The notes under the pieces were generated by a model. That model had not been told where the DNA came from and did no database searches. It saw only the letters and a list, made by a program, of their open reading frames with translations. Of a stretch of 64,000 nucleotides of DNA, positions 1 to 64,000 are shown piece by piece. The stretch spans positions 1,736,001 through 1,800,000 of the forward strand of contig NC_011529.1 of assembly GCF_000018365.1 (NCBI RefSeq), read 5' to 3'. The stretch is from Thermococcus onnurineus NA1 (GTDB lineage Archaea > Methanobacteriota_B > Thermococci > Thermococcales > Thermococcaceae). The position numbers and the translations under genes are program-made. Within the stretch, counting starts at the first letter, position 1. The number at the start of each line of letters is the position of its first letter.

Positions 1-1121
1 ACATTTTCAAAACTATACTTTCTTGCTATATCTCGGCATCTCTTCTTTATTTCTTCGTTATTTTTGTCAATGTTTTCAATAGTCTCTATTAATGCTTCTG
101 CAAAAACTCTTTCGTCAGTATATGTGTTAACGACTGTGCCTAGGAGAGGGTCCGTAATTATTTCCTTAACATCCCCTACATCAGTAGAAACTACTGGAAT
201 ACCACACGCTAGTGCTTCTCTTACTACAGTAGGACTTCCCTCAGATAAAGATGGGAGAGCGAATACGTCCGCAAGATTATAACTCTCTGGTAACTGCTCG
301 CGGGAAACTTCACCTAAAAACCACACTTTCGACTTAATTTTTAACTCTTCAACTAACTTTTCTAAGGAGGACCTCAATGGGCCGTCTCCCACGATAAGTA
401 ATATAGAGTCTGGATATCTCTCTTGGACGTATCTAAATGCTCTTATTAACAAGCCAATGTTTTTCCTTTCTTCTAGCACTCCCGCAAAAAGTAGAACTTT
501 GGTTTCCTCGCCTATGTCGTATTTTTGTCTTAGGTAATCCTTATCTAGTGGTTTGAATTCATCCATATCCACTCCTACTGGGAGTACAATGATTTTATCC
601 GATATGTTTTTATGAACATTTTCAAAGGACTCTTTCACTTTGTTAGATACTGCTACAATGACATTGGCTCTTTTGAAAATGAAATATTCTAGTATTCTAT
701 AAATTGCTTCAATTAAAGGGAATGCTTTTTGATATTTCACTTTTGCTGTTGCTAATCTCTCTCCGTGTAGTGTGAGTACCACAGGATTCTTTCGTTTTGA
801 GATTATAAATGGTAAAACATATTCTATGCGATGCACATGGATTACGCTTTCTTTTGGTATTCTCATGAAAGGCAATCTAAAAGTTAATTTGATCAAATAC
901 CTCCACCATGTGGCGGACGATTTAATTATCGGCACAAATGATATCTTTAGAGTATCTAATTCATTTTCTTGGCATTTACCGGTATCAACTCCGAATAATG
1001 TCACTTTAATGCCTTTCCTTGGCATATACTTTAAAATATTATTAATATATCTAACAACACCACCCTTTCCTTTATCACATGGGTCATGATGGTATACTTG
1101 TACCACTTGTATAGTATCCAT
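1..1121 (-). CDS. GT4 glycosyltransferase (C-terminus cut by window edge)
   Basis: About 373 codons are readable, starting MDTIQVVQVYHHDP at an ATG preceded by a GGGGATAA ribosome binding site, and running off the left end. It has the two-Rossmann-domain layout of family GT4 retaining transferases: a glycine-rich N-terminal loop (DKGKGGVVRYI), a middle VGDGPLRSSLE segment and the EGSPTVVREALACGIPVVSTD block with the conserved Glu pair that binds the nucleotide-sugar. Such enzymes add a sugar to a lipid-linked or surface glycan at the inner face of the membrane. It follows the nucleotidyltransferase gene by 12 bases, so it is probably the distal gene of the glycan operon. The sugar and acceptor cannot be told. 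Confidence 0.9.
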   Translation of the reverse strand, partial: MDTIQVVQVYHHDPCDKGKGGVVRYINNILKYMPRKGIKVTLFGVDTGKCQENELDTLKISFVPIIKSSATWWRYLIKLTFRLPFMRIPKESVIHVHRIEYVLPFIISKRKNPVVLTLHGERLATAKVKYQKAFPLIEAIYRILEYFIFKRANVIVAVSNKVKESFENVHKNISDKIIVLPVGVDMDEFKPLDKDYLRQKYDIGEETKVLLFAGVLEERKNIGLLIRAFRYVQERYPDSILLIVGDGPLRSSLEKLVEELKIKSKVWFLGEVSREQLPESYNLADVFALPSLSEGSPTVVREALACGIPVVSTDVGDVKEIITDPLLGTVVNTYTDERVFAEALIETIENIDKNNEEIKKRCRDIARKYSFEN

Positions 1122-1133
1122 ATGTTTATCCCC

Positions 1134-1742
1134 CTAAGCTCCTTTGAAATCACGTAATATAATAGGCTCTTCTTTTAATTTGAACAAGCTCTTGAAGTTA
1201 TCAAACACATAAATATCTAGTGGAAATCTATTAAACGTTGCCCAAGTCCTTTCTTTCATCACGAATATACAAGCTCTCACGCCATTAATAAATCCGGGCT
1301 TTCTTATAAGCCTAACGTCTAAATCAGATGTCTCTTTGAATTCTCCTCTTACGAGGCTACCATAAACTCCAGCCCACACAATGCTTGGTTCGTTCTCAAG
1401 CTTTTGTTGAAGCTTCTTTATGTATTCTTCAAACTTTTCCTTTGGTGTGCGAATATTCCCAAAGGTCTTAAAAAGCCCAAATAAATTGCTATTGAATAGC
1501 CAGTTAAAGGTATGTGCTAATATAAAAGCAAAAACCAAGGAAATAGCCGGATAAAATTTTATCGAGATTATTGGCCAGAATACTGCCATGAGGATAAGAT
1601 CAAATAGAATTTTGAACATTTTCTCAGTTTTGTCCATATATAAGATTCCCTGAAAGGTCCAGTTTATCCCTATTATTATTAGTTTTTTGATAAGCACAGG
1701 TATGTAGGGAAAGTCTAAGATTCTTTTATAAAGCGGATTCAT
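1134..1742 (-). CDS. membrane-anchored nucleotidyltransferase-fold protein
   Basis: 202 residues. The first half holds hydrophobic stretches (about residues 15-35 and 45-85) that look like membrane segments. The second half carries a minimal Pol-beta-type nucleotidyltransferase core: GSLVRGEFKETSDLDVRLIR matches GSxxRG followed by the DxD metal-binding pair, and a further acidic DIYVFD sits near residue 178. The gene overlaps the upstream P-loop kinase gene by 17 bases, so the two are surely co-translated and perhaps act as a pair in making or moving an activated group for the neighbouring glycan. Substrate unknown. A role as a stand-alone toxin seems less likely because of the membrane anchor and locus. 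Confidence 0.75.
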   Translation of the reverse strand: MNPLYKRILDFPYIPVLIKKLIIIGINWTFQGILYMDKTEKMFKILFDLILMAVFWPIISIKFYPAISLVFAFILAHTFNWLFNSNLFGLFKTFGNIRTPKEKFEEYIKKLQQKLENEPSIVWAGVYGSLVRGEFKETSDLDVRLIRKPGFINGVRACIFVMKERTWATFNRFPLDIYVFDNFKSLFKLKEEPIILRDFKGA

Positions 1743-2394
1743 TTTCTCCCACCACTATCTCCACTATTTGGTTATGAACCTTCTCGACTTCCGAAGATGC
1801 ATCTATAGTTACCAGTTGTGGAAACCTTTTTTTAAGCTCCATATATGTCTCAATTCTCTTTCTTAGGTATTTATCAAATTTTAGGTCTTCCCTCCGTTCT
1901 TTAATTTTTTCGTATGGTGCTATTAGCAGTATTGTTAAACAGTCTCTTGGAATCAGCTTCAAAAATTTCTTAGCTGTTTTGGAGTTATCAAACTCTATGT
2001 TATCTAAGTCTATCGTCAGATCCACTAGAGTATCATAAATAAACCTATCACAAACAAGCCTCTTTCTTTGAACCTTTAGCGGAATATAAATCTTGAATAT
2101 CATCGCCAAAAGCATGTCTAAATATAATGTGATTGGATATACAGTAGAAATCAACTTAGATCTATAAAAATGATGATATCCAATTTTTCTACCGTCTGGC
2201 AAAGTCTGAATCTCTGTTAGTCCCATGAGTCTCGCAAGCGCAAGCACTGGCAGGGAGATAAAATGGTGGAACCGCATCCACCTGTACTCGTACTCATACC
2301 CCATCTCGCGAAGTTTTTCAATTAACATCTTAGCCTGGGTTGTTTTTCCTGTGCCATCCGGTCCAATAATGCAGATAAGCCTAGGCGGATCCAT
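1726..2394 (-). CDS. thymidylate kinase-like P-loop kinase
   Basis: 222 residues. A Walker A loop GPDGTGKTTQAK lies at residues 11-22, followed by a DRFIYDT motif near residue 117 as in the dTMP kinase family, and a lid region with Arg/Lys (KIKERREDLKFDKY). The family phosphorylates nucleoside monophosphates, but this copy lies inside a glycosyltransferase cluster and overlaps a nucleotidyltransferase, so it may phosphorylate a glycan or lipid precursor instead. Divergent dTMP kinase paralogues in polysaccharide loci are common, and I would not name it tmk. It starts 6 bases after the stop of the upstream GT4 gene. Confidence 0.75.
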   Translation of the reverse strand: MDPPRLICIIGPDGTGKTTQAKMLIEKLREMGYEYEYRWMRFHHFISLPVLALARLMGLTEIQTLPDGRKIGYHHFYRSKLISTVYPITLYLDMLLAMIFKIYIPLKVQRKRLVCDRFIYDTLVDLTIDLDNIEFDNSKTAKKFLKLIPRDCLTILLIAPYEKIKERREDLKFDKYLRKRIETYMELKKRFPQLVTIDASSEVEKVHNQIVEIVVGENESAL

Positions 2395-2400
2395 GGACCC

Positions 2401-3576
2401 TCACCCTATCAGCTTTAAAAACTCCTCCACAACGTCATTCCATCTTCTCCACTGATTAACGTATTCCTTGGCTGCCGTTTCTAGTTCATATTTTAGCTTC
2501 TTATCTTCCAATACTAATAACACAGCGTTGGCCAACTCTTTGGGGTTATTCGGCCTGACTATGAGTCCTTTGTCTTTCAGTATCTCTGGAATTCCATCAA
2601 CATCAGTACCGATGACAACTTTTCCTAGAGCCATTGCTTCTAATATACTCAGCGGGACATCAGAAAGCACAAGTTTAAACGGAAGCACCACCACATCAGC
2701 CGAACTTACGTACGCTTTGACGTCCTCGAGTGGCAGATGTTTTGAAATTATCACGAGATTTTTTCTCACGTTCAGCTTTTCTGCCAGCTTTCTGAGCTTC
2801 TGTTCCTCTTTTAGGACACTCCTGTAATCGGGTCTGGAAAGAATCAACAGTTTAACTTCTTTTTCTTTTAGAATATGGGGCAAAGCCCTAACTAGCGTAT
2901 CCGTTCCCCTTAAGGTTAACGGGGAAGTGTAGTACATCACGACAGGAGCTCCATCTGGACTGATTTCAGACCTAATGCGCTCAATTGTTTCTCGTTCAGG
3001 AAGCTCTAGGAACTCTTCATCTATTCCTGGAGGTATTACAATAACCTTATCCGCTGGAACTCCTTTTTTGATTAGTCTCTCCCGGTTACGTTGACTCAGA
3101 ACGATTATATATTCAAATTTCTGCGACCATTTTCTCACGAGAAAGCTAGGTACAAGCGAGTTTATGATGTGAATGACTGTGTATCTGCGATAAGCTATCG
3201 AGTCTCTAATCCCGACGTTTCTTATCAGCTCCCCCAATGAGTATACTGGGCTTGTGAGAACGCCTATGACTGGCTGTTTGATCTCAAAGTGAGTTCTGAG
3301 GAAGCTTGTCAGCCCTAAGAGCATGATTATCCTGTCGGGATTTTCCCTGTCTAAAACCTCTAGGACTTCTTTTGATTCTCCTTTTAGAGGAATGAACAAT
3401 TTGCCGACACCAAAAACTCGTATTCCGGCGATATCTGTCTCATTGTTCGAATTAGTGACTATGAAAACTTCATGTCCATTGGATTTAAGCCCCTTTGCAA
3501 TTTCATACACATATCTCCAGGGTTGCTTTCTGAGGTTTGACTCCTTGAAATCGAAGCAGATTATTGCCACTTTCAT
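2401..3576 (-). CDS. GT4 glycosyltransferase
   Basis: 391 residues, full length for GT4. The N-terminus MKVAIICFDFKESNLRKQPWRYVYEIAKGL is a Rossmann strand with a substrate loop. The C-terminal domain has VVLPFKLVLSDVPLSILEAM and the GKVVIGTDVDGIPEIL block that binds the donor nucleotide. The usual first Glu of the EX7E motif is replaced by a VLSDVPLS context, so the acid/base arrangement may differ from classic members. It lies 12 bases after the next GT4 gene in the same operon. Donor and acceptor are unknown. Confidence 0.88.
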   Translation of the reverse strand: MKVAIICFDFKESNLRKQPWRYVYEIAKGLKSNGHEVFIVTNSNNETDIAGIRVFGVGKLFIPLKGESKEVLEVLDRENPDRIIMLLGLTSFLRTHFEIKQPVIGVLTSPVYSLGELIRNVGIRDSIAYRRYTVIHIINSLVPSFLVRKWSQKFEYIIVLSQRNRERLIKKGVPADKVIVIPPGIDEEFLELPERETIERIRSEISPDGAPVVMYYTSPLTLRGTDTLVRALPHILKEKEVKLLILSRPDYRSVLKEEQKLRKLAEKLNVRKNLVIISKHLPLEDVKAYVSSADVVVLPFKLVLSDVPLSILEAMALGKVVIGTDVDGIPEILKDKGLIVRPNNPKELANAVLLVLEDKKLKYELETAAKEYVNQWRRWNDVVEEFLKLIG

Positions 3577-3588
3577 AGTTCTATCACC

Positions 3589-4710
3589 TTAGCTAGTGGC
3601 TGACTCGTAAATTCTCTCAAATTTCCTGCCTATCTTGCCCCAGGTGAACTTTCTCTCGATGGTTTTTCTTGCGTTTCTCCCGAGCTTTCTTTGGAGCTTC
3701 TCATTTTCAAGGAGTGTTAGGACATTCTCAGCTATACTCTCTGGAGAGCCCCTCTTCGAAAGAAGGCCGTTGTGTCCATTTATTATGACATCCCTATGGG
3801 CGGGAATATCACTGGCAACAACTGGAAGGCCGGAGGCCATAGCCTCAAGGACCACCGTCGGTAGACCCTCGTAATGAGATGGGAAGATGAAGACCTCCGC
3901 GTTGCGGTATAGCCACAGGAGTTGTTCCCAGGGAACGTGACCGAGGAGTTCTACGTTGTCTAGGTTATCCCTGGTAATCATTGCCTTGATTTCATTGTAC
4001 AATGGTCCTTTGCCTACAATGAGAATTTTAGTGGTCGTGGTGTTCTCCTTTAAAATCTGGGCCGCTTTTATGAGGTCAATCACACCTTTTCTGTAGTCAA
4101 GCCTGCCCACGTAGAGTAGGTAACCACCCTCTCTGCTGTCTGCCGGGTAAAACTTGCCTTCATCAACCCCATTCCCTAAGATTAGCGGGGTTCTGCCGTA
4201 ATATTCTTGGATCTCCCTGGCCACCGCGGAGGATACCGTTGTCACTACATCGGAACTCTCTAGGAGCTCCATTGTCAGAGGATATCCCACTGCATACGTT
4301 GTTAATTTTTGTCCCATAGCGTTCAAGTCGTGGACTTGGTAGTGTTTTATGTCCTCAATTAGTGAGGTATGGACAGTAGAGACGATTGGGATGTCGTTTA
4401 AAGGGTGTTTGATGAAGGGAGAAAGCGGCGAATGTATGTGGATAACATCAAAATCTTTCCCCAATTTTCTGAAGAACCTCTCTATAAACAGCTTGTGAAT
4501 ATGAACGTGGAGCGGATAAACCGGAAAGAACTGAGGCTTATACACTTCGATTCCATCGAAATAGAAGTGCTCGATGTTTCTGGGGCTTCCTCTGGTTATT
4601 ACCGTAACCTCGTGCCCTCTTTCAATTAGCTTCTTGGAAAGGTTATACGTATAATACCCAATCCCTTCCTCCGGTGGAAACGGCGTTGAGATTAGCATTG
4701 CTATCTTCAT
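3589..4710 (-). CDS. GT4 glycosyltransferase
   Basis: 373 residues. The N-terminus has the PPEEGIGYYTYNLSKKLIERGHEV loop of GT4 enzymes and the C-terminus the canonical EGLPTVVLEAMASGLPVVASD block with both conserved glutamates, plus VGKGPLYNEIK. The start codon overlaps the stop of the Alg13-like gene by four bases (4707-4710, ATGA), which fixes the start and shows translational coupling. It is a cytosolic, membrane-associated sugar transferase in the surface glycan pathway. The specific sugar cannot be inferred. Confidence 0.92.
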   Translation of the reverse strand: MKIAMLISTPFPPEEGIGYYTYNLSKKLIERGHEVTVITRGSPRNIEHFYFDGIEVYKPQFFPVYPLHVHIHKLFIERFFRKLGKDFDVIHIHSPLSPFIKHPLNDIPIVSTVHTSLIEDIKHYQVHDLNAMGQKLTTYAVGYPLTMELLESSDVVTTVSSAVAREIQEYYGRTPLILGNGVDEGKFYPADSREGGYLLYVGRLDYRKGVIDLIKAAQILKENTTTTKILIVGKGPLYNEIKAMITRDNLDNVELLGHVPWEQLLWLYRNAEVFIFPSHYEGLPTVVLEAMASGLPVVASDIPAHRDVIINGHNGLLSKRGSPESIAENVLTLLENEKLQRKLGRNARKTIERKFTWGKIGRKFERIYESATS

Positions 4711-5186
4711 GTTTCGAGCCCTCGCACGTATTCTTTCAGGAAATTGACAAGCTTCCTGTTTCTCTTAAGTGGCCTGAATTTCATCGACATGGCCCTTTTT
4801 AGTGCATCCTCTAACTTTTCAATATCATAAACAGCTATTGCCTTACCCATACTCTCCAAAGCTTCAGCCAACTCTAATTGCTGGTCATCGACATGCTCTC
4901 CGAACTTTTTCAATCTTGGGACAACAACTATTGGCTTACCAAAAGATAAAGCCGTTAATAATGTTCCAGCCCCTGCGTGAGCTACAATAACATCGGATTT
5001 TTTGTATAATTCTAGAATATCTTCTTCCCTTTCTAAAAATCTAAACCACTTGGCATTTTTGGGTTCGTACTGTGTAAATCCAATCTGCATTATGACTTCA
5101 TCACTTATTCTACCTGCTATCTCATCCATCTTCTTTATTAACCTCTCGAACCCCTGGTAATGGGTACCAACGGTTACGAATATCAT
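4707..5186 (-). CDS. Alg13/PssE-like glycosyltransferase catalytic subunit
   Basis: 159 residues from the ATG at 5186; an earlier in-frame start would add 42 non-homologous residues and overlap the upstream gene, whereas this start gives a four-base ATGA overlap. The protein opens MIFVTVGTHYQGFERL and has VIVAHAGAGTLLTALSFGKPIVVVPR, the GT28 C-terminal donor-binding signature seen in Alg13, PssE and MurG. Alg13-type proteins have no membrane segment and are recruited by an Alg14-type partner, which is the preceding gene. Together they probably add a second sugar to a polyprenyl-linked saccharide. Confidence 0.88.
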   Translation of the reverse strand: MIFVTVGTHYQGFERLIKKMDEIAGRISDEVIMQIGFTQYEPKNAKWFRFLEREEDILELYKKSDVIVAHAGAGTLLTALSFGKPIVVVPRLKKFGEHVDDQQLELAEALESMGKAIAVYDIEKLEDALKRAMSMKFRPLKRNRKLVNFLKEYVRGLET

Positions 5187-5626
5187 ACAACCGCACCCAC
5201 GTGCTTTGCCCTCTTCCCGTAGAGCTCCAGTAGCTGGGGCCATTGAACTAGAAACAAATCTGAGAGATAATAAACAATCTTTCCTGTCCCAGATTTTGTC
5301 TTTATCCTGCACCAGCTTTCAATAAAGATCGTTTTAATCCCCAATACCTTGGCGATAATGAACACAGGAATCGCTATTTCCGAGCCGGTGCTTATTACAA
5401 CACTAGGTTTCTCCTTGGCCAGTATCCTTCCAATCTGGAAGAAGGCCTTTATCATCTTGATTGGATTTGTTCCTATATTCTCGAGTAGATATTTTGGATA
5501 AGGTAAATCTCTCGTTCTGAAATTGTCATAAGTTACAAAAAACACCTCATGCCCCCTAAATGCCTCCATTAAGTAGAGCATCTCCGTCAGATGCCCTCCA
5601 TGAGAGCACACAAGAGCTATCTTCAT
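5183..5626 (-). CDS. Alg14/PssD-like membrane anchor subunit
   Basis: 147 residues from the ATG at 5626, chosen because it overlaps the upstream stop by four bases and begins directly with the family's MKIALVCSHGGHLTEML. The SxGGHxxE motif and the PSVVISTGSEIAIPVFIIAKVLGIKTIFIESWCRI segment (a hydrophobic anchor, then the IESW motif) are typical of Alg14 and PssD. It supplies the membrane anchor and acceptor site for the Alg13-like product encoded immediately downstream. Archaeal homologues act in N-glycan or exopolysaccharide assembly. Confidence 0.88.
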   Translation of the reverse strand: MKIALVCSHGGHLTEMLYLMEAFRGHEVFFVTYDNFRTRDLPYPKYLLENIGTNPIKMIKAFFQIGRILAKEKPSVVISTGSEIAIPVFIIAKVLGIKTIFIESWCRIKTKSGTGKIVYYLSDLFLVQWPQLLELYGKRAKHVGAVV

Positions 5627-6618
5627 CCTGCTATCACCCTGTAGTTCCATTCGTAAATCCTGTTGGCGATTCTTTTAATAATCCTATCAATTGGAGTGTA
5701 GGATAGCTGGTCATCGGGGATTTGGCTATCCAGTCCTTGGAGTATCCCTTCACCTGCTTCAATCTTATCCACTTCAGCTTTTAAACCCTCAAAAAGGCCC
5801 TTAAGCTTGAATTTTATGCCCGATGGCCCGTTCAGTACCGCGTACCCCCAGGTCAGTATCTCACTCATAATCAGAGAGGGCAGGATTGCAAGCCTCTGGC
5901 GTGCCGTTAAGTACTTCCTCAAAATAATGTACCTCCCTTTCTCCAGATGGTATATTTTCTTCGGCGGTACTTTAAGGGTGTAGTCGTGATAAACCACCGA
6001 TGTCGGCACGTACAGGATTTTGAAACCCTTGGCATGGGCCCTCCATGAGAACTCCCCGTCCTCGTTGTACGCTAAAAAGTTCTCGTCAAACCCTCCCAGT
6101 TCAAGATATTCGTCTCTCCTCATGGCAAAGCATGCCCCAGAAATGCCGCTGAGGTATTCTGGCTTGTTGTACTTCTCAGGAGGCTCCAAGTAGCCCCTGG
6201 TGAACGTGAGTCCGGTAAAGTGAACAATGTTTCCAACTGTATTTATAGCTGAGCCATCATAAAGGAGTATCTTTGGGGTCGTTATCAAACGCCTACTTTT
6301 AGACAGTGGCCTAACGAGTTCCTCGAGCCAGTTCTCCCCAACCTTCGTGTCTGGATTGAGGATCACCACGTATTCTCCTTTTGCATGTCTAACTCCTAAA
6401 TTGTTCCCTCCTCCATAGCCTAAATTCCTTGGACTCCTTATGACCTTAACCTCTGGAAAGTTCTCTTCAATGAACTCGGGAGTTTTATCCGTGGAGCCGT
6501 TATCGACAACAATGACCTCTAACGGATCATTGGCTAGAACGGAAGTTAAACAGTCCCCCATGTATTTTTTGTGGTTGTACGTGACTATAATTACACTTGC
6601 CTTATTTGAAAGACTCAT
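5623..6618 (-). CDS. GT2 glycosyltransferase, rhamnosyltransferase-like
   Basis: 331 residues. The N-terminal GT-A domain begins SVIIVTYNHKKYMGDCLTSVL, has the VDNGSTDKT nucleotide-binding segment and NPDTKVGENW as the DxD equivalent, then GACFAMRRDEYLELGGFDENFLAYNEDGEFSWRAHAKG, the acceptor-side ED pair typical of WbbL-like inverting transferases. A hydrophobic patch near residues 240-260 may associate with the membrane. It is co-operonic with the Alg14-like gene (four-base overlap) and three bases from the upstream GT2 stop. Confidence 0.9.
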   Translation of the reverse strand: MSLSNKASVIIVTYNHKKYMGDCLTSVLANDPLEVIVVDNGSTDKTPEFIEENFPEVKVIRSPRNLGYGGGNNLGVRHAKGEYVVILNPDTKVGENWLEELVRPLSKSRRLITTPKILLYDGSAINTVGNIVHFTGLTFTRGYLEPPEKYNKPEYLSGISGACFAMRRDEYLELGGFDENFLAYNEDGEFSWRAHAKGFKILYVPTSVVYHDYTLKVPPKKIYHLEKGRYIILRKYLTARQRLAILPSLIMSEILTWGYAVLNGPSGIKFKLKGLFEGLKAEVDKIEAGEGILQGLDSQIPDDQLSYTPIDRIIKRIANRIYEWNYRVIAG

Positions 6619-6621
6619 ATC

Positions 6622-7512
6622 TCACTCCCTCACCATCTTTGCCAGCACGTTCAGCGTCAATCCAGCAACGAACAGCTGGATCCCGATTATCGCGAAGATC
6701 CCCGAGCCGATGGCGGGGGTGAGGTAGACGGTGCCCTCCTCGTAGTAGGGCAGGAAAGCGAAGTATCCAAGAACGATGGCAGTGAGGAATGAAATAATGC
6801 TCAACGTCCCGAAGAGCAGGAGCGGTCTCCTGTATCCTATTAGGCTCACAAGATCCGCCAGCACTCCAACCCCATGGCTCAGCGGGTTCTTCTTGTGCTT
6901 GTTCGGGACATCATAGCGGACGGTTATCGGCACCTCCTTGATCCTCACGCCCTTCTCGGCCAGGTGCACCAGCATATCGCTCTCCACGCTGTAGCCGTTG
7001 CTGTTTATCTTCATCAGTTCACCTAGGGCTTTTCTGTTCATCGCCCTGAAGCCCGACTGGGAATCGGTGATCTTCAGAGTCCCGTTCAGGCTCACGTTCG
7101 TGGTGGCGTTCAGAATCCACAGACCGAACCTCCTGTAGAAGGGTATGTTCTTCTTAGCTCCGTCCAGGAACCTTGACCCTATGACCATGTCGGCTTCATC
7201 ATTAAGAATTGGCTCAAGGAGTTTGGGTATCTCCTCGGGGTTGTGCTGCCCGTCGGCGTCCAGGCACACCACAATATCATAGCCTTTTTCTGCCGCATAC
7301 TTGAAGGCCGTCTTAAGGGCCTGGGCCTTCCCCATGTTCCGAGGGTGCTGTATAACGTGGGCCCCGGCAGAAATGGCGATGTCATAAGTCTTGTCCTTAC
7401 TACCATCATCGACTACCAGAACATCACCGTACTTTCTAGAAAGGGTTACTACGTACCCTATCGTCAGCTCCTCATTGTACGCAGGAACGATTATTAAGAT
7501 GTTATTGGACAT
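6622..7512 (-). CDS. GT2 dolichol-phosphate-sugar synthase-like protein with two C-terminal membrane helices
   Basis: 296 residues from the ATG at 7512, preceded by GGTGGGAG; longer starts add an unlikely leader. The catalytic domain shows ILIIVPAYNEELTIGYVV, VVDDGSKDKT, CLDADGQHNPEEIPKLL (the DxD) and DSQSGFRAMNRKAL, all typical of dolichol-phosphate mannose/glucose synthases. Two hydrophobic spans follow near residues 225-250 and 262-290, anchoring it in the membrane as in the archaeal DPMS type. It probably loads a hexose on dolichol phosphate for use by lumenal transferases. As the first gene of the minus-strand glycan operon, it makes that lipid-linked donor central to the locus. Confidence 0.9.
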   Translation of the reverse strand: MSNNILIIVPAYNEELTIGYVVTLSRKYGDVLVVDDGSKDKTYDIAISAGAHVIQHPRNMGKAQALKTAFKYAAEKGYDIVVCLDADGQHNPEEIPKLLEPILNDEADMVIGSRFLDGAKKNIPFYRRFGLWILNATTNVSLNGTLKITDSQSGFRAMNRKALGELMKINSNGYSVESDMLVHLAEKGVRIKEVPITVRYDVPNKHKKNPLSHGVGVLADLVSLIGYRRPLLLFGTLSIISFLTAIVLGYFAFLPYYEEGTVYLTPAIGSGIFAIIGIQLFVAGLTLNVLAKMVRE

Positions 7513-7668
7513 AACTCCCACCGGTGACATCGTTGCAGTATATCCAAATTTTAGCAATACTACCAATAATTTAAAGCATATGTATACCAGGAATCCAAGT
7601 AACTTCTATTGTCTGTCCCTTTTAAGTTTTTCTCACCATGGGAGATATTTTGGTTCGCATGTAGAACG

Positions 7669-7902
7669 TTATTTGATGAGAATCGTCCCGGAGAGTGTCA
7701 GACTAGAACATTTCTTTAACATTATGGTACTTGAAGGCCACCATTCATACTGAAACCTGAATAATGTTCCCCCTGGACATCCAAAGGGCATCTTAATGAC
7801 GTTCGGATCATCAACTGTGGCTGGAATTCTGCGCTGATTTATTTCAATCTCTCCCCCTGTAGTATCATGGGCATCTGCCAGTGTCTGGGTCACTGTTCCC
7901 AT
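7669..7902 (-). CDS. hypothetical protein, doubtful
   Basis: An open frame of 77 codons (MGTVTQTLADAHDTTGG...) between the glycan operon and the tRNA genes. It has a fairly even composition, a PFGCPGGTLFRFQYEWW patch and no recognisable domain. The TATA-like sequence close to its start is better explained as the plus-strand promoter of tRNA-Glu. It could be a decayed gene fragment; nothing else is seen in 7513-7910. Confidence 0.25.
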   Translation of the reverse strand: MGTVTQTLADAHDTTGGEIEINQRRIPATVDDPNVIKMPFGCPGGTLFRFQYEWWPSSTIMLKKCSSLTLSGTILIK

Positions 7903-7910
7903 CACCGAAA

Positions 7911-7920
7911 ACTTTTTAAA
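7911..7920 (+). promoter_or_regulatory. TATA box of the tRNA-Glu/tRNA-Ile unit
   Basis: ACTTTTTAAA preceded by the purine-rich CCGAAA (BRE-like), about 30 bases before the mature 5' end of tRNA-Glu, the normal archaeal distance. Confidence 0.6.
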
Positions 7921-7947
7921 TCCTCTTCCCTCCCTAATTTCGGACAC

Positions 7948-8025
7948 GCCCCGGTGGTGTAGCCCGGTCAATCATGCGGGACTCTCGATCCCGCGACCCG
8001 GGTTCAAATCCCGGCCGGGGCACCA
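7948..8025 (+). tRNA. tRNA-Glu (anticodon CUC), CCA encoded
   Basis: The acceptor stem GCCCCGG pairs with CCGGGGC, the T arm is CCGGG-TTCAAAT-CCCGG, and the anticodon arm CGGGA-CTCTCGA-TCCCG puts CTC at positions 34-36. The discriminator A is followed by an encoded CCA at 8023-8025. All stems are GC-rich as expected for a hyperthermophile. It is followed 13 bases later by tRNA-Ile, probably on one transcript. Confidence 0.95.
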
Positions 8026-8038
8026 GAACCTTTCTCGC

Positions 8039-8116
8039 GGGCCCGTGGCTCAGCCTGGTCAGAGCGCCCGCCTGATAAGCGGGAGGTCCGGGGTTCGAAG
8101 CCCCGCGGGCCCACCA
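8039..8116 (+). tRNA. tRNA-Ile (anticodon GAU), CCA encoded
   Basis: Acceptor GGGCCCG pairs with CGGGCCC, the anticodon arm CCCGC-CTGATAA-GCGGG gives GAT, and the T loop is TTCGAAG. Discriminator A and encoded CCA end at 8116. No intron is present. Confidence 0.95.
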
Positions 8117-8745
8117 GTTCTACAAACTTCGCCTGCGCGAAGTTTGATCAAGGTTGGGGATTCTTCTCTAAAAGGGCCATTTTGGCTGGATTTCTCATTA
8201 AAGTTACTTTTTTAGGGGGATTCGTTTTGAAGAGCGTTTTTTGAGTAGGTTCGACTTTTTAGCGCCCCGAAGGGGCGCGTTGAGAGTGAACCCCTCAAGA
8301 GGAACCCCTCCAGTGAATCCCTCCTTTAATATTCCAGACCTACATGAAATCCTATATGCGTTCAAGTCTCATGAAGAATCACAAACTTTGATGAAACTTT
8401 GCCAGGCAAAGTTTCCCAATGTAAAAACAGGGTTCCCATGATGGGTTTTGGATGTGGGATACGATTTAGGGATTCATTGACGGTTAAGCCCTGGAAATCT
8501 TATGTACATCTTTGGACGTCCCCCATAATGGGGGGCCTCTCATTTCTTCGAGAACTACCCAAGGGGACAAGGTAAACTTCCGGGGCGAGGGGGCGGAGCC
8601 CCCCAGTAATTCAAATAAAACCGGGGTGCGGGGTGGAACCCCGCATCTCACCATATCAAGTGAGTGGTTATAGAATGCCATATGTTACACCCCTTTAACC
8701 TCGTTCCGAAAATTTTATTAAGAAAGTTACCACAGTGGTCACTAT
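8117..8745. repeat. gene-free stretch with six short perfect hairpins
   Basis: No convincing gene lies here. At least six perfect inverted repeats with small loops occur: 8123-8146 (arm CAAACTTCGC, loop CTGC), 8262-8278 (arm GCGCCCC, loop GAA), 8393-8415 (arm GAAACTTTGC, loop CAG), 8520-8534 (CCCCC/GGGGG), 8589-8603 (GGGGGC, loop GGA) and 8628-8644 (GCGGGGT, loop GGA). The first and third share the core AAACTT-GC, and the last two share the GGA loop, as if they came from related palindromic units. A 66-codon frame at 8241-8441 is proline/arginine-rich and spans two of the hairpins, so I treat it as spurious. Confidence 0.7.
8711..8742 (+). promoter_or_regulatory. promoter and palindromic operator of the abiE pair
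   Basis: AATTTTATTA at 8711-8720 fits a TATA box about 26 bases before the ATG at 8746, which suggests a nearly leaderless transcript. Between them lies a 17-base palindrome, GTNACCACAGTGGTNAC (8726-8742), centred near the predicted transcription start. AbiEi antitoxins are known to bind inverted repeats in their own promoter and repress it, so this is the likely operator. Confidence 0.55.
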
Positions 8746-9537
8746 ATGCAGAAAAATTACTACCTTACAAAAACTGAACAGGACATAATTAGGGCGATAC
8801 GAGGGACTGATATAGTGAGTGCTGACGAGATTAGAGAACTCTTTCCAGGTCTCAGCAGGGAGATGGTTAAAAAGGTCCTTTCGAGCCTCTCAAAAAAAGG
8901 ATACCTCACAAGGCTGAAGAAAGGCCTCTATCTCGTCAACGAACAGCCAGGAAACCCCTCAATAAAAAACCCCTATCGGATAGCCCTCGCCCTGTTCCCA
9001 GGATACATAGCTTTCTCTTCCGCCCTGAGGCTTTATGGCTTACTCGAGTACGAGCCGTTCACGATATTCGTGGCCACACCGAGAAAATCCGGTGAGAGAA
9101 CCGTTGGGGAGTACACGATCAAGGCCGTTGCCCTGGGAGAAAAGGCCACTGGAATGACGCTTAAGGATGGCGTCTACACCTCCACCCTCGCGAAGACGTT
9201 CTTTGACTGCTTCTACAAGCCGAGATACTGCGGGGGCTACTCTGAGATAACCAAGGCCCTTTATGAGGCTGGAAAGCTTGACTGGGACGAATTCTTGGGC
9301 TACTTCGAACGCTTTGCCAGCGACTCCCTCTGCCAAAGGACTGGCTATGTTCTGGAGCTCCTCAAAAACGAGTTGGGGGTCGACATCCCCGAGGAAGTTC
9401 TTAACTATCTAAGGGGCAAGGTTAGAAGCTGGACGAAGCTCGTTCCAACTTTTCCCTCCCGCGGGAGAAGCATAAAAGAGTGGAAAGTGATAGACAACCT
9501 TGGAAAGGAGAAGATACTGGGGTGGGCGTATGGATGA
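8746..9537 (+). CDS. AbiEi-type antitoxin / transcriptional repressor
   Basis: 263 residues. An N-terminal winged helix (about residues 5-60: TKTEQDIIRAIRGTDIVSADEI, then EMVKKVLSSLSKKGYLTRLKKGLYLV) is followed by the AbiEi core with PYRIALALFPGYIAFSSALRLYGLLEY and a C-terminal helical part. AbiEi proteins are the antitoxins of type IV abortive-infection systems: they repress the operon and counter the toxin without direct binding. The downstream toxin gene overlaps it by 8 bases. A palindrome in the promoter supports autoregulation. Confidence 0.88.
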   Translation: MQKNYYLTKTEQDIIRAIRGTDIVSADEIRELFPGLSREMVKKVLSSLSKKGYLTRLKKGLYLVNEQPGNPSIKNPYRIALALFPGYIAFSSALRLYGLLEYEPFTIFVATPRKSGERTVGEYTIKAVALGEKATGMTLKDGVYTSTLAKTFFDCFYKPRYCGGYSEITKALYEAGKLDWDEFLGYFERFASDSLCQRTGYVLELLKNELGVDIPEEVLNYLRGKVRSWTKLVPTFPSRGRSIKEWKVIDNLGKEKILGWAYG

Positions 9538-10321
9538 GGAAATGCTCCGGTATCTGGCAGCGAAGACTGGGCTGGGCTTGAACTACATTGCCAAGGAGGA
9601 GAGGATTTCCTTCCTGCTGAGTCAGCTATGGGAAATCTTCGGCGAGAAGGCGATACTCAGGGGCGGCACTGCCCTCAACAGGGTTTACCTCGCAAAGATT
9701 GGAGCGGCAAGGTTTTCCGAGGACATAGACATTGACTATTTTGACGGCGACATTGGCAGGGCAGCTGAGGAGATAAAAAAGGGCATGAAGCTCGTCGAAG
9801 GATTTGACATTAAGGGGCCGAGGATTCTGCACAGGACTTTTCGGTTCGATTGCTATTACAGGAATCCTCTAGGGAATAGGGATAGGGTCAAAGTTGAGTT
9901 CTACCTCAGCAGGCCGCCCTACGTTGAGGCCGGAATTGAGCTGGTTAAATCTCCCTTCGTCAGTGAGTATCCGACCATGTTCAGGGTCTATTCCTTTGAG
10001 GACCTGCTCGCTAAGAAACTCGCTGCCCTCTACAACCGCACTGAAGGCAAGGACATCTACGACTCCTTCCATGCCCTCAACATGGAGTTTGATGAGAAAA
10101 GGTTGGAAAATGCTTTGAAGCTCACTCTTGAATTCTATCACATCGAGGATGAGTTTTGGAGAGGTTTGATTGAGAAGCTCGATTACGCAAAGAAAAATGC
10201 CCGATACATCGGCAACTCCACCAACCACTTTATCCCCAAAAGCTTACGTCCAAACTGGGAAGAGATGATAGAAAGCCTGAAGCTCAGAATTGAAGAACTG
10301 GGTCGGGTGCTTTCATTGTAG
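9530..10321 (+). CDS. AbiEii-type nucleotidyltransferase toxin
   Basis: 263 residues from the ATG at 9530, which has GGGGTGG just before it and overlaps the antitoxin stop by 8 bases; upstream in-frame starts lie inside the antitoxin gene. LRGGTALNRVYLAKIGAARFSEDIDIDYF is the family motif (GGTALN plus SEDIDxD), with FEDLLAKKLAALYNRTEGKDIYDSFHAL further on, the KxG and K/DxxD motifs of AbiEii/AbiGii. Members of the family transfer nucleotides to RNA targets such as tRNA ends, causing growth arrest on phage infection. All catalytic motifs look intact. Confidence 0.9.
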   Translation: MDEEMLRYLAAKTGLGLNYIAKEERISFLLSQLWEIFGEKAILRGGTALNRVYLAKIGAARFSEDIDIDYFDGDIGRAAEEIKKGMKLVEGFDIKGPRILHRTFRFDCYYRNPLGNRDRVKVEFYLSRPPYVEAGIELVKSPFVSEYPTMFRVYSFEDLLAKKLAALYNRTEGKDIYDSFHALNMEFDEKRLENALKLTLEFYHIEDEFWRGLIEKLDYAKKNARYIGNSTNHFIPKSLRPNWEEMIESLKLRIEELGRVLSL

Positions 10322-10344
10322 TTCGCGCCTTTTCCCAGAGAAAG

Positions 10345-10353
10345 GTTTATAAG
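10345..10353 (+). promoter_or_regulatory. TATA box of the zinc-ribbon/EF-1beta operon
   Basis: GTTTATAAG in the AAAGGTTTATAAGCC context, about 65 bases before the GTG start of the zinc-ribbon gene, leaving room for a leader that carries GGAGGTG. Confidence 0.55.
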
Positions 10354-10410
10354 CCAACTCCCTCAATGCCCACCAGTGATTAAAAACCACCTTTCTTGGA
10401 GGTGTTCGCA

Positions 10411-10590
10411 GTGGAAGCCAAGTTCGAGATACCCGTATGCACATCATGCGGAAAGGAGATAACCCCAAGGGAGCACGCCACTCACTTCGTCTGCCCGAAC
10501 TGTGGCGAGGAGATCATCTGGCGCTGTGAAAGCTGCAGGGTCCTCTCAGTCCCCTACAAGTGCCCCAAGTGCGGCTGGGAGGGGCCGTGA
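10411..10590 (+). CDS. small zinc-ribbon protein (HVO_2753-like)
   Basis: 59 residues from GTG 10411, chosen because GGAGGTG sits six bases before it. Four CxxC-type knuckles (CTSC, CPNC, CESC, CPKC) would bind two zinc ions. This family is regularly encoded next to archaeal EF-1beta and is a presumed RNA- or ribosome-associated protein. The EF-1beta gene follows 19 bases on and is surely co-transcribed. Confidence 0.88.
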
Positions 10591-10609
10591 AGTTTAGGAG
10601 GTGAAAGGA

Positions 10610-10885
10610 ATGGCTGACTACAACCTTGTTGGCGTTATAAAGGTCATGCCGACCGATCCGGATGTCAACCTCGACGAGCTCGAGGAGAAGCTCAAGGCCG
10701 TCATCCCGGAGAAGTTCGGCCTCGCCAAGGTCGAGCGCGAGCCTATAGCTTTTGGTCTCGTTGCCCTCAAGTTCTACGTCCTCGGTAGGGACGAGGAGGG
10801 CTACTCCTACGACGAGGTTGCCGACCTCTTCAGGCAGGTCGAGAACGTCGAGAGCGCCGAAGTTGAGACCGTTTCGAGGATCTGA
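10610..10885 (+). CDS. ef1B: translation elongation factor EF-1beta
   Basis: 91 residues from the ATG at 10610, placed after GGAGGTGA; a GTG nine bases earlier is inside that ribosome binding site. MADYNLVGVIKVMPTDPDVNLDELEEKL and the FGLVALKFYVLGRDEEG...FRQVENVESAEVETVSRI tail match archaeal aEF-1beta, the nucleotide exchange factor for EF-1alpha. It has the ferredoxin-like fold of about 90 residues expected of the archaeal form. Confidence 0.95.
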   Translation: MADYNLVGVIKVMPTDPDVNLDELEEKLKAVIPEKFGLAKVEREPIAFGLVALKFYVLGRDEEGYSYDEVADLFRQVENVESAEVETVSRI

Positions 10886-11015
10886 ATCCTCTTCTCTTCC
10901 TTTGATTTGGAGGGCTTCTGTTTTCTTGTTCTGTACTCGCAGTATCTAACATTGCTTGTTATGAACGCCGCTGAAAGTACCCTCATTCCGAAGGGATGTG
11001 CCAAAAATCAAAAGG

Positions 11016-11026
11016 TTTTTATAAAA
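11016..11026 (+). promoter_or_regulatory. TATA box of the winged-helix/nucleotidyltransferase pair
   Basis: TTTTTATAAAA centred 26 bases before the ATG at 11047, which implies a leaderless mRNA and decides the start of the first gene. Confidence 0.65.
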
Positions 11027-11046
11027 TCTTTAACAATTTTGACACG

Positions 11047-12003
11047 ATGATTAGCATGCTAACCCGGGCAGAGCTCAGAGTTCTCTCAGTCCTGCATGAG
11101 CCGGCCACCCTCAAAGAACTCTCTGGGCAGCTTGGGGTTTCCCGCTCTCGCCTTTCGATAATCGCCCGTTCCCTAGAGCAAAAGGGCCTTATTGAGCGGC
11201 AGAAGGATGGAAAGGAGATTCTACTCATTCCTTCCAGCTCCAAGCCCCTCGAACTCTTCCACGAGCTTCTAACGAGGTTTCCCCATGTTAACTTCATCTC
11301 TCTCTTGGCAGGTAGAAAGCTTAAGGTCATAGGCGGAATGGCCGTTGAGGAGCCCAGGCCGGTGTGGGAAATCTCCCTGAGATCCAACGTTAACCGCTAC
11401 ACGGTGCATCACGTCCTAACGGAGCTGATGGAAAGGCTCATCGTCGGGAAAAACGAGAAGGGGTATTTTATTGCGGAACGGTTTTCGCTCGTCAAAGAGT
11501 TCGCCGACGAATACTTTCGCCTGCAGAACTCAATAAAGGCAAAGAGCTTCAGCCATGATTCGGTAGTCCTCTGGAGCGGCGTTAATGAGTTCATCCTCGC
11601 TACGAGAAGATTCAGGGGCTTGGCGGTAGATTCCTTCCAGCTCACTGGCCCCTCCCGCTTTTCAAGCTATGGTCTCAGCGTAATCTCGGGAGGAGTCTAC
11701 CACTATTACTGGCCTTCCAGGGAGATAACGCTCGAGGAGGTCATTGTTCATACCCTGGCAGTTGGAGCTGGTGCGAGGGAGCTCCTCTACGTCGTAACCA
11801 TCCTAAAGGTCAAGGGATTTAACGTTGAGCGGCTCAGACGTCTGGCCATTAAGTTTGATGTCCTCGGAGTCGTTGACGAGATTATCGAGTATCTTGGCGG
11901 AAAAGAGAAAGGTTATCCGTTCCCTTCCAGGGATGAAGTTGAGGAGCTCTGCCGTCAGTACTTTGGAGGCCCCGAAAATGATAACGAGGGAAAGATTGGT
12001 TGA
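11047..12003 (+). CDS. double winged-helix protein, putative antitoxin/repressor
   Basis: 318 residues. The first winged helix spans about residues 3-60 (LTRAELRVLSVLHEPATLKELSGQLGVSRSRL). A second follows near residues 100-140 (WEISLRSNVNRYTVHHVLTELMERLIVGKNEKGYFIAERF). The C-terminal 170 residues are not recognised by name but are laid out like the C-terminal half of AbiEi-type antitoxins. The next gene, a nucleotidyltransferase, overlaps it by 26 bases, as in toxin-antitoxin operons. I infer a repressor/antitoxin role; an ordinary regulator is the alternative. Confidence 0.7.
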   Translation: MISMLTRAELRVLSVLHEPATLKELSGQLGVSRSRLSIIARSLEQKGLIERQKDGKEILLIPSSSKPLELFHELLTRFPHVNFISLLAGRKLKVIGGMAVEEPRPVWEISLRSNVNRYTVHHVLTELMERLIVGKNEKGYFIAERFSLVKEFADEYFRLQNSIKAKSFSHDSVVLWSGVNEFILATRRFRGLAVDSFQLTGPSRFSSYGLSVISGGVYHYYWPSREITLEEVIVHTLAVGAGARELLYVVTILKVKGFNVERLRRLAIKFDVLGVVDEIIEYLGGKEKGYPFPSRDEVEELCRQYFGGPENDNEGKIG

Positions 12004-12721
12004 AGAGTTTGCTCTGCTGGACGAGAAAGCAACTCTATTGGCCTCTCGGGGAGTTATTCCCGAGGAAATAAGGCTTTACCTTATAGGTGGTGGCAATCTT
12101 GCATTGAGGGGCATAAAAGACGCCACCGCAGACGTAGATGTGGTGGTTGAGAATGTTCGAGTTCTGGGATTCCTTGATGAGGTTCTTACGAATCCCTCAC
12201 CTGAACTTAAAGTAGGTCAGGGTGTTAGGGTTATCTACGTGAAGAAGGTTGAGCACGAATACAAAGTTAAACTGGGGGCCGTTTCGGTTTATAGAAAGCT
12301 TGACCCGGAGATGCGTGATTTCAACATGGATGTCTTTGTGAAGAGGGTTCTAAGAGGGCTCACACTGTCGGAGGGTATGAAAAACCGCTCGGTACTTCCC
12401 AGCGAGTTTGAGGATTTCGAGACTATTAAGGTTCGACTGGTGTCCCTTGAGGACATTTTCCTGTTCAAAGGGGTTACGTCTCTCGGCAGAGCCAAGGACA
12501 TTGATGATTTGCTTCGCTTGATTGAGCATGGTGTTGATTTTGAGGTGATGCTCGGCGAGCTCAATAATCAAAGAACGATCATTGGGTCGGAAAGGTTTGA
12601 GTGGCTCGTGGGGCTCCTTTATGAGAAGTCATTGATCCTCAGAAAGATACTCGCGGAAAAAGGACTCAAAAGCAGGTCCTTGGATAAGTTCATTAAGGAG
12701 CTGGAGCTCTCTTTCGTTTAA
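11978..12721 (+). CDS. nucleotidyltransferase-fold protein, putative toxin
   Basis: 247 residues from the ATG at 11978, preceded by GGAGG nine bases upstream; longer frames run backwards into the previous gene. LYLIGGGNLALRGIKDATADVDVVVENVR is a Pol-beta-type core (GG, then TADVD with two metal-binding aspartates), followed by a helical C-terminus with DIFLFKGVTSLGRAKDIDDLLRLIEHG, which parallels the K-x-D/RxxKDxxD region of AbiEii. With the upstream winged-helix gene it forms a second toxin-antitoxin-like module 1.7 kb from abiE. The actual substrate is unknown. Confidence 0.75.
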   Translation: MITRERLVEEFALLDEKATLLASRGVIPEEIRLYLIGGGNLALRGIKDATADVDVVVENVRVLGFLDEVLTNPSPELKVGQGVRVIYVKKVEHEYKVKLGAVSVYRKLDPEMRDFNMDVFVKRVLRGLTLSEGMKNRSVLPSEFEDFETIKVRLVSLEDIFLFKGVTSLGRAKDIDDLLRLIEHGVDFEVMLGELNNQRTIIGSERFEWLVGLLYEKSLILRKILAEKGLKSRSLDKFIKELELSFV

Positions 12722-12734
12722 ATGAAAAAGAAAC

Positions 12735-13760
12735 TCAGAGCCCCAAACTCAGGCTCAGCTTTGGCTTCTTCCACTCGTCGAGGATTGCTTTCAGATCCTC
12801 GTTCTGAACCTTGGCGTAAAGCTCGTCGAACCTTTTCTTCGCTTCCTCGTCGCCCTCCCTCCAGCGGGCGAGCTCGCCTATAGCTCTGAAGAACTCCGCC
12901 GTGTCGTCCTCGAAGACTTCAACAAAGAGCCCGATGTTCTCGTGGATGTCCTCGTAGGCCTCCTCGTTGAACAGTCCCTCGATGAAGTCAACGAGCGTGT
13001 CGAAGACGAGGCCGAAAATCTCTTCGTTCGTATCGACGGCCTTCAGGAGCGCGTCGCGGAGAGCCCTGAAGGCCTTTCCGTAGTCCTCTCTGCCAGCCCA
13101 GATCTCAGCTTCTACCAGCTTGGCGTTTATCTCTATCTCGTTGTCCCTCGGGTTCTTGAGAACCTCGTTTATCAGCGCCTCGGCCGTGTTATAGTCTCCG
13201 AGTTCGTATCTGAAGTGCGCCAGGTCGAGGAGGCTTATGAGGTAGTTCTTCTCGTCGCTGAGCCTCTCGAATATGTCCCTCGCGCGCTCCATGAGCTCTA
13301 TGGCTTTCTCGGTCTCGCCGATCTCGTCGAGGTTCACCGCAATGTTGGCCAGCGTCAGCGCTATCTCCCTCTCGTTCTTGAGGACTTCCTCCTCAAGCTT
13401 GAGCAGCTCCTCATAGGTCTCTATCGCCTTCTCTGGCATGCCGAAGTGCTCGTAAGCATCGGCCAGGTAGTAGAGCGCCGTCGCGTACTCCTCTGGATCT
13501 TCCTTCTTCCTTTCGGCTATCCTCTTGTAGAGCTCAATGCCGCTCTCGGCGTCGTCGAGGTGAGCGTAAACGTGGGCTATCTCATGCGCTAAATCGTAGG
13601 GGTCATCACAGCCGACAACAACTTCCTCAAGCCTCTTCAGCTCCTCCCTCAGCGTCTCCTCATCTTCGATGTTCTCGATGTAATCGTCAAACAGCTCGAG
13701 CAGCTTCTCGCAGTCCTTCTCTTCCAGAGCCTTCTCCCACTCGGCCTTGATATCGCTCAT
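12735..13760 (-). CDS. tetratricopeptide-repeat protein
   Basis: 341 residues, strongly acidic, with repeated 34-residue helix pairs: ALYYLADAYEHFGMPEKAIETYEEL, LTLANIAVNLDEIGETEKAIELMERA and LLDLAHFRYELGDYNTAEALINEVL carry the TPR pattern. It lacks a signal peptide and is probably a cytosolic scaffold; partners are unknown. GGTGATG sits seven bases before the start, and a minus-strand TATA box lies at 13807-13816. It is convergent with the nucleotidyltransferase gene. Confidence 0.88.
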   Translation of the reverse strand: MSDIKAEWEKALEEKDCEKLLELFDDYIENIEDEETLREELKRLEEVVVGCDDPYDLAHEIAHVYAHLDDAESGIELYKRIAERKKEDPEEYATALYYLADAYEHFGMPEKAIETYEELLKLEEEVLKNEREIALTLANIAVNLDEIGETEKAIELMERARDIFERLSDEKNYLISLLDLAHFRYELGDYNTAEALINEVLKNPRDNEIEINAKLVEAEIWAGREDYGKAFRALRDALLKAVDTNEEIFGLVFDTLVDFIEGLFNEEAYEDIHENIGLFVEVFEDDTAEFFRAIGELARWREGDEEAKKRFDELYAKVQNEDLKAILDEWKKPKLSLSLGL

Positions 13761-14065
13761 TTTTTCATCACCAGTTCCGCTTCTCTGAACGGGTTAAAAA
13801 GGTATGCTTTATATACACTGATGATATTTAGACAGGTTAGTCAGTTAATTTTTGCAGTTATGCCAATCACCTGCCGGTGTTGTGGTATGAATTGAAATTC
13901 ACGTCCCACCATAGCTGTCTTTTTGATTATAGACGTTTTATCCATGTAGGTGGCTAGACCATGTTCTGGGGGATTAGTTGTCTCATCTTCAACACCTGCG
14001 GGGAAAGTGTTATATCCCTGGGGTGCTCTTTCTAACTGTTGGATAAATTATCCAGGTGGTTGAAA
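13761..14065. other. divergent promoter region between the TPR gene and nrdD
   Basis: 305 bases without a supported gene. A TATA-like CTTTATATAC at 13807-13816 serves the minus-strand TPR gene, and GTTATATCC at 14009-14016 serves nrdD. An 11-codon frame MPITCRCCGMN starts at 13860, but nothing suggests it is used. Confidence 0.5.
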
Positions 14066-15910
14066 ATGGAAACTGTGAGGAAGGACATTATCCAGGAGTA
14101 CGCAAGGTGGGGGAGTCTCGACGTTCTCGAAAATGCAAACCGCTATCCCGGGCCAACCGGCTTCTTTGCCTACGTGATGGAAGAAGCGCTCAAAGAGCAC
14201 CTCTCGCTCATCCCGGCGGAGGGCAGGGAGGCCCACTTCAGCGGCGATATCTACATCCACAAGCTTCCCTACAGTCTCTACATTCCTTACTGCACGGGCC
14301 ACAGCACGGCGAGGCTCCTTGAGAAGGGTCTAAAGACGCCAACGATAATATCGAGGCCGGCCAAACACTTCGACACCTACGTCGACCACATAGCCAACTA
14401 CCTCATAACCATGCAGCACTACTTCAGTGGCGCTCAGGCCCTCTCAAGCGTCGAGTGGTACGCGGGGCCGTTCATAAGGAAAGAGGGCCTCGACAGGAGA
14501 AAGATACGGCAGAACATTCAGAGACTGGTCTACAACCTCAACTATCCGAGCAGGGTGGGGATGCAGACTCCTTTTACCAACTTCACCGTGACCCTGGACG
14601 CCCCGAAGGAAATGCTCGAAGGCGACCACGCGGTTTACGATGGCAAAAAGCTCGAGCCTCTCGGAGAGTACGAGAGAGAAGCCAAGGAGTTCTTCATAGC
14701 CCTGACTGAAGTGCTCAGAGAGGGTGACGCGATAGGTCAGCCCTTCACGTTCCCTATCCCCACCCTGATGGTCACCGCCAAAATGCTCTGGGACGATCCA
14801 GAGGTCTTCGAGGCCGTCTTTACAACTGCTGCAAAGCGCGGAAGCTTCTACTGGCTCAACACGAACGTCGTTGACCCGGACGCAAGCTTCTCGATGTGCT
14901 GCAGGCTTGTAATAGATAAAAACGAAATGAAAGATGTTTTTAGCTTTAATGCGAGTAATACAAAAGAGCAATGGCTGAATGAAGTTGAGAGGCAGCGCTT
15001 CGGCGGCCTCTGGGCGATGCCCGACGTCACTGGCTCTGTGAACGTCACGACGGTCAACCTTCCTAGACTTGCACTCAAAGCCAATGGCGATGACGATAAG
15101 TTCTGGGAAGAGTACGAGCGCGTTCTCCAAGTCGTCCGGGAAACCACCGACTGGTTCCGTGAGCGCTACGTGAGACTGATAACGAACTACCGCCAGATGT
15201 ATCAGATGATCCACCTCTACCTCGAGGAGTTCCCGTCGAGCCACTTCAATACAATAGGAATTCTTGGTTTGCCAGAGGCGGCTGCAATTTACCTCAACGA
15301 ACCTGGACTCTGGACTGAGGGCACGAGGAAGGACTGGCTCAAAGCTGCAGAGCTGATAAAGGAGATGGTCGAGTTCGCCACGGCCAGGGCAAGGGAGTGG
15401 ATGAAAGAAAGTGGGACGCCGTGGAACGTTGAGGAAGTTCCGGGAGAGAGCGCTGCGGCAAAGCTTGCCATAAGGGATCTCCGCGAGTTCCCCTGGCTAA
15501 AGGACTACCTGAGCGACGTTGGCAATCCAATTTACTCCACCAGCATAGCGCCCTACTACGGCTCGCTTGAGCTGGGCGACAGGATACGCATAGAGGAAAA
15601 GGTTCAGAGGAGCTTCACCGGTGGAGTGATGATGCACATCTTCTTAGGAGAAGAGCCGGACCCGGAGGCTTTAGCGAAGCTTACCAAAAGGCTCATGAAG
15701 ACAGACCTCGTCTACTGGAGCTACACACCTGCAGTGACAGTCTGCAACGACTGTAACCACTCAACTACGGGCCTTCACACCCACTGTCAGCGCTGCGGAA
15801 GCGAGAACGTCGAGATATGGAGCAGGATTATCGGCTACTACCGTCCGCTCAAAAACTGGAACCCCTTCAGGAAGAAGGAGTTCTGGACGAGGAGGCACTA
15901 CACCTCCTGA
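14066..15910 (+). CDS. nrdD: anaerobic (class III) ribonucleoside-triphosphate reductase
   Basis: 614 residues from the ATG at 14066, preceded by GGTGG; the TTG at 14039 is less likely. The body has DIYIHKLPYSLYIPYCTGHS, the QTPFTNFTVTLD motif and a C-terminal zinc ribbon (CNDC...CQRC, about residues 560-580), followed by RIIGYYRP with the glycyl-radical Gly. It reduces NTPs to dNTPs using a glycyl radical made by NrdG, encoded next. At about 610 residues it is on the short side and shows no N-terminal ATP-cone, so dATP feedback at that site is probably missing. The enzyme is oxygen-sensitive, fitting an anaerobe. Confidence 0.94.
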   Translation: METVRKDIIQEYARWGSLDVLENANRYPGPTGFFAYVMEEALKEHLSLIPAEGREAHFSGDIYIHKLPYSLYIPYCTGHSTARLLEKGLKTPTIISRPAKHFDTYVDHIANYLITMQHYFSGAQALSSVEWYAGPFIRKEGLDRRKIRQNIQRLVYNLNYPSRVGMQTPFTNFTVTLDAPKEMLEGDHAVYDGKKLEPLGEYEREAKEFFIALTEVLREGDAIGQPFTFPIPTLMVTAKMLWDDPEVFEAVFTTAAKRGSFYWLNTNVVDPDASFSMCCRLVIDKNEMKDVFSFNASNTKEQWLNEVERQRFGGLWAMPDVTGSVNVTTVNLPRLALKANGDDDKFWEEYERVLQVVRETTDWFRERYVRLITNYRQMYQMIHLYLEEFPSSHFNTIGILGLPEAAAIYLNEPGLWTEGTRKDWLKAAELIKEMVEFATARAREWMKESGTPWNVEEVPGESAAAKLAIRDLREFPWLKDYLSDVGNPIYSTSIAPYYGSLELGDRIRIEEKVQRSFTGGVMMHIFLGEEPDPEALAKLTKRLMKTDLVYWSYTPAVTVCNDCNHSTTGLHTHCQRCGSENVEIWSRIIGYYRPLKNWNPFRKKEFWTRRHYTS

Positions 15911-15938
15911 CACCTTCTTTTCTCTTGGGGGTGATTCG

Positions 15939-16652
15939 ATGCTCACAAGTGGCTGGAAAGCCGTCAGCATGGTGGATGTGCATGGAAAGGTCACCTTTAC
16001 GCTCTGGCTGTGCGGTTGTAACTTGAAATGCCCCTTCTGTCATAACTGGCGGATAGCTGGGGGAAAAGGCTGCTTCGAGCTGGAACGGGGGGCAATGCTT
16101 GAGGAGCTTGAGGTGAACTCCTTCCTCATCGATTACTTCCACGTCACCGGTGGCGAGCCGCTGATGCAGTGGGCCGAGCTTTCATCGCTGTTAGCCAGTG
16201 TGAAGGCTCTTGACGTTCCCGTCAGCCTCAACACGAACCTCACCCTCGTTGGGCCGCTTGAAAAACTCCTTAATGCCGGGCTCGTTGATCACATCGCGAC
16301 CGACCTGAAGGCACCCCCGGCTGCTCTCTATGGCCTTCCCGAGGAAGCCAGCGAACGGCTCTGGAGGCTGTTCTTGCGGGGACTTGAGCTGGTATCCAAC
16401 TACGGTCTTCCCCTTGAACTTCGCATTCCCGTTCCCAAGGGCTTTGACGTATGGCCATGGATCGAAGAAGGGCTCGGACACCTCGATACGGAGTTTTACG
16501 TCGTCCTTAATCCTCTTGTTGGAAAACCGCTGACGAATCCTCGCGACGAAGCATGGTGTTCCGCCCACTGCTGGCCGGAAGATGAAGTCAGAAATCTTGG
16601 AGAGAGGCTTGATGAGCTTGGTATTGAATTTCACGTAAACAGGTGGGCTTAA
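15939..16652 (+). CDS. nrdG: anaerobic ribonucleotide reductase-activating radical SAM enzyme
   Basis: 237 residues, ATG preceded by GGGGGTGA. CGCNLKCPFCHNW is the CxxxCxxC cluster motif for the 4Fe-4S centre, followed by HVTGGEPLMQW (the SAM-binding GGE). It generates the glycyl radical on NrdD. It lies 28 bases downstream of nrdD and is surely co-transcribed. The family name NrdG or PflA-like is secure; specificity for NrdD is inferred from the neighbour. Confidence 0.92.
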   Translation: MLTSGWKAVSMVDVHGKVTFTLWLCGCNLKCPFCHNWRIAGGKGCFELERGAMLEELEVNSFLIDYFHVTGGEPLMQWAELSSLLASVKALDVPVSLNTNLTLVGPLEKLLNAGLVDHIATDLKAPPAALYGLPEEASERLWRLFLRGLELVSNYGLPLELRIPVPKGFDVWPWIEEGLGHLDTEFYVVLNPLVGKPLTNPRDEAWCSAHCWPEDEVRNLGERLDELGIEFHVNRWA

Positions 16653-16698
16653 TTCTTTTCGTTTTGGTGTTATCAAAACCATAAGTTATGAACCTACT

Positions 16699-16764
16699 GT
16701 TTTAAAAAGTGTTAAAAATCAGCAATATCCTTCCGGTTTTGTATTACTAAATTAGAAATTAGTA
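16699..16764 (+). promoter_or_regulatory. promoter with inverted repeat before the chelate-import operon
   Basis: A TATA-like TTTTAAAAAG lies at 16700-16709. Just downstream of the expected start site is the inverted repeat TACTAA-N8-TTAGTA (16745-16764). Its place over the start region suits a repressor site, perhaps metal-responsive, but the regulator cannot be named. Confidence 0.4.
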
Positions 16765-16784
16765 GCACAATGGCGGTGAGCACA

Positions 16785-17915
16785 ATGAAATCCCGCGGAA
16801 AGACATTCACCCTGTTTCTGGTCGGCGTCTTGCTCCTCGCCGTCGTGGCGAGCGGCTGTATAGGCGGCGAAACTACTACAACGACCATAACCGCGTCCTC
16901 TCCCGGCCCAACGGAGACGGCTTCGTCCCCAACAACCACCACTGCCGCTCCCAAGTACCCGATAACCGTCACGGACTTCGCGGGAAGGACAGTCACCATA
17001 GAGAAGCCGCCCGAGAGGGTGATAGTGCTCTCCGGCTACTGGGCGGAGATACTATGCGTCCTCGGCGTCCAGGACAGGATAGTCGGCATAGGCAAGTACG
17101 TCCCCTACGACCCCTACCTCCCAGATGATGTGAAGAACAAGACCGTCGTTGGCAGCAACTTCAAGGGCCTCAACTGGGAGACCGTCGTCGGTTTGAATCC
17201 AGACCTCATAATAATCGACTGGTACGGCGGCAAGTACGCCGACGCCGAGACGATACAGAAGGCGGAAGAGCTCGGCATACCCGTCATAGCGCTCACTGCT
17301 AGGACCATCGGGGATAACGTGGAGGTCGTTAATCTCCTTGGAAAGGTGTTTGGTGAAGAAGAGAAGGCCGGTGAGCTGGCAGGGTGGATGAAGGAGAAGC
17401 TCAGCGCCGTGAAGGAAACCGCCGCCCAGATTCCGGAGAGCGAGAGGAAGAACGCCCTCCTCATAAGCGCCCCCAAGGACATCGCTGGCCCGGTCACTGT
17501 CTACGCCAACGGAAGCGCGTGGGCGAGTATGGTGGAGCTCATCGGTGCCCACAACTTAGCTTTCGACATGACATTCGACACCCAGTGGCCCAAGCTCGAC
17601 CTCGAGAAGATAATCGCCTACTGGGGCAACGACACGGACGTTTTAATCCTGACGTCATTCAGCCAGGACAGGCTTGAGGACGCCATGAACGGCATTAAAA
17701 ATGACTCAAGGTGGCAGGAAATCAGGGCCGTGAGGGAAGGACACGTCTACGGCATCCTCGCAGGTTCAAAGGGCTACCTCGACTGGGGCCCGAGGATAAT
17801 AGTCGGCCTCTACCAAATGGCCAACATGGTCTACCCCGACCGCTACCAGAACTGGGAGTCGGTCAGGGACGAGCTGATTGAGAAGTTCTACAGCCCGTTC
17901 TACCAGGGTGGGTGA
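16785..17915 (+). CDS. ABC transporter substrate-binding lipoprotein (BtuF/FhuD type)
   Basis: 376 residues from the ATG at 16785, which has GGTGA ahead of it. Residues 7-24 form a signal peptide ending in ASG before Cys25, a lipobox, followed by a Thr/Ser-rich linker typical of archaeal surface lipoproteins. The rest has the class III binding fold: ITVTDFAGRTVTIEKPPERVIVLSG and the VVGLNPDLIIIDW segment. The family captures cobalamin, siderophores or other metal chelates. It starts a five-gene operon with permease, ATPase and a CobN-type chelatase, so a corrinoid or related tetrapyrrole is the favoured ligand. Confidence 0.9.
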   Translation: MKSRGKTFTLFLVGVLLLAVVASGCIGGETTTTTITASSPGPTETASSPTTTTAAPKYPITVTDFAGRTVTIEKPPERVIVLSGYWAEILCVLGVQDRIVGIGKYVPYDPYLPDDVKNKTVVGSNFKGLNWETVVGLNPDLIIIDWYGGKYADAETIQKAEELGIPVIALTARTIGDNVEVVNLLGKVFGEEEKAGELAGWMKEKLSAVKETAAQIPESERKNALLISAPKDIAGPVTVYANGSAWASMVELIGAHNLAFDMTFDTQWPKLDLEKIIAYWGNDTDVLILTSFSQDRLEDAMNGIKNDSRWQEIRAVREGHVYGILAGSKGYLDWGPRIIVGLYQMANMVYPDRYQNWESVRDELIEKFYSPFYQGG

Positions 17916-17917
17916 GC

Positions 17918-18964
17918 ATGGGGAAGGCCCTCCACCTTTCCTTTTTGCTCTCCCCAGTTCTTGCCCTCATCGTAAGCCTGTGTATAGGGACCTATCCAAT
18001 TCCTCCCTCCGCCGTAGTGAGTATGGTGTTCCTTAAAGGGGCTCAGATCATCTCCGAAGTTTTGAAAACTTTAACCCTCGGGAAGATATCCTTCTCCGTC
18101 ACAATTCCCTACCCGAGCGTTTACCAGACAATACTCTTTGAGATACGCCTTCCCCGCGTCCTGATGGCCATGCTCGTCGGCTCGGCCCTTGCCATCTCGG
18201 GCGCTGTCCTGCAGGCCATATTCAGGAACCCCCTCGTCAACAGCTACATCCTCGGCATCTCTTCCGGGGCTGCCTTCGGCGCGGCTTTAGCTATAGGCCT
18301 CTCCGTTGGCGTAGGGGTGACTCCTTCAGCGTTCGCCTTCGCGCTCCTCGCGGTCTTCATAACGACCTCGCTGGCGAGGGTCGGCGGGAGGATAACCCCA
18401 GTCTCGCTGGTTCTCGCCGGAATCATAGTCAACGCCTTCTTTTCAGCTTTAACGTCCCTCCTCAAGTTCCTTATGGAGCACGACAAGCTGGCGAGCATCG
18501 TCTACTGGCTCATGGGGAGCTTCGCCAACTCTGACTGGGGCTCGGTCAGAGTGGCCTTCCCGGTGATCCTCGCCGGCTGTTTCCTGATATACTCAATGCG
18601 CTGGCAGCTGAACGTGCTCTCCTTCGGCGAGGAGGCCAAAATCGTGGGTGTTGAGACCGAGAAGCTGAAGTTCGTCTTCATAGTCATCGTCTCCATGATA
18701 ACGGCCGTTTCCATAGCCTTCTGCGGTATAATTGGGTGGGTCGGGCTGATGATACCACACATAGTCAGGATGGCCTTCGGCCCGGACCACAAGACCCTGA
18801 TACCCCTGACGATAACCCTCGGGGCTTCGTTCATGGCCCTGGCCGATACGCTCGCGAGGTCTGTGGCGACCTACGAGATCCCGATTGGTATAATAACGAC
18901 CCTCCTTGGAATTCCCTTCTTCGCTTACCTGCTCAGAAAGACGGGCGGTGGATGGGATGCTTGA
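17918..18964 (+). CDS. ABC transporter permease (FecCD/BtuC type)
   Basis: 348 residues, with about ten hydrophobic helices. The motifs RLPRVLMAMLVGSALAISGAVLQAIFRNPLVNSYILGISSGAAFGA and CGIIGWVGLMIPHIVRMAFGPDHKTLIP are classic for BtuC/FecCD subunits. The ATG at 17918 has GGGTGG at good spacing; an overlapping GTG at 17912 is the alternative. It forms the membrane channel for the lipoprotein's ligand. Confidence 0.93.
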   Translation: MGKALHLSFLLSPVLALIVSLCIGTYPIPPSAVVSMVFLKGAQIISEVLKTLTLGKISFSVTIPYPSVYQTILFEIRLPRVLMAMLVGSALAISGAVLQAIFRNPLVNSYILGISSGAAFGAALAIGLSVGVGVTPSAFAFALLAVFITTSLARVGGRITPVSLVLAGIIVNAFFSALTSLLKFLMEHDKLASIVYWLMGSFANSDWGSVRVAFPVILAGCFLIYSMRWQLNVLSFGEEAKIVGVETEKLKFVFIVIVSMITAVSIAFCGIIGWVGLMIPHIVRMAFGPDHKTLIPLTITLGASFMALADTLARSVATYEIPIGIITTLLGIPFFAYLLRKTGGGWDA

Positions 18965-19730
18965 GGTCAGAGGCCTGTCGTTCAGCTACGGTGATTTCAG
19001 CATCGAAGGGGCCACCCTCGAGGTGAAGGAAGGGGAAGTCGTGACGCTCCTTGGCCCCAACGGGAGCGGGAAGACCACCATACTGAAGGCCATCTACGGG
19101 CTGCTGAAGCCAAAGGAGAGGTGCGTCTTCATTGACGGCCGGGACTTCCACGGGCTGCCCATCAGGGAGAGGGCCAAGCTGGCCGGCTACGTCCCACAGT
19201 CCCACACGCCGCCCTTCCCATACACGGTTCTGGACGTGGTCGTCACGGGTTTGGCTTCCCAGCTCGGCCCCTTTGAGAGCCCGAGAAAAGAGCACTACGA
19301 GAAGGCCCTCGAAAAGCTCGGGCTCCTCGGGCTCGAGCGCCTTAAGGATAAACCTTACACCCAGCTGAGCGGCGGACAGATGCAGCTGGTTCTGATAGCG
19401 AGGGCCCTCGTCCAGGAGCCGAGGGTTCTGCTCCTCGACGAGCCAACGGCTCACCTCGACTTCAAGAACCAGGTCAAAGTCCTCGGGATAGTCAAGAGGC
19501 TCGCGCGGGAGGAGGGCATCTCGGCCATCATGACGCTCCATGACCCCAACTTGGCCTCCCTCTACTCCGACAGGATAGCCCTCGTCAAGGATGGTAAAAT
19601 CAGGGCCGCCGGGAGACCGCATGAAGTCCTGCGGGAGGAGATGCTCCGCGATGTCTACGGTGTCCCCGTGTGCGTCCTTGAGTTCGACGGCTTCAGGCTC
19701 ATACTCCCCAGAACGGAGGTGATTCAATGA
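18957..19730 (+). CDS. ABC transporter ATPase (BtuD/FecE type)
   Basis: 257 residues starting MLEVRGLSFSYGDF, overlapping the permease stop by 8 bases. Walker A LLGPNGSGKTT, signature LSGGQMQLVLIARAL, Walker B LLLDEPTAHLD and the switch His in MTLHDPN are all intact. It powers uptake by the preceding permease and lipoprotein. Its stop overlaps the start of the CobN-like gene (19727-19730), tying import to the chelatase. Confidence 0.94.
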   Translation: MLEVRGLSFSYGDFSIEGATLEVKEGEVVTLLGPNGSGKTTILKAIYGLLKPKERCVFIDGRDFHGLPIRERAKLAGYVPQSHTPPFPYTVLDVVVTGLASQLGPFESPRKEHYEKALEKLGLLGLERLKDKPYTQLSGGQMQLVLIARALVQEPRVLLLDEPTAHLDFKNQVKVLGIVKRLAREEGISAIMTLHDPNLASLYSDRIALVKDGKIRAAGRPHEVLREEMLRDVYGVPVCVLEFDGFRLILPRTEVIQ

Positions 19731-22700
19731 TATGCTTCATCCTGGGATACGGCGCGAGGCCCCTGCCCCTGCTGAAAGAGATACTTGGGGAGGAGAGAAT
19801 AGATGGGCTCGTGCTCACCGACCAGAACTGTGAGAGAGAGCTGGATAAAGTAGAAAAGTCGGATGTAATCTTCATCTACGCCCATGAGCTTCCTGAAATA
19901 GTGGAGGAGAGGATTAAAGAAAGCAGGGCTAAAGTCATTGCCTGCGCCGGCCTGGAGGGCCTGGCAAACGTCCCGGAGGAGGTTCTGATAAAGGCCAAAA
20001 CTTACTACGTCCTCGGAGGCGAAAAGAACCTGAGAAACCTGGTCAGGTTCCTTGCGAGCCTCACTGGAGCGGAGATTGATTACGAAGATCCCCAGGAGGT
20101 GCCGATGCACGGCATTTACCACCCCGAGCTGGGCCTTTTTGAAAGCCTGGACGAATACTTGGAGGTTTACAAGAAGAGGCCCCTCATTGGAGTTCTCTTC
20201 TGGAGGAGTGCCTGGCTTTACAAGGAGTTCAGACTAATTGGGGAGCTCATCAAGGCCCTTGAGGAGGAAGGTCTTGGTGTAATCCCTGTATTCACCTACG
20301 GAAAAGACTCAAGGACGGGGCTTGGAAGGGAGAAGAGCGAGGCCGTTGAGGAGTTCTTCATGAAGGACGGAAAGCCAGTTGTAGAAGCTTTGGTTAGCTT
20401 AATCTCCTTCGGCACGGTCGAGCTGAAGAACCTGGAGAGGCTCAACGTCCCGGTCTTCGCTCCGATAAGGTCCTACTACCAGTCCCTCGAGGATTGGAAG
20501 AAAAGCGAGAAGGGCGTTGACTACATGACTCAAGCCTATGGGGTAATAATTCCAGAAGTTGCGGGTGCAATTGAGCCGATTTTCATAGCCGGAACCAGAA
20601 ACATTGAGGGCTACAAGAAGGGCGAGCCCTATGAAGAGCACATGAGGTACCTGGCCAGAAGGGTGAAGAAGTGGGTCGAGCTCAGGAAGAAGCCGAAGAG
20701 TGAAGCCAAGATAGCAATCGTTTTGATAAACCCGCCGTGCAAAGGCCTTGAGGCAAACGTTGCCGTGGGCCTCGGCCTGGATGTTTCCGAAAGCATCGTC
20801 AGACTTCTGCACAGGCTCAAGGAGGAAGGATACTACGTTGGCGAGGACCTGCCGGAGAACGGTGAAGAGCTGATAAAGCTTATCCTGGAGAGGAAGGCGA
20901 TAAGCGAGTTCAGGTGGACGAGCGTTGAGGAGATCGTCAAAAGCGGTGGGGCGATTGACTTCGTGGGCCTGGAGGAGTACCTTGAGTGGTTCAACGAGCT
21001 GCCGGAGGACTTGAGGGAAAGAATCGCCAGGGACTGGGGAAGACCTGAGGATGTTTTGGCTGGAAAAGTGGACAAAGCCCTTGTTGGAATGGTCTATGAT
21101 GGAAAGTTCGTCGTCCCGGGGATAAGGTTCGGAAACGTCCTCATTACGCCCCAGCCCAAGTTCGGCTGTGCTGGGGCTAGGTGCGACGGAAAGGTATGCA
21201 GAATTCTGCATGACCCAACGATAACCCCACCTCACCAGTGGTGGGCCGTTTACAGGTGGATAACCAGGAAATTCAATGCTGATGTAATGATTCACTTCGG
21301 AACCCACGGCTACCTTGAGTTCCGGCCCGGAAAAGGCGTTGGACTATCCCCTTCATGCGTTCCTGAAGCTTCTTTGGACGACGTTCCCCATTTATACGTT
21401 TATGCTGTCTCCAATCCAATGGAGGGAGTCATTGCCAAGAGGAGAAGCTACGCAGCGCTTGTAGACCACATTTATCCCCCGATGGGGATGGCGGAGGTTA
21501 TGGACGATTTGGATTCCCTCCTGACCCAGTATGCAAAGGCTAAGAACCTGGGAGATGAGGCAAGGAGAAAGAAAATTTACGAGCAGATTCTTGAGAAGGC
21601 CAAGGAAAACAGGCTGAGAATAGCGAACCCTGAAAATGAGGAGCGGACGATAGAGGAGATACACCGCTACGTTGAGCTGATGAGGGGCTCCCAGATAAAC
21701 CTTGGCCTTCACATCTTCGGCTGTCCGCCAGAGAAGCCCGAGAGGCTGGCGGAATACGTTGCCACTGCAATGGCCTATGATTCCTACGCTTCTCCTTCGA
21801 TTAGGAGAGTCATAGCCGAGGCAGTGGGCCTGGACTACGATGAACTAAAAAAGAACCCATTGGAAACCACAAATAGGTTTACGAACAGGGAGCTTCTGGA
21901 GATTTTTCACAGGATAGCAGTCAAGAGCCTGGAGCGTTTGCTTAAGGGGGAGAGCTTTGAAGTTATTGGGGAAGAAATTGAGAAGTTTGGATTTAAAGTT
22001 AAGGAGAAAGAGAAGCTTGAAGAAACGTTTAGAAAAGCCCTTGAAGTTGCAGAGAAAATAATCGGGTGTAAAAAGGAGCACGAAGGATTCTTGAAGGGAT
22101 TGAAGGGAGAATACGTTGAACCCGGCCCCTCGGGAGCGATAACGAGGGGGAAGTTCGAGATTCTGCCGACGGGGAGGAACTTCTACGCAGTTGATCCAAG
22201 GACTCTGCCGACTAAAGCGGCGTGGCAGATAGGGGTTGAAACCGCGGAGAAGCTCCTGGAGGAATACATGAAAAAGCACGGAAAATACCCGGAGAGCGTC
22301 GGACAGGTTCTCTGGAGCATAGACGGCTATAAGGCTGATGGAGAGCAGATAGCCCAGATTCTGTATCTGATCGGAGTCCGGCCGGTTTGGAAGGGGGACG
22401 TGGTTGCCGGTCTTGAAGTCATACCTTTAGAAGAGCTCGGAAGGCCGAGGATTGACGTCCTGGTGAGGATAAGCGGAATAGTGAGAGACACGCTGCCGAA
22501 CTACATCTACCTGATTGACGAGGCCATAGAGAAGGTCGTTACGCTGGATGAGCCCTTGGAGATGAACTACATTAGAAAGCACTACGTTGAGCACATCAAA
22601 AAGCTCATTGAACTCGGAAAGAGCTTTGAGGAAGCGCAGAGGTTCGCAAGGTTTAGGGTTTTCTCGGCCCCGCCGGGTGCCTACGGGGCTGGAGTGAATT

Positions 22701-23485
22701 TAGCGGTTGAATCATCGGGCTGGAGGAGTGACGAGGACTTGGCCAAGGTGTGGATTCAGTGGAGCGGCTACGCCTATGGAAAGGATACCTTTGGCGTTGA
22801 AGCATATGACTCGCTGGTCTTGAACCTGAAAGAGGTGGACGTGATTAACAGAAACCACATAAGCGACGAGCACGACCCGACTAACTGCTGCTGCTATTTT
22901 GCTCATCATGGAGGGTTTAAGGCAGCCGTTGATGCCCTAACCGGCAAGAACGCTGAAGTGGTTCAGACGGACACGAGGGACATAAGCGATACCAAAATCG
23001 TTGAGGTGAAAGTTGAGCTTGAAAGGGTCGTCAGGGCAAAGCTCCTCAACGAGCGCTGGATTGAGGAGATGAAAAAGCACGGCTACCGGGGGGCGAGCGA
23101 GCTCTCCAAGAAGATCAACCACCTATACGGCTGGGAGGCAACGACGAAGCTCGTTGAGGACTGGGTTTTTGACGAGATAGCAGGGAAATACGTTCTGGAC
23201 GAAGAGATGAGGAGATGGTTCGAGGAGCACAATCCCTATGCTATTGAGGAAATTGCAAGAAGATTGATTGAAGCCTATGAGCGCGGCCTGTGGGAGACGA
23301 GCGATGAGCTCATTGAAAGGCTCATGGAAGTTTATTCGGAAATCGAAGGAATTCTGGAAGAAAGCCTTGGTGAAGGAGATGTTCAAGGTGGAACGATTGA
23401 AATCTACACTGCCCAAGATGATGAACACTGGAATGAAAAGATTGAGGAGGTGGATAAAATATGGAGCCTCGTGAAAAACGATTAG
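19727..23485 (+). CDS. cobN: CobN/BchH-type metal chelatase large subunit
   Basis: 1252 residues, the usual length for CobN and Mg-chelatase H. Landmarks are [21 protein letters not shown], the Cys-containing [20 protein letters not shown] near residue 478, seen also in methanogen homologues, and [22 protein letters not shown]. Family members insert Co2+ into hydrogenobyrinate diamide or Mg2+ into protoporphyrin, with an AAA+ motor of I and D subunits. The motor gene overlaps by 25 bases. No corrin-ring synthesis genes occur in the window and the operon begins with an importer, so the substrate may be an imported tetrapyrrole. The metal cannot be read from sequence. Confidence 0.88.
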
Positions 23486-25383
23486 TCTTCCCGTTCTCTG
23501 CAATAGTCGGGCAGGAAAAGGCCAAGCTGGCACTGCTGGCCGTGGCCGTTAATCCACTGATCGGTGGTGTCCTGCTTAAGGGTGATAAGGGTACGGGAAA
23601 ATCGACCCTGGTCAGGGCTCTGGCCAACGTTTTGCCCGAGATTGAAGTTGTGGCGGACTGTCCCTTCAACTGCAATCCTAAGAACCCGCTGGAAATGTGC
23701 GACAGCTGCTATGAGAGATACGAAAATGGGGAAGAGTTGCCCATAGCAAAGAGGAAGATGCGCGTTGTGGACCTGCCCCTCAGTGTTACCATAGACAGGC
23801 TCGTTGGAACCGTTGATGTGGAGCGCTTTTTAAAGGAGGGCAAAAAAGCTCTGCAGCCGGGAATACTAGCGGAAGCAAACAGAGGGGTCCTTTACATCGA
23901 TGAAGTCAACCTCCTGGATGACTACATAGCCGATTCACTATTAGATGCTGCTGCAATGGGATGGAACACGATAGAGAGGGAAGGAATCTCTTTCAGGCAT
24001 CCGGCGAGGTTCATCCTGGTTGGAAGCATGAACCCTGAGGAAGGCGAGCTCAGACCGCAGATCCTCGACCGGTTCGGTTTATGCGTTGAAGTTTCAGCAC
24101 CGATGAACCCTGAGGAGAGGATAGAAATAGTCAAGCGCGTTGAAGAATTCCATGAAGACCCCATAAGCTTCTACAAAAAGTATGAGAGCGAAGAGAAGAA
24201 GCTCACGGAGAGGATCGTTAAGGCGAGGGAGATTCTGCCGAAGGTCGAGATAAGCGACGATTTGCTGAAGCTTTTGGCTGAAACGGTCGTTAACCTGGGA
24301 ATCAAAACCAACAGAGCTGAGATAGCCACGATAAAGACGGCCAAAGCTATAGCTGCACTAAACGGAAGGAGAAGGGTCTCACTGGAAGACTTAGAAAAAG
24401 CTATGGAATTAGCTTTACCGCACCGCCTGAGGGACAGGCCGTTCCAAAACCCACCCCAGATGAGGCCCCCGAAGCCTAAGGACGATAGCAAGCAGGATCA
24501 CGACCACAAAGGCGACCATAAGCATGAGCACAAGAAGGAAGAAAAAAGTGAAAGGAGAAACCAGGAGTCTCGAAGTCAGGGGATCGGGAATTTGGAGCAG
24601 AATTTTCGCTCAAGCGAAGCTAAAATCCCAAGGATAGAAAGTAAAAACTTTGATGGAAGCGAATTCACAGGATACCGCTCCTCAAGAGATGTCAGCGTCA
24701 CAGTGGTAAACTTTCCGAAAGGCATTCCCGTCTCTTACGTTCCCCCTAAAGGTGAAATAAGGGATGTTGATTTTTACAACTCGGTTATTTGCGCCATGTT
24801 GAATGGCAAAAAGCCTCCAATAAAGCTTGATTTAAACGACCTTCGCGTTAGAGTCAGGAAGGCAAAGGCACCGACGCTCTGGGTTCTGCTCCTGGATTCG
24901 AGCGGAAGCATGGCAGTGCAGAAGAGGATAAGCATCGCGAAGGGAATAGCGGAGAAGCTGGTTGAGAACGGCTACATCAAAAAGTCAAAGATGGCCCTGA
25001 TCGTTGCGAAAGGTAACCAGGCGGAGATATTCGTCCCACCCACCAAGAACTACTGGGAAGTGCTTGAGAAAATAGAGAGCGTTCCGACTGGAGGGAGGAC
25101 ACCTTTAAGCTCCGCCCTCTACAATCTTCTGCTTTTGGCGAACAGGGAGAGGATGAAGGACAGGTCGGTCAAGGTGAGGGCTTTTCTAATAACCGACGGA
25201 AAGGCGAACGTGCCGCTCTTTGGAAAGAGGATTAAGGAGGAAATAACGGAGCTGGCCAGGGTGCTGAAAAAGAGGGATATTGAGCTCACGGTTTATGACA
25301 CGAGAGGAAGGGGGATAAACCCGGGCCTGTCCTACGTCCCCATCCTGGAGCGGGTTGCGGGGGCGAAGGTACACAAAGTTTAG
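23461..25383 (+). CDS. fused ChlI-ChlD type chelatase motor subunit
   Basis: 640 residues starting after GAGGAGGTG. Residues 1-330 form an AAA+ ChlI domain: Walker [10 protein letters not shown] (41-49), Walker B LYIDEV (about 144), sensor [21 protein letters not shown] polar linker with many His, Asp, Lys and Glu residues spans about 336-377. Residues 470-640 form a von Willebrand A domain whose DSSGSM (479-484) is the MIDAS metal site. It joins the BchI and BchD roles in one chain, driving metal insertion by the CobN-like subunit. The His-rich linker resembles that of metal-delivery proteins and could hold the metal. Confidence 0.9.
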
Positions 25384-25454
25384 CCCTCTGAATCGCTCTG
25401 TAGCTGGGAGAACGGCTGTGCTGGTGTACGGGGGAGCCGGGCCAGCCGAGGGCT
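25382..25454 (+). ncRNA. candidate structured RNA or leader element
   Basis: Just after the chelatase stop, AGCCCTC (25382-25388) pairs perfectly with GAGGGCT (25448-25454). Inside, GCTGG pairs with CCAGC and CGGCT with AGCCG, giving a three-tier hairpin with a long unpaired left side. GC-rich pairing in an otherwise AT-richer spacer suggests a real structure. It matches no RNA family I can name and lacks an ACA tail or C/D boxes. Confidence 0.3.
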
Positions 25455-25519
25455 TTAGGTTTCTGAAACTTTCGTCTCCGGGCGTACCGTGGTGCCATAT
25501 GGTGCTGCCAAGAAACCGA

Positions 25520-25532
25520 AAATTTTATAAAT
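25520..25532 (+). promoter_or_regulatory. TATA box of the thermosome gene
   Basis: AAATTTTATAAAT lies about 90 bases before the ATG, giving a leader of some 65 bases that ends in GGAGGTGAGGGGAG, a near-complete ribosome binding site for a highly expressed gene. Confidence 0.6.
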
Positions 25533-25619
25533 AGTCCAAAGGAACGATAAAACGGATGCACTAATTGTAACTAAAAGTCCTCCGTCAATAAAAACAAAAA
25601 CGGGCGGAGGTGAGGGGAG

Positions 25620-27254
25620 ATGGCCCAGCTCGCGGGACAGCCAGTTGTTATTCTGCCTGAGGGAACCCAGAGGTATGTTGGAAGGGATGCCCAGAGGCTC
25701 AACATCCTGGCCGCTAGGATAGTCGCCGAGACCATCAGGACCACCCTCGGTCCGAAGGGTATGGACAAGATGCTCGTCGACAGCCTCGGCGACATCGTCA
25801 TCACCAACGACGGTGCCACCATCCTCGACGAGATGGACATACAGCACCCTGCTGCTAAGATGATGGTCGAGGTTGCTAAGACCCAGGACAAGGAGGCCGG
25901 TGATGGTACCACCACTGCCGTCGTCATCGCTGGCGAGCTCCTCAGGAAGGCTGAGGAGCTCATCGACCAGAACATCCACCCGAGCATTGTCATCAAGGGT
26001 TATGCTTTAGCTGCCGAGAAGGCCCAGCAGATCCTCGACGAGATCGCCAAGGACGTTGACGTCGAGGACAAGGAGGTCCTCAAGAAGGCTGCAGTGACCT
26101 CCATCACCGGTAAGGCCGCCGAGGAGGAGAGGGAGTACCTCGCCGAGATAGCTGTCGAGGCCGTCAAGCAGGTCGCCGAGAAGGTCGGCGACAAGTACAA
26201 GGTCGACCTCGACAACATCAAGTTCGAGAAGAAGGAGGGCGGCAGCGTTAAGGAGACCCAGCTCATCAGGGGTGTCGTCATCGACAAGGAGGTCGTCCAC
26301 CCAGGCATGCCGAAGAGGGTTGAGAACGCTAAGATTGCCCTCATCAACGAGGCCCTCGAGGTCAAGGAGACCGAGACCGACGCCGAGATCAGGATCACCA
26401 GCCCGGAGCAGCTCCAGGCCTTCCTCGAGCAGGAGGAGCGCATGCTCCGCGAGATGGTCGAGAAGATCAAGGAGGTCGGCGCCAACGTCGTCTTCGTCCA
26501 GAAGGGTATTGATGACCTTGCTCAGCACTACCTGGCCAAGTACGGTATCCTCGCCGTCAGGCGCGTTAAGAAGAGCGACATGGAGAAACTCGCCAAGGCC
26601 ACCGGTGCCAAGATAGTCACCAACATCCGCGACCTCACCAGCGAAGACCTCGGTGAGGCCGAGCTCGTCGAGCAGAGGAAGGTCGCCGGCGAGAACATGA
26701 TCTTCGTCGAGGGTTGCAAGAACCCGAAGGCCGTCACCGTCCTCATCAGGGGCGGTACCGAGCACGTCGTTGACGAGGTCGAAAGGGCCCTCGAGGACGC
26801 CGTCAAGGTCGTCAAGGACATCGTCGAGGACGGCAAGATCGTCGCTGCCGGCGGTGCTCCGGAGATCGAGCTCGCCATCAGGCTCGACGAGTACGCCAAG
26901 GAGGTCGGTGGCAAGGAGCAGCTCGCCATCGAGGCCTTCGCTGAGGCCCTCAAGGTTATCCCGAGGACCCTCGCCGAGAACGCCGGTCTCGACCCGGTCG
27001 AGACCCTCGTGAAGGTCATCGCCGCCCACAAGGAGAAGGGCCCGACCATCGGTGTCGATGTCTTCGAGGGCGAGCCAGCCGACATGCTCGAGAAGGGCGT
27101 CATCGCCCCGGCCAGGGTTCCGAAGCAGGCCATCAAGAGCGCCAGCGAAGCTGCCATAATGATCCTCAGAATCGACGACGTCATCGCCGCCAGCAAGCTT
27201 GAGAAGGACAAGGGAGACAAGGGCGGCGACGACTTCGGCAGCGACCTTGACTGA
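25620..27254 (+). CDS. thermosome (group II chaperonin) subunit
   Basis: 544 residues. It has the ATPase motifs [48 protein letters not shown] and GGAPEIELA, and a charged tail [17 protein letters not shown] of the kind seen in the CpkB subunit of T. kodakarensis. Subunits form double-ring ATP-driven folding chambers in the cytosol. Codon use is strongly biased to C/G third positions, as expected of an abundant protein, and this also creates long antisense open frames that are not genes. Whether a second subunit exists elsewhere cannot be seen. Confidence 0.96.
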
Positions 27255-27261
27255 AGGCTTT

Positions 27262-27284
27262 GAGCTTTAGCTCTCCTACCTTTT
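27262..27284 (+). terminator. possible terminator of the thermosome gene
   Basis: A small hairpin GAGCT-TT-AGCTC (27262-27273) is followed by CTCCTACCTTTT, downstream of the stop codon. Confidence 0.35.
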
Positions 27285-27377
27285 CTGTTCTCCAACTTTT
27301 GGCTGGGCTTCCCTATGGCAAGCCTTTTTTAAAGAACCTTCCATTCTCAACTGGAGATAAACCTAAGGGTGTTTTCC

Positions 27378-28445
27378 ATGAGGGTCATAGGCGTCGATCC
27401 CGGAACGAAGAGCTTCGACGTTATAGGGCTTGAAGACGGGAGGATAAAGCTTGACCTTACCTTCCCGAGTGAAGTGGTCGCAGAGGCACCTGAAAAGATT
27501 GTCAAGGCCATTGAGGACTTCAATGCCGATCTTATAATTGGGCCCTCAGGCTACGGAGTCCCGCTGAAGCACATAAGCGAGCTGACAGACAGAGACCGCT
27601 TCGAGATGACGCTCGTGAGAGAGGAGGAGATGAAGGAAATCCCTGTCCTCATCGGGTTACAAAAGATGGTAAGCGAGATGGCTGAGAAGGGCATGAACGT
27701 CTGGTTCATCCCTGGCGTTATCCACCTCCCGACGGTGCCGGAGTGGAGAAAGTACAACAAGGTTGACATGGGAACGGCCGATAAGATGGCGATAACAGTG
27801 CTCGGTATCCACGACCAAGCGAAAAGGTTCGGAACCGAGTACAGTGAAGTTTCATTCGTCCTCCTTGAGGTAGGTTTCGGCTACAACTACGCCGGAGCGG
27901 TTAAAGGCGGAAAAATCGTTGATGGCATCGGCGGAACCATTTTCCCCGGTCCGGCCTACGTGAACAGCGGCGCCCTCGACGGCGAAGTTGCCTACCTTAT
28001 GGGAGGGGTCAAGAAGTGGCACCTCTTCTGGGGCGGAGCTACGGTAATAGCCGCCAACGAGATACTCCCGCCGGAGGAGTTTGCCAAGAGGCTCGACGAA
28101 GAACCGTTCGCAAAGGCTTGGGAGGCCATGAAGGACGGCTTCTTAAAGGCCGTTGCGAGCGAGCTGGCCGTTGTGGGCAACGCTAAGGAGATAATTCTCT
28201 CCGGCAGGCTGATGCGCATAGACGAGCTCAGAAAGGACGTGGAAGACCTCTTCGAGGAGCGCTTTGGACTTCCCGTCGTCAAGCAGAGGGGTCTTGAGGG
28301 CAGGGCTAAGGAAGCCGCCCAGGGGAGCGCGATAATAGCGGACGGCCTCGCCGGCGGAGGGTTCAAAGGCTTAGTGGAGCACGTTGAGATAAAGAAGAGC
28401 CGCGGGAGTGTTCTTGAGTACGTGAAGCTTCCGCTGGAGGTCTGA
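27378..28445 (+). CDS. DUF1464 family protein (ASKHA-fold)
   Basis: 355 residues from the ATG at 27378 with GGGTG upstream. It opens VIGVDPGTKSFDVIGLEDG, an acetate-kinase/Hsp70-type phosphate loop, and has GATVIAANEILPPEEFAKRL and IILSGRLMRIDELRKDVEDLF later, the second adenosine-binding motif. The family is conserved in archaea and has been loosely labelled butyrate kinase-like, but no substrate is established. A TATA box (TTTTTTAAAG, 27325-27334) shows it has its own promoter. Confidence 0.85.
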   Translation: MRVIGVDPGTKSFDVIGLEDGRIKLDLTFPSEVVAEAPEKIVKAIEDFNADLIIGPSGYGVPLKHISELTDRDRFEMTLVREEEMKEIPVLIGLQKMVSEMAEKGMNVWFIPGVIHLPTVPEWRKYNKVDMGTADKMAITVLGIHDQAKRFGTEYSEVSFVLLEVGFGYNYAGAVKGGKIVDGIGGTIFPGPAYVNSGALDGEVAYLMGGVKKWHLFWGGATVIAANEILPPEEFAKRLDEEPFAKAWEAMKDGFLKAVASELAVVGNAKEIILSGRLMRIDELRKDVEDLFEERFGLPVVKQRGLEGRAKEAAQGSAIIADGLAGGGFKGLVEHVEIKKSRGSVLEYVKLPLEV

Positions 28446-28692
28446 CTTTACCCTTCTTTTAGGGCTCCTATTTCACTATTTAGGTATGAGTGTCCCAGCT
28501 CTGCCCCACGTCCTTCTCATTACTACTCTCCTCGTTATGCGCTTTGGTTCGGGCTTCCAGGAATAGTCCTTGGAACAATCTCATTCTGACTGTAGATCTT
28601 TGGGATAGGATTCTACCTGGAGGTGAGGATGAGGGAGCCCGTTGGAACTATAAAACTCTCCAACATACCTGTGGCGGGTCTACTGTGTTCTT
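28446..28692. other. spacer with promoter ahead of the cysteine-rich protein gene
   Basis: A good TATA-like CTATAAAAC occurs at 28648-28656. Twenty bases before it, GGAGGTGA precedes an ATG at 28629 that opens a 37-codon frame (MREPVGTIKLSNIPVAGLLCSF...) ending at 28742. This frame is out of phase with the main gene; it may be the original N-terminus split off by a frameshift. Confidence 0.4.
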
Positions 28693-29724
28693 TTGTTCAG
28701 TCTTTTACTCTCCCTTCTTTTGACTCACTCTCGTCGTTTTGAATATTGTTGGAAATTGAAAATGATGACGAAAAACGGAACTGATTCAAATGACAGGGGA
28801 CAACTCCAGCTTAACATTACTTGGGTGAATCAAACAATAGACTTCGCGAACTTGACGAACTCTTCATGCTCTTGTTATAATTCAAGCTCTTGCAGTGCTT
28901 TGAACTTGACTGCTGACCTCAACGTTTCCGTGGTCACGTTTTATAACATGAGTGAAAAGCACGAGCAGTTACTGTTCTTTGGGGTTAGTCTCTACAATGA
29001 GACGTTTAATTACACGATGTACGCGCTCGTTTACAAGGCCGAGAGGAGTCAGTATAACTTCACTTTGGTCACGAGAATCTTCACTGATTCTGAGACTGGT
29101 GAGTACAAGGTCTATCTAACTGGAATGAATATAGCTCCGAAGGATGAGGATAAAGCTCTTCCTGTGGGGGACACAATCCTCACTACTGACAACCTGACCC
29201 TTTCGGAGTACTACTGGACGCTGAACAAGGTTCTCGTGAAGCTTAGGCATGGGGACGAGACGAACTGGATCTGGGACAGAACTGCATACGAGCTAAGACA
29301 CTTATCGCACTTGGTGAGGCTTAAGCTTTCGGAGTACAATGGAGAGGCAAACTTGGGATACACCATAGTTCTTGACGACTATTCAGCATGCGTTCACCTC
29401 TGCGACTTAGCATGTACAGCATCTTTCACACTTGTGTGTATAGCTGCGGCGGAAAGCGGAGGGGTGCTCTCACTCATATGCTTTGCAGGAGGATTTATAT
29501 GCTCGGGTCTTTGTGGCTATATGTGTGGACAAGGCATTAGTAGTATATTTGCGGGAGGATCTTGCTCTACCGTATGCTCTAAGGGGCTAGAAAAAGCTTG
29601 TGCAAGTAGATGTGGAATACTGGGAAGTGTCTGCGCAGATGCCTGTGGAGCAGTTTTAGCTCCTGTGTTTTGCCCGCAATTCTGTGATGCTCTACCCTAC
29701 ATCATTAAGGCTTTATTTTCGTGA
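28693..29724 (+). CDS. halocin C8-like cysteine-rich secreted protein, putative archaeocin
   Basis: 343 codons from a TTG at 28693; ATG codons at 28762 and 28765 are alternatives and the true start is unsure. Residues 30-170 contain about a dozen N-x-S/T sequons, the mark of a secreted, heavily glycosylated region. Residues 233-336 form a small, Gly/Ala-rich hydrophobic domain with 16 cysteines (CVHLCDLAC, GGFICSGLCGYMC, CSTVC, CASRC, VCADAC, CPQFC). This composition recalls halocin C8, a ten-cysteine peptide antibiotic cut from the C-terminus of a larger precursor whose N-terminal part gives immunity. Homology is inferred from pattern, not alignment. A multi-spanning membrane gene follows. 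Confidence 0.65.
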   Translation: MFSLLLSLLLTHSRRFEYCWKLKMMTKNGTDSNDRGQLQLNITWVNQTIDFANLTNSSCSCYNSSSCSALNLTADLNVSVVTFYNMSEKHEQLLFFGVSLYNETFNYTMYALVYKAERSQYNFTLVTRIFTDSETGEYKVYLTGMNIAPKDEDKALPVGDTILTTDNLTLSEYYWTLNKVLVKLRHGDETNWIWDRTAYELRHLSHLVRLKLSEYNGEANLGYTIVLDDYSACVHLCDLACTASFTLVCIAAAESGGVLSLICFAGGFICSGLCGYMCGQGISSIFAGGSCSTVCSKGLEKACASRCGILGSVCADACGAVLAPVFCPQFCDALPYIIKALFS

Positions 29725-29780
29725 TATTCTCCCAACTTTTTAAATTTCAATTTTTTGAATAGGTAACGAGGGGATTTAAA

Positions 29781-30572
29781 ATGAAGCCCGGGCGGAAGTT
29801 GGTGCTGGAAGCTGTCTTGGGTCCTTTGGTGTTCTGGGTTATTATGTGGGGGTTGTTCTACATTCATCCAACTCCCGACCTTCGGCGGGAGAATTTCAAT
29901 GCTCCTTGGTTGATGACGTCGGTGGCTTCATTCTTCGTTGCTCTGACGATAGCCCTTTTCATGCTCAAAAGACGATTGGAGAAGGAGCATAATTCCAAAT
30001 TCGGATTTAGAGAGCTTCCCCGGGTTATCGATGAGACTGACCCTGAGGTTATCCGGGACTTGACGAAGGACATCAGTTTTATCATTCTAATGTGGGGCCC
30101 CTTTGCCTCGGCTGTCCTGGATATGGGGGTTGAGAGAGGTGTGGTTTATTTCCTTGACTTCGCCGTGCAGTGTGTAATGGTTTGTGTTCCCCTGTTTCTT
30201 GCGATAGGGGTGCTGTTTATAGACTTCCCCATCTTTCTCTACGCACGTTTCATTGGAAAGGACTCCTCGCCGGGTTCCAGGGAGATTCTCCTCGGTTCCC
30301 TCATCTCACTCGTTTCTCTGGTTGCGGTGGGTGTGGCTACCAGCTTCAACGTTCGCGTTGAGGCAACACTCCCCATTCTGAATCTTCCCAGTGAGGACCC
30401 AGTAGAATATAGGTACGTTCTGTTGCTCTCGGGCTTGAACGTGCTTTACAGCCTCTTGGGAATGCTCGTCTATCCCAAGAAGAGAAAACTCGGTCTTTTA
30501 CTCTCCCTTCCCATCGTCCCACTCATCGCGTACACTCTGCTGAAGACGCTCGTGTGGATGCAATCTCATTAA
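29781..30572 (+). CDS. polytopic membrane protein, possible immunity or export partner
   Basis: 263 residues with about seven hydrophobic spans (near residues 10-28, 44-62, 102-120, 132-160, 175-195, 218-235, 240-258) and a charged cytosolic loop around residues 65-95. No known family was recognised. It follows the cysteine-rich gene by 56 bases on the same strand. An AT-rich stretch, CTTTTTAAAT at about 29737, could be its own promoter, and GGGGAT lies before its ATG. Position next to an archaeocin-like gene suggests producer immunity, but this is only a guess by association. Confidence 0.7.
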   Translation: MKPGRKLVLEAVLGPLVFWVIMWGLFYIHPTPDLRRENFNAPWLMTSVASFFVALTIALFMLKRRLEKEHNSKFGFRELPRVIDETDPEVIRDLTKDISFIILMWGPFASAVLDMGVERGVVYFLDFAVQCVMVCVPLFLAIGVLFIDFPIFLYARFIGKDSSPGSREILLGSLISLVSLVAVGVATSFNVRVEATLPILNLPSEDPVEYRYVLLLSGLNVLYSLLGMLVYPKKRKLGLLLSLPIVPLIAYTLLKTLVWMQSH

Positions 30573-30585
30573 GGGCAAGTGGCGT

Positions 30586-31173
30586 TTATAACTTCTCGAC
30601 CTCTTCCTCCAACCTCTTCAGCTTCCCCTTAAACCTTCTCACCTGCTCGTTCGCGATGTCCACGATTCTCTCGATGTAATCCTCGCTCACCCAGAGCTCG
30701 CCATCCGCGCCGAGCGGAACGTCCATTCTCTCCGTCGAGCGAATCTCAACGAGCAGTTTCTTGTGGCTCACGCTCTTGATGTTGCTGTACTTGAAGCCCA
30801 GTCCGATGGCAAGGTTTAGTAGTTTAACCGCGCCCTCCATCGTCCTCGCGCCGACGTGCAGGATAGGGCTCCTTACGAGAAACCAGAGCTGACCGCTGGA
30901 GTGCTTTTTGATAGCTTCAAGGACTTCCCCGAGCTCGACTTCCCGGTGCCACTTGCCGAGCCAGGCGGCGTTGACCTTGTCTCCAAATTCGGGCATCTCC
31001 ATTACCGAAATCCTTCCGGAGCAGGAGGACGTTGTGAAGTAGTTCTCAAGCGAGTTTATCTTCTCCAAGAGCGGAATTATGTCCTCATCCACCTTGCCCT
31101 CTTCCAGTGCCTTCCTAAGGCCTGCCATCGCCCTGGCCTTCTGCTCGTCGAAGTTCTTGGTAAATAGGAACAT
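30586..31173 (-). CDS. taw3: tRNA-Phe wybutosine pathway methyltransferase Taw3 (TYW3)
   Basis: 195 residues. The N-terminal part has NYFTTSSCSGRISVME, the S-x-S-S-C-S-G-R block of TYW3, followed by WLGKWHREVE and the LWFLVRSPILHVGARTMEGAVKLLNLAIGLGFKYSNI core. TYW3 methylates N4 of the tricyclic base at position 37 of tRNA-Phe using SAM. Taw1, which makes the base, is encoded at 59105-60091 in the same window. The helicase gene ends six bases before it, so they are co-transcribed. Confidence 0.92.
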   Translation of the reverse strand: MFLFTKNFDEQKARAMAGLRKALEEGKVDEDIIPLLEKINSLENYFTTSSCSGRISVMEMPEFGDKVNAAWLGKWHREVELGEVLEAIKKHSSGQLWFLVRSPILHVGARTMEGAVKLLNLAIGLGFKYSNIKSVSHKKLLVEIRSTERMDVPLGADGELWVSEDYIERIVDIANEQVRRFKGKLKRLEEEVEKL

Positions 31174-31179
31174 GGCTCC

Positions 31180-33162
31180 TCATCCCCCGTTGGTCTTAAA
31201 ATCATTTCCAATCTCAACGAACCTACCCTCAGCTTTCACGAACTCGATGAACCTTTTGTAAGTTGAATGAACGCTTAAAGTTTCGGAATCCCCAACCACT
31301 ATCAGCTTCCTCTTTGCCCTCGTCAGCGAGACGTTTAATCTTCTCAAATCCTTCAGGAAGCCAACCTCGCCCCTCTCGTTTGAGCGCACGAAGGAGAGGA
31401 TTATGACTTCCTTTTCCCTGCCCTGATAGCCATCCACGGTTCTGACCTCTATCTCCTCGGGAACGAGTGAGCTGATTAAGTCACGCTGGTCGTCGTACGG
31501 CGTTATCACGCCAATCCACTCTGGCTTGACGCCCATCTCGAGGAGCTTCTCAACGGTCTCGGCCACTATCCTCGCCTCAAGTGGGTTCTCCCTGCTTTCG
31601 CTCCCGCGCCTCTGCCTCTCCCACTTCTCCGGGTGTTTGGATGTGTCTATAAAAACGAGCACATTGCCCGCTTTCAGGATTTCATCCCATGGTTCCCCAA
31701 AATTGGGGCACTTAATTCCGAGATCTGTGAGAGTGATGCACTTAACTCCGGGTGCTGCCTTTATTTTCCCATCGTAGAACTCCCGGTTCGGAAATTCCAT
31801 CAGCCTCTCGTTCATCCTGTACTGAACGGTCAGCATAGCACTGTCCTCAGGATAGCGCTCAATCAGTCCCTCAAAAAGTGTCCTGCTGAGCTCCCGCGCC
31901 TTCTCACTCAGTATTGTCGGCGGCAGCTGCCTGTGGTCGCCCGCTAAAACGAAGCGTTTGGCACGGTTTATAGGTATTAGCACGCTTGGTATGGTCGCCT
32001 GGGTCGCCTCATCTATGATGGCCACATCGTAGTCTGCGTAGCCGATTACCTCCAGCCCGGCCGAAGCGTTGGTGGTGAGAACAACGTCTGCCTCCTGAAT
32101 TATCTCTCTGGCTATTCTCTCCTCCAGCTTTCTGGCGTCGTCGAAGGCCTTCTGGACGAGCTTGTTGAGCTTTATCCAGTTGGCCATCTCCCTGATGAGT
32201 TTTGCCGGTACCCCTCTCGTGCCCCGCCTCCTCCTCGACAACGCAAGGATTTCAATGTCGGTCAACCCGCGCCTGTACTTCGGCAGGGGCTTTGTGAAGG
32301 TGTCACGCTTTTCCGCGAGGTTCTGTGCCGTGACTCGGAGTTCTCTCAGCTCGCTGTATAGGTCATGCTTGGTCATGAGATATGCAAGAGTTGTCTCGTG
32401 GAGGTGTTTGGAAACGCGGCTTGGGTGTCCAATCCGGACGATTTTCAGGCCCGATTCTGCTAATCGCTCAACGAGGTTGTCCACAGCCACGTTGCTCTCT
32501 GCCGTTGCAAGAACCTTGTGGCCGCGCTCCACTTCCTGCCTTATCAGCTCGGCCAGCGTTCTGGTTTTGCCCGTTCCAAAAGGCCCGTGGATGAGGAAGA
32601 AGTTGGGGCTCCCGAGTGCCTGGCTGATTGCTCTCCTCTGACTCGCGTTCAGGCTTTTATCGATCGGATCAAACTCGACCGGCTCACTTTCTTCCGGATC
32701 CCTTAGGCCGAGATAGAACTCCAGTGCCCTCTTTCCGCCCTCATGGAGGTGTTCAAGGTTTTCAATCCAGCGCTTGAATGTGATATCGTTGGCGTAGAGG
32801 TCTAGCCTTATCCCCTTAAGCGCCCATTCCGGGACAGTTTCAAGGGCGACTGTAATGAATCGCTTCCCCTTCTCTACGACGGTTCCAACTAGATCGCTCT
32901 TCAGGGGATCGCGTTTGCTGATAACCACCAAATCCCCTACGCCTATTTCCGTCTTAATTTCCCGATCTCGACCGTATTTTACCAGGAAGTAGCCGAGTTC
33001 TTCCCCGATTATTTTGCCGTTCAGGCCAAGGATTGCTCTGCCTACCTTCTCACGCTCTCTGCCGCTTAGCCTTTTCATCTCTGCCCTCATGGCTTCTATC
33101 TCGGCCTTTCTCTCGTACTCTACGAGAACCTTGAGGTGGTTGATGAACTTCTCAAGCTCCAT
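31180..33162 (-). CDS. UPF1/IGHMBP2-type superfamily 1 helicase
   Basis: 660 residues from the ATG at 33162, chosen over an upstream TTG because GGAG lies before it. Helicase motifs are complete: I ([16 protein letters not shown]), II ([12 protein letters not shown]), III ([14 protein letters not shown]), IV-V ([37 protein letters not shown]) and VI ([15 protein letters not shown]). An N-terminal beta-barrel region like that of IGHMBP2 spans roughly residues 80-160. It unwinds DNA or RNA with 5'-3' polarity in known members. A C/D box sRNA is encoded 48 bases upstream of the start. Confidence 0.93.
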
Positions 33163-33209
33163 TCTCGCTCCCAAGCGGAGGAAAGAAGAACGTCTTAAAA
33201 GGTTGAGGG

Positions 33210-33267
33210 TTGGTCAGCCCATGCGAGTTTCCTCACCGCTCGGACGAAACTTCCCTCATCATCCCAA
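33210..33267 (-). ncRNA. C/D box sRNA guiding 2'-O-methylation
   Basis: Read on the minus strand: flanking TTGG, box C GATGATGA (33256-33263), guide GGGAAGTTTCGT, box D' CCGA, 3-base spacer, box C' GTGAGGA, guide AACTCGCATGGG, box D CTGA (33214-33217), flanking CCAA. The TTGG/CCAA ends can pair to close the kink-turn. Twelve-base guides and a total core of 50 bases match archaeal C/D sRNAs exactly. These RNAs direct L7Ae-Nop5-fibrillarin to methylate rRNA or tRNA five bases upstream of D or D'. The targets were not determined. Confidence 0.75.
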
Positions 33268-33294
33268 GAAGAGTAGAGAAAGGGGGTTAAAAAG

Positions 33295-33585
33295 CTAAGC
33301 CTTCTCAAAGGAAATTACTGCGATGATATCCCTCTGGAAGGATTTCACTGCCTTCATGTGCCTTTCTTCAACGCGACCGCAGCAGGCGACGCGGTTGTAG
33401 AATATCTCCAGCTCCCTGAGTAGATCCGCGAGCTCCCTCTTGGTGCTTTCACTGTACCCGTTGTTCAAAAGCTTGCCCCTCAGAAACGGCATCACTTCCG
33501 ACGGCCTTCCGAGGGCCGCCCAGAAAAGGCCTTCCTTCAGTATTTCACCTAAAATCTCCTCAAAACTAAAGCTCCTCACATTCAA
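33295..33585 (-). CDS. hypothetical protein
   Basis: 96 codons from a TTG (MNVRSFSFEEILGEILKEGLFWAALGR...); a GTG two codons later is equally possible. The protein looks helical, with FLRGKLLNNGYSESTKRELADLLRELEIFYNRVACCGRVEERHMKAVKSFQRDIIAVI, and has an adjacent Cys-Cys pair. No family recognised. Amino-acid use is normal for the genome, so it is probably a genuine lineage-specific gene. Confidence 0.6.
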   Translation of the reverse strand: MNVRSFSFEEILGEILKEGLFWAALGRPSEVMPFLRGKLLNNGYSESTKRELADLLRELEIFYNRVACCGRVEERHMKAVKSFQRDIIAVISFEKA

Positions 33586-35479
<1,894 letters not shown>

Positions 35480-35490
35480 GCTTTTTTCCT
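35480..35490 (+). terminator. oligo-T terminator of guaB
   Basis: AGCTTTTTTCC directly after the guaB stop, followed within 35 bases by the nadB TATA box, so termination here is expected. Confidence 0.45.
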
Positions 35491-35518
35491 TTGTTCTTCT
35501 ATGCCTGATTCCAAAAAC

Positions 35519-35528
35519 CGTTATAAAC
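35519..35528 (+). promoter_or_regulatory. TATA box of nadB
   Basis: CGTTATAAAC about 35 bases before the ATG at 35558, with GGGGGAG as ribosome site in between. Confidence 0.55.
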
Positions 35529-35557
35529 CCCCTTTTTGAGCCCCATTGGGGGAGAAC

Positions 35558-36958
35558 ATGACCAAGATTGGAATCATCGGCGATGGTGCAGCTGGTTTAA
35601 CGGCTGCCATAGCCCTGGCGAAGAGAGGTTTTGACGTCACGGTCATAGGTAAGGGGTTCAAAAACACCAACTCATATTTAGCCCAGGCTGGAATAGCCTT
35701 CTCGATTCTTGAGGGAGATTCACCTAGGGCTCACTTCCTCGACACGGTTAGGGCTGGCAAGTACCTCAACGATGAGGAAGTAGTCTGGAGCGTTGTGAGC
35801 AAAGCTCCCGAAGCGTATGATTTTCTAATCTTGCTCGGCCTTGAGTTCGAGGCCAACGAGACGGAGGGGGGACACTCCTTCCACAGGGTCTTCACGATAA
35901 GGAACGAGACCGGGAAGCACCTGATGAGGAGTCTCTATATTGCCGCGAGAGAGCATGGGGTAAACTTCGTTGAAGGTCTTGCCGAAGAGCTCGCGGTTAG
36001 AGACGGTATCGCCTACGGCGTCTTTCTCGATGGGGAGCTGCTGAAGTTCGACGCTACCCTTCTGGCCACGGGCGGTTTCGCCTCGCTGTTCAAGTACACC
36101 GCCGGCTCGCCCCTCAACCTGGGGACGCTGATAGGCGATGCCGTTATGAAAGGTGCTCCCGCGAGAGAGCTGGAGTTCGTCCAGTTTCATCCCACGGGCT
36201 TCATCGGAAAGGAGGGTGTCAGGCTCATCAGCGAGGCCGTCAGGGGAGCCGGGGCCAGGCTCGTGACGGATGACGGCGAGCGCTTCGTGAACGAGCTCTC
36301 CACGAGGGACATCGTGGCGAGGGCCATATACCGTCAGATGCAGGCTGGAAAGAGAGTCTATCTCGATGCAACTGGCATAGAGGACTTTAAACGTAATTTC
36401 CCTCAGATATATGCCTTCCTCATCAGGGAGGGCATAGATCCCTCCAAAGACCTTATTCCAGTCTTTCCAATAGCTCACTACACCATCGGCGGAGTAGCGG
36501 TCGACCCCTGGTATCGTACGGGCATCAAAAACCTATATGTTGCTGGGGAAGCCATGAGCAACGGCTTCCACGGTGCGAACAGGCTGGCGAGCAACTCCCT
36601 GCTGGAGTGCATTGTGAGCGGACTTGAAGTTGCCAGAACCCTATCGAGAGATAGGCCGAGGCTTGGCGAGGTTCCAGAGGTTCCATACACCTTTGACTCT
36701 CTGGGTGATGTTGAAGCCCTCAGGGAAATACTGTGGGAGCACGCTGGAATAGTAAGGACTGCCGAAGGCCTGAGGTTTGGCTTGGAGAAGCTTAACGGGA
36801 TCGAGGTTGATGGAAGGCTTAAGCTGCTCGCGAGGGGTGTTCTTGAGTGCGCTTTGGCAAGGGAGGAGAGCAGGGGGAGCCACTACCGCGAGGACTTTCC
36901 CGTCATGAGGAAGGAGTTTGAGAGGCCGAGCTTCTTTGATGGGAGGTGCAGGCTCTGA
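35558..36958 (+). CDS. nadB: L-aspartate oxidase
   Basis: 466 residues from the ATG at 35558 after GGGGGAG. GIIGDGAAGLTAAIALAKRG is the FAD dinucleotide-binding loop; SYLAQAGIA, EGGHSFHRVF, LATGGF, QFHPTGF and AGEAMSNGFHGANRLASNSLLECI are the succinate dehydrogenase-type flavoprotein motifs of NadB. It oxidises aspartate to iminoaspartate for NAD synthesis. At about 466 residues it lacks the long C-terminal helical extension of bacterial NadB, as is usual in Thermococcales. Iminoaspartate passes to NadA, two genes on. Confidence 0.94.
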   Translation: MTKIGIIGDGAAGLTAAIALAKRGFDVTVIGKGFKNTNSYLAQAGIAFSILEGDSPRAHFLDTVRAGKYLNDEEVVWSVVSKAPEAYDFLILLGLEFEANETEGGHSFHRVFTIRNETGKHLMRSLYIAAREHGVNFVEGLAEELAVRDGIAYGVFLDGELLKFDATLLATGGFASLFKYTAGSPLNLGTLIGDAVMKGAPARELEFVQFHPTGFIGKEGVRLISEAVRGAGARLVTDDGERFVNELSTRDIVARAIYRQMQAGKRVYLDATGIEDFKRNFPQIYAFLIREGIDPSKDLIPVFPIAHYTIGGVAVDPWYRTGIKNLYVAGEAMSNGFHGANRLASNSLLECIVSGLEVARTLSRDRPRLGEVPEVPYTFDSLGDVEALREILWEHAGIVRTAEGLRFGLEKLNGIEVDGRLKLLARGVLECALAREESRGSHYREDFPVMRKEFERPSFFDGRCRL

Positions 36959-36999
36959 GCCCAAACATTTAAATTCTCATCGAATCCTTATCATACCCG

Positions 37000-38196
37000 G
37001 TGAAACGGGTGGAGCTCCTCTACCTCATAGCCTCCTTCGCAGTCATCATCGCTCTCATCTGGCTTAAAATCAACATCGGTGTCTCTATATTCGTCGGCTC
37101 ACTTGTTCTGGCCTTTCTGTTTGGCATGAGCCCTTCCGATGCGGTTATGGCCCTCTACCACTCTGTCGTCTCCTGGGAGACCATCAGGCTCGTACTTATC
37201 ATCGCCTTCATAATGGGAATGACCTCGGTGTTCTCACAGATCGGCTATTTGAAGGATATGGAGGCCGCCGCGGGCAACCTCTTTCCCAAGGCCAAGTACT
37301 CACTGGCAATGCTTCCGGCCCTCATAGGCCTCATGCCGATGCCCGCTGGCGCCCTCGTTTCGGCCCCCATGATAGACCCCGTCGCGGGCAGGCTTGAGAT
37401 GGAGCCCGAAGAGAAGACGCTGGTCAACTACTGGTTCAGGCACATATGGGAGCACTCCTGGCCGATGTACCAGGCCATAGTAATCGCCTCCGCCATCGTC
37501 GGGATTTCCATAAGGGAGATAAGCACCAAGATGTTCCCCCTGACGGTTCTTATGACCATCATCGGCTACCTGATGCTGATTCGGCCCCTTCCAGATGACG
37601 GGGGTGGCGAGGGCGACTTCAGAACCGGCCTAAAGCTCCTCCTGAAGAGCACGTACCCCATACTGGTTATCATACTCGTTTCAATCGTTCTGGGCATCGA
37701 CATGGTCTACGGTGCTTTTCTCGGATTCCTCTCGGCTCTCATTCCCAACCTGAAGAGGGTGAGCCTGAAAGAGGTCATTGCTCATGCCCTCCAGCCCAAG
37801 ATAGTCTTCCTCCTCGTTTCGGTCATGTACTTCAAATACGTCCTTGAAGTTACGGGGGCTGTGGAGGCCCTTCCAAAGGCCATGCTGGCCATGAACCTCC
37901 CGGTAATCCTTGTCCTCATGGTGACGCCCTTCGTTGTCGGCCTGATGACGGGCATAAGCTTCGCCTACGTCGGCATGACCTTTCCGCTGTTGCTCCCCTT
38001 CTTCACGAGCTTTGACAGGGTCGCCCTTGCCTATTTAAGCGGCTATATGGGGATGCTCTTCAGTCCCGTCCATCTCTGCTTAGTTTTCTCGGCCGAGTAC
38101 TACGGGGCCGAGCTCCGGAGGGTCTATTTGAGGCTGCTGGTTCCCGCTCTGGTCCTCTTCCTGCTCGGGCTTCTTTACATCGCCGTTGTGCTTTAG
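37000..38196 (+). CDS. DUF401/TIGR00529 family membrane transporter
   Basis: 398 residues from a GTG at 37000; a TATA-like CATTTAAATT about 30 bases upstream implies a leaderless start. About ten to twelve hydrophobic spans; MPMPAGALVSAPMIDPVAGRL and FVVGLMTGISFAYVGMTFPLLLPFF with YLSGYMGMLFSPVHLCLVFSAEYY are motifs of this DctM/GntP-like family. Its substrate is not established. Location between nadB and nadA could mean transport of a precursor such as a dicarboxylate, but this is only proximity. Confidence 0.82.
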   Translation: MKRVELLYLIASFAVIIALIWLKINIGVSIFVGSLVLAFLFGMSPSDAVMALYHSVVSWETIRLVLIIAFIMGMTSVFSQIGYLKDMEAAAGNLFPKAKYSLAMLPALIGLMPMPAGALVSAPMIDPVAGRLEMEPEEKTLVNYWFRHIWEHSWPMYQAIVIASAIVGISIREISTKMFPLTVLMTIIGYLMLIRPLPDDGGGEGDFRTGLKLLLKSTYPILVIILVSIVLGIDMVYGAFLGFLSALIPNLKRVSLKEVIAHALQPKIVFLLVSVMYFKYVLEVTGAVEALPKAMLAMNLPVILVLMVTPFVVGLMTGISFAYVGMTFPLLLPFFTSFDRVALAYLSGYMGMLFSPVHLCLVFSAEYYGAELRRVYLRLLVPALVLFLLGLLYIAVVL

Positions 38197-38202
38197 AACA
38201 AG

Positions 38203-38210
38203 CTTTTATA
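38203..38210 (+). promoter_or_regulatory. TATA box of nadA
   Basis: CTTTTATA in AAGCTTTTATACCC, about 35 bases before the nadA ATG. Confidence 0.5.
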
Positions 38211-38241
38211 CCCCCGGGCATAGCATTCTCTAGGTGAGAAC

Positions 38242-39150
38242 ATGAAAATGGAGGAGCTCGTTAGGGAGATTGAACGCCTCAAAGAGGAGAGAAACGCTAT
38301 AATCATGGCCCACAACTATCAGTTGCCCGAGATTCAGGACATAGCTGACTTCCTCGGCGACAGCCTCGAGCTTGCGAGGAAAGCTGTTAACGTTGATGCG
38401 GACGTCATAGTTTTTGTGGGTGTCGACTTTATGGCTGAAACTGCCAAGATTCTCAATCCAGAGAAGACCGTTCTGTTGCCAACGAGGAGGGCAACCTGCG
38501 CGATGGCCAACATGCTCAAAGTCGAGCACATCCTCAAGGCCAAGGAGCAGTATCCGGACGCGCCGGTGGTTCTCTACGTAAACACCACCGCCGAGACCAA
38601 GGCCTACGCCGACGTTACGGTTACCTCTGCCAACGCGGTCAGAATAGTTGAAAAGCTCGACTCGGACGTCATAATCTTCGGCCCGGACAAGAACCTCGCG
38701 AGCTATGTGGCAAAGATGACCGGCAAGAAGGTCATCCCCGTCCCCGAGTACGGACACTGCTACGTCCACAGGCAGTTCACCCTTGAGGATGTCGAGCGCG
38801 CGAGAAAGCTCTACCCCAACGCCAAGCTAATGGTTCACCCGGAATGCGAGCCAGAGGTACAGGAGAGAGCCGACATCATAGTCTCCACGGGCGGAATGAT
38901 AAGGCGCGCCCCCGAGCACGACGAGTGGGTGGTCTTCACGGAGAGGGAGATGGTCTACCGCCTTCAGAGGCTCTATCCGGACATCAAGTTCCACCCGGCT
39001 AAAGAAGACGCCATCTGCATCGGCATGAAGGCGATAACGCTCAACCACATCTACGAATCGCTCAGGGACATGAAGTACGAGGTTGAAGTTCCGGAGGATA
39101 TAGCCGAGAAAGCCAGAAGGGCGATAGAGAGGATGCTGGAGATGAGCTAA
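38242..39150 (+). CDS. nadA: quinolinate synthase A
   Basis: 302 residues, the short archaeal form. Conserved cysteines for the 4Fe-4S cluster are seen in [11 protein letters not shown] (near 84), [10 protein letters not shown] (near 170) and [10 protein letters not shown] (near 256). [23 protein letters not shown] is the N-terminal substrate motif. It condenses iminoaspartate with dihydroxyacetone phosphate to quinolinate. GGTGA precedes the start. Confidence 0.96.
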
Positions 39151-39227
39151 GTCTGTAGGGAAAGATTCTACCATTTTTGTTAAGTACAGAGGGAAACTTT
39201 TTAAGGATTTTTACCTCTTTATCTAAC

Positions 39228-40538
39228 ATGAGCCGCGAGGAAACGATAGCCCAAATTGTGATGGACTATCTCAATCTCAGCGTTGAAGGTGTCGAGCGTG
39301 AGCTGAGGGTTTCTGAGGACATCCGAATAAACAAAGCAATAACAATAATCGGCCCAAGAAGGGCTGGAAAGACTTTCTACATTCTTCAAAAGTTTTCCAA
39401 ACTGAGGAAGGCTGGTAAAGCAGCCGTCTTCTTCCCTCTCGACGATGACAGGATATACCCTCCAACGCCCGATGACCTTTCAACTCTCGTGAGGGTGTTC
39501 TACGAGCTCTTCCCGGATGCCGACGAGAAGTACCTTTTTCTCGACGAGATTCAGAACGTCCCCAACTGGGAGCTTTTCGTTAAGCGTGTCATGGAACGTG
39601 ATGGGTTCAGGGTTTACTTAACCGGCTCCTCTTCAAAACTCCTCAGCAGGGAGATAGCAACGGCCCTTCGGGGAAGAACTCTAACATTCGAGATGCTACC
39701 CTTCAGCTTCCGAGAGTTCCTTAGAGCGAAGGGGATTGAGGTGGGTAGGTATCTCTCGACGAGAGAAGAGGCGGTTGTCAAGACTCTTCTGAGGGAATAC
39801 CTAGAGTTCGGCGGCTTTCCAGAGGTTGTTCTTATCGAGGACACATACCTAAAGCGGAAAACGCTTTCCGAGTATGTGGATGTGATGCTGTATCGCGACG
39901 TTGTTGAAAGGCACGGGGTAAAGAATTTAAAAGCTGTGAGGCTGTTCCTGAAGCTTCTCATAACGTCCTTTGCCAAGGAGTTCTCGGTGAACCGAACGGC
40001 TAGGTACATGAAGGGCATTGGCGTGGACGTCAGCAAGAACACCCTATACAGCTACTTCGACTACTTTGAAGAAGCTTACGTGATCTTCCCGCTCAAGAAA
40101 TTTTCCTACAACCTGAGGGAGGTTGAGAAGAGCCTTCCCAAGGTCTACGTCGTTGATACGGGTTTGATAAACGCCTACTCGCTTCGCTTCGGGGAGACCA
40201 TTGGTAGGCTCATCGAGAACGCCGTTTTCCTTGAACTTAGAAGACGTGAGAAGGAGCTCTACTACTTCAAGGACGAGCGCGGGAGAGAGGTTGATTTCCT
40301 CGTGAAGGATGGAAAGGATATCTCGGAGCTCATACAGGTCAGTTATTCACTTGAAGCCCCCGAAACGTTCGAACGAGAGATCTCGGCACTGGTGAATGCC
40401 TCGGAGAAACTCGACTGCGAAAACCTAACGATAATAAACTGGAACAGAGATGACATTCTTGAGGTCGGAGGGAAAAAGGTCAGGCTCATCCCTCTCTGGA
40501 AGTTCCTGCTTGGAGGTGAAGGTAATGATTCACCTTAG
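39228..40538 (+). CDS. DUF4143-type AAA+ ATPase
   Basis: 436 residues from the ATG at 39228; a TATA-like CTTTTTAAGG 27 bases upstream suggests a leaderless transcript. Walker A IIGPRRAGKTFYIL, Walker B KYLFLDEIQNVPNW, sensor VYLTGSSSKLLSREIATALRGR, then the DUF4143 domain (LREYLEFGGFPEVV) with a PD-(D/E)XK-like end, ELYYFKDERGREVDFLVKDG. Such ATPases are common and expanded in Thermococcales; function is unknown, possibly DNA- or defence-related. Insertion between nadA and nadC, overlapping nadC by 14 bases, seems fortuitous. Confidence 0.88.
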   Translation: MSREETIAQIVMDYLNLSVEGVERELRVSEDIRINKAITIIGPRRAGKTFYILQKFSKLRKAGKAAVFFPLDDDRIYPPTPDDLSTLVRVFYELFPDADEKYLFLDEIQNVPNWELFVKRVMERDGFRVYLTGSSSKLLSREIATALRGRTLTFEMLPFSFREFLRAKGIEVGRYLSTREEAVVKTLLREYLEFGGFPEVVLIEDTYLKRKTLSEYVDVMLYRDVVERHGVKNLKAVRLFLKLLITSFAKEFSVNRTARYMKGIGVDVSKNTLYSYFDYFEEAYVIFPLKKFSYNLREVEKSLPKVYVVDTGLINAYSLRFGETIGRLIENAVFLELRRREKELYYFKDERGREVDFLVKDGKDISELIQVSYSLEAPETFEREISALVNASEKLDCENLTIINWNRDDILEVGGKKVRLIPLWKFLLGGEGNDSP

Positions 40539-41358
40539 TTATCTCATCCGCTTCATAGAGGAGGACGCCCCCTTCGGCGACGTCACGAGTGAGGCGGTCA
40601 TTCCGAAGGAGTTGAATGCAAAGGCCGTAATCATCGCGAAACAAGAAGGGATAATAGCGGGCGTTGAGGAAGCCAAGGCCCTCTTCGAGTACTTCGGGGT
40701 TAAAGTTGAGGTCAGGAAGAGGGACGGTGAGGCCGTGAACAGGGGTGACGTCCTCCTTGAGCTCGAAGGGAACGCGAGGGCAATACTTCTCGTCGAGAGG
40801 ACAGCGTTAAACGTTATGGGCAGGATGAGCGGCATAGCGACCGAAGTCAGGAAGCTGGTCGAGAGGGTGAGGGCGGTAAACCAGAAGGTTCGGGTTGCCG
40901 GAACGAGAAAAACCCTCCTCAAGCCGATAGACAAGAGGGCGATACTCATAGGTGGCGGTGAGCCCCACCGCTTTTCCCTTAGCGATGCCGTACTCATAAA
41001 GGACAACCACCTGGCTCTTGTCCCCCTGGAAGAAGCCATAAGGCGCGCCAAGGCCTTCAGCGTCTACGAGGTCGTCGAGGTTGAGGTCGAGACCCTCGAG
41101 GACGCCATCAAAGCGGCCAGAGCAGGTGCCGACGTTGTGATGCTCGACAACATGAAGCCTGAGGAAATAGCCGAGGTTTTAGAAGCCCTCAAGCGGGAAG
41201 GGCTCAGGGAGAGAGTTAAGATAGAGGTCTCGGGCGGCATAACCGAGGAAAATATCGAGGAGTACGCGAAACTTGATATTGACGTTATAAGCCTCGGAGC
41301 TCTAACGCATTCCGTCAGGAACTTCGACGTCAGCCTCGAGATAGTTGGAAAGGCCTGA
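40525..41358 (+). CDS. nadC: nicotinate-nucleotide pyrophosphorylase
   Basis: 277 residues from the ATG at 40525, with GGAGGTGA upstream. EDAPFGDVTSEAVIP, ERTALNVMGRMSGIAT, RVAGTRKTLLKPIDKRAILIGGGEPHRFSLSDAVLIKDNHL and VMLDNMKPEEI are the quinolinate phosphoribosyltransferase motifs, with the active-site Lys/Arg and His residues in place. It converts quinolinate and PRPP to nicotinate mononucleotide, completing the nadB-nadA-nadC route. Confidence 0.96.
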   Translation: MIHLSYLIRFIEEDAPFGDVTSEAVIPKELNAKAVIIAKQEGIIAGVEEAKALFEYFGVKVEVRKRDGEAVNRGDVLLELEGNARAILLVERTALNVMGRMSGIATEVRKLVERVRAVNQKVRVAGTRKTLLKPIDKRAILIGGGEPHRFSLSDAVLIKDNHLALVPLEEAIRRAKAFSVYEVVEVEVETLEDAIKAARAGADVVMLDNMKPEEIAEVLEALKREGLRERVKIEVSGGITEENIEEYAKLDIDVISLGALTHSVRNFDVSLEIVGKA

Positions 41359-41429
41359 GCGGATTTCCTTCTTTTCTCCTATCACTCGATCGAAGGTTTT
41401 TCGGAAACATCGGGGCGTTTCTGCGGCAA

Positions 41430-41438
41430 GGTTTATAT
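41430..41438 (+). promoter_or_regulatory. TATA box of pdxST
   Basis: GGTTTATAT about 55 bases before the pdxS ATG. Confidence 0.5.
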
Positions 41439-41490
41439 TCAAGTTTTTTCTTGAGATTATTGCAAGTTACAGCTTGAAAAGGTGATACCG

Positions 41491-42498
41491 ATGGGAAAGC
41501 TCCACGTTATTGAGGCTAAGGGCACGGAGAGGCTGAAGCGCGGTTTTGCCAGGATGGTTAAAGGCGGCGTCATAATGGACGTCACCAACGCCGAGCAGGC
41601 GAGGATTGCGGAAGAGGCAGGTGCAGTTTCTGTCATGGCCCTCCATAAAGTTCCGGCCGACATTAGGAAGGCCGGCGGCGTCGCTAGGATGGCTCCGATA
41701 GAGAAGATCCAGGAAATAATGGACGCGGTAACGATTCCTGTCATGGCCAAGGTCAGGATAGGCCACGTCGCCGAGGCTAGAGTCCTTGAGGCGCTCGGTG
41801 TGGACATGATAGACGAGAGTGAGGTATTAACTCCAGCGGACCCGTTCTTCCACATAGACAAGAGGGAGTTCAACGTTCCCTTCGTCTGTGGAGCGAGGAA
41901 TCTTGGGGAGGCCGTCAGGAGGATATGGGAAGGCTCCGCCATGATAAGAACCAAGGGTGAGGCCGGAACCGGCAACATCGTCGAGGCAGTCAGACACGTT
42001 AGGCTCGTCGCCGACAACATAAGGCTTATCCAGCGCATGACGGACGAGCAGGTTTATGCCGTGGCTGAAAAGTTCGCCGAGCCGTACCTCAGACTGGCCA
42101 GACAGATAAGGGAAATAAGCGGCCTGCCGGAGCAGATTCTCGAGAACGAGCCTGTTTACGGCCACTACACCTATCGCGAGATAGTTGACGGTCTCTACAA
42201 GATTCTCCTGGAAATAAAGAAGCTCGGAAGATTGCCCGTGGTTAACTTCGCCGCCGGAGGAGTTGCCACTCCAGCCGACGCCGCCCTGATGATGCAGATG
42301 GGCATGGACGGCGTCTTCGTTGGTTCAGGCATCTTCAAGAGCTCCACTCCGGAGAAGATGGCCAGGGCAATAGTTGAAGCCGTTAACCACTGGGACGAGC
42401 CGGACGTTATAGCCGCGATAAGCAAAGAGATCGGCGAGCCCATGAAGGGCCTGGAGATTGAGGAGCTCGAGGTCCGCCTCGAGGAGAGGGGCGTCTGA
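41491..42498 (+). CDS. pdxS: pyridoxal 5'-phosphate synthase, lyase subunit
   Basis: 335 residues from the ATG at 41491 behind GGTGAT; the GTG at 41482 is within that site. [35 protein letters not shown] holds the catalytic Lys that binds the pentose phosphate, and [29 protein letters not shown] the second Lys region. About 335 residues is normal for archaeal PdxS, longer than bacterial ones. With PdxT it makes PLP from ribose 5-phosphate, glyceraldehyde 3-phosphate and glutamine. Confidence 0.97.
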
Positions 42499-42530
42499 GC
42501 TTTTCTTTCTATATTTATGGGGGTGAGAAG

Positions 42531-43124
42531 GTGCTCAGAGTCGGAGTTATTGGTGTTCAGGGGGCAGTTAGCGAGCACATCGAGGCGGTGAAGAGGGCCT
42601 TCGAGAGGCTCGGCGTCGAGGGGGAGGCATTCTGGCTGAGGAGGCCCGAGCAATTGAATGCTATTGATGCAATAATCCTGCCAGGCGGAGAGAGCACGAC
42701 CATATCTCGGCTGATGCAGAAGAATGGTCTCTTTGAGCCGGTTAAGAAGCTCGGTGAGGAGGGGCTTCCAATAATGGGCACCTGTGCCGGTTTAATCCTT
42801 CTCGCAAAGGAGGTCGAGGGAGCCGTTGAGGGACAGCGCTTTCTGGAGCTCCTCGACGTCAGGGTTAACAGAAACGCCTACGGCAGGCAGGTGGACAGTT
42901 TCGAAGCCCCGTTAAAGCTGTCCTTCAGTGATGAACCGTTCCCGGGTGTCTTTATTCGTGCTCCAAAGATAGTCGAGCTTCTGAACGATAAGGTCAAGCC
43001 CATAGCCTGGCACGGCGATGAGGTCGTTGGCGTAGAGCAGGGGAACATCATTGGCTTAGCGTTCCATCCTGAGTTAACCGACGATGCGAGGCTGCATGAG
43101 TACTTCCTCCGGAAGGCTCTTTGA
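42531..43124 (+). CDS. pdxT: pyridoxal 5'-phosphate synthase, glutaminase subunit
   Basis: 197 residues from a GTG with GGGGTGAGAAG ahead. RVGVIGVQGAVSEH, LPGGESTTISRL, the nucleophile Cys in PIMGTCAGLIL and the C-terminal IGLAFHPELTDD (catalytic His-x-Glu) define PdxT. It releases ammonia from glutamine for PdxS, encoded 32 bases upstream. Confidence 0.96.
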   Translation: MLRVGVIGVQGAVSEHIEAVKRAFERLGVEGEAFWLRRPEQLNAIDAIILPGGESTTISRLMQKNGLFEPVKKLGEEGLPIMGTCAGLILLAKEVEGAVEGQRFLELLDVRVNRNAYGRQVDSFEAPLKLSFSDEPFPGVFIRAPKIVELLNDKVKPIAWHGDEVVGVEQGNIIGLAFHPELTDDARLHEYFLRKAL

Positions 43125-43217
43125 TATTCCTCTTTTTCAACCCTCACTCTTCAGGGGGAGGAGGTAAGTTTACAAATTTCATAATACTCAGAATAAGGAA
43201 ACTCAGAAGCGGAAGGT

Positions 43218-43390
43218 TCACTCTGGATACTCGCTGGTGAGGCAGGCGGTGCAGAGCCTCTCTTTCCCACCGCCTTTTTCAGCCCATCGACGCTTAGATA
43301 ATTCAGACTATCAACCCCAATGGCTTTTTTGACCTTCCTGGTGTTCCACCTCGATAAAGACGACCTAATAAACGCCCATAAGGGGCTCTA
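43218..43390 (-). pseudogene. purF: 3' remnant of amidophosphoribosyltransferase gene purF
   Basis: Translated on the minus strand this stretch reads KKAIGVDSLNYLSVDGLKKAVG, then, after a one-base loss, KERLCTACLTSEYPE and a stop. Those two pieces together match the extreme C-terminus of PurF, including the (I/V)GxDSLxYLS and LCxACLTxEYP blocks. The rest of the gene, about 400 codons, is missing, and upstream the frame is scrambled. So purF was deleted here or relocated, leaving only its tail, close to other purine genes. Confidence 0.65.
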
Positions 43391-43398
43391 CGGGTGTC

Positions 43399-43569
43399 TT
43401 ATTGGGCGGGCCTAAAGTTAGACTCGTAGGTTATGAAAACTGTGTAGCAACCCTTCTCATCTTCAATTATTTCTATCTTCTTCAGTTTTGGGCCATATTC
43501 CCTAACGACGTCTTCCACGATCTTGGGCAGCTCCTCAAGGAAGGCCTTTCTTTTAATGGTCATTTCCAT
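43399..43569 (-). CDS. small hypothetical protein
   Basis: 56 residues from the ATG at 43569, which has GGTGA six bases upstream. MEMTIKRKAFLEELPKIVEDVVREYG is helical and KKIEIIEDEKGCYTVFITYES would form two strands. No family recognised. It could be the intact N-terminal part of a gene whose continuation was lost, since a decayed purF tail lies immediately downstream. Confidence 0.45.
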   Translation of the reverse strand: MEMTIKRKAFLEELPKIVEDVVREYGPKLKKIEIIEDEKGCYTVFITYESNFRPAQ

Positions 43570-43617
43570 CAGGTTCACCAAGAAAAGTTGGGTGGAGGAA
43601 TTAAAGCCTTATCCTAG

Positions 43618-43773
43618 AGCTCTCCACGACTATTTTGCGACTCACTTACAGCTGGCAAGATACAAGGGACATATCAGCACCGGACGAGAGATGTTGATAA
43701 GATAAGGCAAGCTCTAGACGAAAACCGGCTCAATGAAATATTGACACAAATTTGGAAAACATTGTGTGAATAG
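43618..43773 (+). pseudogene. possible remnant of an unidentified gene
   Basis: A 51-codon frame without a credible start encodes LTAGKIQGTYQHRTRDVDKIRQALD, then ENRLNEILTQIWKTLCE and a stop, a natural-looking helical C-terminus. The overlapping frame just upstream also reads like protein (EELKPYPRALHDYF). This pattern suggests a gene broken by frameshift and 5' loss. No family was recognised. Confidence 0.3.
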
Positions 43774-43783
43774 GTTTATAAAT
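43774..43783 (+). promoter_or_regulatory. TATA box of the GMP synthase operon
   Basis: GTTTATAAAT about 38 bases before the ATG at 43817, followed by a GGTGGTG ribosome site. Confidence 0.6.
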
Positions 43784-43816
43784 TGACAGTATTATGCAGA
43801 GCAAAAGGTGGTGCTC

Positions 43817-44740
43817 ATGTGGGAGAGCTTCATTGATGAGAAGGTTAAAGAGATAAGGGAAACGGTTGGAGATGGGAAGGCCATCATAGCGCTCAGTGGC
43901 GGCGTTGACAGCTCAACCGCTGCTGTTTTAGCCCACCGGGCCATCGGGGATAAACTTCACGCGGTCTTCGTGAACACGGGCTTCCTAAGGAAGGGCGAGC
44001 CGGAGTTCGTCTTGAAGACCTTCAGGGACGAGCTCGGTATGAACCTTCACTACGTTGACGCTCAGGGGAGGTTCTTCGAGGCCCTCAAGGGCGTAACTGA
44101 CCCCGAGGAGAAGAGGAAGGTAATAGGCAGGGTCTTCATAGAGGTGTTCGAGGAGGTTGCGAGGGAAATCGACGCAGAGTTCCTGATTCAGGGGACTATA
44201 GCACCTGACTGGATAGAAAGCAAGGGCAAGATAAAGAGCCACCATAACGTCGGTGGACTGCCGGAGAGGCTGAACCTCAAGCTCATCGAGCCGTTGAGGG
44301 ACCTCTACAAGGATGAAGTCAGGGAACTGGCAAAGGAGCTCGGCCTTCCGGAGAAGATATACAACAGGATGCCCTTCCCTGGTCCCGGACTGGCCGTCAG
44401 GGTTCTTGGGGAGGTTACCCCCGAAAAGGTTGCCATCGTCAGGGAGGCCAACGCCATCGTGGAAGAGGAGATAGCTAAAGCTGGACTGAGACCGTGGCAG
44501 GCCTTCGCGGTTCTCCTTGGCGTCAAGACCGTCGGCGTTCAGGGTGACATAAGGGCCTATAAGGAAACGATAGCTATTCGCGTTGTTGAAAGCCTCGACG
44601 GCATGACCGCCAACGCCATGAACGTTCCCTTTGAGGTTTTGCAGAGGATAGCCTTCAGGATAACGAGCGAGATTCCAGAGGTTGGCAGGGTGCTGTATGA
44701 CATCACTAACAAGCCACCGGCGACGATAGAGTTCGAATGA
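43817..44740 (+). CDS. guaAB: GMP synthase subunit B (ATP pyrophosphatase and dimerisation domains)
   Basis: 307 residues. [19 protein letters not shown] is the PP-loop, TIAPDWIES and [15 protein letters not shown] follow, and the C-terminal [22 protein letters not shown] with [12 protein letters not shown] end forms the XMP-binding dimerisation domain. It adenylates XMP and transfers ammonia to give GMP. In Thermococcales the glutaminase half is a separate protein, encoded 10 bases downstream. Confidence 0.97.
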
Positions 44741-44750
44741 GGTGAAATGA

Positions 44751-45317
44751 ATGATAATCATAATGGATAACGGCGGCCAGTACGTCCACAGGATCTGGCG
44801 CACTCTTCGCTACCTCGGCGTTGAGGCGAAGATAATCCCAAACACAACGCCTCTCGAGGAGATAAAGGCAATGAAGCCGAAGGGTATAATCTTCTCCGGC
44901 GGCCCGGACATCGAGAAGACCGGCAACTGCAGTGCTATACTCGATCACTACGACGAGTTCAACGTGCCTATCCTCGGTATCTGCCTCGGCCACCAGCTCA
45001 TAGCGAAGTACTTCGGCGGTAAAGTCGGCAGAGGCGAGAAGGCCGAGTACAGCCTCGTAGAGATTGAGATACTCGAGGAGAACGACATATTCAGGGGACT
45101 TCCCAAGAGACTCAAAGTCTGGGAAAGCCATATGGATGAGGTGAAAGAGCTCCCGCCCGGTTTCAAACTTCTGGCAAAGAGCGAGACCTGTCCGATCGAG
45201 GCTATGAAGCACGAGGAATTGCCAATCTACGGCGTTCAGTTCCATCCAGAGGTCGCCCACACCGAGATGGGGAGCGACGTTTACCGCAACTTTGCTCAGC
45301 TCTGCGGAGAGCTCTAA
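44751..45317 (+). CDS. guaAA: GMP synthase subunit A (glutamine amidotransferase)
   Basis: 188 residues starting [22 protein letters not shown], with the nucleophile Cys in [14 protein letters not shown] and the HPE of [12 protein letters not shown]. It produces ammonia for subunit B. GAGGTGA lies before the ATG. The last base of the stop codon touches a C/D box sRNA on the opposite strand. Confidence 0.97.
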
Positions 45318-45372
45318 TCAGCTAGTCGATCCTCTCCTCATCTTTTTATCGGCAACGGGTTTAGTCATCATC
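45318..45372 (-). ncRNA. C/D box sRNA
   Basis: On the minus strand: box C GATGATGA (45365-45372), guide CTAAACCCGTTG, box D' CCGA, spacer, box C' ATGAGGA, guide GAGGATCGACTAG, box D CTGA (45318-45321); 55 bases in all. The D' and C' variants (CCGA, TGAGGA) are the same as in the sRNA at 33210-33267. There is no obvious closing stem beyond the boxes, so it is slightly less sure. It begins right after the guaAA stop, antisense to that gene's downstream region. Confidence 0.6.
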
Positions 45373-45480
45373 CCCCAGCTATTCTCCTTCTTTGTCTTAA
45401 AGCATTTCCCTGATTACGACAGTACATTGCAAAATCAAAAACTTTTTAAAGTTTTACTTCTTACTCTTTGTGGTGATATT

Positions 45481-45759
45481 TTGGGACACACGGTATATTA
45501 TCGCACTCGAATCGAGCGGTGGGATGACTTCAAGCGGTTCATCGAGAGAATCTGCGATGGCCTCGGATACGAATTCGTGGAGATGGGGGAGTCTGTACTT
45601 GTGGTCTCAGGGTGTCTTCATGTTGAGCCCCTACAGATAAAAAGAGAAGGGTTCGGGTTTGCCAAAACCAACCTGGTTGAGCCCTGTCACTCGATTTACC
45701 TGTTAATCCTTCATTCACTTTCTTCTTTCGGCTCCGTTGAGGTCTGGGAGGACAGATAG
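45481..45759 (+). CDS. conserved hypothetical small protein
   Basis: 92 residues from a TTG at 45481 with GGTGAT just upstream and a TATA box (CTTTTTAAAG, about 45442-45451) 35 bases before. The longer open frame reaching back into guaAA is not credible. WDDFKRFIERICDGLGYEFVE, then GCLHVEPLQIKREGFGFAKTNLVEPCHSIYLLILHSLSSFGSVEVWED looks like a compact globular protein with two cysteines. No family name known to me. Its last 49 bases overlap the DUF2101 gene on the other strand. Confidence 0.65.
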   Translation: MGHTVYYRTRIERWDDFKRFIERICDGLGYEFVEMGESVLVVSGCLHVEPLQIKREGFGFAKTNLVEPCHSIYLLILHSLSSFGSVEVWEDR

Positions 45760-46448
45760 ACCTCTATGATCTTAGTCGGCACCGCGCCTCTCAGCCGTCT
45801 GTCTTCCACGATTAGCTTCACGACCCTCCCGACCTCTAAATCATCGACGGCATCGACCCAGTAGCGGCCTGGCTTGACGTTGGCGGAAATGTCATCATGG
45901 ACGAATACCTTCACAATGTCCCCACGGATTTCCTCCACAACGCCATAGGTCCAGTCACGTCCGTATTTAGTCTTGAAATACCATCTGAATGCCATGACTG
46001 CTATGAACACCAGCACAAGGTAGCCGTAGTAATAGTAGATGCTTGTGGCGATTCTCCTGATGAAGGAGTAGCCAAGGAACGCACCAAAGGATATCAGGGA
46101 AATGAAGTAGTAGAAGAATCTGTACGGCTCTGGTTCTATAAAGAATTCCCTGTTTCTTGTGAGCAGGTAGCGAAGGTAGAGGAAGTATATCAGGGCTATC
46201 ACAGCGAGCCAGAGGGGATTAAGCTTTAGGAACAGGACTGCGAGGTTTGTTAGGAGATATATTAAGAATGCAATTTGGAGCTTAAGGCTGAGGAACTCGT
46301 GGGTTGTTAAATCCTTCTTTATCAGCCGTGTAAGGTATCTGAACGTGGGTGGGTCTTCTGATGGGGAGGGGTTGATAAACTCAATTAGTTTGTGAATTCC
46401 GGAGTCCACCGCTTCACCTATATTATAAAGGAAATCTTCCAACGACAT
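45711..46448 (-). CDS. DUF2101 family membrane protein
   Basis: 245 residues with four hydrophobic spans between about residues 55 and 155, then a soluble C-terminal domain (GVVEEIRGDIVKVFVHDDISANVKPGRYWVDAVDDLEVGRVVKLIVEDRR) resembling a small beta barrel. The layout matches archaeal DUF2101. The start has GAGGTGA six bases before and the gene follows the 1139-residue surface protein by four bases, so it is the last gene of that operon. Function unknown. Confidence 0.8.
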   Translation of the reverse strand: MSLEDFLYNIGEAVDSGIHKLIEFINPSPSEDPPTFRYLTRLIKKDLTTHEFLSLKLQIAFLIYLLTNLAVLFLKLNPLWLAVIALIYFLYLRYLLTRNREFFIEPEPYRFFYYFISLISFGAFLGYSFIRRIATSIYYYYGYLVLVFIAVMAFRWYFKTKYGRDWTYGVVEEIRGDIVKVFVHDDISANVKPGRYWVDAVDDLEVGRVVKLIVEDRRLRGAVPTKIIEVYLSSQTSTEPKEESE

Positions 46449-46452
46449 GATT

Positions 46453-49400
46453 TCACCTCTTTAGTAGGTCTTGTGCACCCGTCGGTCCCAGTATGGCGGC
46501 GGCGGTTTCGTCGTCAATGAAGAAAGGCACCACGCTCAGGTCTCCTGTAAGAGCGCTGGTGCCGTATGAGATGCCCCAGACACGGTAGCCTGTCTTTTTA
46601 GCTATCCTTCCAAAGTAGTAGTTAAGGAAGTAGTAGTCCACGCTACTTTGTCCATCTTCTACCAGTATCCCAAGGCTGCTAAAGAGGTCAAAGAGCTTTT
46701 GGTCATAGTTTGTGTTTGGAACCATAAAGCTGACCAGCCCGATGGGGTAGTACTCATCCCCGTATTTTATTCCGAGTTCATCCTGCATCTTCTTTGCTAG
46801 CTGGAAGTAACGGTCGTGATTGGTTACACTGTTTTCAAGGCGTTCAAAGAAGGACACTCCCTCGTATGTTCCGAAGTACTTCTGACCGATTATACAGGAT
46901 ATCAACGGCTGGAGGTCGTAGGCGCGAGCGTCGTATGCTCCCTTGGTCTCTGGGGCGGATTCGATTCCGCTGCTTCCCACATCTATGGGATCCACAGTGT
47001 AGTAGGGCATCCTGCCGATAACTATCCAGTCGAAGTATGCTGTGTTGAGAATGCTGCCCTGGCTGTCTATGACTATTCCCACTTTAACTGGAGAGCTCAC
47101 CTGCTTGTCCAGAGTGTAGGACACGCTCCTGGCGGTGCTATCGATGTCTTCAAAGCTGAGCTCTATGTTGGTAGTTCCTGGCCTGAACACAACCTGGTAT
47201 CTATGGTAGTCGGATAGCACCGAGGCACTGCCGGATATTAAGCTGTCCCCCCAGTTCTCCAGGATGGCAAGGGTGTCTCCTCCGTGATCCTCGTTCTTGT
47301 AGAATGGGTTGTCATCTATGAATTGAATTCTAGTACTGGAAGCTCCTTTGGTTATTTGGTAAGATAGCTGAGTATCATCTATCAATTTGCGGACAAATAT
47401 CCAGTCAAACACGGCTCCTCTATTTTTGTCTCCACTGTCTATGACGAAGTATATGTACTCCAGCGGACTGTTTATTGTGATTGGAGTTCTGTCATAGTTG
47501 TTTACTATTTTGCGAGTTAGATCTAGGAACTTAACGCTTGTTCCAAACGTCATCTGTATCTCGTAGGTGTGATAGTTGAAGTCTCTGTCTTGCAGTCCTG
47601 TATTATCCAGATTGTCGTTATTAACCCACCAATTTTCAAGCCACACGCTTTTTCTGGTATACCCCCATTCTGCCCAATGAATCGCTAGAGGATTTCCATT
47701 TCCAATAATGTCGTCAGTAAACAACTGCTCTTCCAGATAGTAAACTATCCCCCGTGATGTACTGTAGTATCTTCTGTCTTCATCCCATATTCCGATCCCA
47801 GCATTCCAGTCTTGAGCTTCATTGAAGTTGGGTCTCATTCTGAACCTTATTGCAAAGCTGTAGTCTACATCGAGTCTGGTATTTGTGCGCATTGCAAATA
47901 TTGAATCTCCCCCTTCTATCGTAACGGTTCCTTCTCCAGCGGGATTAAGTATTGCAGTTGCACCTTGACTGTAGGGATCAATTGCCCATTTTGAGAGTGT
48001 TTTATTAAAGTCATCGAAAAACTCAAAGACTTCATCACCATTGCCTCTCTTATATGTCCCAGTGTTGTATCTGATGTAGAACGTCCCAGGTAGGTCTCCC
48101 CGTATCCAGATGAGGGCGCCGTTGTCGTTCCAGTACTCTATCCAGAATGGGAGTGGAGACGTCATCTGGGGATCGGAATACACTTCTATCTGAGCCTGGC
48201 TCAGGTCGTTGTGGAGTATCATCTGGGCGGTGGTCGAGTCCAAGTAAACGGGTATCTGGACGTCCTGAACATTTGACGGATAGTTTACGGTAACCTGGAG
48301 GTAACCTTCACTGGAATCCGTTGAGGGCGCCACCTGAACCCCTGCGTCGAAGTCGGTGACGGCGCTGTCAGGGGCCATTCTGAACCTCACGAAGAACGTT
48401 CCGTCTATCGCCTCTGCCGTCTGGAGGGCAAGCTTCTCTGTTCCACCTGGAACTACGAGATGGCCATTTCCATCGAGGTAAGCGTCCGCGAGATCGTTCC
48501 AAAGTACTGGGTTGATGCTCGTTCCATCGAAGGTATCTATGAGCCAGAACAGGTACTCCTTATTGTAGCCGTCCGTTGCGTACACGGGATCGTCTGTGAA
48601 GTAGATGGTGTAATCTGTACCGCTTGCCTTGATCCACACCCAAACATATGTCGGGCCCCAGTACTCTATCCAGAACGGAACCTGAACGCAGGCTGTGTCG
48701 GACTTCTCGTATATCATCATCGAGGCTTCTCCGTCGGTATGATAGATGTTGGGGAAGATGCTAGTGGGAAGTTTAAGTAACACAAGGCTGCCATCGGGAA
48801 ACTTGGGTATTGTGATGTTGACCCTCCATTTGTAGTTTAGACTGCACCAGTGGACTGATGGTCCAGTGTTCCCAAAGACGAGAACTCCAATGTCGCTATC
48901 CTGAAAAACTAGCTTCGGCGAGATTGGAACTCCTTTTAAGGTAGTGTTCACTACTACTGGGGCGGTAATCTGGTTAATGTCTCCTGTACGCAGCACATAT
49001 CCTGTGGCGCCATCCCCGGGATAGTACTCACCGAAGAATATGAATCCCTCGCTCCAGGTTACGGAAGAATATTTGCCCAGAACATGGTCAGTATCACTGC
49101 TTCCGTTACCGTAAAGAACCTTTACCGGCTTGTCTATGAGCTCAGGGAAGGTGTACTCACACGGCTCTATCGAGCGGTAGTATCTTCCGTAGGTTAATGC
49201 TGAGAAGAGCGGGTCCTCGAGGTTTTCCAGTGTGATTATTGAGTACACGTGTCCTTCCCTAGGTATTGGGCCGGTGTAAACAACCTTCCCCGCCAAATCA
49301 GATATAGTCACATCGTTCATCTTGGCCTTTATCACAATCCTGAATGAATCGAGGGGAGCAACGACCAGCTCAACATTCTGCCTCAGGAAATCAGCCCGCT

Positions 49401-49872
49401 CGGCGGGGCTCATGGCTCTTATCTGGGAGACGCTGATATTCGCTATCTTGAAGTCGTATCCCTGCTTTTGGAGCTCTGCTGACATGTTGCCGAGCCATCC
49501 AATGATGGTCTGATCCTTCATGAGATTATCAGAGTAGTTTTTCGCTATCTCATTGGCCTCTCCGAAAAGGACAAGGTCACGTATGGTAGCGTTCGCCATG
49601 TTGTCGGGGTTATTTGGGTCTAGAAAGTCACGCGTGTTTGCTATGTAGTCGACTATCGTGACTATAGCCCTCTTTCCGGATATCTCGAGAGTTCTCTGGA
49701 AGTCCATCTCAACGTAGGATACTACCCTGTAAGTTTTTTCAATCTGTATTCTCTCGCTCTGAGAGATGATTATCTGTGATGATACGTCCTCATACGTCGC
49801 GAGAAGAAGCATAAGGGGGATTAGAAGAAGGATAACCGTGGAGTTAAGAACGAATGCGCGCCGCTTTCTCAT
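46453..49872 (-). CDS. large surface protein with two DUF2341 domains and lectin-like segments
   Basis: 1139 residues. A basic N-terminus (MRKRRAF) and one hydrophobic helix give a pilin-like anchor with Ala at the cut position. Two DUF2341 modules occur near residues 340-445 and 530-625, each with FWIEYW and WIxx...YxIYF/IRY; each is followed by a LamG-like segment (DTFDGTSINPVLWN, DDFNKTLSKWAI). A C-terminal part of about 180 residues is unassigned. DUF2341 is frequent in archaeal surface proteins. It shares one base with the preceding gene, so the two are coupled. A tip adhesin role is plausible. Confidence 0.82.
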   Translation of the reverse strand: MRKRRAFVLNSTVILLLIPLMLLLATYEDVSSQIIISQSERIQIEKTYRVVSYVEMDFQRTLEISGKRAIVTIVDYIANTRDFLDPNNPDNMANATIRDLVLFGEANEIAKNYSDNLMKDQTIIGWLGNMSAELQKQGYDFKIANISVSQIRAMSPAERADFLRQNVELVVAPLDSFRIVIKAKMNDVTISDLAGKVVYTGPIPREGHVYSIITLENLEDPLFSALTYGRYYRSIEPCEYTFPELIDKPVKVLYGNGSSDTDHVLGKYSSVTWSEGFIFFGEYYPGDGATGYVLRTGDINQITAPVVVNTTLKGVPISPKLVFQDSDIGVLVFGNTGPSVHWCSLNYKWRVNITIPKFPDGSLVLLKLPTSIFPNIYHTDGEASMMIYEKSDTACVQVPFWIEYWGPTYVWVWIKASGTDYTIYFTDDPVYATDGYNKEYLFWLIDTFDGTSINPVLWNDLADAYLDGNGHLVVPGGTEKLALQTAEAIDGTFFVRFRMAPDSAVTDFDAGVQVAPSTDSSEGYLQVTVNYPSNVQDVQIPVYLDSTTAQMILHNDLSQAQIEVYSDPQMTSPLPFWIEYWNDNGALIWIRGDLPGTFYIRYNTGTYKRGNGDEVFEFFDDFNKTLSKWAIDPYSQGATAILNPAGEGTVTIEGGDSIFAMRTNTRLDVDYSFAIRFRMRPNFNEAQDWNAGIGIWDEDRRYYSTSRGIVYYLEEQLFTDDIIGNGNPLAIHWAEWGYTRKSVWLENWWVNNDNLDNTGLQDRDFNYHTYEIQMTFGTSVKFLDLTRKIVNNYDRTPITINSPLEYIYFVIDSGDKNRGAVFDWIFVRKLIDDTQLSYQITKGASSTRIQFIDDNPFYKNEDHGGDTLAILENWGDSLISGSASVLSDYHRYQVVFRPGTTNIELSFEDIDSTARSVSYTLDKQVSSPVKVGIVIDSQGSILNTAYFDWIVIGRMPYYTVDPIDVGSSGIESAPETKGAYDARAYDLQPLISCIIGQKYFGTYEGVSFFERLENSVTNHDRYFQLAKKMQDELGIKYGDEYYPIGLVSFMVPNTNYDQKLFDLFSSLGILVEDGQSSVDYYFLNYYFGRIAKKTGYRVWGISYGTSALTGDLSVVPFFIDDETAAAILGPTGAQDLLKR

Positions 49873-52040
49873 CAGTCTTCCCTCCAGATCCTCAGGGTTA
49901 TTGTTATCGGTTTAAAGAGACCCGGAATGTTGCCCATGGAAACAAAGACTACGTTGACGGTTGGGGGCAGCTTTATCAGTATTGGGTTAGTCTGGGTTCC
50001 ATCGCCGCCGAGGTTGCGGAAGAGCCTTATTATCGCGTCGTCAACGGCGTATCGCTCCATTCCATCGAGGAGATCCTGGGCGGTGATATCACAGTATGGG
50101 GCATCTCCTGCGGTAACGTAATGCGGAGAGCTGTCTCCGGTCCAGTAGTAGGTGATGTTGTATCCGGAACAGCCGCTCCTCAAGAGTTCTGGGAAGACGT
50201 TACCGTATCCAGCAAAACCCTGAATAACGTAGGTTAGTTCTCCGTCTCCATTTTGGGGTTGTATCCAGTATCCGTATTCATCTCCATTTTCGTCTGTGTC
50301 CTTTCCTAGGCTTATGTGGACTTTATTTTCTCCGGGAATAAGAGCGTTGTTTAGGAGTCTAAATTGACTGTCAAAGGTGTTTCTAGTATACCCTATTCTT
50401 GCAAGGGCATATATGAACGGATTGGGTGGATGCTGGTATATATATTGGCTTCCGATGTAATCATTAGTTATTTCAATTTCTTGGGTGGGAGTCTTTTCTG
50501 AGGAAGTATCTAGATAATACCAGGGGAACTGGAACTTTACCCAAAGAGGAGTGGTTCCATAAGGAATTTCAAATGTCCAAGTAACATCTCTGCACCAGCT
50601 AGATGGATCGTCAACATCCGATGCATCACAGAGAGATGCAGTGTACTGATTTATCGGTTCGGTTATGTCGATGGTGTAAGAAGTAAGCAGCACGCCGGGT
50701 GTGTAGTCCGCATAAACAAAGGATTCATTGCCTATGAGGTGGATGTTTGGAACGTACTCAGTATTCTCATAGCCTGCCCTAACTATTATCGTGGTATATC
50801 TGCTTGAGATGTGGGTATAGTTGTACCCAGCGTTTTCAAGGGCAGTTGCTATGGTGGTGTTGTCCCAGTAGCACACCTTCGTCATCGTGGTGGCGTTATA
50901 CTGGCACGGTGCGCTTAGAGGTATGGGTATTTCTTCGTTGAACATGAACGATAATGAGACTGGAGTCTGAGCGGAAACGTTTCCAACGGCGATCTGAATA
51001 CTCAGGGCATTAAGTTTTCCAGGGATGAAGAGATATTTCCATGCTGTTATTCCGTGTTTGGCCGTAACGTCCTCGAAATAGAACTTGTCGTTAAATTTAA
51101 GCGTGGAGGGAATTGATGTGGTATACTTTATCTTAATGTATTGGGCACCTTTTTCACCACCATCGTACCCGCTCTTGTAGACCCTCACTTCGAATACGTT
51201 GGTCTCTCCAGGTTTGAAGTTCTCTATTAACTCCAGTCCTCCGGATGGGTTCGTGTCTACGAGCTTTTCGTTGTTGTCAACGTACCCTGACCATATGAGT
51301 TGGCCATTAAGATAGACCTCATAGTTAGAACCGACCCGTGCCGGCTCAAGGAACCAATTTATTTCCTGAATTTCGGCATCCTTTGGAATAGCATCCGCGG
51401 GAATTATGTATTTTATTATGACGGCGTCATCTTGGTTATCCGTTCTTGCATATATGTATCCTCCCCTGGCTGTATAGGTGTTTTCCTTGCTTCCTAGATT
51501 GTTGAGAAACGCCCTCGCCATGTATCCCCTCGGCGTCTGGTTGTAGGCATAACCACTGAGTAGGAGTGTGGCGGGGGTCACGTCCGAGGCCGTTGAATAG
51601 TTGGCTCCAGTTTTTCTTAGATATGGGCTTGTGTAGTTGTTTATCATGAGTTCATAGTTGTAGTCCGTTAAGGTGTTGTTGAGGACGTAACCCATTATTA
51701 CCTCCGCTTTGTGCTTAAGGTTTGCATCTGGAAAAACCGGTGCTGTGGCCCAGTACGTTGCCACGATATCGATTGGGGACATATCTGGAGTTACAAGCGT
51801 TGTGTTGAGAGTTCCATCGCTTATCCACTCTTCGAGCTTCTCTGGAGGAACGAGCTCCCTAAGGGGAAGGGTTCTGAACATGGTTAGGGTATCTTCTGCC
51901 ACATATTTGGACTGAGAACGCATGTATGTTGAGTAAACTTGGGCGTTCGGGTTAATCTGGCTTATGCTAACCACAAATATTGTTACGAGCAGGAGTGCAA
52001 GTATGGCGTCGAGTGTGAATACAAAGCCCCGTCTCTTCAT
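49872..52040 (-). CDS. large secreted protein with pilin-like N-terminus
   Basis: 722 residues. MKRRGFVFTLDAILALLLVTIFVV resembles an archaeal class III signal: basic residues, Gly, then a hydrophobic helix with Asp at +6. The extracellular part is rich in Asn, Tyr and Thr, with beta-strand-like jelly-roll stretches and no named domain recognised. The start overlaps the preceding stop by four bases. It is probably a minor pilin or tip component. Confidence 0.78.
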   Translation of the reverse strand: MKRRGFVFTLDAILALLLVTIFVVSISQINPNAQVYSTYMRSQSKYVAEDTLTMFRTLPLRELVPPEKLEEWISDGTLNTTLVTPDMSPIDIVATYWATAPVFPDANLKHKAEVIMGYVLNNTLTDYNYELMINNYTSPYLRKTGANYSTASDVTPATLLLSGYAYNQTPRGYMARAFLNNLGSKENTYTARGGYIYARTDNQDDAVIIKYIIPADAIPKDAEIQEINWFLEPARVGSNYEVYLNGQLIWSGYVDNNEKLVDTNPSGGLELIENFKPGETNVFEVRVYKSGYDGGEKGAQYIKIKYTTSIPSTLKFNDKFYFEDVTAKHGITAWKYLFIPGKLNALSIQIAVGNVSAQTPVSLSFMFNEEIPIPLSAPCQYNATTMTKVCYWDNTTIATALENAGYNYTHISSRYTTIIVRAGYENTEYVPNIHLIGNESFVYADYTPGVLLTSYTIDITEPINQYTASLCDASDVDDPSSWCRDVTWTFEIPYGTTPLWVKFQFPWYYLDTSSEKTPTQEIEITNDYIGSQYIYQHPPNPFIYALARIGYTRNTFDSQFRLLNNALIPGENKVHISLGKDTDENGDEYGYWIQPQNGDGELTYVIQGFAGYGNVFPELLRSGCSGYNITYYWTGDSSPHYVTAGDAPYCDITAQDLLDGMERYAVDDAIIRLFRNLGGDGTQTNPILIKLPPTVNVVFVSMGNIPGLFKPITITLRIWRED

Positions 52041-53518
52041 GAGTCATCCCACACCCACAGCTTTAACACGGCGAGGCTCGCCTGGGGCTTCATTATGGTA
52101 TCTATTCCATTGAGGTCAGTTATTACGGCCTCATCGATGTTCTTCATCTCGTAGACCCAGACGTATATATCCAGGCTTTCACCTTGGTTTATCTGGGTCA
52201 GAAACTCCTTCCAGGGTATTATCGCGTAGTAGGGGCTCTCAGAGATGTACGATTTTATGTAAGTTTTTCCGTTGATTGTCTGATTGACGATTATCTTCAT
52301 TGTGGAATCGGCGGCGGTCCTGTAGGCAGCCATAACGGAGTAGCCAGAGATATTGGTACCCCTCATCCAGGCAACCATGACGATGTAGCCCGTGTTGTTG
52401 AACGCGATCTTGAGAGCCATGTAGTCTGGGATGGTCGTGTATATCGTTCCAATGTAGAGCTCCTCAGGAAGCGCGTCCGAAGTCACAGTATAAGTTTCGT
52501 TGTACAGCATCTTGGTCATCGGAACCCTTCTCTCGGTGTAGGTTATCCACGGAGAGCGGTCCATAGAGGCTTTTATGATTGAGGGGTTGTCAACAAAGGT
52601 GCCGTTTATCATTGTCATGTTGTAGTCGGCGTTGACGACCTTCGTTGCGTAGACGTATCTAATTGTAAGGTTAGTAGACGATACGCCTCCCTGCTGGCCC
52701 CACCATATCGTCCCTGTCCATGTTGTCGTGACTTGTTCTCCTTCCCTATGATAGGGTATCCACAGTTCGTAAGTTCCGTCGTTGAGACGGTTCCATCCTA
52801 TGAGGAGCCACCCACTGTCCACATCTATATAGACCGTAGCGCCGGCTGGTATGTTATAGTTCTGGGGGCCACCGGGAGCGGGGATGTCAACTCTCACGTC
52901 TGCATCCTCGGCGAGTTTGAATACAAAGCTTTCCCCCGCTGTCAGGTTGGTTATATTTGCTATGCCTCCTGTACCGCGAAGGTCTGTTCTGAGTGGATAG
53001 GCCCACACGATGTCCACTATTGGGTTTCCATAGGCGTATCCATGCGTGGGTGTGATGGATAGGCGCCCTCCCCAAGGGATATCTACGGAACCATCCACGT
53101 TGGGAGGCACTACTGTCACGTCTCCTTCAATTTCAATTCTAGTGAGGTAAAATCCGAGGGTAAAGTCTTTCCCCATGCTTAAGTTGACTAGTGCACTCTT
53201 CAAAGAGGCCTCACCATTAGTATAGGCCTTATTTAGGGCCTCTATCTTTTTGTAGTCTATTGTGTTGGGATATTTTGTGTTCTCTAGCCCGAGATAGGCT
53301 AGATTTGAAGGGTTCGACTCCCAGTCAGATGGAACTCCGGGATTTTTTACGATGATATCGAGCATGTTGTCTCCTATATTAGCCCTCTCGTACCAGCCCA
53401 GCATGATGGTTATATCATCTTTTAGTGCACTGGATGTGCTGGTTATCATTCCCAGCATGAGTATAACTATGACCAATGAGAGCATCGCGTCAAAGGAAAG
53501 TAGCTGACCTCGCCTCAT
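52037..53518 (-). CDS. secreted protein with pilin-like N-terminus
   Basis: 493 residues. MRRGQLLSFDAMLSLVIVILMLG follows the class III pattern: Arg-Arg-Gly, then Gln and a hydrophobic helix with Asp at +6. The outer domain contains several Trp-rich strands (GTIWWGQQGG) and a PEGA-like strand segment (YNIPAGATVYIDVDSGW). No named family. Overlaps both neighbours by four bases, in one operon with the other pilin-like genes. Confidence 0.78.
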   Translation of the reverse strand: MRRGQLLSFDAMLSLVIVILMLGMITSTSSALKDDITIMLGWYERANIGDNMLDIIVKNPGVPSDWESNPSNLAYLGLENTKYPNTIDYKKIEALNKAYTNGEASLKSALVNLSMGKDFTLGFYLTRIEIEGDVTVVPPNVDGSVDIPWGGRLSITPTHGYAYGNPIVDIVWAYPLRTDLRGTGGIANITNLTAGESFVFKLAEDADVRVDIPAPGGPQNYNIPAGATVYIDVDSGWLLIGWNRLNDGTYELWIPYHREGEQVTTTWTGTIWWGQQGGVSSTNLTIRYVYATKVVNADYNMTMINGTFVDNPSIIKASMDRSPWITYTERRVPMTKMLYNETYTVTSDALPEELYIGTIYTTIPDYMALKIAFNNTGYIVMVAWMRGTNISGYSVMAAYRTAADSTMKIIVNQTINGKTYIKSYISESPYYAIIPWKEFLTQINQGESLDIYVWVYEMKNIDEAVITDLNGIDTIMKPQASLAVLKLWVWDDS

Positions 53519-53988
53519 TTTCTCACCACATCCACGTTTATCTCAACTTCTTTTCCACCAAAATACAGCTTGCCCCCGCTCAGCCGAACGTTCGTGTTTG
53601 AGGCAAGGTCATTGACTATGTACTGCTTTATGTTGGTTTCTAGGGTTGCTTCAGGGACGGCGCTTCCCGAGTACGTTATGATGATATTGACCTGTATCTT
53701 GCTATCCAGCTCGTTCATGCTAATGGATGTGAGCTGGAATGTGTGGTAAGTGTAGTTGTCAGCCTTTATTATTACGTTCAGGGGAGCGTAGCCAGCTTCG
53801 TTGATCACAACCCCTGTGTTCAGGTACGCACAGGCGTTGGACGCAGAATTCCTTGCATAGACTACTAGTGAGATATCTCTGTTCTCATTCAGGTAGGGGG
53901 GTACTATTATTAGAACACCGGCCAGGATTATGGCAATTATGAAGAGAGCCTCAATCGCGGTTTGAGCCCTACGACGAGATATCGACAT
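53515..53988 (-). CDS. pilin-like protein with class III signal
   Basis: 157 residues. MSISRRRAQTAIEALFIIAIILAGVLII fits the prepilin peptidase site: Arg-Arg-Arg-Ala cut before Gln, with Glu at +5. The rest is a small beta-rich domain. It overlaps the previous gene by 20 bases and the next by four. It may be a minor pilin. Confidence 0.78.
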   Translation of the reverse strand: MSISRRRAQTAIEALFIIAIILAGVLIIVPPYLNENRDISLVVYARNSASNACAYLNTGVVINEAGYAPLNVIIKADNYTYHTFQLTSISMNELDSKIQVNIIITYSGSAVPEATLETNIKQYIVNDLASNTNVRLSGGKLYFGGKEVEINVDVVRK

Positions 53989-54412
53989 ACAGCCTTCCCT
54001 CCGCCTCGTTGTACGTTGCCACTATCTGGAATTCTCTATCTGCCTCTGTGAGGGTCACTGAGCTTTCCCGGTAAATTGGCACGGGACTGTTCTGAATGAC
54101 GAGGTACTTCCTGCCAGCTATCGTGGCGCTTATCATGATGGTATCGTTGGATGGTACGAGTGTAATCGTGACTTTGTCGCCTGAATCGAGGTCCATGGGA
54201 AGTTCTTTCTTCACGCTGAAGCCGTCCCCAACAGCGTAGACTTTTACAACCGAGTCTCTCACGTCTATCGAGAATGCTTTGAGCTTTGCAACGGCATCAA
54301 AGGTCTCGGCGTGGGTTGTCTCGCTACTGGCAATATAAACTAGGTTAACCATTGTTAAGGTTATCAGAGTAACCGCAAAGAGGAGGTCAATGCTTATCTG
54401 TCCCATCTTCAT
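53969..54412 (-). CDS. pilin-like protein with class III signal
   Basis: 147 residues, ATG with GGTGG six bases before. MKMGQISIDLLFAVTLITLTMVNLVYI: Gly cut site, then QISID with Asp in place of the usual Glu at +5. The C-terminal 110 residues are beta-rich. Its start lies two bases after the stop of the 211-residue pilin-like gene. Probably a minor pilin. Confidence 0.76.
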   Translation of the reverse strand: MKMGQISIDLLFAVTLITLTMVNLVYIASSETTHAETFDAVAKLKAFSIDVRDSVVKVYAVGDGFSVKKELPMDLDSGDKVTITLVPSNDTIMISATIAGRKYLVIQNSPVPIYRESSVTLTEADREFQIVATYNEAEGRLYVDISS

Positions 54413-54414
54413 GT

Positions 54415-55050
54415 TCAGCCACCAGGATTAATGTTTATTCTCAGCTCGCCCTTTGTGGAATCAAACGTCCAGCTGTTGGGATTGTCAGGGTTCCACTCGA
54501 CGACTATTTTCAGGGTCACAGGGAGGTCATTGGGGTCTATCTCCAGGCCGTAAATGGTATCCGCGCCAATAGTGATGTCTCCTATGGGAGACCATATGGA
54601 CGAGTTATCGTACAGCACAGCTTGATACATTGCCCTGCTCCAGAATATGTTCTTATCTCCGCCACTAAGAACGATGTTAAAGCCCGTGCCAGTGACTGTG
54701 ACGTAAGTACCGTTGCCATCATTGCTGTAGTTGCCGTAGGTTATGAATATTCTCGGACTCTCCAGGTTCAGGGCCTTTTCGAGCAGGCCTGCATCCCTTA
54801 AGTATGTCAGCCTGACGTAGGTGGTGGATTTGGCACCGGGTCCCTGGGCATAAACTTGGCTTATGGTGTTGGATATGGCGTTGGCGAGGTTCTTCTCCTC
54901 GAGACTTACCTGAATACGGAGAGTTTCAGTTGAAGTTGAGCCTTCCCGGAAAGTAACGTTGTTCACAGAGTAAAGTAACAGTATAAGCATTATACCGAAT
55001 ATGAGCATAAACTCCAGTGAAACCTGGCCACGCTTCGCTTTTTTCATCAT
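54415..55050 (-). CDS. pilin-like protein with canonical class III signal
   Basis: 211 residues. KKAKRGQVSLEFMLIFGIMLILLL is the textbook archaeal pilin motif: Lys-Arg-Gly cut before Gln-Val-Ser-Leu-Glu, with Glu at +5. The outer domain is beta-rich with Asn-x-Ser/Thr sequons. GAGGGGA precedes the start and a TATA box (CATTAAATA, complement of about 55085-55093) lies upstream, so the pilin genes can be transcribed apart from the CetZ gene. This is the best candidate for the main pilin of the cluster. Confidence 0.85.
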   Translation of the reverse strand: MMKKAKRGQVSLEFMLIFGIMLILLLYSVNNVTFREGSTSTETLRIQVSLEEKNLANAISNTISQVYAQGPGAKSTTYVRLTYLRDAGLLEKALNLESPRIFITYGNYSNDGNGTYVTVTGTGFNIVLSGGDKNIFWSRAMYQAVLYDNSSIWSPIGDITIGADTIYGLEIDPNDLPVTLKIVVEWNPDNPNSWTFDSTKGELRININPGG

Positions 55051-55089
55051 ACATTCTCCCCTCAGTATTGATATGGTGTGAACATCTAT

Positions 55090-55719
55090 TTAATGGTTAC
55101 TCTCGGATTTTTCAGCTTTTATTACTGCAAAAAGGCCCGTTCCGGCTTTTCTGGTTGTAACTCCGAAGTAATCGCCGCTGAATATCTTGAACTTGTACCT
55201 TTCGGGGGGTAGGGAATGCTTCTCCACAAGTTCAGTCAGCTCATCGATGAAGAACTGTGTGAGCTCGTAGTAAATCAAGTCGAGCTTCTCCTTCGTGTAG
55301 TCCCTGATGAAGAGAATCACTGGCAGCATCGCGAGGCCGAGAATTAAGTAGGGCTGTTTTAGCAGCAGGGAGGCCACTGCCGTGGCTGCAATGACACCTC
55401 CTACGGCGGCGTATGCTGCTTTTTCCTTTTTCTTTATCCCCTTGATTTCCTCTACCTTCTCTTCCCAGATGTCCAGAAGCGCCGGATTGTAGAAGTCAAA
55501 GGCGGTGTGACGCTTTCCCTTTGCAATCCTTTCCCTGATTAAATCGTCCCAGTCGTCCCTGTAATAGATGATCTCTCCATGGAGCCTGGCCCTTTCAGCA
55601 TCGAGGGAGGAGATTATCCTGATTATGTCCTCGGCGCTTTCGTGGGCTATGTGTGCGTAAACCTCCTTCTCGTCGAGCTCCAGCGCGACCTCGACGGAGT
55701 CCTTTATTGGCTCGGTCAT
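55090..55719 (-). CDS. membrane protein of unknown function
   Basis: 209 residues: an N-terminal soluble helical part (about 1-95, with many charged residues), two hydrophobic spans (AYAAVGGVIAATAVASLLL and PYLILGLAMLPVILFI, residues 103-138), then a C-terminal soluble domain. No family recognised. Its start overlaps the CetZ stop by four bases, so it may be the membrane partner of that tubulin. Confidence 0.72.
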   Translation of the reverse strand: MTEPIKDSVEVALELDEKEVYAHIAHESAEDIIRIISSLDAERARLHGEIIYYRDDWDDLIRERIAKGKRHTAFDFYNPALLDIWEEKVEEIKGIKKKEKAAYAAVGGVIAATAVASLLLKQPYLILGLAMLPVILFIRDYTKEKLDLIYYELTQFFIDELTELVEKHSLPPERYKFKIFSGDYFGVTTRKAGTGLFAVIKAEKSESNH

Positions 55720-56807
55720 TCCCCATCACCGGGATATATGTCGTCGAAGTCAGGCAGACCGCTTAGCAGCTTCTTCTTCTTAGCCTCAGCCTCTTTCTTG
55801 GCCTTCATGAACGACTGAGCGTAGCGCTTGGCAGTTAGTACTATCTCTTCGATGCTCTTGCTTTCGTAGATGCCGCTCAGCAGGGTTACAACTTCAACCT
55901 CTCTCTCGCGCGGATCTGGATAGAAGCCGCGGAATATCTGCTTACCTCGTATCTTGTTGGTGAGGTAATCGAGGGCCTCGAATATCTCCGTAGCTTTGAG
56001 CAGCTCCGGCGGCCCATGAATTGCAACGAGGCCGTAGAGCGCTGACTCTATGTTTGCATCCAGATAAAGCCCCTCGTTCTCGAAGGACTTCATTATGAGC
56101 CTTGAGAGGCTCTTGACCTTGTTAGCGTCAGCTTTCGCGTAACCAATGGTGGCAAAGCTTCCAAAGGCCTTGAGAACGAACTTCAGATCGCTCGCGTCAA
56201 GCGTCTGCTCGCCGGGAACGTCGACAAGTGCCAGCAGGGAGGCTATGCGCTCGACTATCGTGTAGTTTATCCTCTCGTAGGCCTTTGTTATGTCGTCGCC
56301 GCTCTCTTTCAGCTTGTTGTTGTCGATGGCTATGATGGAGTCGGCGATCTTAGAGAGCTTGTCTATAGTTATGGCCGCGTTTATGGTCGGCCTTATGCCC
56401 TCCTCCCTGAGTGGAAGTGCTCCAATGGCCACGACGAGCGAATCGGGGTACTCCTCTTTTAGAGCCTCTGCCAGAACTGGTGTTCCTCCGGCTCCAGTTC
56501 CACCGCCGAAGCCAAAAGTTAAGAAGAACACGTCTATGTCTTCGTAGCCGATTATCGACCCTATCTTGCGCATTACCATTGGTAAATCGCGCTTCATTGC
56601 CTCTCTGCCAAGTAGTGGATTGGCGTTGACACCCTTTCCACCGGTGAGGCCCTCTCCTATGAGTATTCTTCTCTCGTGAGGAATGTGTTTTAGGTAATCT
56701 AGGTCTCCCCTGGAGGTGTTTATCGCCAGTGCCTCAAAATCAACTAGGGCGAAGAGGTCGGCTATCTTCGTTCCGCACTGGCCGACCCCTATGATTAGAG
56801 CCCTCAC
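55716..56807 (-). CDS. CetZ-type tubulin/FtsZ family GTPase
   Basis: 363 residues from a GTG with GGGGTGAT ahead. Motifs are GVGQCGTKIADLFALVDFEALAINTSRGDL at the N-terminus, the tubulin signature FGFGGGTGAGGTP near residue 98, PLREEGIRPTINAAI, and DASDLKFVLKAFG as the T7 loop, whose acidic residues drive GTP hydrolysis in the neighbouring subunit. The GQCG and FGFGGGTGAGG forms match CetZ more than division FtsZ. CetZs control cell shape and motility in haloarchaea. Here the gene heads a pilin-like operon, pointing to positioning or assembly of a surface structure. Confidence 0.88.
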   Translation of the reverse strand: MRALIIGVGQCGTKIADLFALVDFEALAINTSRGDLDYLKHIPHERRILIGEGLTGGKGVNANPLLGREAMKRDLPMVMRKIGSIIGYEDIDVFFLTFGFGGGTGAGGTPVLAEALKEEYPDSLVVAIGALPLREEGIRPTINAAITIDKLSKIADSIIAIDNNKLKESGDDITKAYERINYTIVERIASLLALVDVPGEQTLDASDLKFVLKAFGSFATIGYAKADANKVKSLSRLIMKSFENEGLYLDANIESALYGLVAIHGPPELLKATEIFEALDYLTNKIRGKQIFRGFYPDPREREVEVVTLLSGIYESKSIEEIVLTAKRYAQSFMKAKKEAEAKKKKLLSGLPDFDDIYPGDGE

Positions 56808-56814
56808 CTTTTAA

Positions 56815-59034
56815 TCACCCCACTACGATGACGCGCACCTTCCCATTCTCTCTGAGGAGTACCATTGCCTCTCCCCTAATGTATCTGATGAAGCCCGTGG
56901 TGAATATCTCCTTCGCTATCTCCACGTTCTCTGGTTCGTAGAATATGAAGAACACGACACCCTTGGGAGTCTTGCCGGGAACGAGAACCACTGCTTTGTC
57001 GGTCGGAACCGTGACGTTGCCCACAGTAACTGTACCATCCTCAATGTAGAACCTTATATAGGGGTTGTAGTCTCTGATGCAGTAGTCGCCGAAGTTTGCC
57101 ATCACTATGTAGCTCTCCTCGCCGATGACCGTCGAGTTGGCCGGTATGAAGCCTCCGCTGAAGAGATCGTTCAGCGTGGTTATTATCTCGTTCACGCTCT
57201 CCGGATCCATTCCGGGTGCAATGATCTGGAACACGTCGGTGTTAAGGGCCCTCTCGATGTCGTAGAGGTTAACGGGCGGTATGTACTGGAAGCGCGAGAG
57301 GTAGAGTATAGCGCTCGCTGTCTCCAGGGTCTTGTCCTCTATCAGTCCGCTGTCCCTGGCTTCCATCACGAAGTCGAGGGTCTCATTGGTGTAGTTGTGA
57401 CCATACTTGATGAGCAGGTCGGTGACCCTGACGGTGAGCTCGACGCTCGGGGTTCCCGGGAATTCTTTGTTCTTCTCCCAGACGTAGTAGGTCTTCCAGT
57501 AGGGCCAGCCGCCATTAATCCTCTGTTCTATGAGCCACTCAATGTGGGGTTGAAGTTCTTCGGGCGTGGCTATTCCGTCGAGGGCCTCAAGGACTGTGAG
57601 CGTGGTCAGGACGTCAGGCTTGAGCATGTAGGCAAAGTACCTCGTTGTCACGTAGGTTCCCCAACCGTCGTTGGTTATGCTCAGGAGCCAGTCCTTAGCC
57701 TTCTGGATTAGCGGGTCGTCCGAAGGAACGCCCAAATCGCGGAGGGCCTTAACGGCCAGAGCGGTCTCGTAGGGCTGAGGCCCGAGGACTGTGTTGCCCC
57801 AGAGGCCGTAATCGAGCTGAGCGCTGCGTATGAGCTCTATTGCCTGAGCTTTTTCTTCCTCGGTAAGATCGTTGTACATGAGGAGTATCTCGAGAGCGTA
57901 GTAGTAGCCGACGGACATCCTGCCGTCCTGCTCTATCCAGAGGGCATCCTTCTGGAATGCTTCCCTTGCCCACGCCACTGCCTTATCTATGGCCTCCTTC
58001 TCGGGATAGCACTCCTTGATTGCCATAAGGGCGTAGTAGGTAGCCTTCTCGTCGGAGGGTGAGTTCAGAGTCAGACCCCATCCTCCATCGGGGTTCTGCA
58101 TGTTCTTCAGGGCTTGGCAGGGCATCTCGTATGGGTTTTTAACCTCGCTTGGAGGCAGTATCTCAAAGGACGTGGAGAGCGCCATCAGGGCAAAGGAGGT
58201 TGTCGCTATGAGCTCGGTGGAAGAGAACAGATTCGGAGTGTTCATCCAATAAACGAGGTCGTTGGATGTTTTGCTGTAAGATTCGAGTTTTATGAGTATT
58301 CTCGCGGTGTCAAAATCGACTGGGGTGTGGAGAACCAGGGCATATGTGAGCATCGCCCTCTCTTTCATAGTTATCTCGCCGTTGAGGAGGACGTCCTTGA
58401 CTTCATCTATAGTCTCTTTGTCGACGGGATATCCTGTGCTGTGATATGCGATGAGCTTAAGGGCGAGGGCTTCGTAACCGGGAATCTCACAGGAGGCGTT
58501 TTCAAGATATTTAATCGCATCGCGAACAATCTGGCTGTTGTAGGTGTAGCCAGCCTCACCGAGGGCCCACACAGTCATGACCGTCGGGTAGCATGAAACA
58601 GGTGTTCCCGGGATATAGCCCCAGCCGTTCTCGCTCTTCGCAGAGAAGAGATAGGAAATTCCATTTTCGAGGGCTGGCCTTATCTTCGTCTTGGTCATTG
58701 TATCCAGATGGGGATACGCTCTCTCCAGCGCTATGACGGCATATGCAGTGTCGAGGACGTTGCTTGTCTCACCTGGATAAAGACCCCATCCCCCATCCGG
58801 GTTCTGATATGAGAGAAGCGTCTCCAAAAGGGTTGAGATGTCCGGGACAATGCCCCCGTCCAGGTCGCTGGTAGCCCCGGATAATGCCATGACTGCCAGG
58901 CTTATTTCCCTCGTCTGCTTTGTAGATTCAGCCGAGTCACCAAGAAACTTTACAGAGCCATCTATCGTTCCGGCACTAACGGCTGGAATCAACATGAAAA
59001 CAATCATCATTAAAGCCAGAACTTTCTTCATCAT
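56815..59034 (-). CDS. secreted protein with prenyltransferase/squalene-oxidase repeats
   Basis: 739 residues. A signal peptide (MMKKVLALMMIVFMLIPAVSAG) ends near residue 22. An alpha-alpha toroid follows with repeated QNPDGGWG motifs (near residues 76 and 311) and related DGWGTY and NGGWPYW motifs, the terpenoid-cyclase-like fold also found in complement-type proteins. The last 150 residues are a different domain. No cyclase DXDD motif was seen, so it is probably a binding rather than enzymatic toroid. The CetZ gene starts seven bases after its stop. A TATA-like TTTATTTATT lies upstream. Confidence 0.82.
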   Translation of the reverse strand: MMKKVLALMMIVFMLIPAVSAGTIDGSVKFLGDSAESTKQTREISLAVMALSGATSDLDGGIVPDISTLLETLLSYQNPDGGWGLYPGETSNVLDTAYAVIALERAYPHLDTMTKTKIRPALENGISYLFSAKSENGWGYIPGTPVSCYPTVMTVWALGEAGYTYNSQIVRDAIKYLENASCEIPGYEALALKLIAYHSTGYPVDKETIDEVKDVLLNGEITMKERAMLTYALVLHTPVDFDTARILIKLESYSKTSNDLVYWMNTPNLFSSTELIATTSFALMALSTSFEILPPSEVKNPYEMPCQALKNMQNPDGGWGLTLNSPSDEKATYYALMAIKECYPEKEAIDKAVAWAREAFQKDALWIEQDGRMSVGYYYALEILLMYNDLTEEEKAQAIELIRSAQLDYGLWGNTVLGPQPYETALAVKALRDLGVPSDDPLIQKAKDWLLSITNDGWGTYVTTRYFAYMLKPDVLTTLTVLEALDGIATPEELQPHIEWLIEQRINGGWPYWKTYYVWEKNKEFPGTPSVELTVRVTDLLIKYGHNYTNETLDFVMEARDSGLIEDKTLETASAILYLSRFQYIPPVNLYDIERALNTDVFQIIAPGMDPESVNEIITTLNDLFSGGFIPANSTVIGEESYIVMANFGDYCIRDYNPYIRFYIEDGTVTVGNVTVPTDKAVVLVPGKTPKGVVFFIFYEPENVEIAKEIFTTGFIRYIRGEAMVLLRENGKVRVIVVG

Positions 59035-59104
59035 CTTACACCCCTAGGTTCATTCTAAGCGGCCAGAATAAATAAACTTTTTCCATAAAAAGGGGAGAGA
59101 AAGC

Positions 59105-60091
59105 TCAGTGCTTTATGAAGCGTTCTGTTTTGTCCACATCATCGCGCATTATAAGAACGACACGGCTCGGCTCGTACTCGTCCTCGATGTGGTAGCCGGG
59201 CAGGTGCTTGACAAGCTCCTCTGCGAAGGTCTTGATTTCTTCATGGCGCGGCATGTTGTTTATCGTGAGTCGGTTCCTCGAGAAGCCGACGAACATGTAG
59301 GCTTTGGCCTCGACGAACATTGGTTTGGCCTTCATTATGAGCTTTGCGTAGCCCTCTGGATTGTGCATGTTCTCGTCCTTGACGAGCGTGAGTCTTATCA
59401 CCGTCCTCGTTGGCAGACCGTTCATGAGCTCGAGGGTTCTTGTTATTTTCTCCCAGCCGTCGGGAATCATTGGGACATTGACGCGGTTGTAGGTCTCTAT
59501 GTCTGGAGCGGTGAGCGAGACGTAGAGCTGGGTCGGAAGCTTGTCCTCCTTAATCATCTCTTCGAGTCTCTCCGGAGCGGTTCCGTTTGTGACTATGAAG
59601 GTGGTGAATCCGCGCTTGTGGAACTCCTCAACTAGATCGCCCATGTATGGATAGAGCATCGGCTCACCGGAGAGACTTATGGCGGCGTGCTTCGGATTCC
59701 AGGCCTCCTCGAACTTCTTCATGTTTATTCCAGGCATGCCCTTGTAGCCGACGAGGAGCTTGCGCTGGGCCTTTATGCTCTCCTCGACTATGAAAGCCGG
59801 GTCGTCCCAGGGTCCAGGAAGCTCGGTTCCAAGGAAGCCCTCCATGGGACGCCAGCAGAAGATGCAGTTGTGGGTGCACCATGCAGTAACCGGCGTCATC
59901 TGCAGACAGCGGTGGGAGTGTATTCCGTAGAACTTCTGCTTGTAACAGAACCTGTCGTGCTTTATGCTCTCTTTGAGCCAGTGGCAGAGCTTGACTGAGC
60001 TGTGTCTGCCCACGAGAGCGTAATGCTGCTTTTTAAACAGTCTCGCAATCTCGCCCGGCATGTTTGGATTGGACTTGAACGTTATCGCCAT
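59105..60091 (-). CDS. taw1: 4-demethylwyosine synthase Taw1 (TYW1)
   Basis: 328 residues from the ATG at 60091 with GGTGA upstream. CTHNCIFCWRP is the CxxxCxxC radical-SAM motif, and further Cys residues (CHW, CYK, CLQ) upstream form the second cluster. ISLSGEPMLYPYMGDLVEEFHKRGF and FVSLTAPDIETYNRV-type segments are typical of TYW1. It joins pyruvate carbons to N1-methylguanosine-37 of tRNA-Phe. Taw3 is encoded in the same window. Confidence 0.96.
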   Translation of the reverse strand: MAITFKSNPNMPGEIARLFKKQHYALVGRHSSVKLCHWLKESIKHDRFCYKQKFYGIHSHRCLQMTPVTAWCTHNCIFCWRPMEGFLGTELPGPWDDPAFIVEESIKAQRKLLVGYKGMPGINMKKFEEAWNPKHAAISLSGEPMLYPYMGDLVEEFHKRGFTTFIVTNGTAPERLEEMIKEDKLPTQLYVSLTAPDIETYNRVNVPMIPDGWEKITRTLELMNGLPTRTVIRLTLVKDENMHNPEGYAKLIMKAKPMFVEAKAYMFVGFSRNRLTINNMPRHEEIKTFAEELVKHLPGYHIEDEYEPSRVVLIMRDDVDKTERFIKH

Positions 60092-60223
60092 TAGTCTCAC
60101 CTAACTCCACTTCAGACACCCTTTTAAAAAGATGTTGGGAACAAAGCTGTCCCATATTTTATCGTCGAAAAACTATTCGTCAATCGGAGAAAAGTTTAAA
60201 AGGAAAAGTTCGAGGTTAAGCCC

Positions 60224-60358
60224 ATGTTCGAGCGGGTAAAACCGATTCCAATGCTCAAAAAGGAGGAGTTCGAGATCTTTCCTACGGAAGAACCAGAGGT
60301 CGAGAACAAGCCGAAGGTTAAGTTCCTGTTTGAAGTTAAACGTCACCATTTGGCTTAA
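60224..60358 (+). CDS. 44-residue conserved-looking small protein
   Basis: Encodes MFERVKPIPMLKKEEFEIFP, then TEEPEVENKPKVKFLFEVKRHHLA. A TATA-like AAAGTTTAAAAG lies about 28 bases before the ATG (60191-60202), implying a short or absent leader. Charged, with a basic C-terminal strand. It ends four bases into the stop region of the convergent methyltransferase gene. No family recognised. Confidence 0.55.
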   Translation: MFERVKPIPMLKKEEFEIFPTEEPEVENKPKVKFLFEVKRHHLA

Positions 60359-60939
60359 TCCTCAAGCAGGGCGTTTATCAGGACTATGTCCTCAAAGAAG
60401 ACATGATTCTTAGCGGCTATTTCTCCCTTTAGACCCACTTCTTTCAGCCTCTCGAGAGTCTCTTTTATTCCTGTTATGGAGCTCTGAACTATTTGAACGA
60501 TTCCACCGGGCTTTAGATAATCGGCAACTTCATCTATGAACCTGTCGAGGACTTCCCTTCCGGTTTCTCCCCCCACCAGTGCTAGGTCTATAGGCTCCTC
60601 GGGTTCGCCGGGCAGATACGGCGCGTTGAAGGTGATGACGTCAAACTCCCCATTAACCCCCTCGAAGAGGTTGCTCTGGATGAACTCAACGTTTTCAATG
60701 CCGTTGAGCCTCGCATTTTCCCTTGCCAGCTTAATGGCGAGGGGATTTACGTCAACGCCGAGGACGTACTCTGCCTTTCTCGCCATCAGAAGTGCTATTA
60801 TGCCCGTTCCGGTGCCCATATCGAGGGCAACGTCGCCATGTTTAACCGCCAAGTTCTCGGCTAAGAGAAACGTATCCTCCGCTGGCTCGTAGACTTGCGG
60901 ATGAAGTTTGAGCTTTAGTCCCTTGTAATATATCATCAT
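60355..60939 (-). CDS. HemK/Mtq2-like protein N5-glutamine methyltransferase
   Basis: 194 residues. VYEPAEDTFLLAENL and DMGTGTGIIALLMARKAEYVLGVDVNPLAI are the SAM-binding motifs; FNAPYLPGEPEEP replaces the usual NPPY with NAPY. Archaeal Mtq2-type enzymes methylate the GGQ glutamine of release factor aRF1 with a Trm112-like partner. The size, with no N-terminal helical domain, fits the Mtq2 type. The NAPY variant may be normal for the lineage. Confidence 0.85.
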   Translation of the reverse strand: MMIYYKGLKLKLHPQVYEPAEDTFLLAENLAVKHGDVALDMGTGTGIIALLMARKAEYVLGVDVNPLAIKLARENARLNGIENVEFIQSNLFEGVNGEFDVITFNAPYLPGEPEEPIDLALVGGETGREVLDRFIDEVADYLKPGGIVQIVQSSITGIKETLERLKEVGLKGEIAAKNHVFFEDIVLINALLED

Positions 60940-61134
60940 GAAAGTAGATATCTTCAGAACCTTTTTGTGTTTAACCCTGTGTCTTTTTGGCTTTTTGGGA
61001 TATTTTTCGAATATCTTTCGAACATTTTGAAAATATTCTTATGTTTTGTATACTTGTCAACGTATTGTCCTGTAGAAATGCCACATGACAGAACTTTCTT
61101 GCATTTGATGACGATTTGTCATATGTAACCTACG

Positions 61135-61149
61135 AAAGACTTAAGTATG
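61135..61149 (+). promoter_or_regulatory. promoter of the first subtilisin gene
   Basis: AAAGACTTAAGTATG about 50 bases before the ATG. An almost identical sequence stands at the same distance before the second subtilisin, so this is likely the TATA region. GGGGTG before the start is the ribosome site. Confidence 0.5.
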
Positions 61150-61196
61150 TGTGCCTTCATGTATAGGTGCATAAAATCGTACTGGGGTGTTGTTGA

Positions 61197-62477
61197 ATGA
61201 ACAGGAAAGTGACTATAGGTAGTTTAATGGCCCTGTTGCTTCTGGCAGCAATCTTTGCCGTCCCCGCTGTCGCTGAGAAGCCAGAGACTATCAGGGTTGT
61301 CGCACACATAGACAGGGGCCACTTCAAGGCCGATGCCGTCAAGGGAATCGGGGGTAAAATCGTCTACGAGTTCAAGCTGATCGATGCCGTTGTCATTGAT
61401 ATCCCAGCTAATGCCGTCGGCAAGCTGGCTAAGCTCGACGGCGTTACCAAGGTCGAGTACGACCACATGGCTCAGGTTTACAGGGGCGGTCCGCCGTGGC
61501 TCATCAGCCAACCGACCCAGCCTGCTCAGACGGTTCCGTGGGGAATTGAGCGTGTTCAGGCCCCAACCGTCTGGAGCATAACCGACGGCTCCAGCAACGG
61601 CGTCATTGAAGTTGCAGTCCTCGACACTGGAGCCGACTGGGACCACCCGGACATTGCCGCCAACATTGTCTGGGGAATTAGCACCATTGGTGGTGTTGTC
61701 AGCACGGATCCTGCTGACTGGTACGACGGAAACGGCCACGGAACCCACGTTATAGGAACCATAGCGGCCCTTAACAACGACATTGGTGTCGTCGGAGTTG
61801 CTCCGAACGTTGAGATCTACGCCATCAAGGTCCTTGATGACAGGGGAAGCGGAACCTACACTGACATAGCCATTGGTATAGAGCAGGCCGTTCTCGGTCC
61901 GGACGGAGTCCTCGACGCTGACGGAGATGGAATAGTCGTTGGCGACCCGGATGACGACGCTGCCGAGGTCATAAGCATGTCTCTCGGCGGTCCGAGCGAT
62001 GACCAGTACCTCCACGACATGATAATCCAGGCCTACAACTACGGCGTTGTCATAGTTGCTGCCAGCGGCAACGAGGCCGCTGACCAGCCGAGCTACCCGG
62101 CTATCTACCCGGAGGTCATCGCCGTTGGTGCCACCGACTCAACCGACGCCATAGCTTACTTCAGCAACCTCCAGCCTGAGGTCAGCGCTCCGGGTGTTGA
62201 CATCCTCAGCACCTATCCGGACGACACCTACGAGAGCCTCAGCGGAACCAGCATGGCTACTCCGCACGTCAGCGGTGTTGTTGCCCTCATCCAGGCTGCC
62301 TACTACAACAAGTACGGCAAGGTTCTCCCGGTTGGAACCTTCGATGACATGAACACCAACACCATCAGGGGAATCCTCCACGTTACGGCCGATGACCTTG
62401 GAGATCCAGGATGGGACATATACTACGGTTATGGAATAGTGAGGGCTGACCTGGCCGTCCAGGCGGCCCTTGGTTGA
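61197..62477 (+). CDS. Tk-subtilisin-like secreted serine protease
   Basis: 426 residues. A signal peptide ends after AVA at residue 26, then a propeptide of about 80 residues ([20 protein letters not shown]...VTKVEYDH) that acts as chaperone and inhibitor. The mature S8 domain has catalytic Asp143 ([10 protein letters not shown]), His181 (NGHGTHV), oxyanion Asn292 and Ser352 (SGTSMATPH). The acidic loop [19 protein letters not shown] is the multi-calcium insertion that makes Tk-subtilisin calcium-dependent and heat-stable. There is no long C-terminal extension, so it is of the 400-residue class. A paralogue follows in tandem. Confidence 0.95.
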
Positions 62478-62777
62478 TTCTCTTATTTTTCACTACTTTT
62501 CACTTTGAGATAACACATATGTAGAATATTTAGCTTTGAGGTCTTTGTAATTGCTAATTTGGAATACGCTGACTCCAACTTTTCTGTGTTTAACGCTCGT
62601 TCTCTTGATTTTGTGCATATCTTGGTATCCATTACAACGTTTGATCTTTGTGTACTCGTCGATGTATTGACAATGATATTCCACGTTCTGCGGCGTTGTG
62701 TCATGTTAGTTCCAGAAAGATTTAAGTATGCATTTTATTAGGTATTGCTGAACTAATATGTACTGGGGTGGTGCTGT
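62478..62777. other. spacer between the tandem subtilisins
   Basis: AT-rich, without a supported gene. The part just before the second subtilisin (GTACTCGTCGATGTATTG at about 62652, AAAGATTTAAGTATG at 62716-62730, GTACTGGGGTGGTG at 62760-62773) closely mirrors the region before the first subtilisin, so promoter and gene were duplicated together. Confidence 0.55.
62716..62730 (+). promoter_or_regulatory. promoter of the second subtilisin gene
   Basis: AAAGATTTAAGTATG, differing by one base from the first copy's AAAGACTTAAGTATG and at the same distance before the start. Confidence 0.5.
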
Positions 62778-64000
62778 ATGGTCAGTAAGCATGCGATCAG
62801 TGCGCTGCTTCTTGCCCTGCTGGTCTTGTCGCTGCTCGCGGTTCCGGCAACCGCGGAGAAGCCTGAGATGATCAGGGTGGTAGTGCACATTGATAAGGCC
62901 CAGTTCAAGCCGAACGAAGTCCTTGGAATTGGTGGCCACGTTATCTACCAGTTTAAGCTCATAGATGCCGCGGTTGTTGAGATACCCTCAACTGCGGTGG
63001 GCAAACTTAGAAAGCTACCGGGAGTCAAAATGGTTGAGTTCGATCATCAAGCGGTTCTCCTAGGAAAACCCCCGGGAGTCGGAAAGCCTGGGAGTTCCCA
63101 GCCTGCTCAGACGGTTCCGTGGGGAATTGAGCGTGTTCAGGCTCCAACCGTCTGGAGCATAACCGACGGCTCCAGCAACGGCGTCATTGAAGTTGCAATT
63201 CTCGATACTGGAATAGACTATGATCACCCAGATCTTGCGGCTAATCTGGCTTGGGGCGTTAGCACCTTGAGGGGCAAAGTTTCTACAAAGTCGAGAGACT
63301 ACTACGACCAGAATGGCCACGGAACCCACGTCGCAGGAACCATAGCCGCCCTTAACAATGACATTGGCGTCGTCGGAGTCGCCCCGAACGTTGAGATATA
63401 TGCAATCAGGGTCCTTGACGCCAGCGGAAGGGGTTCTTACACCGACATTGCCATTGGAATTGAGCAGGCCCTCCTCGGTCCCGATGGAGTTCTCGATGTC
63501 GATGGCGACGGAGTAATAGTCGGTGATCCCGATGACGACGCTGCCGAAGTCATAAGCATGTCCCTCGGTGGTTCGGTCAATGACCAGTACCTCCACGATA
63601 TTATAATCCAAGCCTACAACTACGGTGTCGTCATCGTTGCCGCTAGCGGTAATGAGGGTGCATCCAGTCCCAGCTATCCGGCAGCTTATCCAGAGGTTAT
63701 AGCCGTCGGTGCAAGCGACATCAGCGACCAGATTGCCTACTTCAGTAACCTCCAGCCCGAGATCAGCGCTCCTGGCGTTGATGTGCTCAGCACTTACCCG
63801 GACGATTCCTACGAGACCCTCAGCGGTACGAGCATGGCTACTCCGCACGTCAGCGGTGTTGTTGCCCTCATCCAGGCTGCCTACTACAACAAGTACGGCA
63901 AGGTTCTCCCAGTTGGAACCTTTGATGACATGAGTACCAGCACTGTCAGAGGAATCCTGCATGGCACTGCTGATGATCTCGGTGAAGCTGGTTGGGACAT
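62778..64000 (+). CDS. second Tk-subtilisin-like protease (C-terminus cut by window edge)
   Basis: About 407 codons from the ATG at 62778 ([20 protein letters not shown]), preceded by GGGGTGGTG, open to the window end; only about 20 residues should be missing. A signal peptide, a propeptide ([20 protein letters not shown]), and a catalytic domain with [28 protein letters not shown] and SGTSMATPH are all intact. The calcium loop ([19 protein letters not shown]) is kept. The propeptide and the region near residue 170 ([14 protein letters not shown]) differ most from the first copy. It is a secreted protease, probably active. Confidence 0.93.

Follow-up and report, generated by a model that had tools for sequence, protein, structure and literature searches.

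What is the role of a small gene pair, one member rich in cysteine and the other coding for a membrane protein, that lies between the thermosome gene and taw3 in Thermococcus onnurineus NA1? In a preliminary description of the stretch of 64,000 nucleotides analysed here (positions 1,736,001 to 1,800,000 of NC_011529.1, called the window below), the pair was proposed to be a halocin C8-like archaeocin with its immunity protein; to our knowledge, hardly any weapons that hyperthermophilic archaea use against each other are known. In our analysis the pair quite probably belongs to a polymorphic archaeocin system with cognate membrane immunity, of which the window copy would have decayed to immunity only, the activity being predicted. 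The archaeocin idea holds up for the family, in which halocin C8 tails and paired membrane proteins are found, but fails for the window copy as it was drawn.

As listed in Table 1, the first gene consists of a carrier and a tail. Its ORF codes for 20 cysteines in total, 16 of which lie at residues 233-331; with the cysteine frequency of 0.72% in the long ORFs of the window, 0.8 would be expected per 114 residues and the probability of 16 or more is about 3e-16, so that the C-terminal region of 16 cysteines noticed earlier is indeed present and far above chance. In the alignment of class-A tails (n=11), to which the window tail belongs, all 16 cysteines are conserved. Since dN/dS between the window gene and its relatives is about 0.1 for carrier and tail alike, gene 1 is real coding sequence. 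The sequon density described for the N-terminal part is confirmed by 13 N-x-S/T motifs in the ORF, one of which, at residue 28, falls inside an N-terminus that is not genuine (see below). Database searches gave little for this gene: neither the window proteins nor the carrier have a Pfam, NCBIfam or PADLOC match above noise, PHROGs likewise yielded nothing beyond noise for the window proteins, the PDB sequence search with gene 1 gave no match, and its AlphaFold2 model (pLDDT 45) is too poor to interpret.

Table 1. Features of the locus and its borders, in window coordinates
Feature	Position	Strand	Basis or remark
Thermosome (Cpn60_TCP1), upstream border of insertion site	25620-27254	+	Pfam PF00118
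DUF1464 protein, upstream neighbour	27369-28445	+	Pfam PF07318; at the site in some species only
Relic of the conserved promoter-proximal upstream region	28684-28790	+	aligned with upstream DNA of family loci
ORF of gene 1	28693-29724	+	TTG start, 343 aa
Residues 1-32 of the gene-1 ORF, fortuitous translation of promoter-region DNA	28693-28788	+	alignment, carrier profile
Deletion junction	28788-28792	.	about 213 nt missing compared with L074, the nearest relative
Remnant of the constant carrier domain, with many N-glycosylation sequons	28789-29340	+	sequence comparison
Linker between carrier and tail, GEANLGYTIVLDD, likely processing region	29341-29379	+	carrier similarity stops, class-specific tail starts
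Class-A tail, 114 aa, 16 Cys, candidate disulphide-rich archaeocin peptide	29380-29724	+	
TATA-like CTTTTTAAATTT, intergenic, ahead of gene 2	29736-29747	+	read from sequence
GAGGGG, ribosome-binding-like, ahead of gene 2	29768-29773	+	read from sequence
ORF of gene 2, polytopic membrane protein, candidate class-A immunity protein (subfamily a)	29781-30572	+	ATG start, 263 aa
taw3 (TYW3 methyltransferase), downstream border of insertion site	30586-31173	-	Pfam PF02676

Relatives of gene 1 are present in 29 of the 94 genomes of the order, and among the 115 searchable genomes of the phylum the carrier is limited to three genera of one family, the Thermococcaceae. A scan of genome contigs gave matches in only three named Thermococcus MAGs; no relative was found on viral contigs, and plasmids gave no match to a class-D tail as query. 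Most matches of the relatives stop at query residue 230-300, from which an architecture with a variable tail was recognised: a signal peptide, a constant carrier, some 230 residues long and rich in glycosylation sites, and an exchangeable cysteine-rich C-terminal peptide. For comparison 47 loci were extracted with their surroundings. Most of their tails contain between 6 and 20 cysteines, and the count is even in 44 of the 45 tails. As automatic clustering lumped unrelated cysteine-rich tails together, we read the sequences by eye and sorted them into ten classes (A-J). Carriers and tails do not travel together: L089 and L092 have carriers 94% identical and unrelated tails, and in L075 and L080 tails 99% identical sit on carriers only 57% identical. 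As judged by such identities, the exchange of tails between carriers is recent in places. A stretch of some 100 bp of non-coding DNA ahead of the TATA box is unusually well conserved, at 70-89% across all tail classes (about 35 loci), with only two substantial copies in the genome of the window; it is possibly a regulatory element or a homology for recombination.

The likeness to halocin C8 has to be stated differently for the window and for the family. Against the halocin C8 model TIGR04449, neither the window protein nor its isolated tail gave a match even at E<=10, and aligning the class-A tail with the halocin C8 domain by hhalign gave probabilities of 1-16% over 27-28 columns, where shuffled columns reach 4%. 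A direct membership of the window tail in the halocin C8 family was rejected on these two results. In six relatives with the same carrier, in contrast to the window, the tail exceeds the curated cut-off of 24 bits, for example with 33.1 and 45.8 bits in L085 and L091, and one of the six (L076) occupies the very chromosomal site of the window. These class-D tails are the only match to a known domain in the system, which means that some species have the carrier as a halocin-C8-type precursor, whereas in others it bears different peptides. In common with halocin C8, then, there is a secreted precursor that ends in a cysteine-rich hydrophobic peptide; the window tail differs by being longer and outside the model, and the signal peptide, found in 33 of the 47 carrier-family loci, is deleted from the window copy. 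The N-terminal part of the halocin C8 precursor is reportedly the immunity protein. As the carrier is constant across ten tail classes while the tails vary, it is hardly a tail-specific immunity protein, and in Thermococcaceae it is a separate membrane protein that tracks the tail. For halocin C8, by contrast, a single gene directs production as well as immunity, as Sun et al. 2005 (cited in PMC12893001) report in their title. A second type of precursor, likewise ending in a halocin C8-like tail, adjoins a gene like that of S-methyl-5'-thioadenosine phosphorylase in three Thermococcus genomes (L128, L129 and L130, in G018, G072 and G070), followed by another small membrane protein; apart from the signal peptide, no relation between this type and the carrier was detected.

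The 5' end of the window gene is where the copy departs most from its family. The relic upstream region aligns at 70-89%, mostly about 75-89%, with non-coding upstream DNA of nearly all family members, so residues 1-32 of the ORF are translated promoter DNA, and carrier codons start only at about 28790, directly after it; the carrier profile matches the window only from position 48 of 230. In L074, a class-E locus with the nearest carrier, the matches to the window stop at 593 and restart at 806 while the window is continuous, and the segment thus missing holds, in relatives, the TATA box, the start codon and the signal peptide. The ORF of the preliminary description therefore exists, but its start is not genuine and the signal peptide of the family is gone. 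Without promoter, start and signal peptide the protein is probably neither displayed outside the cell, as had been supposed, nor secreted, and immunity is most likely the only use for which the genome retains the cassette. Along the branch of the window carrier, 18-22 nonsynonymous changes are found per 19-26 synonymous ones, against 6-10 per 24-27 on the sister branch of L074; selection on the window carrier, as estimated from these counts, is relaxed but far from neutral. Since the frame has stayed open over more than 300 codons and dN/dS is well below 1, the loss of function would be recent or incomplete. A small ORF with a GTG start (28490-28723) crosses the relic promoter region and bears no sign of being a gene.

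The other copy in this genome is damaged as well. Compared by eye with L075, the tail of this class-B locus (L062) is shorter by 64 residues and has lost 12 of the 20 cysteines. In L062 (3021-3866, at about 79.0-79.9 kb of C1 in the same genome) the 64 residues were lost in frame, and the partner gene is full-length (326 aa); behind it lie two further partner-like genes, one class-D1-like and one class-F-like (families 7 and 11). The genome thus has two damaged toxin genes, each with an intact partner, the state to be expected of a strain that is immune but does not produce.

Could the truncated copy instead be a silent donor cassette, whose tail and immunity gene are recombined onto an expressed carrier? 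Orphan modules have been proposed as recombination donors for the polymorphic toxins of bacteria, and 14 of the 47 carriers have no in-frame 5' end, some of them lying at contig ends. Among truncated carriers, L078 (class F) and L101/L102 (class C) hold intact tails with the matching next gene, and tail swapping among carriers is demonstrated by the comparisons above. We nevertheless regard a donor role as unlikely, for no swap from a silent donor was seen within a genome, the raised rate of amino-acid change points to decay, and immunity alone explains why the cassette is retained. Even less probable is a window copy that still works, being transcribed from an upstream promoter and exported by the segment FSLLLSLLL after the TTG as an active class-A archaeocin. 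Its open frame, its complete set of tail cysteines and its low dN/dS would agree with such a role; the family TATA box, ribosome-binding region, start and signal peptide are deleted, however, the first residues match non-coding DNA, FSLLLSLLL is short with no clear cleavage site after it, and amino-acid change is raised on the window branch.

Gene 2, on the other side, appears sound. It has 7 hydrophobic spans by hydropathy and codes for a 7-8-span membrane protein, whose structure model is all-helical at low-to-moderate confidence (pLDDT 66). That it is a polytopic membrane protein of no known family, as first described, stands: there is no match in Pfam, PHROGs or PADLOC and a match at noise level only in NCBIfam, Foldseek and the PDB sequence search returned nothing, and no similarity to known immunity proteins was detected. 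The lack of a known immunity relative, together with the lack of detectable halocin C8 similarity in class-A tails, speaks against our reading. The TATA-like and ribosome-binding-like motifs ahead of the gene (29736-29773) form a possible independent promoter, which is putative.

For each locus the partner, the gene behind the tail, was taken as the longest same-strand ORF starting -120 to +300 nt from the toxin stop, ignoring the tail class, and partners were clustered by BLAST. A partner family is shared in 112 of 116 same-class locus pairs against one cross-class pair, whereas in 5000 shuffles of the labels the mean was 12.7 and the maximum 37; not all same-class loci are independent, some being closely related. 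Restricted to carriers at least 85% identical, the partner is shared in 36/36 pairs with the same tail and in 0/39 with different tails, hence carrier relatedness does not explain the coupling. At least two hydrophobic spans are predicted for the partner in 40 of 46 loci. In class A a membrane protein follows 13 of the 13 genes found, and its family tracks the tail class; thus, although the window tail has no halocin profile, the pairing of the two genes is clearly conserved in related genomes. Even within class A, partner subtype seems to follow tail subtype: by eye, tails that start with YSACVHLC precede subfamily a or b and most tails that start with YS[AG]CSH[LI]C precede subfamily c. In L065, L066, L070 and L075 a single class-A toxin gene has two to four tandem genes of family 0, the class-A partner family, behind it, and these belong to three diverged subfamilies (a, b, c).

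Wherever a class-A tail or its remnant occurs (15 genomes), family-0 genes accompany it, and in six further genomes such genes or fragments of them are present without a class-A tail, as would be expected of immunity. The window locus is flanked by the thermosome gene, with the DUF1464 gene, and by taw3, and in other species this interval holds cassettes of class A, B, C, D (halocin C8), G or H; in L104, L105, L111 and L112 it holds family-0 genes and no intact toxin, with a class-A tail remnant beside them in L111. A second recurrent site lies behind cbf5, where L062 is found. More distant relatives of gene 2 (25-30% identity) occur without any carrier in L113-L121 and in the genome of the window itself (C1:1672188-1672946), several of them near an isoleucyl-tRNA synthetase-like gene, and in L118 with a class-B partner-like gene nearby; these may form an older collection of orphan immunity genes.

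A strict covariation of peptide and partner would arise equally from a ligand and its receptor, the tail being then a secreted pherotype or kin marker and the membrane protein a receptor of the ComX/ComP type. We think such a signalling pair very improbable, as the partners belong to many unrelated families of about 80 to 330 aa with no recognisable conserved signalling domain, they pile up without the peptide, which fits immunity better than reception, and several tails match a family named for an antimicrobial peptide. A surface glycoprotein whose cysteine-rich tail anchors in or modifies the membrane, with the downstream protein as assembly factor, would agree with the secreted sequon-rich carrier, the hydrophobic tail and the membrane partner, but it is hardly credible, as it does not explain why ten unrelated tail classes have matching partners that are themselves unrelated, why partners occur as orphans and why some tails are of the halocin C8 type.

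Returning to the archaeocin system, we propose the following mechanism, which builds on the architecture, the tail exchange, the coupling of tail and partner, the shared sites and the truncation, all taken from sequence comparison, and for its single steps on what is established for halocins and polymorphic toxins. In an intact member, a precursor made of the constant glycosylated carrier and a disulphide-rich hydrophobic end peptide would be exported through a Sec-type signal peptide, and an extracellular protease would probably cut the tail off at the linker. The freed peptide may then act on the membranes of competing Thermococcales and kill them, while the downstream membrane protein, specific to the peptide class, would protect the producer. 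Tail and immunity gene would travel as a cassette between carriers and between the two recurrent sites, and the window cassette is of class A, with its 16-cysteine tail and family-0 candidate immunity gene.

Such an organisation resembles the polymorphic toxin systems of bacteria and archaea (Zhang et al. 2012, cited in PMC6393860) in its constant carrier with an exchangeable C-terminal toxin module, the cognate immunity gene directly downstream (paired by sequence and presumed to confer immunity), the orphan immunity genes and the truncated orphan toxin modules. It differs from them in that the carrier is small and has no known toxin, trafficking or pre-toxin domain, the modules are predicted disulphide-rich peptides and not enzymes, and the immunity proteins are predicted membrane proteins. 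The VARTIG modules of Thermococcales (PMC8416519) also form hypervariable loci with exchange of a C-terminal region, but these are large immunoglobulin-domain proteins (arCOG07710); for window gene 1 the Pfam search gave no domain, and PMC8416519 makes no mention of halocin. For the putative processing at the linker, HmHapP/HFX_0892 serves as a model, a haloarchaeal antimicrobial freed from its secreted precursor by an extracellular serine protease (PMC12893001); there the active part is N-terminal and helical, and the available text of PMC12893001 reports neither a polymorphic tail nor a paired immunity gene.

We know of no earlier description of a cassette-exchanging archaeocin system in Thermococcaceae. 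Since NCBIfam already recognises class D as halocin C8-like, such Thermococcus peptides are implicit in the databases; the polymorphic carrier, the other tail classes and the paired immunity genes were not found in our literature search, outside of which the 2019 mBio survey (10.1128/mBio.00715-19) lay. It seems fairly likely that the Thermococcaceae have such a system, in which one glycosylated carrier would serve ten or more unrelated disulphide-rich peptides, every one of them matched by a membrane immunity protein of its own and swapped at two recurrent sites; orphan immunity genes would be kept in banks, and some producers, as in this genome, would be disarmed. If this is true, about 47 precursor loci in 29 species would provide predicted toxin-immunity pairs for genetically tractable Thermococcus, and a set of candidate heat-stable disulphide-rich peptides with 6-20 cysteines. 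Moreover, it would be a clean archaeal case of an arms race, in which the carrier stays constant, tail and immunity are swapped jointly, and producers decay into immune non-producers.

Follow-up and report, generated by a model that had tools for sequence, protein, structure and literature searches.

The window analysed here, a stretch of 64,000 nucleotides from Thermococcus onnurineus NA1, encodes a 58-nt archaeal C/D box sRNA on its minus strand, from 33267 to 33210. This kind of RNA is well known. We propose that the present member is a dual guide, in which the D guide directs 2'-O-methylation of U52 and the D' guide that of A350 in 16S rRNA, and which could clamp the base of the helix formed by nt 48-54 and 340-345, which we take to be h5; we put the probability of this reading at roughly 0.88. 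The gene and its surroundings comprise the following elements:

33210..33267, minus: C/D box sRNA gene, 58-nt core (from sequence and family-wide conservation)
33256..33262, minus: C box ATGATGA (99.6% mean column identity, 69 loci)
33244..33255, minus: D' guide GGGAAGTTTCGT (predicted target 16S A350, E. coli A364)
33240..33243, minus: D' box CCGA (from sequence and alignment)
33230..33237, minus: C' box GGTGAGGA (from sequence and alignment)
33218..33229, minus: D guide AACTCGCATGGG (predicted target 16S U52, E. coli U56)
33214..33217, minus: D box CTGA (100% column identity, 69 aligned loci)
33287..33293, minus: TATA-like box TTTTTAA, presumed sRNA promoter, located 20-26 nt ahead of the 5' end
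33195..33201, minus: TATA-like box CTTTTAA between the sRNA and the helicase gene, presumed separate promoter of the latter
31180..33162, minus: neighbouring helicase gene (Pfam AAA_11 and AAA_12), separate from the sRNA, its conserved start probably the ATG at 33162

Read from 33267 to 33210, the minus strand gives TTGGG-ATGATGA-GGGAAGTTTCGT-CCGA-GC-GGTGAGGA-AACTCGCATGGG-CTGA-CCAA, so that the core runs in the order closing stem, C, D' guide, D', C', D guide, D, closing stem. The four boxes, the two 12-base guides and the TTGG/CCAA stem announced by the preliminary description thus lie exactly where it had placed them. The C and D boxes are canonical (the consensus of C being RTGATGA), and D' (CCGA) and C' (GTGAGGA) each deviate from the consensus by one base. 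The guides between C and D' and between C' and D agree in length with the approximately 10-12 nt expected of the class, and the closing stem, complete in T. onnurineus NA1, would be able to complete the terminal k-turn that the class calls for; in an alignment of 28 sequences its inner two G-C pairs persist in almost every row, unlike the outer two. Two genes of the same orientation as the sRNA, 132 bases apart, flank it, of which the upstream one is an open reading frame of 96 amino acids that has no Pfam match and ends at 33295.

The claim that the boxes are too regular to be due to chance holds, since a strict four-box pattern matches once in the 64-kb window, at the sRNA itself, and in 0 of 200 windows simulated with a first-order Markov model; the stronger evidence, however, is conservation. 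The single-strand folding of the sRNA is unremarkable (z -1.0), which could be taken to indicate a degenerate or accidental C/D-like sequence devoid of function. The function of C/D sRNAs does not depend on a stable fold of their own, and unremarkable folding is to be expected of them; as the boxes and guides are conserved across six genera, and the pattern was never met in the simulated windows, we give this explanation practically no credence.

A DNA search detected the sRNA in 86 of 94 genomes of Thermococcaceae, representing all six of the six genera. A sequence-only model built from 28 orthologues likewise recovered 86 genomes, with one copy in each, and, under stricter filters that may lose weak matches, found nothing in 21 searched genomes of the phylum outside the family. 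Seven of the eight family genomes without the sRNA are only 53-88% complete, and the eighth (G049) is 96% complete and split into 90 contigs. A second match in one genome (G041:C2, locus L107) is sR60, a different sRNA, and was dropped as an orthologue. At 951-1094 of L107, in one thermococcal genome, the Rfam sRNAs sR1 and sR60 are separated by about 30 nt.

The alignment of the family took in 69 of the 86 copies, all but one of the 70 loci fetched. Over these loci the mean column identity of the D guide amounts to 94% and that of the D' guide to 88%; the C and D boxes reach 99.6% and 100%, respectively, compared with 56% over the 59 bases upstream and 47% over the 60 bases downstream. Together with the sites that the two guides find in 16S rRNA at the fifth base, this conservation and the boxes bear out the identification of the locus as a C/D box sRNA.

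The D guide provides the clearer of the two target assignments. Its bases N2-N11 pair with CCAUGCGAGU in 16S rRNA, which places U52 (E. coli U56, numbered by means of the shared CATGC motif) opposite the fifth base from D, and these pairs are all Watson-Crick in 14 of 14 genomes. When the D guide was shuffled, only 2 of 200 permutations scored as well against the organism's own 16S and 23S rRNA, and the best site in any tRNA scores 7.6 versus 10.0 at the 16S site (44 of 44 tRNA genes, read on the correct strand). The counts of targets rest on 14 genomes from five of the six genera, i.e. T. onnurineus NA1 and 13 relatives, the 16S and 23S rRNAs having been sought in 15 relatives and found in all except G001 and G093. 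The scans covered 16S, 23S and the 44 tRNA genes. Sulfolobus acidocaldarius sR1 reportedly has 16S U52 as its target, which may be the site of the D guide too; the literature searched showed no passage to this effect.

The D' guide is less straightforward. The search for fifth-base complements in 16S, 23S and tRNAs that the preliminary description had suggested returned 16S sites for both guides, each in the geometry of the class, with the target at the fifth base from D or D'. In 13 of the 14 genomes, with one tie, A350 (E. coli A364) leads all such (N+5) sites of the D' guide in 16S and 23S together, and it ranks second in the remaining one. The best tRNA site scores 7.2, versus 7.8 at the 16S site (again 44 of 44 tRNA genes on the correct strand). 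In a single genome this complementarity is not significant by itself, as it is matched by 105 of 200 shuffled guides. The duplex at A350 carries one A-C mismatch, the position of which depends on the two middle bases of the guide: they read AG in 40 loci (those of the window's genus), which puts the mismatch at N8, and GA in 29 (those of other genera), which puts it at N7; GG, which would pair perfectly, occurs in 0 of 69. This split follows the genus and may therefore go back to a single event. What lends weight to A350 is that the bases invariant in 69 of 69 loci, N2-N6 and N9-N11, coincide with those that pair at this site, N1 and N12 being free to drift.

It could be argued that the D guide acts on U52 as proposed and that the D' guide acts elsewhere, on 23S A2043 (E. 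coli A1937), 16S A551 (A608), 16S A856 (A908) or some other site. Both the AG and the GA forms of the guide pair at A2043 if one base is bulged; in P. abyssi the energy at A608 nearly equals that at A364 (-11.7 versus -11.9 kcal/mol); a GA-type guide placed on the 16S rRNA of the window's genome prefers A551 (9.0 versus 7.5); and, when the N+5 rule is set aside, a 23S site near nt 2860 slightly outranks A350 by duplex energy in the organism's own genome (-13.2 versus -13.1 kcal/mol). On the other hand, A364 is energetically the most favourable of the four named sites in all 8 genomes for which energies were compared, and it leads by the N+5 score in nearly all genomes, as described above. Moreover, N9 of the guide is A in 69 of 69 loci, which pairs at A364 and in the unbulged register mismatches A1937. 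Taking into account also the modification data below, we consider a different target of the D' guide unlikely, and A350 remains the preferred assignment.

Independent information comes from the ribosome structure of P. abyssi. The accessible part of Coureux et al. (PMC7005279) gives 44 modified positions in the 16S rRNA of this species, among which the ribose-methylated residues are ac4Cm250, Am373 and Cm1376, Am373 being the sole Am. The numbering of that work was fitted to genome G004, which we infer to be P. abyssi, and the bases agree at 44 of 44 listed positions. The D' target of the G004 copy of the sRNA is A373 in this numbering, that is, the listed Am373; by a rough estimate, a best 16S site would coincide by chance with any of the three ribose methyls in the list about once in 500 cases. 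Of the three 16S candidates for the D' guide, A364 alone appears as Am in the P. abyssi listing, where A574 (A608) and A879 (A908) are unlisted; the table does not include 23S rRNA. U64, the counterpart of the D target in P. abyssi, is absent from Tables 2 and 3 of PMC7005279.

We found no guide named for Am373 in the portion of PMC7005279 at hand, which raises small RNA guides for acetylations, and the words sRNA and fibrillarin are absent from its main text. The label given there to Am373, "hairpin loop h13", conflicts with the Rfam structure, which has this residue in a single-stranded stretch ahead of the next helix. As regards other sources, no methylation list was found in the accessible parts of PMC7196836 or PMC13324472, and that of PMC11698992 is, according to the part seen, in its supplements. 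In P. abyssi the stretch targeted by the D' guide, 16S nt 373-379 (E. coli 364-370), carries both Am373 and ac4C379 in the modification list, so that the guide duplex also takes in an acetylated residue.

The Rfam structure of archaeal 16S rRNA has nt 48-50 and 52-54 paired with nt 340-345, and the D' site begins at nt 346-347 (the T. onnurineus NA1 16S numbering equals that of the Rfam model plus 5 in this region). The helix that follows the single-stranded stretch with Am373 in this structure is presumably h15. U52 and A350, 298 nt apart in sequence, therefore abut at helix h5 in the fold, which makes a chaperone role of the sRNA plausible. We envisage that the sRNA, once expressed, would presumably be bound by L7Ae, Nop5 and fibrillarin; that its D guide would pair with 16S nt 49-58 on the 5' strand of h5 and direct 2'-O-methylation of U52; and that its D' guide would pair with nt 346-356, starting just past the 3' strand of h5, and direct methylation of A350. 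With targets on both sides of h5, one particle could hold both sides of its base during assembly, and after methylation in T. onnurineus NA1 both would be released to fold.

This scenario resembles one already in the literature. Long-range dual guides have been proposed as folding chaperones in the part of Dennis et al. (PMC4644070) that was accessible, where sR15 and sR17 of Nanoarchaeum equitans likewise have two guides whose 16S sites, more than 100 nt apart, meet at one helix. The helices differ, being h28 and h30 for the N. equitans sRNAs as described in that part and h5 (U52, A350) in our case, and no Thermococcales appear there among the seven species considered. One might go further and regard the whole family as the hitherto unassigned guide for Am373 (E. 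coli A364) in Thermococcales 16S rRNA and as a chaperone of the 5' domain that clamps h5, in which the A-C mismatch is kept on purpose to facilitate release; this stronger version is doubtful in our opinion.

The helicase gene downstream, the product of which we take to be a UPF1-like SF1 enzyme, starts so close to the sRNA that the two had been suspected of sharing regulation. The sRNA and the helicase share a strand, with 48 nt between the sRNA and the downstream ATG, and k-turns near 5' ends can be cis-regulatory, as stated in the available part of Jager et al. (PMC4247193); hence the element could conceivably belong to the 5' leader of the helicase mRNA, where it would bind L7Ae and regulate the helicase instead of serving as a guide. 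Such proximity (a gap of at most 63 nt) characterises, however, 32 of 40 loci from the window's genus, a sample that is not random since 30 of them were the best matches of the DNA search, and is seen nowhere among the 29 loci from other genera, in which 0.7-1.8 kb downstream was examined, whereas the sRNA is present family-wide. As for the other loci of the window's genus, the helicase is 153-1007 nt away in four and absent from the examined stretch in four.

The guides, moreover, are conserved far above the flanks, and a TATA-like box of its own lies between the sRNA and the helicase; by eye, a similar box follows the sRNA in most of the loci next to the helicase. A TATA-like word also starts 25-30 nt upstream of the sRNA in 67 of 69 loci, a count made with hand-chosen words and without a null. 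A leader element is accordingly very improbable, and the idea of shared regulation was abandoned on grounds of synteny and of the separate TATA-like boxes. The pattern of adjacency and the two consensus-like boxes suggest that the neighbourhood is lineage-specific and that the guide RNA and the helicase likely have separate promoters, as judged from sequence.

Two other sites in the window resemble C/D box sRNAs. The first, a second likely member of the class, lies at 45318-45371 on the minus strand (ATGATGA CTAAACCCGTTG CCGA ... GATGAGGA ... CTGA), just after the end of a convergent open reading frame (44751-45317, plus), presumably GMP-synthase-like. It matches 13 of 41 genomes searched, T. 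onnurineus NA1 included, which are 13 of the 25 of the same genus, and corresponds to no Rfam family at threshold. The other, at 36905-36958 on the plus strand, is a loose match that overlaps the 3' end of an open reading frame that we assume to be NadB-like, with the stop codon inside the D box; it is weak because its C box is ATGAGGA.

As to whether the sRNA is new, the preliminary description had called it unlisted, which is correct with respect to Rfam: no family reaches its threshold at the locus itself or at 16 orthologous loci in other genomes (17 sources were checked, one of which turned out to be the unrelated sR60 locus). The best Rfam family, RF01136 (sR28), shares the box architecture and the length and scores 32.2 bits here and 28.3 bits in G004, below its gathering score of 39 bits; its guides align poorly, and the boxes carry most of the match. 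RF00095 (snoPyro_CD), the generic C/D sRNA of Pyrococcus, shares the C/D architecture and scores 27.3 and 20.2 bits, respectively, below its gathering score of 45 bits, and its guides differ. Membership in either family was rejected, as the scores are under threshold both here and in the G004 orthologue.

With respect to published catalogues the term is probably too strong. The accessible parts of the respective papers report 59 C/D guide genes in P. abyssi (PMC3124441) and 61 putative C/D sRNAs in T. kodakarensis (PMC9014305), so that the orthologues in these two species have probably been catalogued already. In the article texts and listings searched, we found no published name for the sRNA, no match to the letters of the D guide and no statement that links the family to Am373. 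The circular-RNA table of T. kodakarensis (PMC9014305) has no entry at the orthologue (approximately 254,603 in G024). The same paper, in the part seen, ties circular RNAs to closing stems of at least three pairs, and the absence of a circle fits the stem of the T. kodakarensis orthologue, which has 2 bp.

The results of our analysis thus describe an sRNA family that extends throughout the Thermococcaceae genera searched and escapes Rfam 15 at the thresholds set there. They provide a concrete and testable link between a guide RNA and Am373 of P. abyssi, a ribose methylation described in a ribosome structure, and they would add a conserved long-range dual guide, acting at helix h5, to the proposed class of sRNA chaperones.
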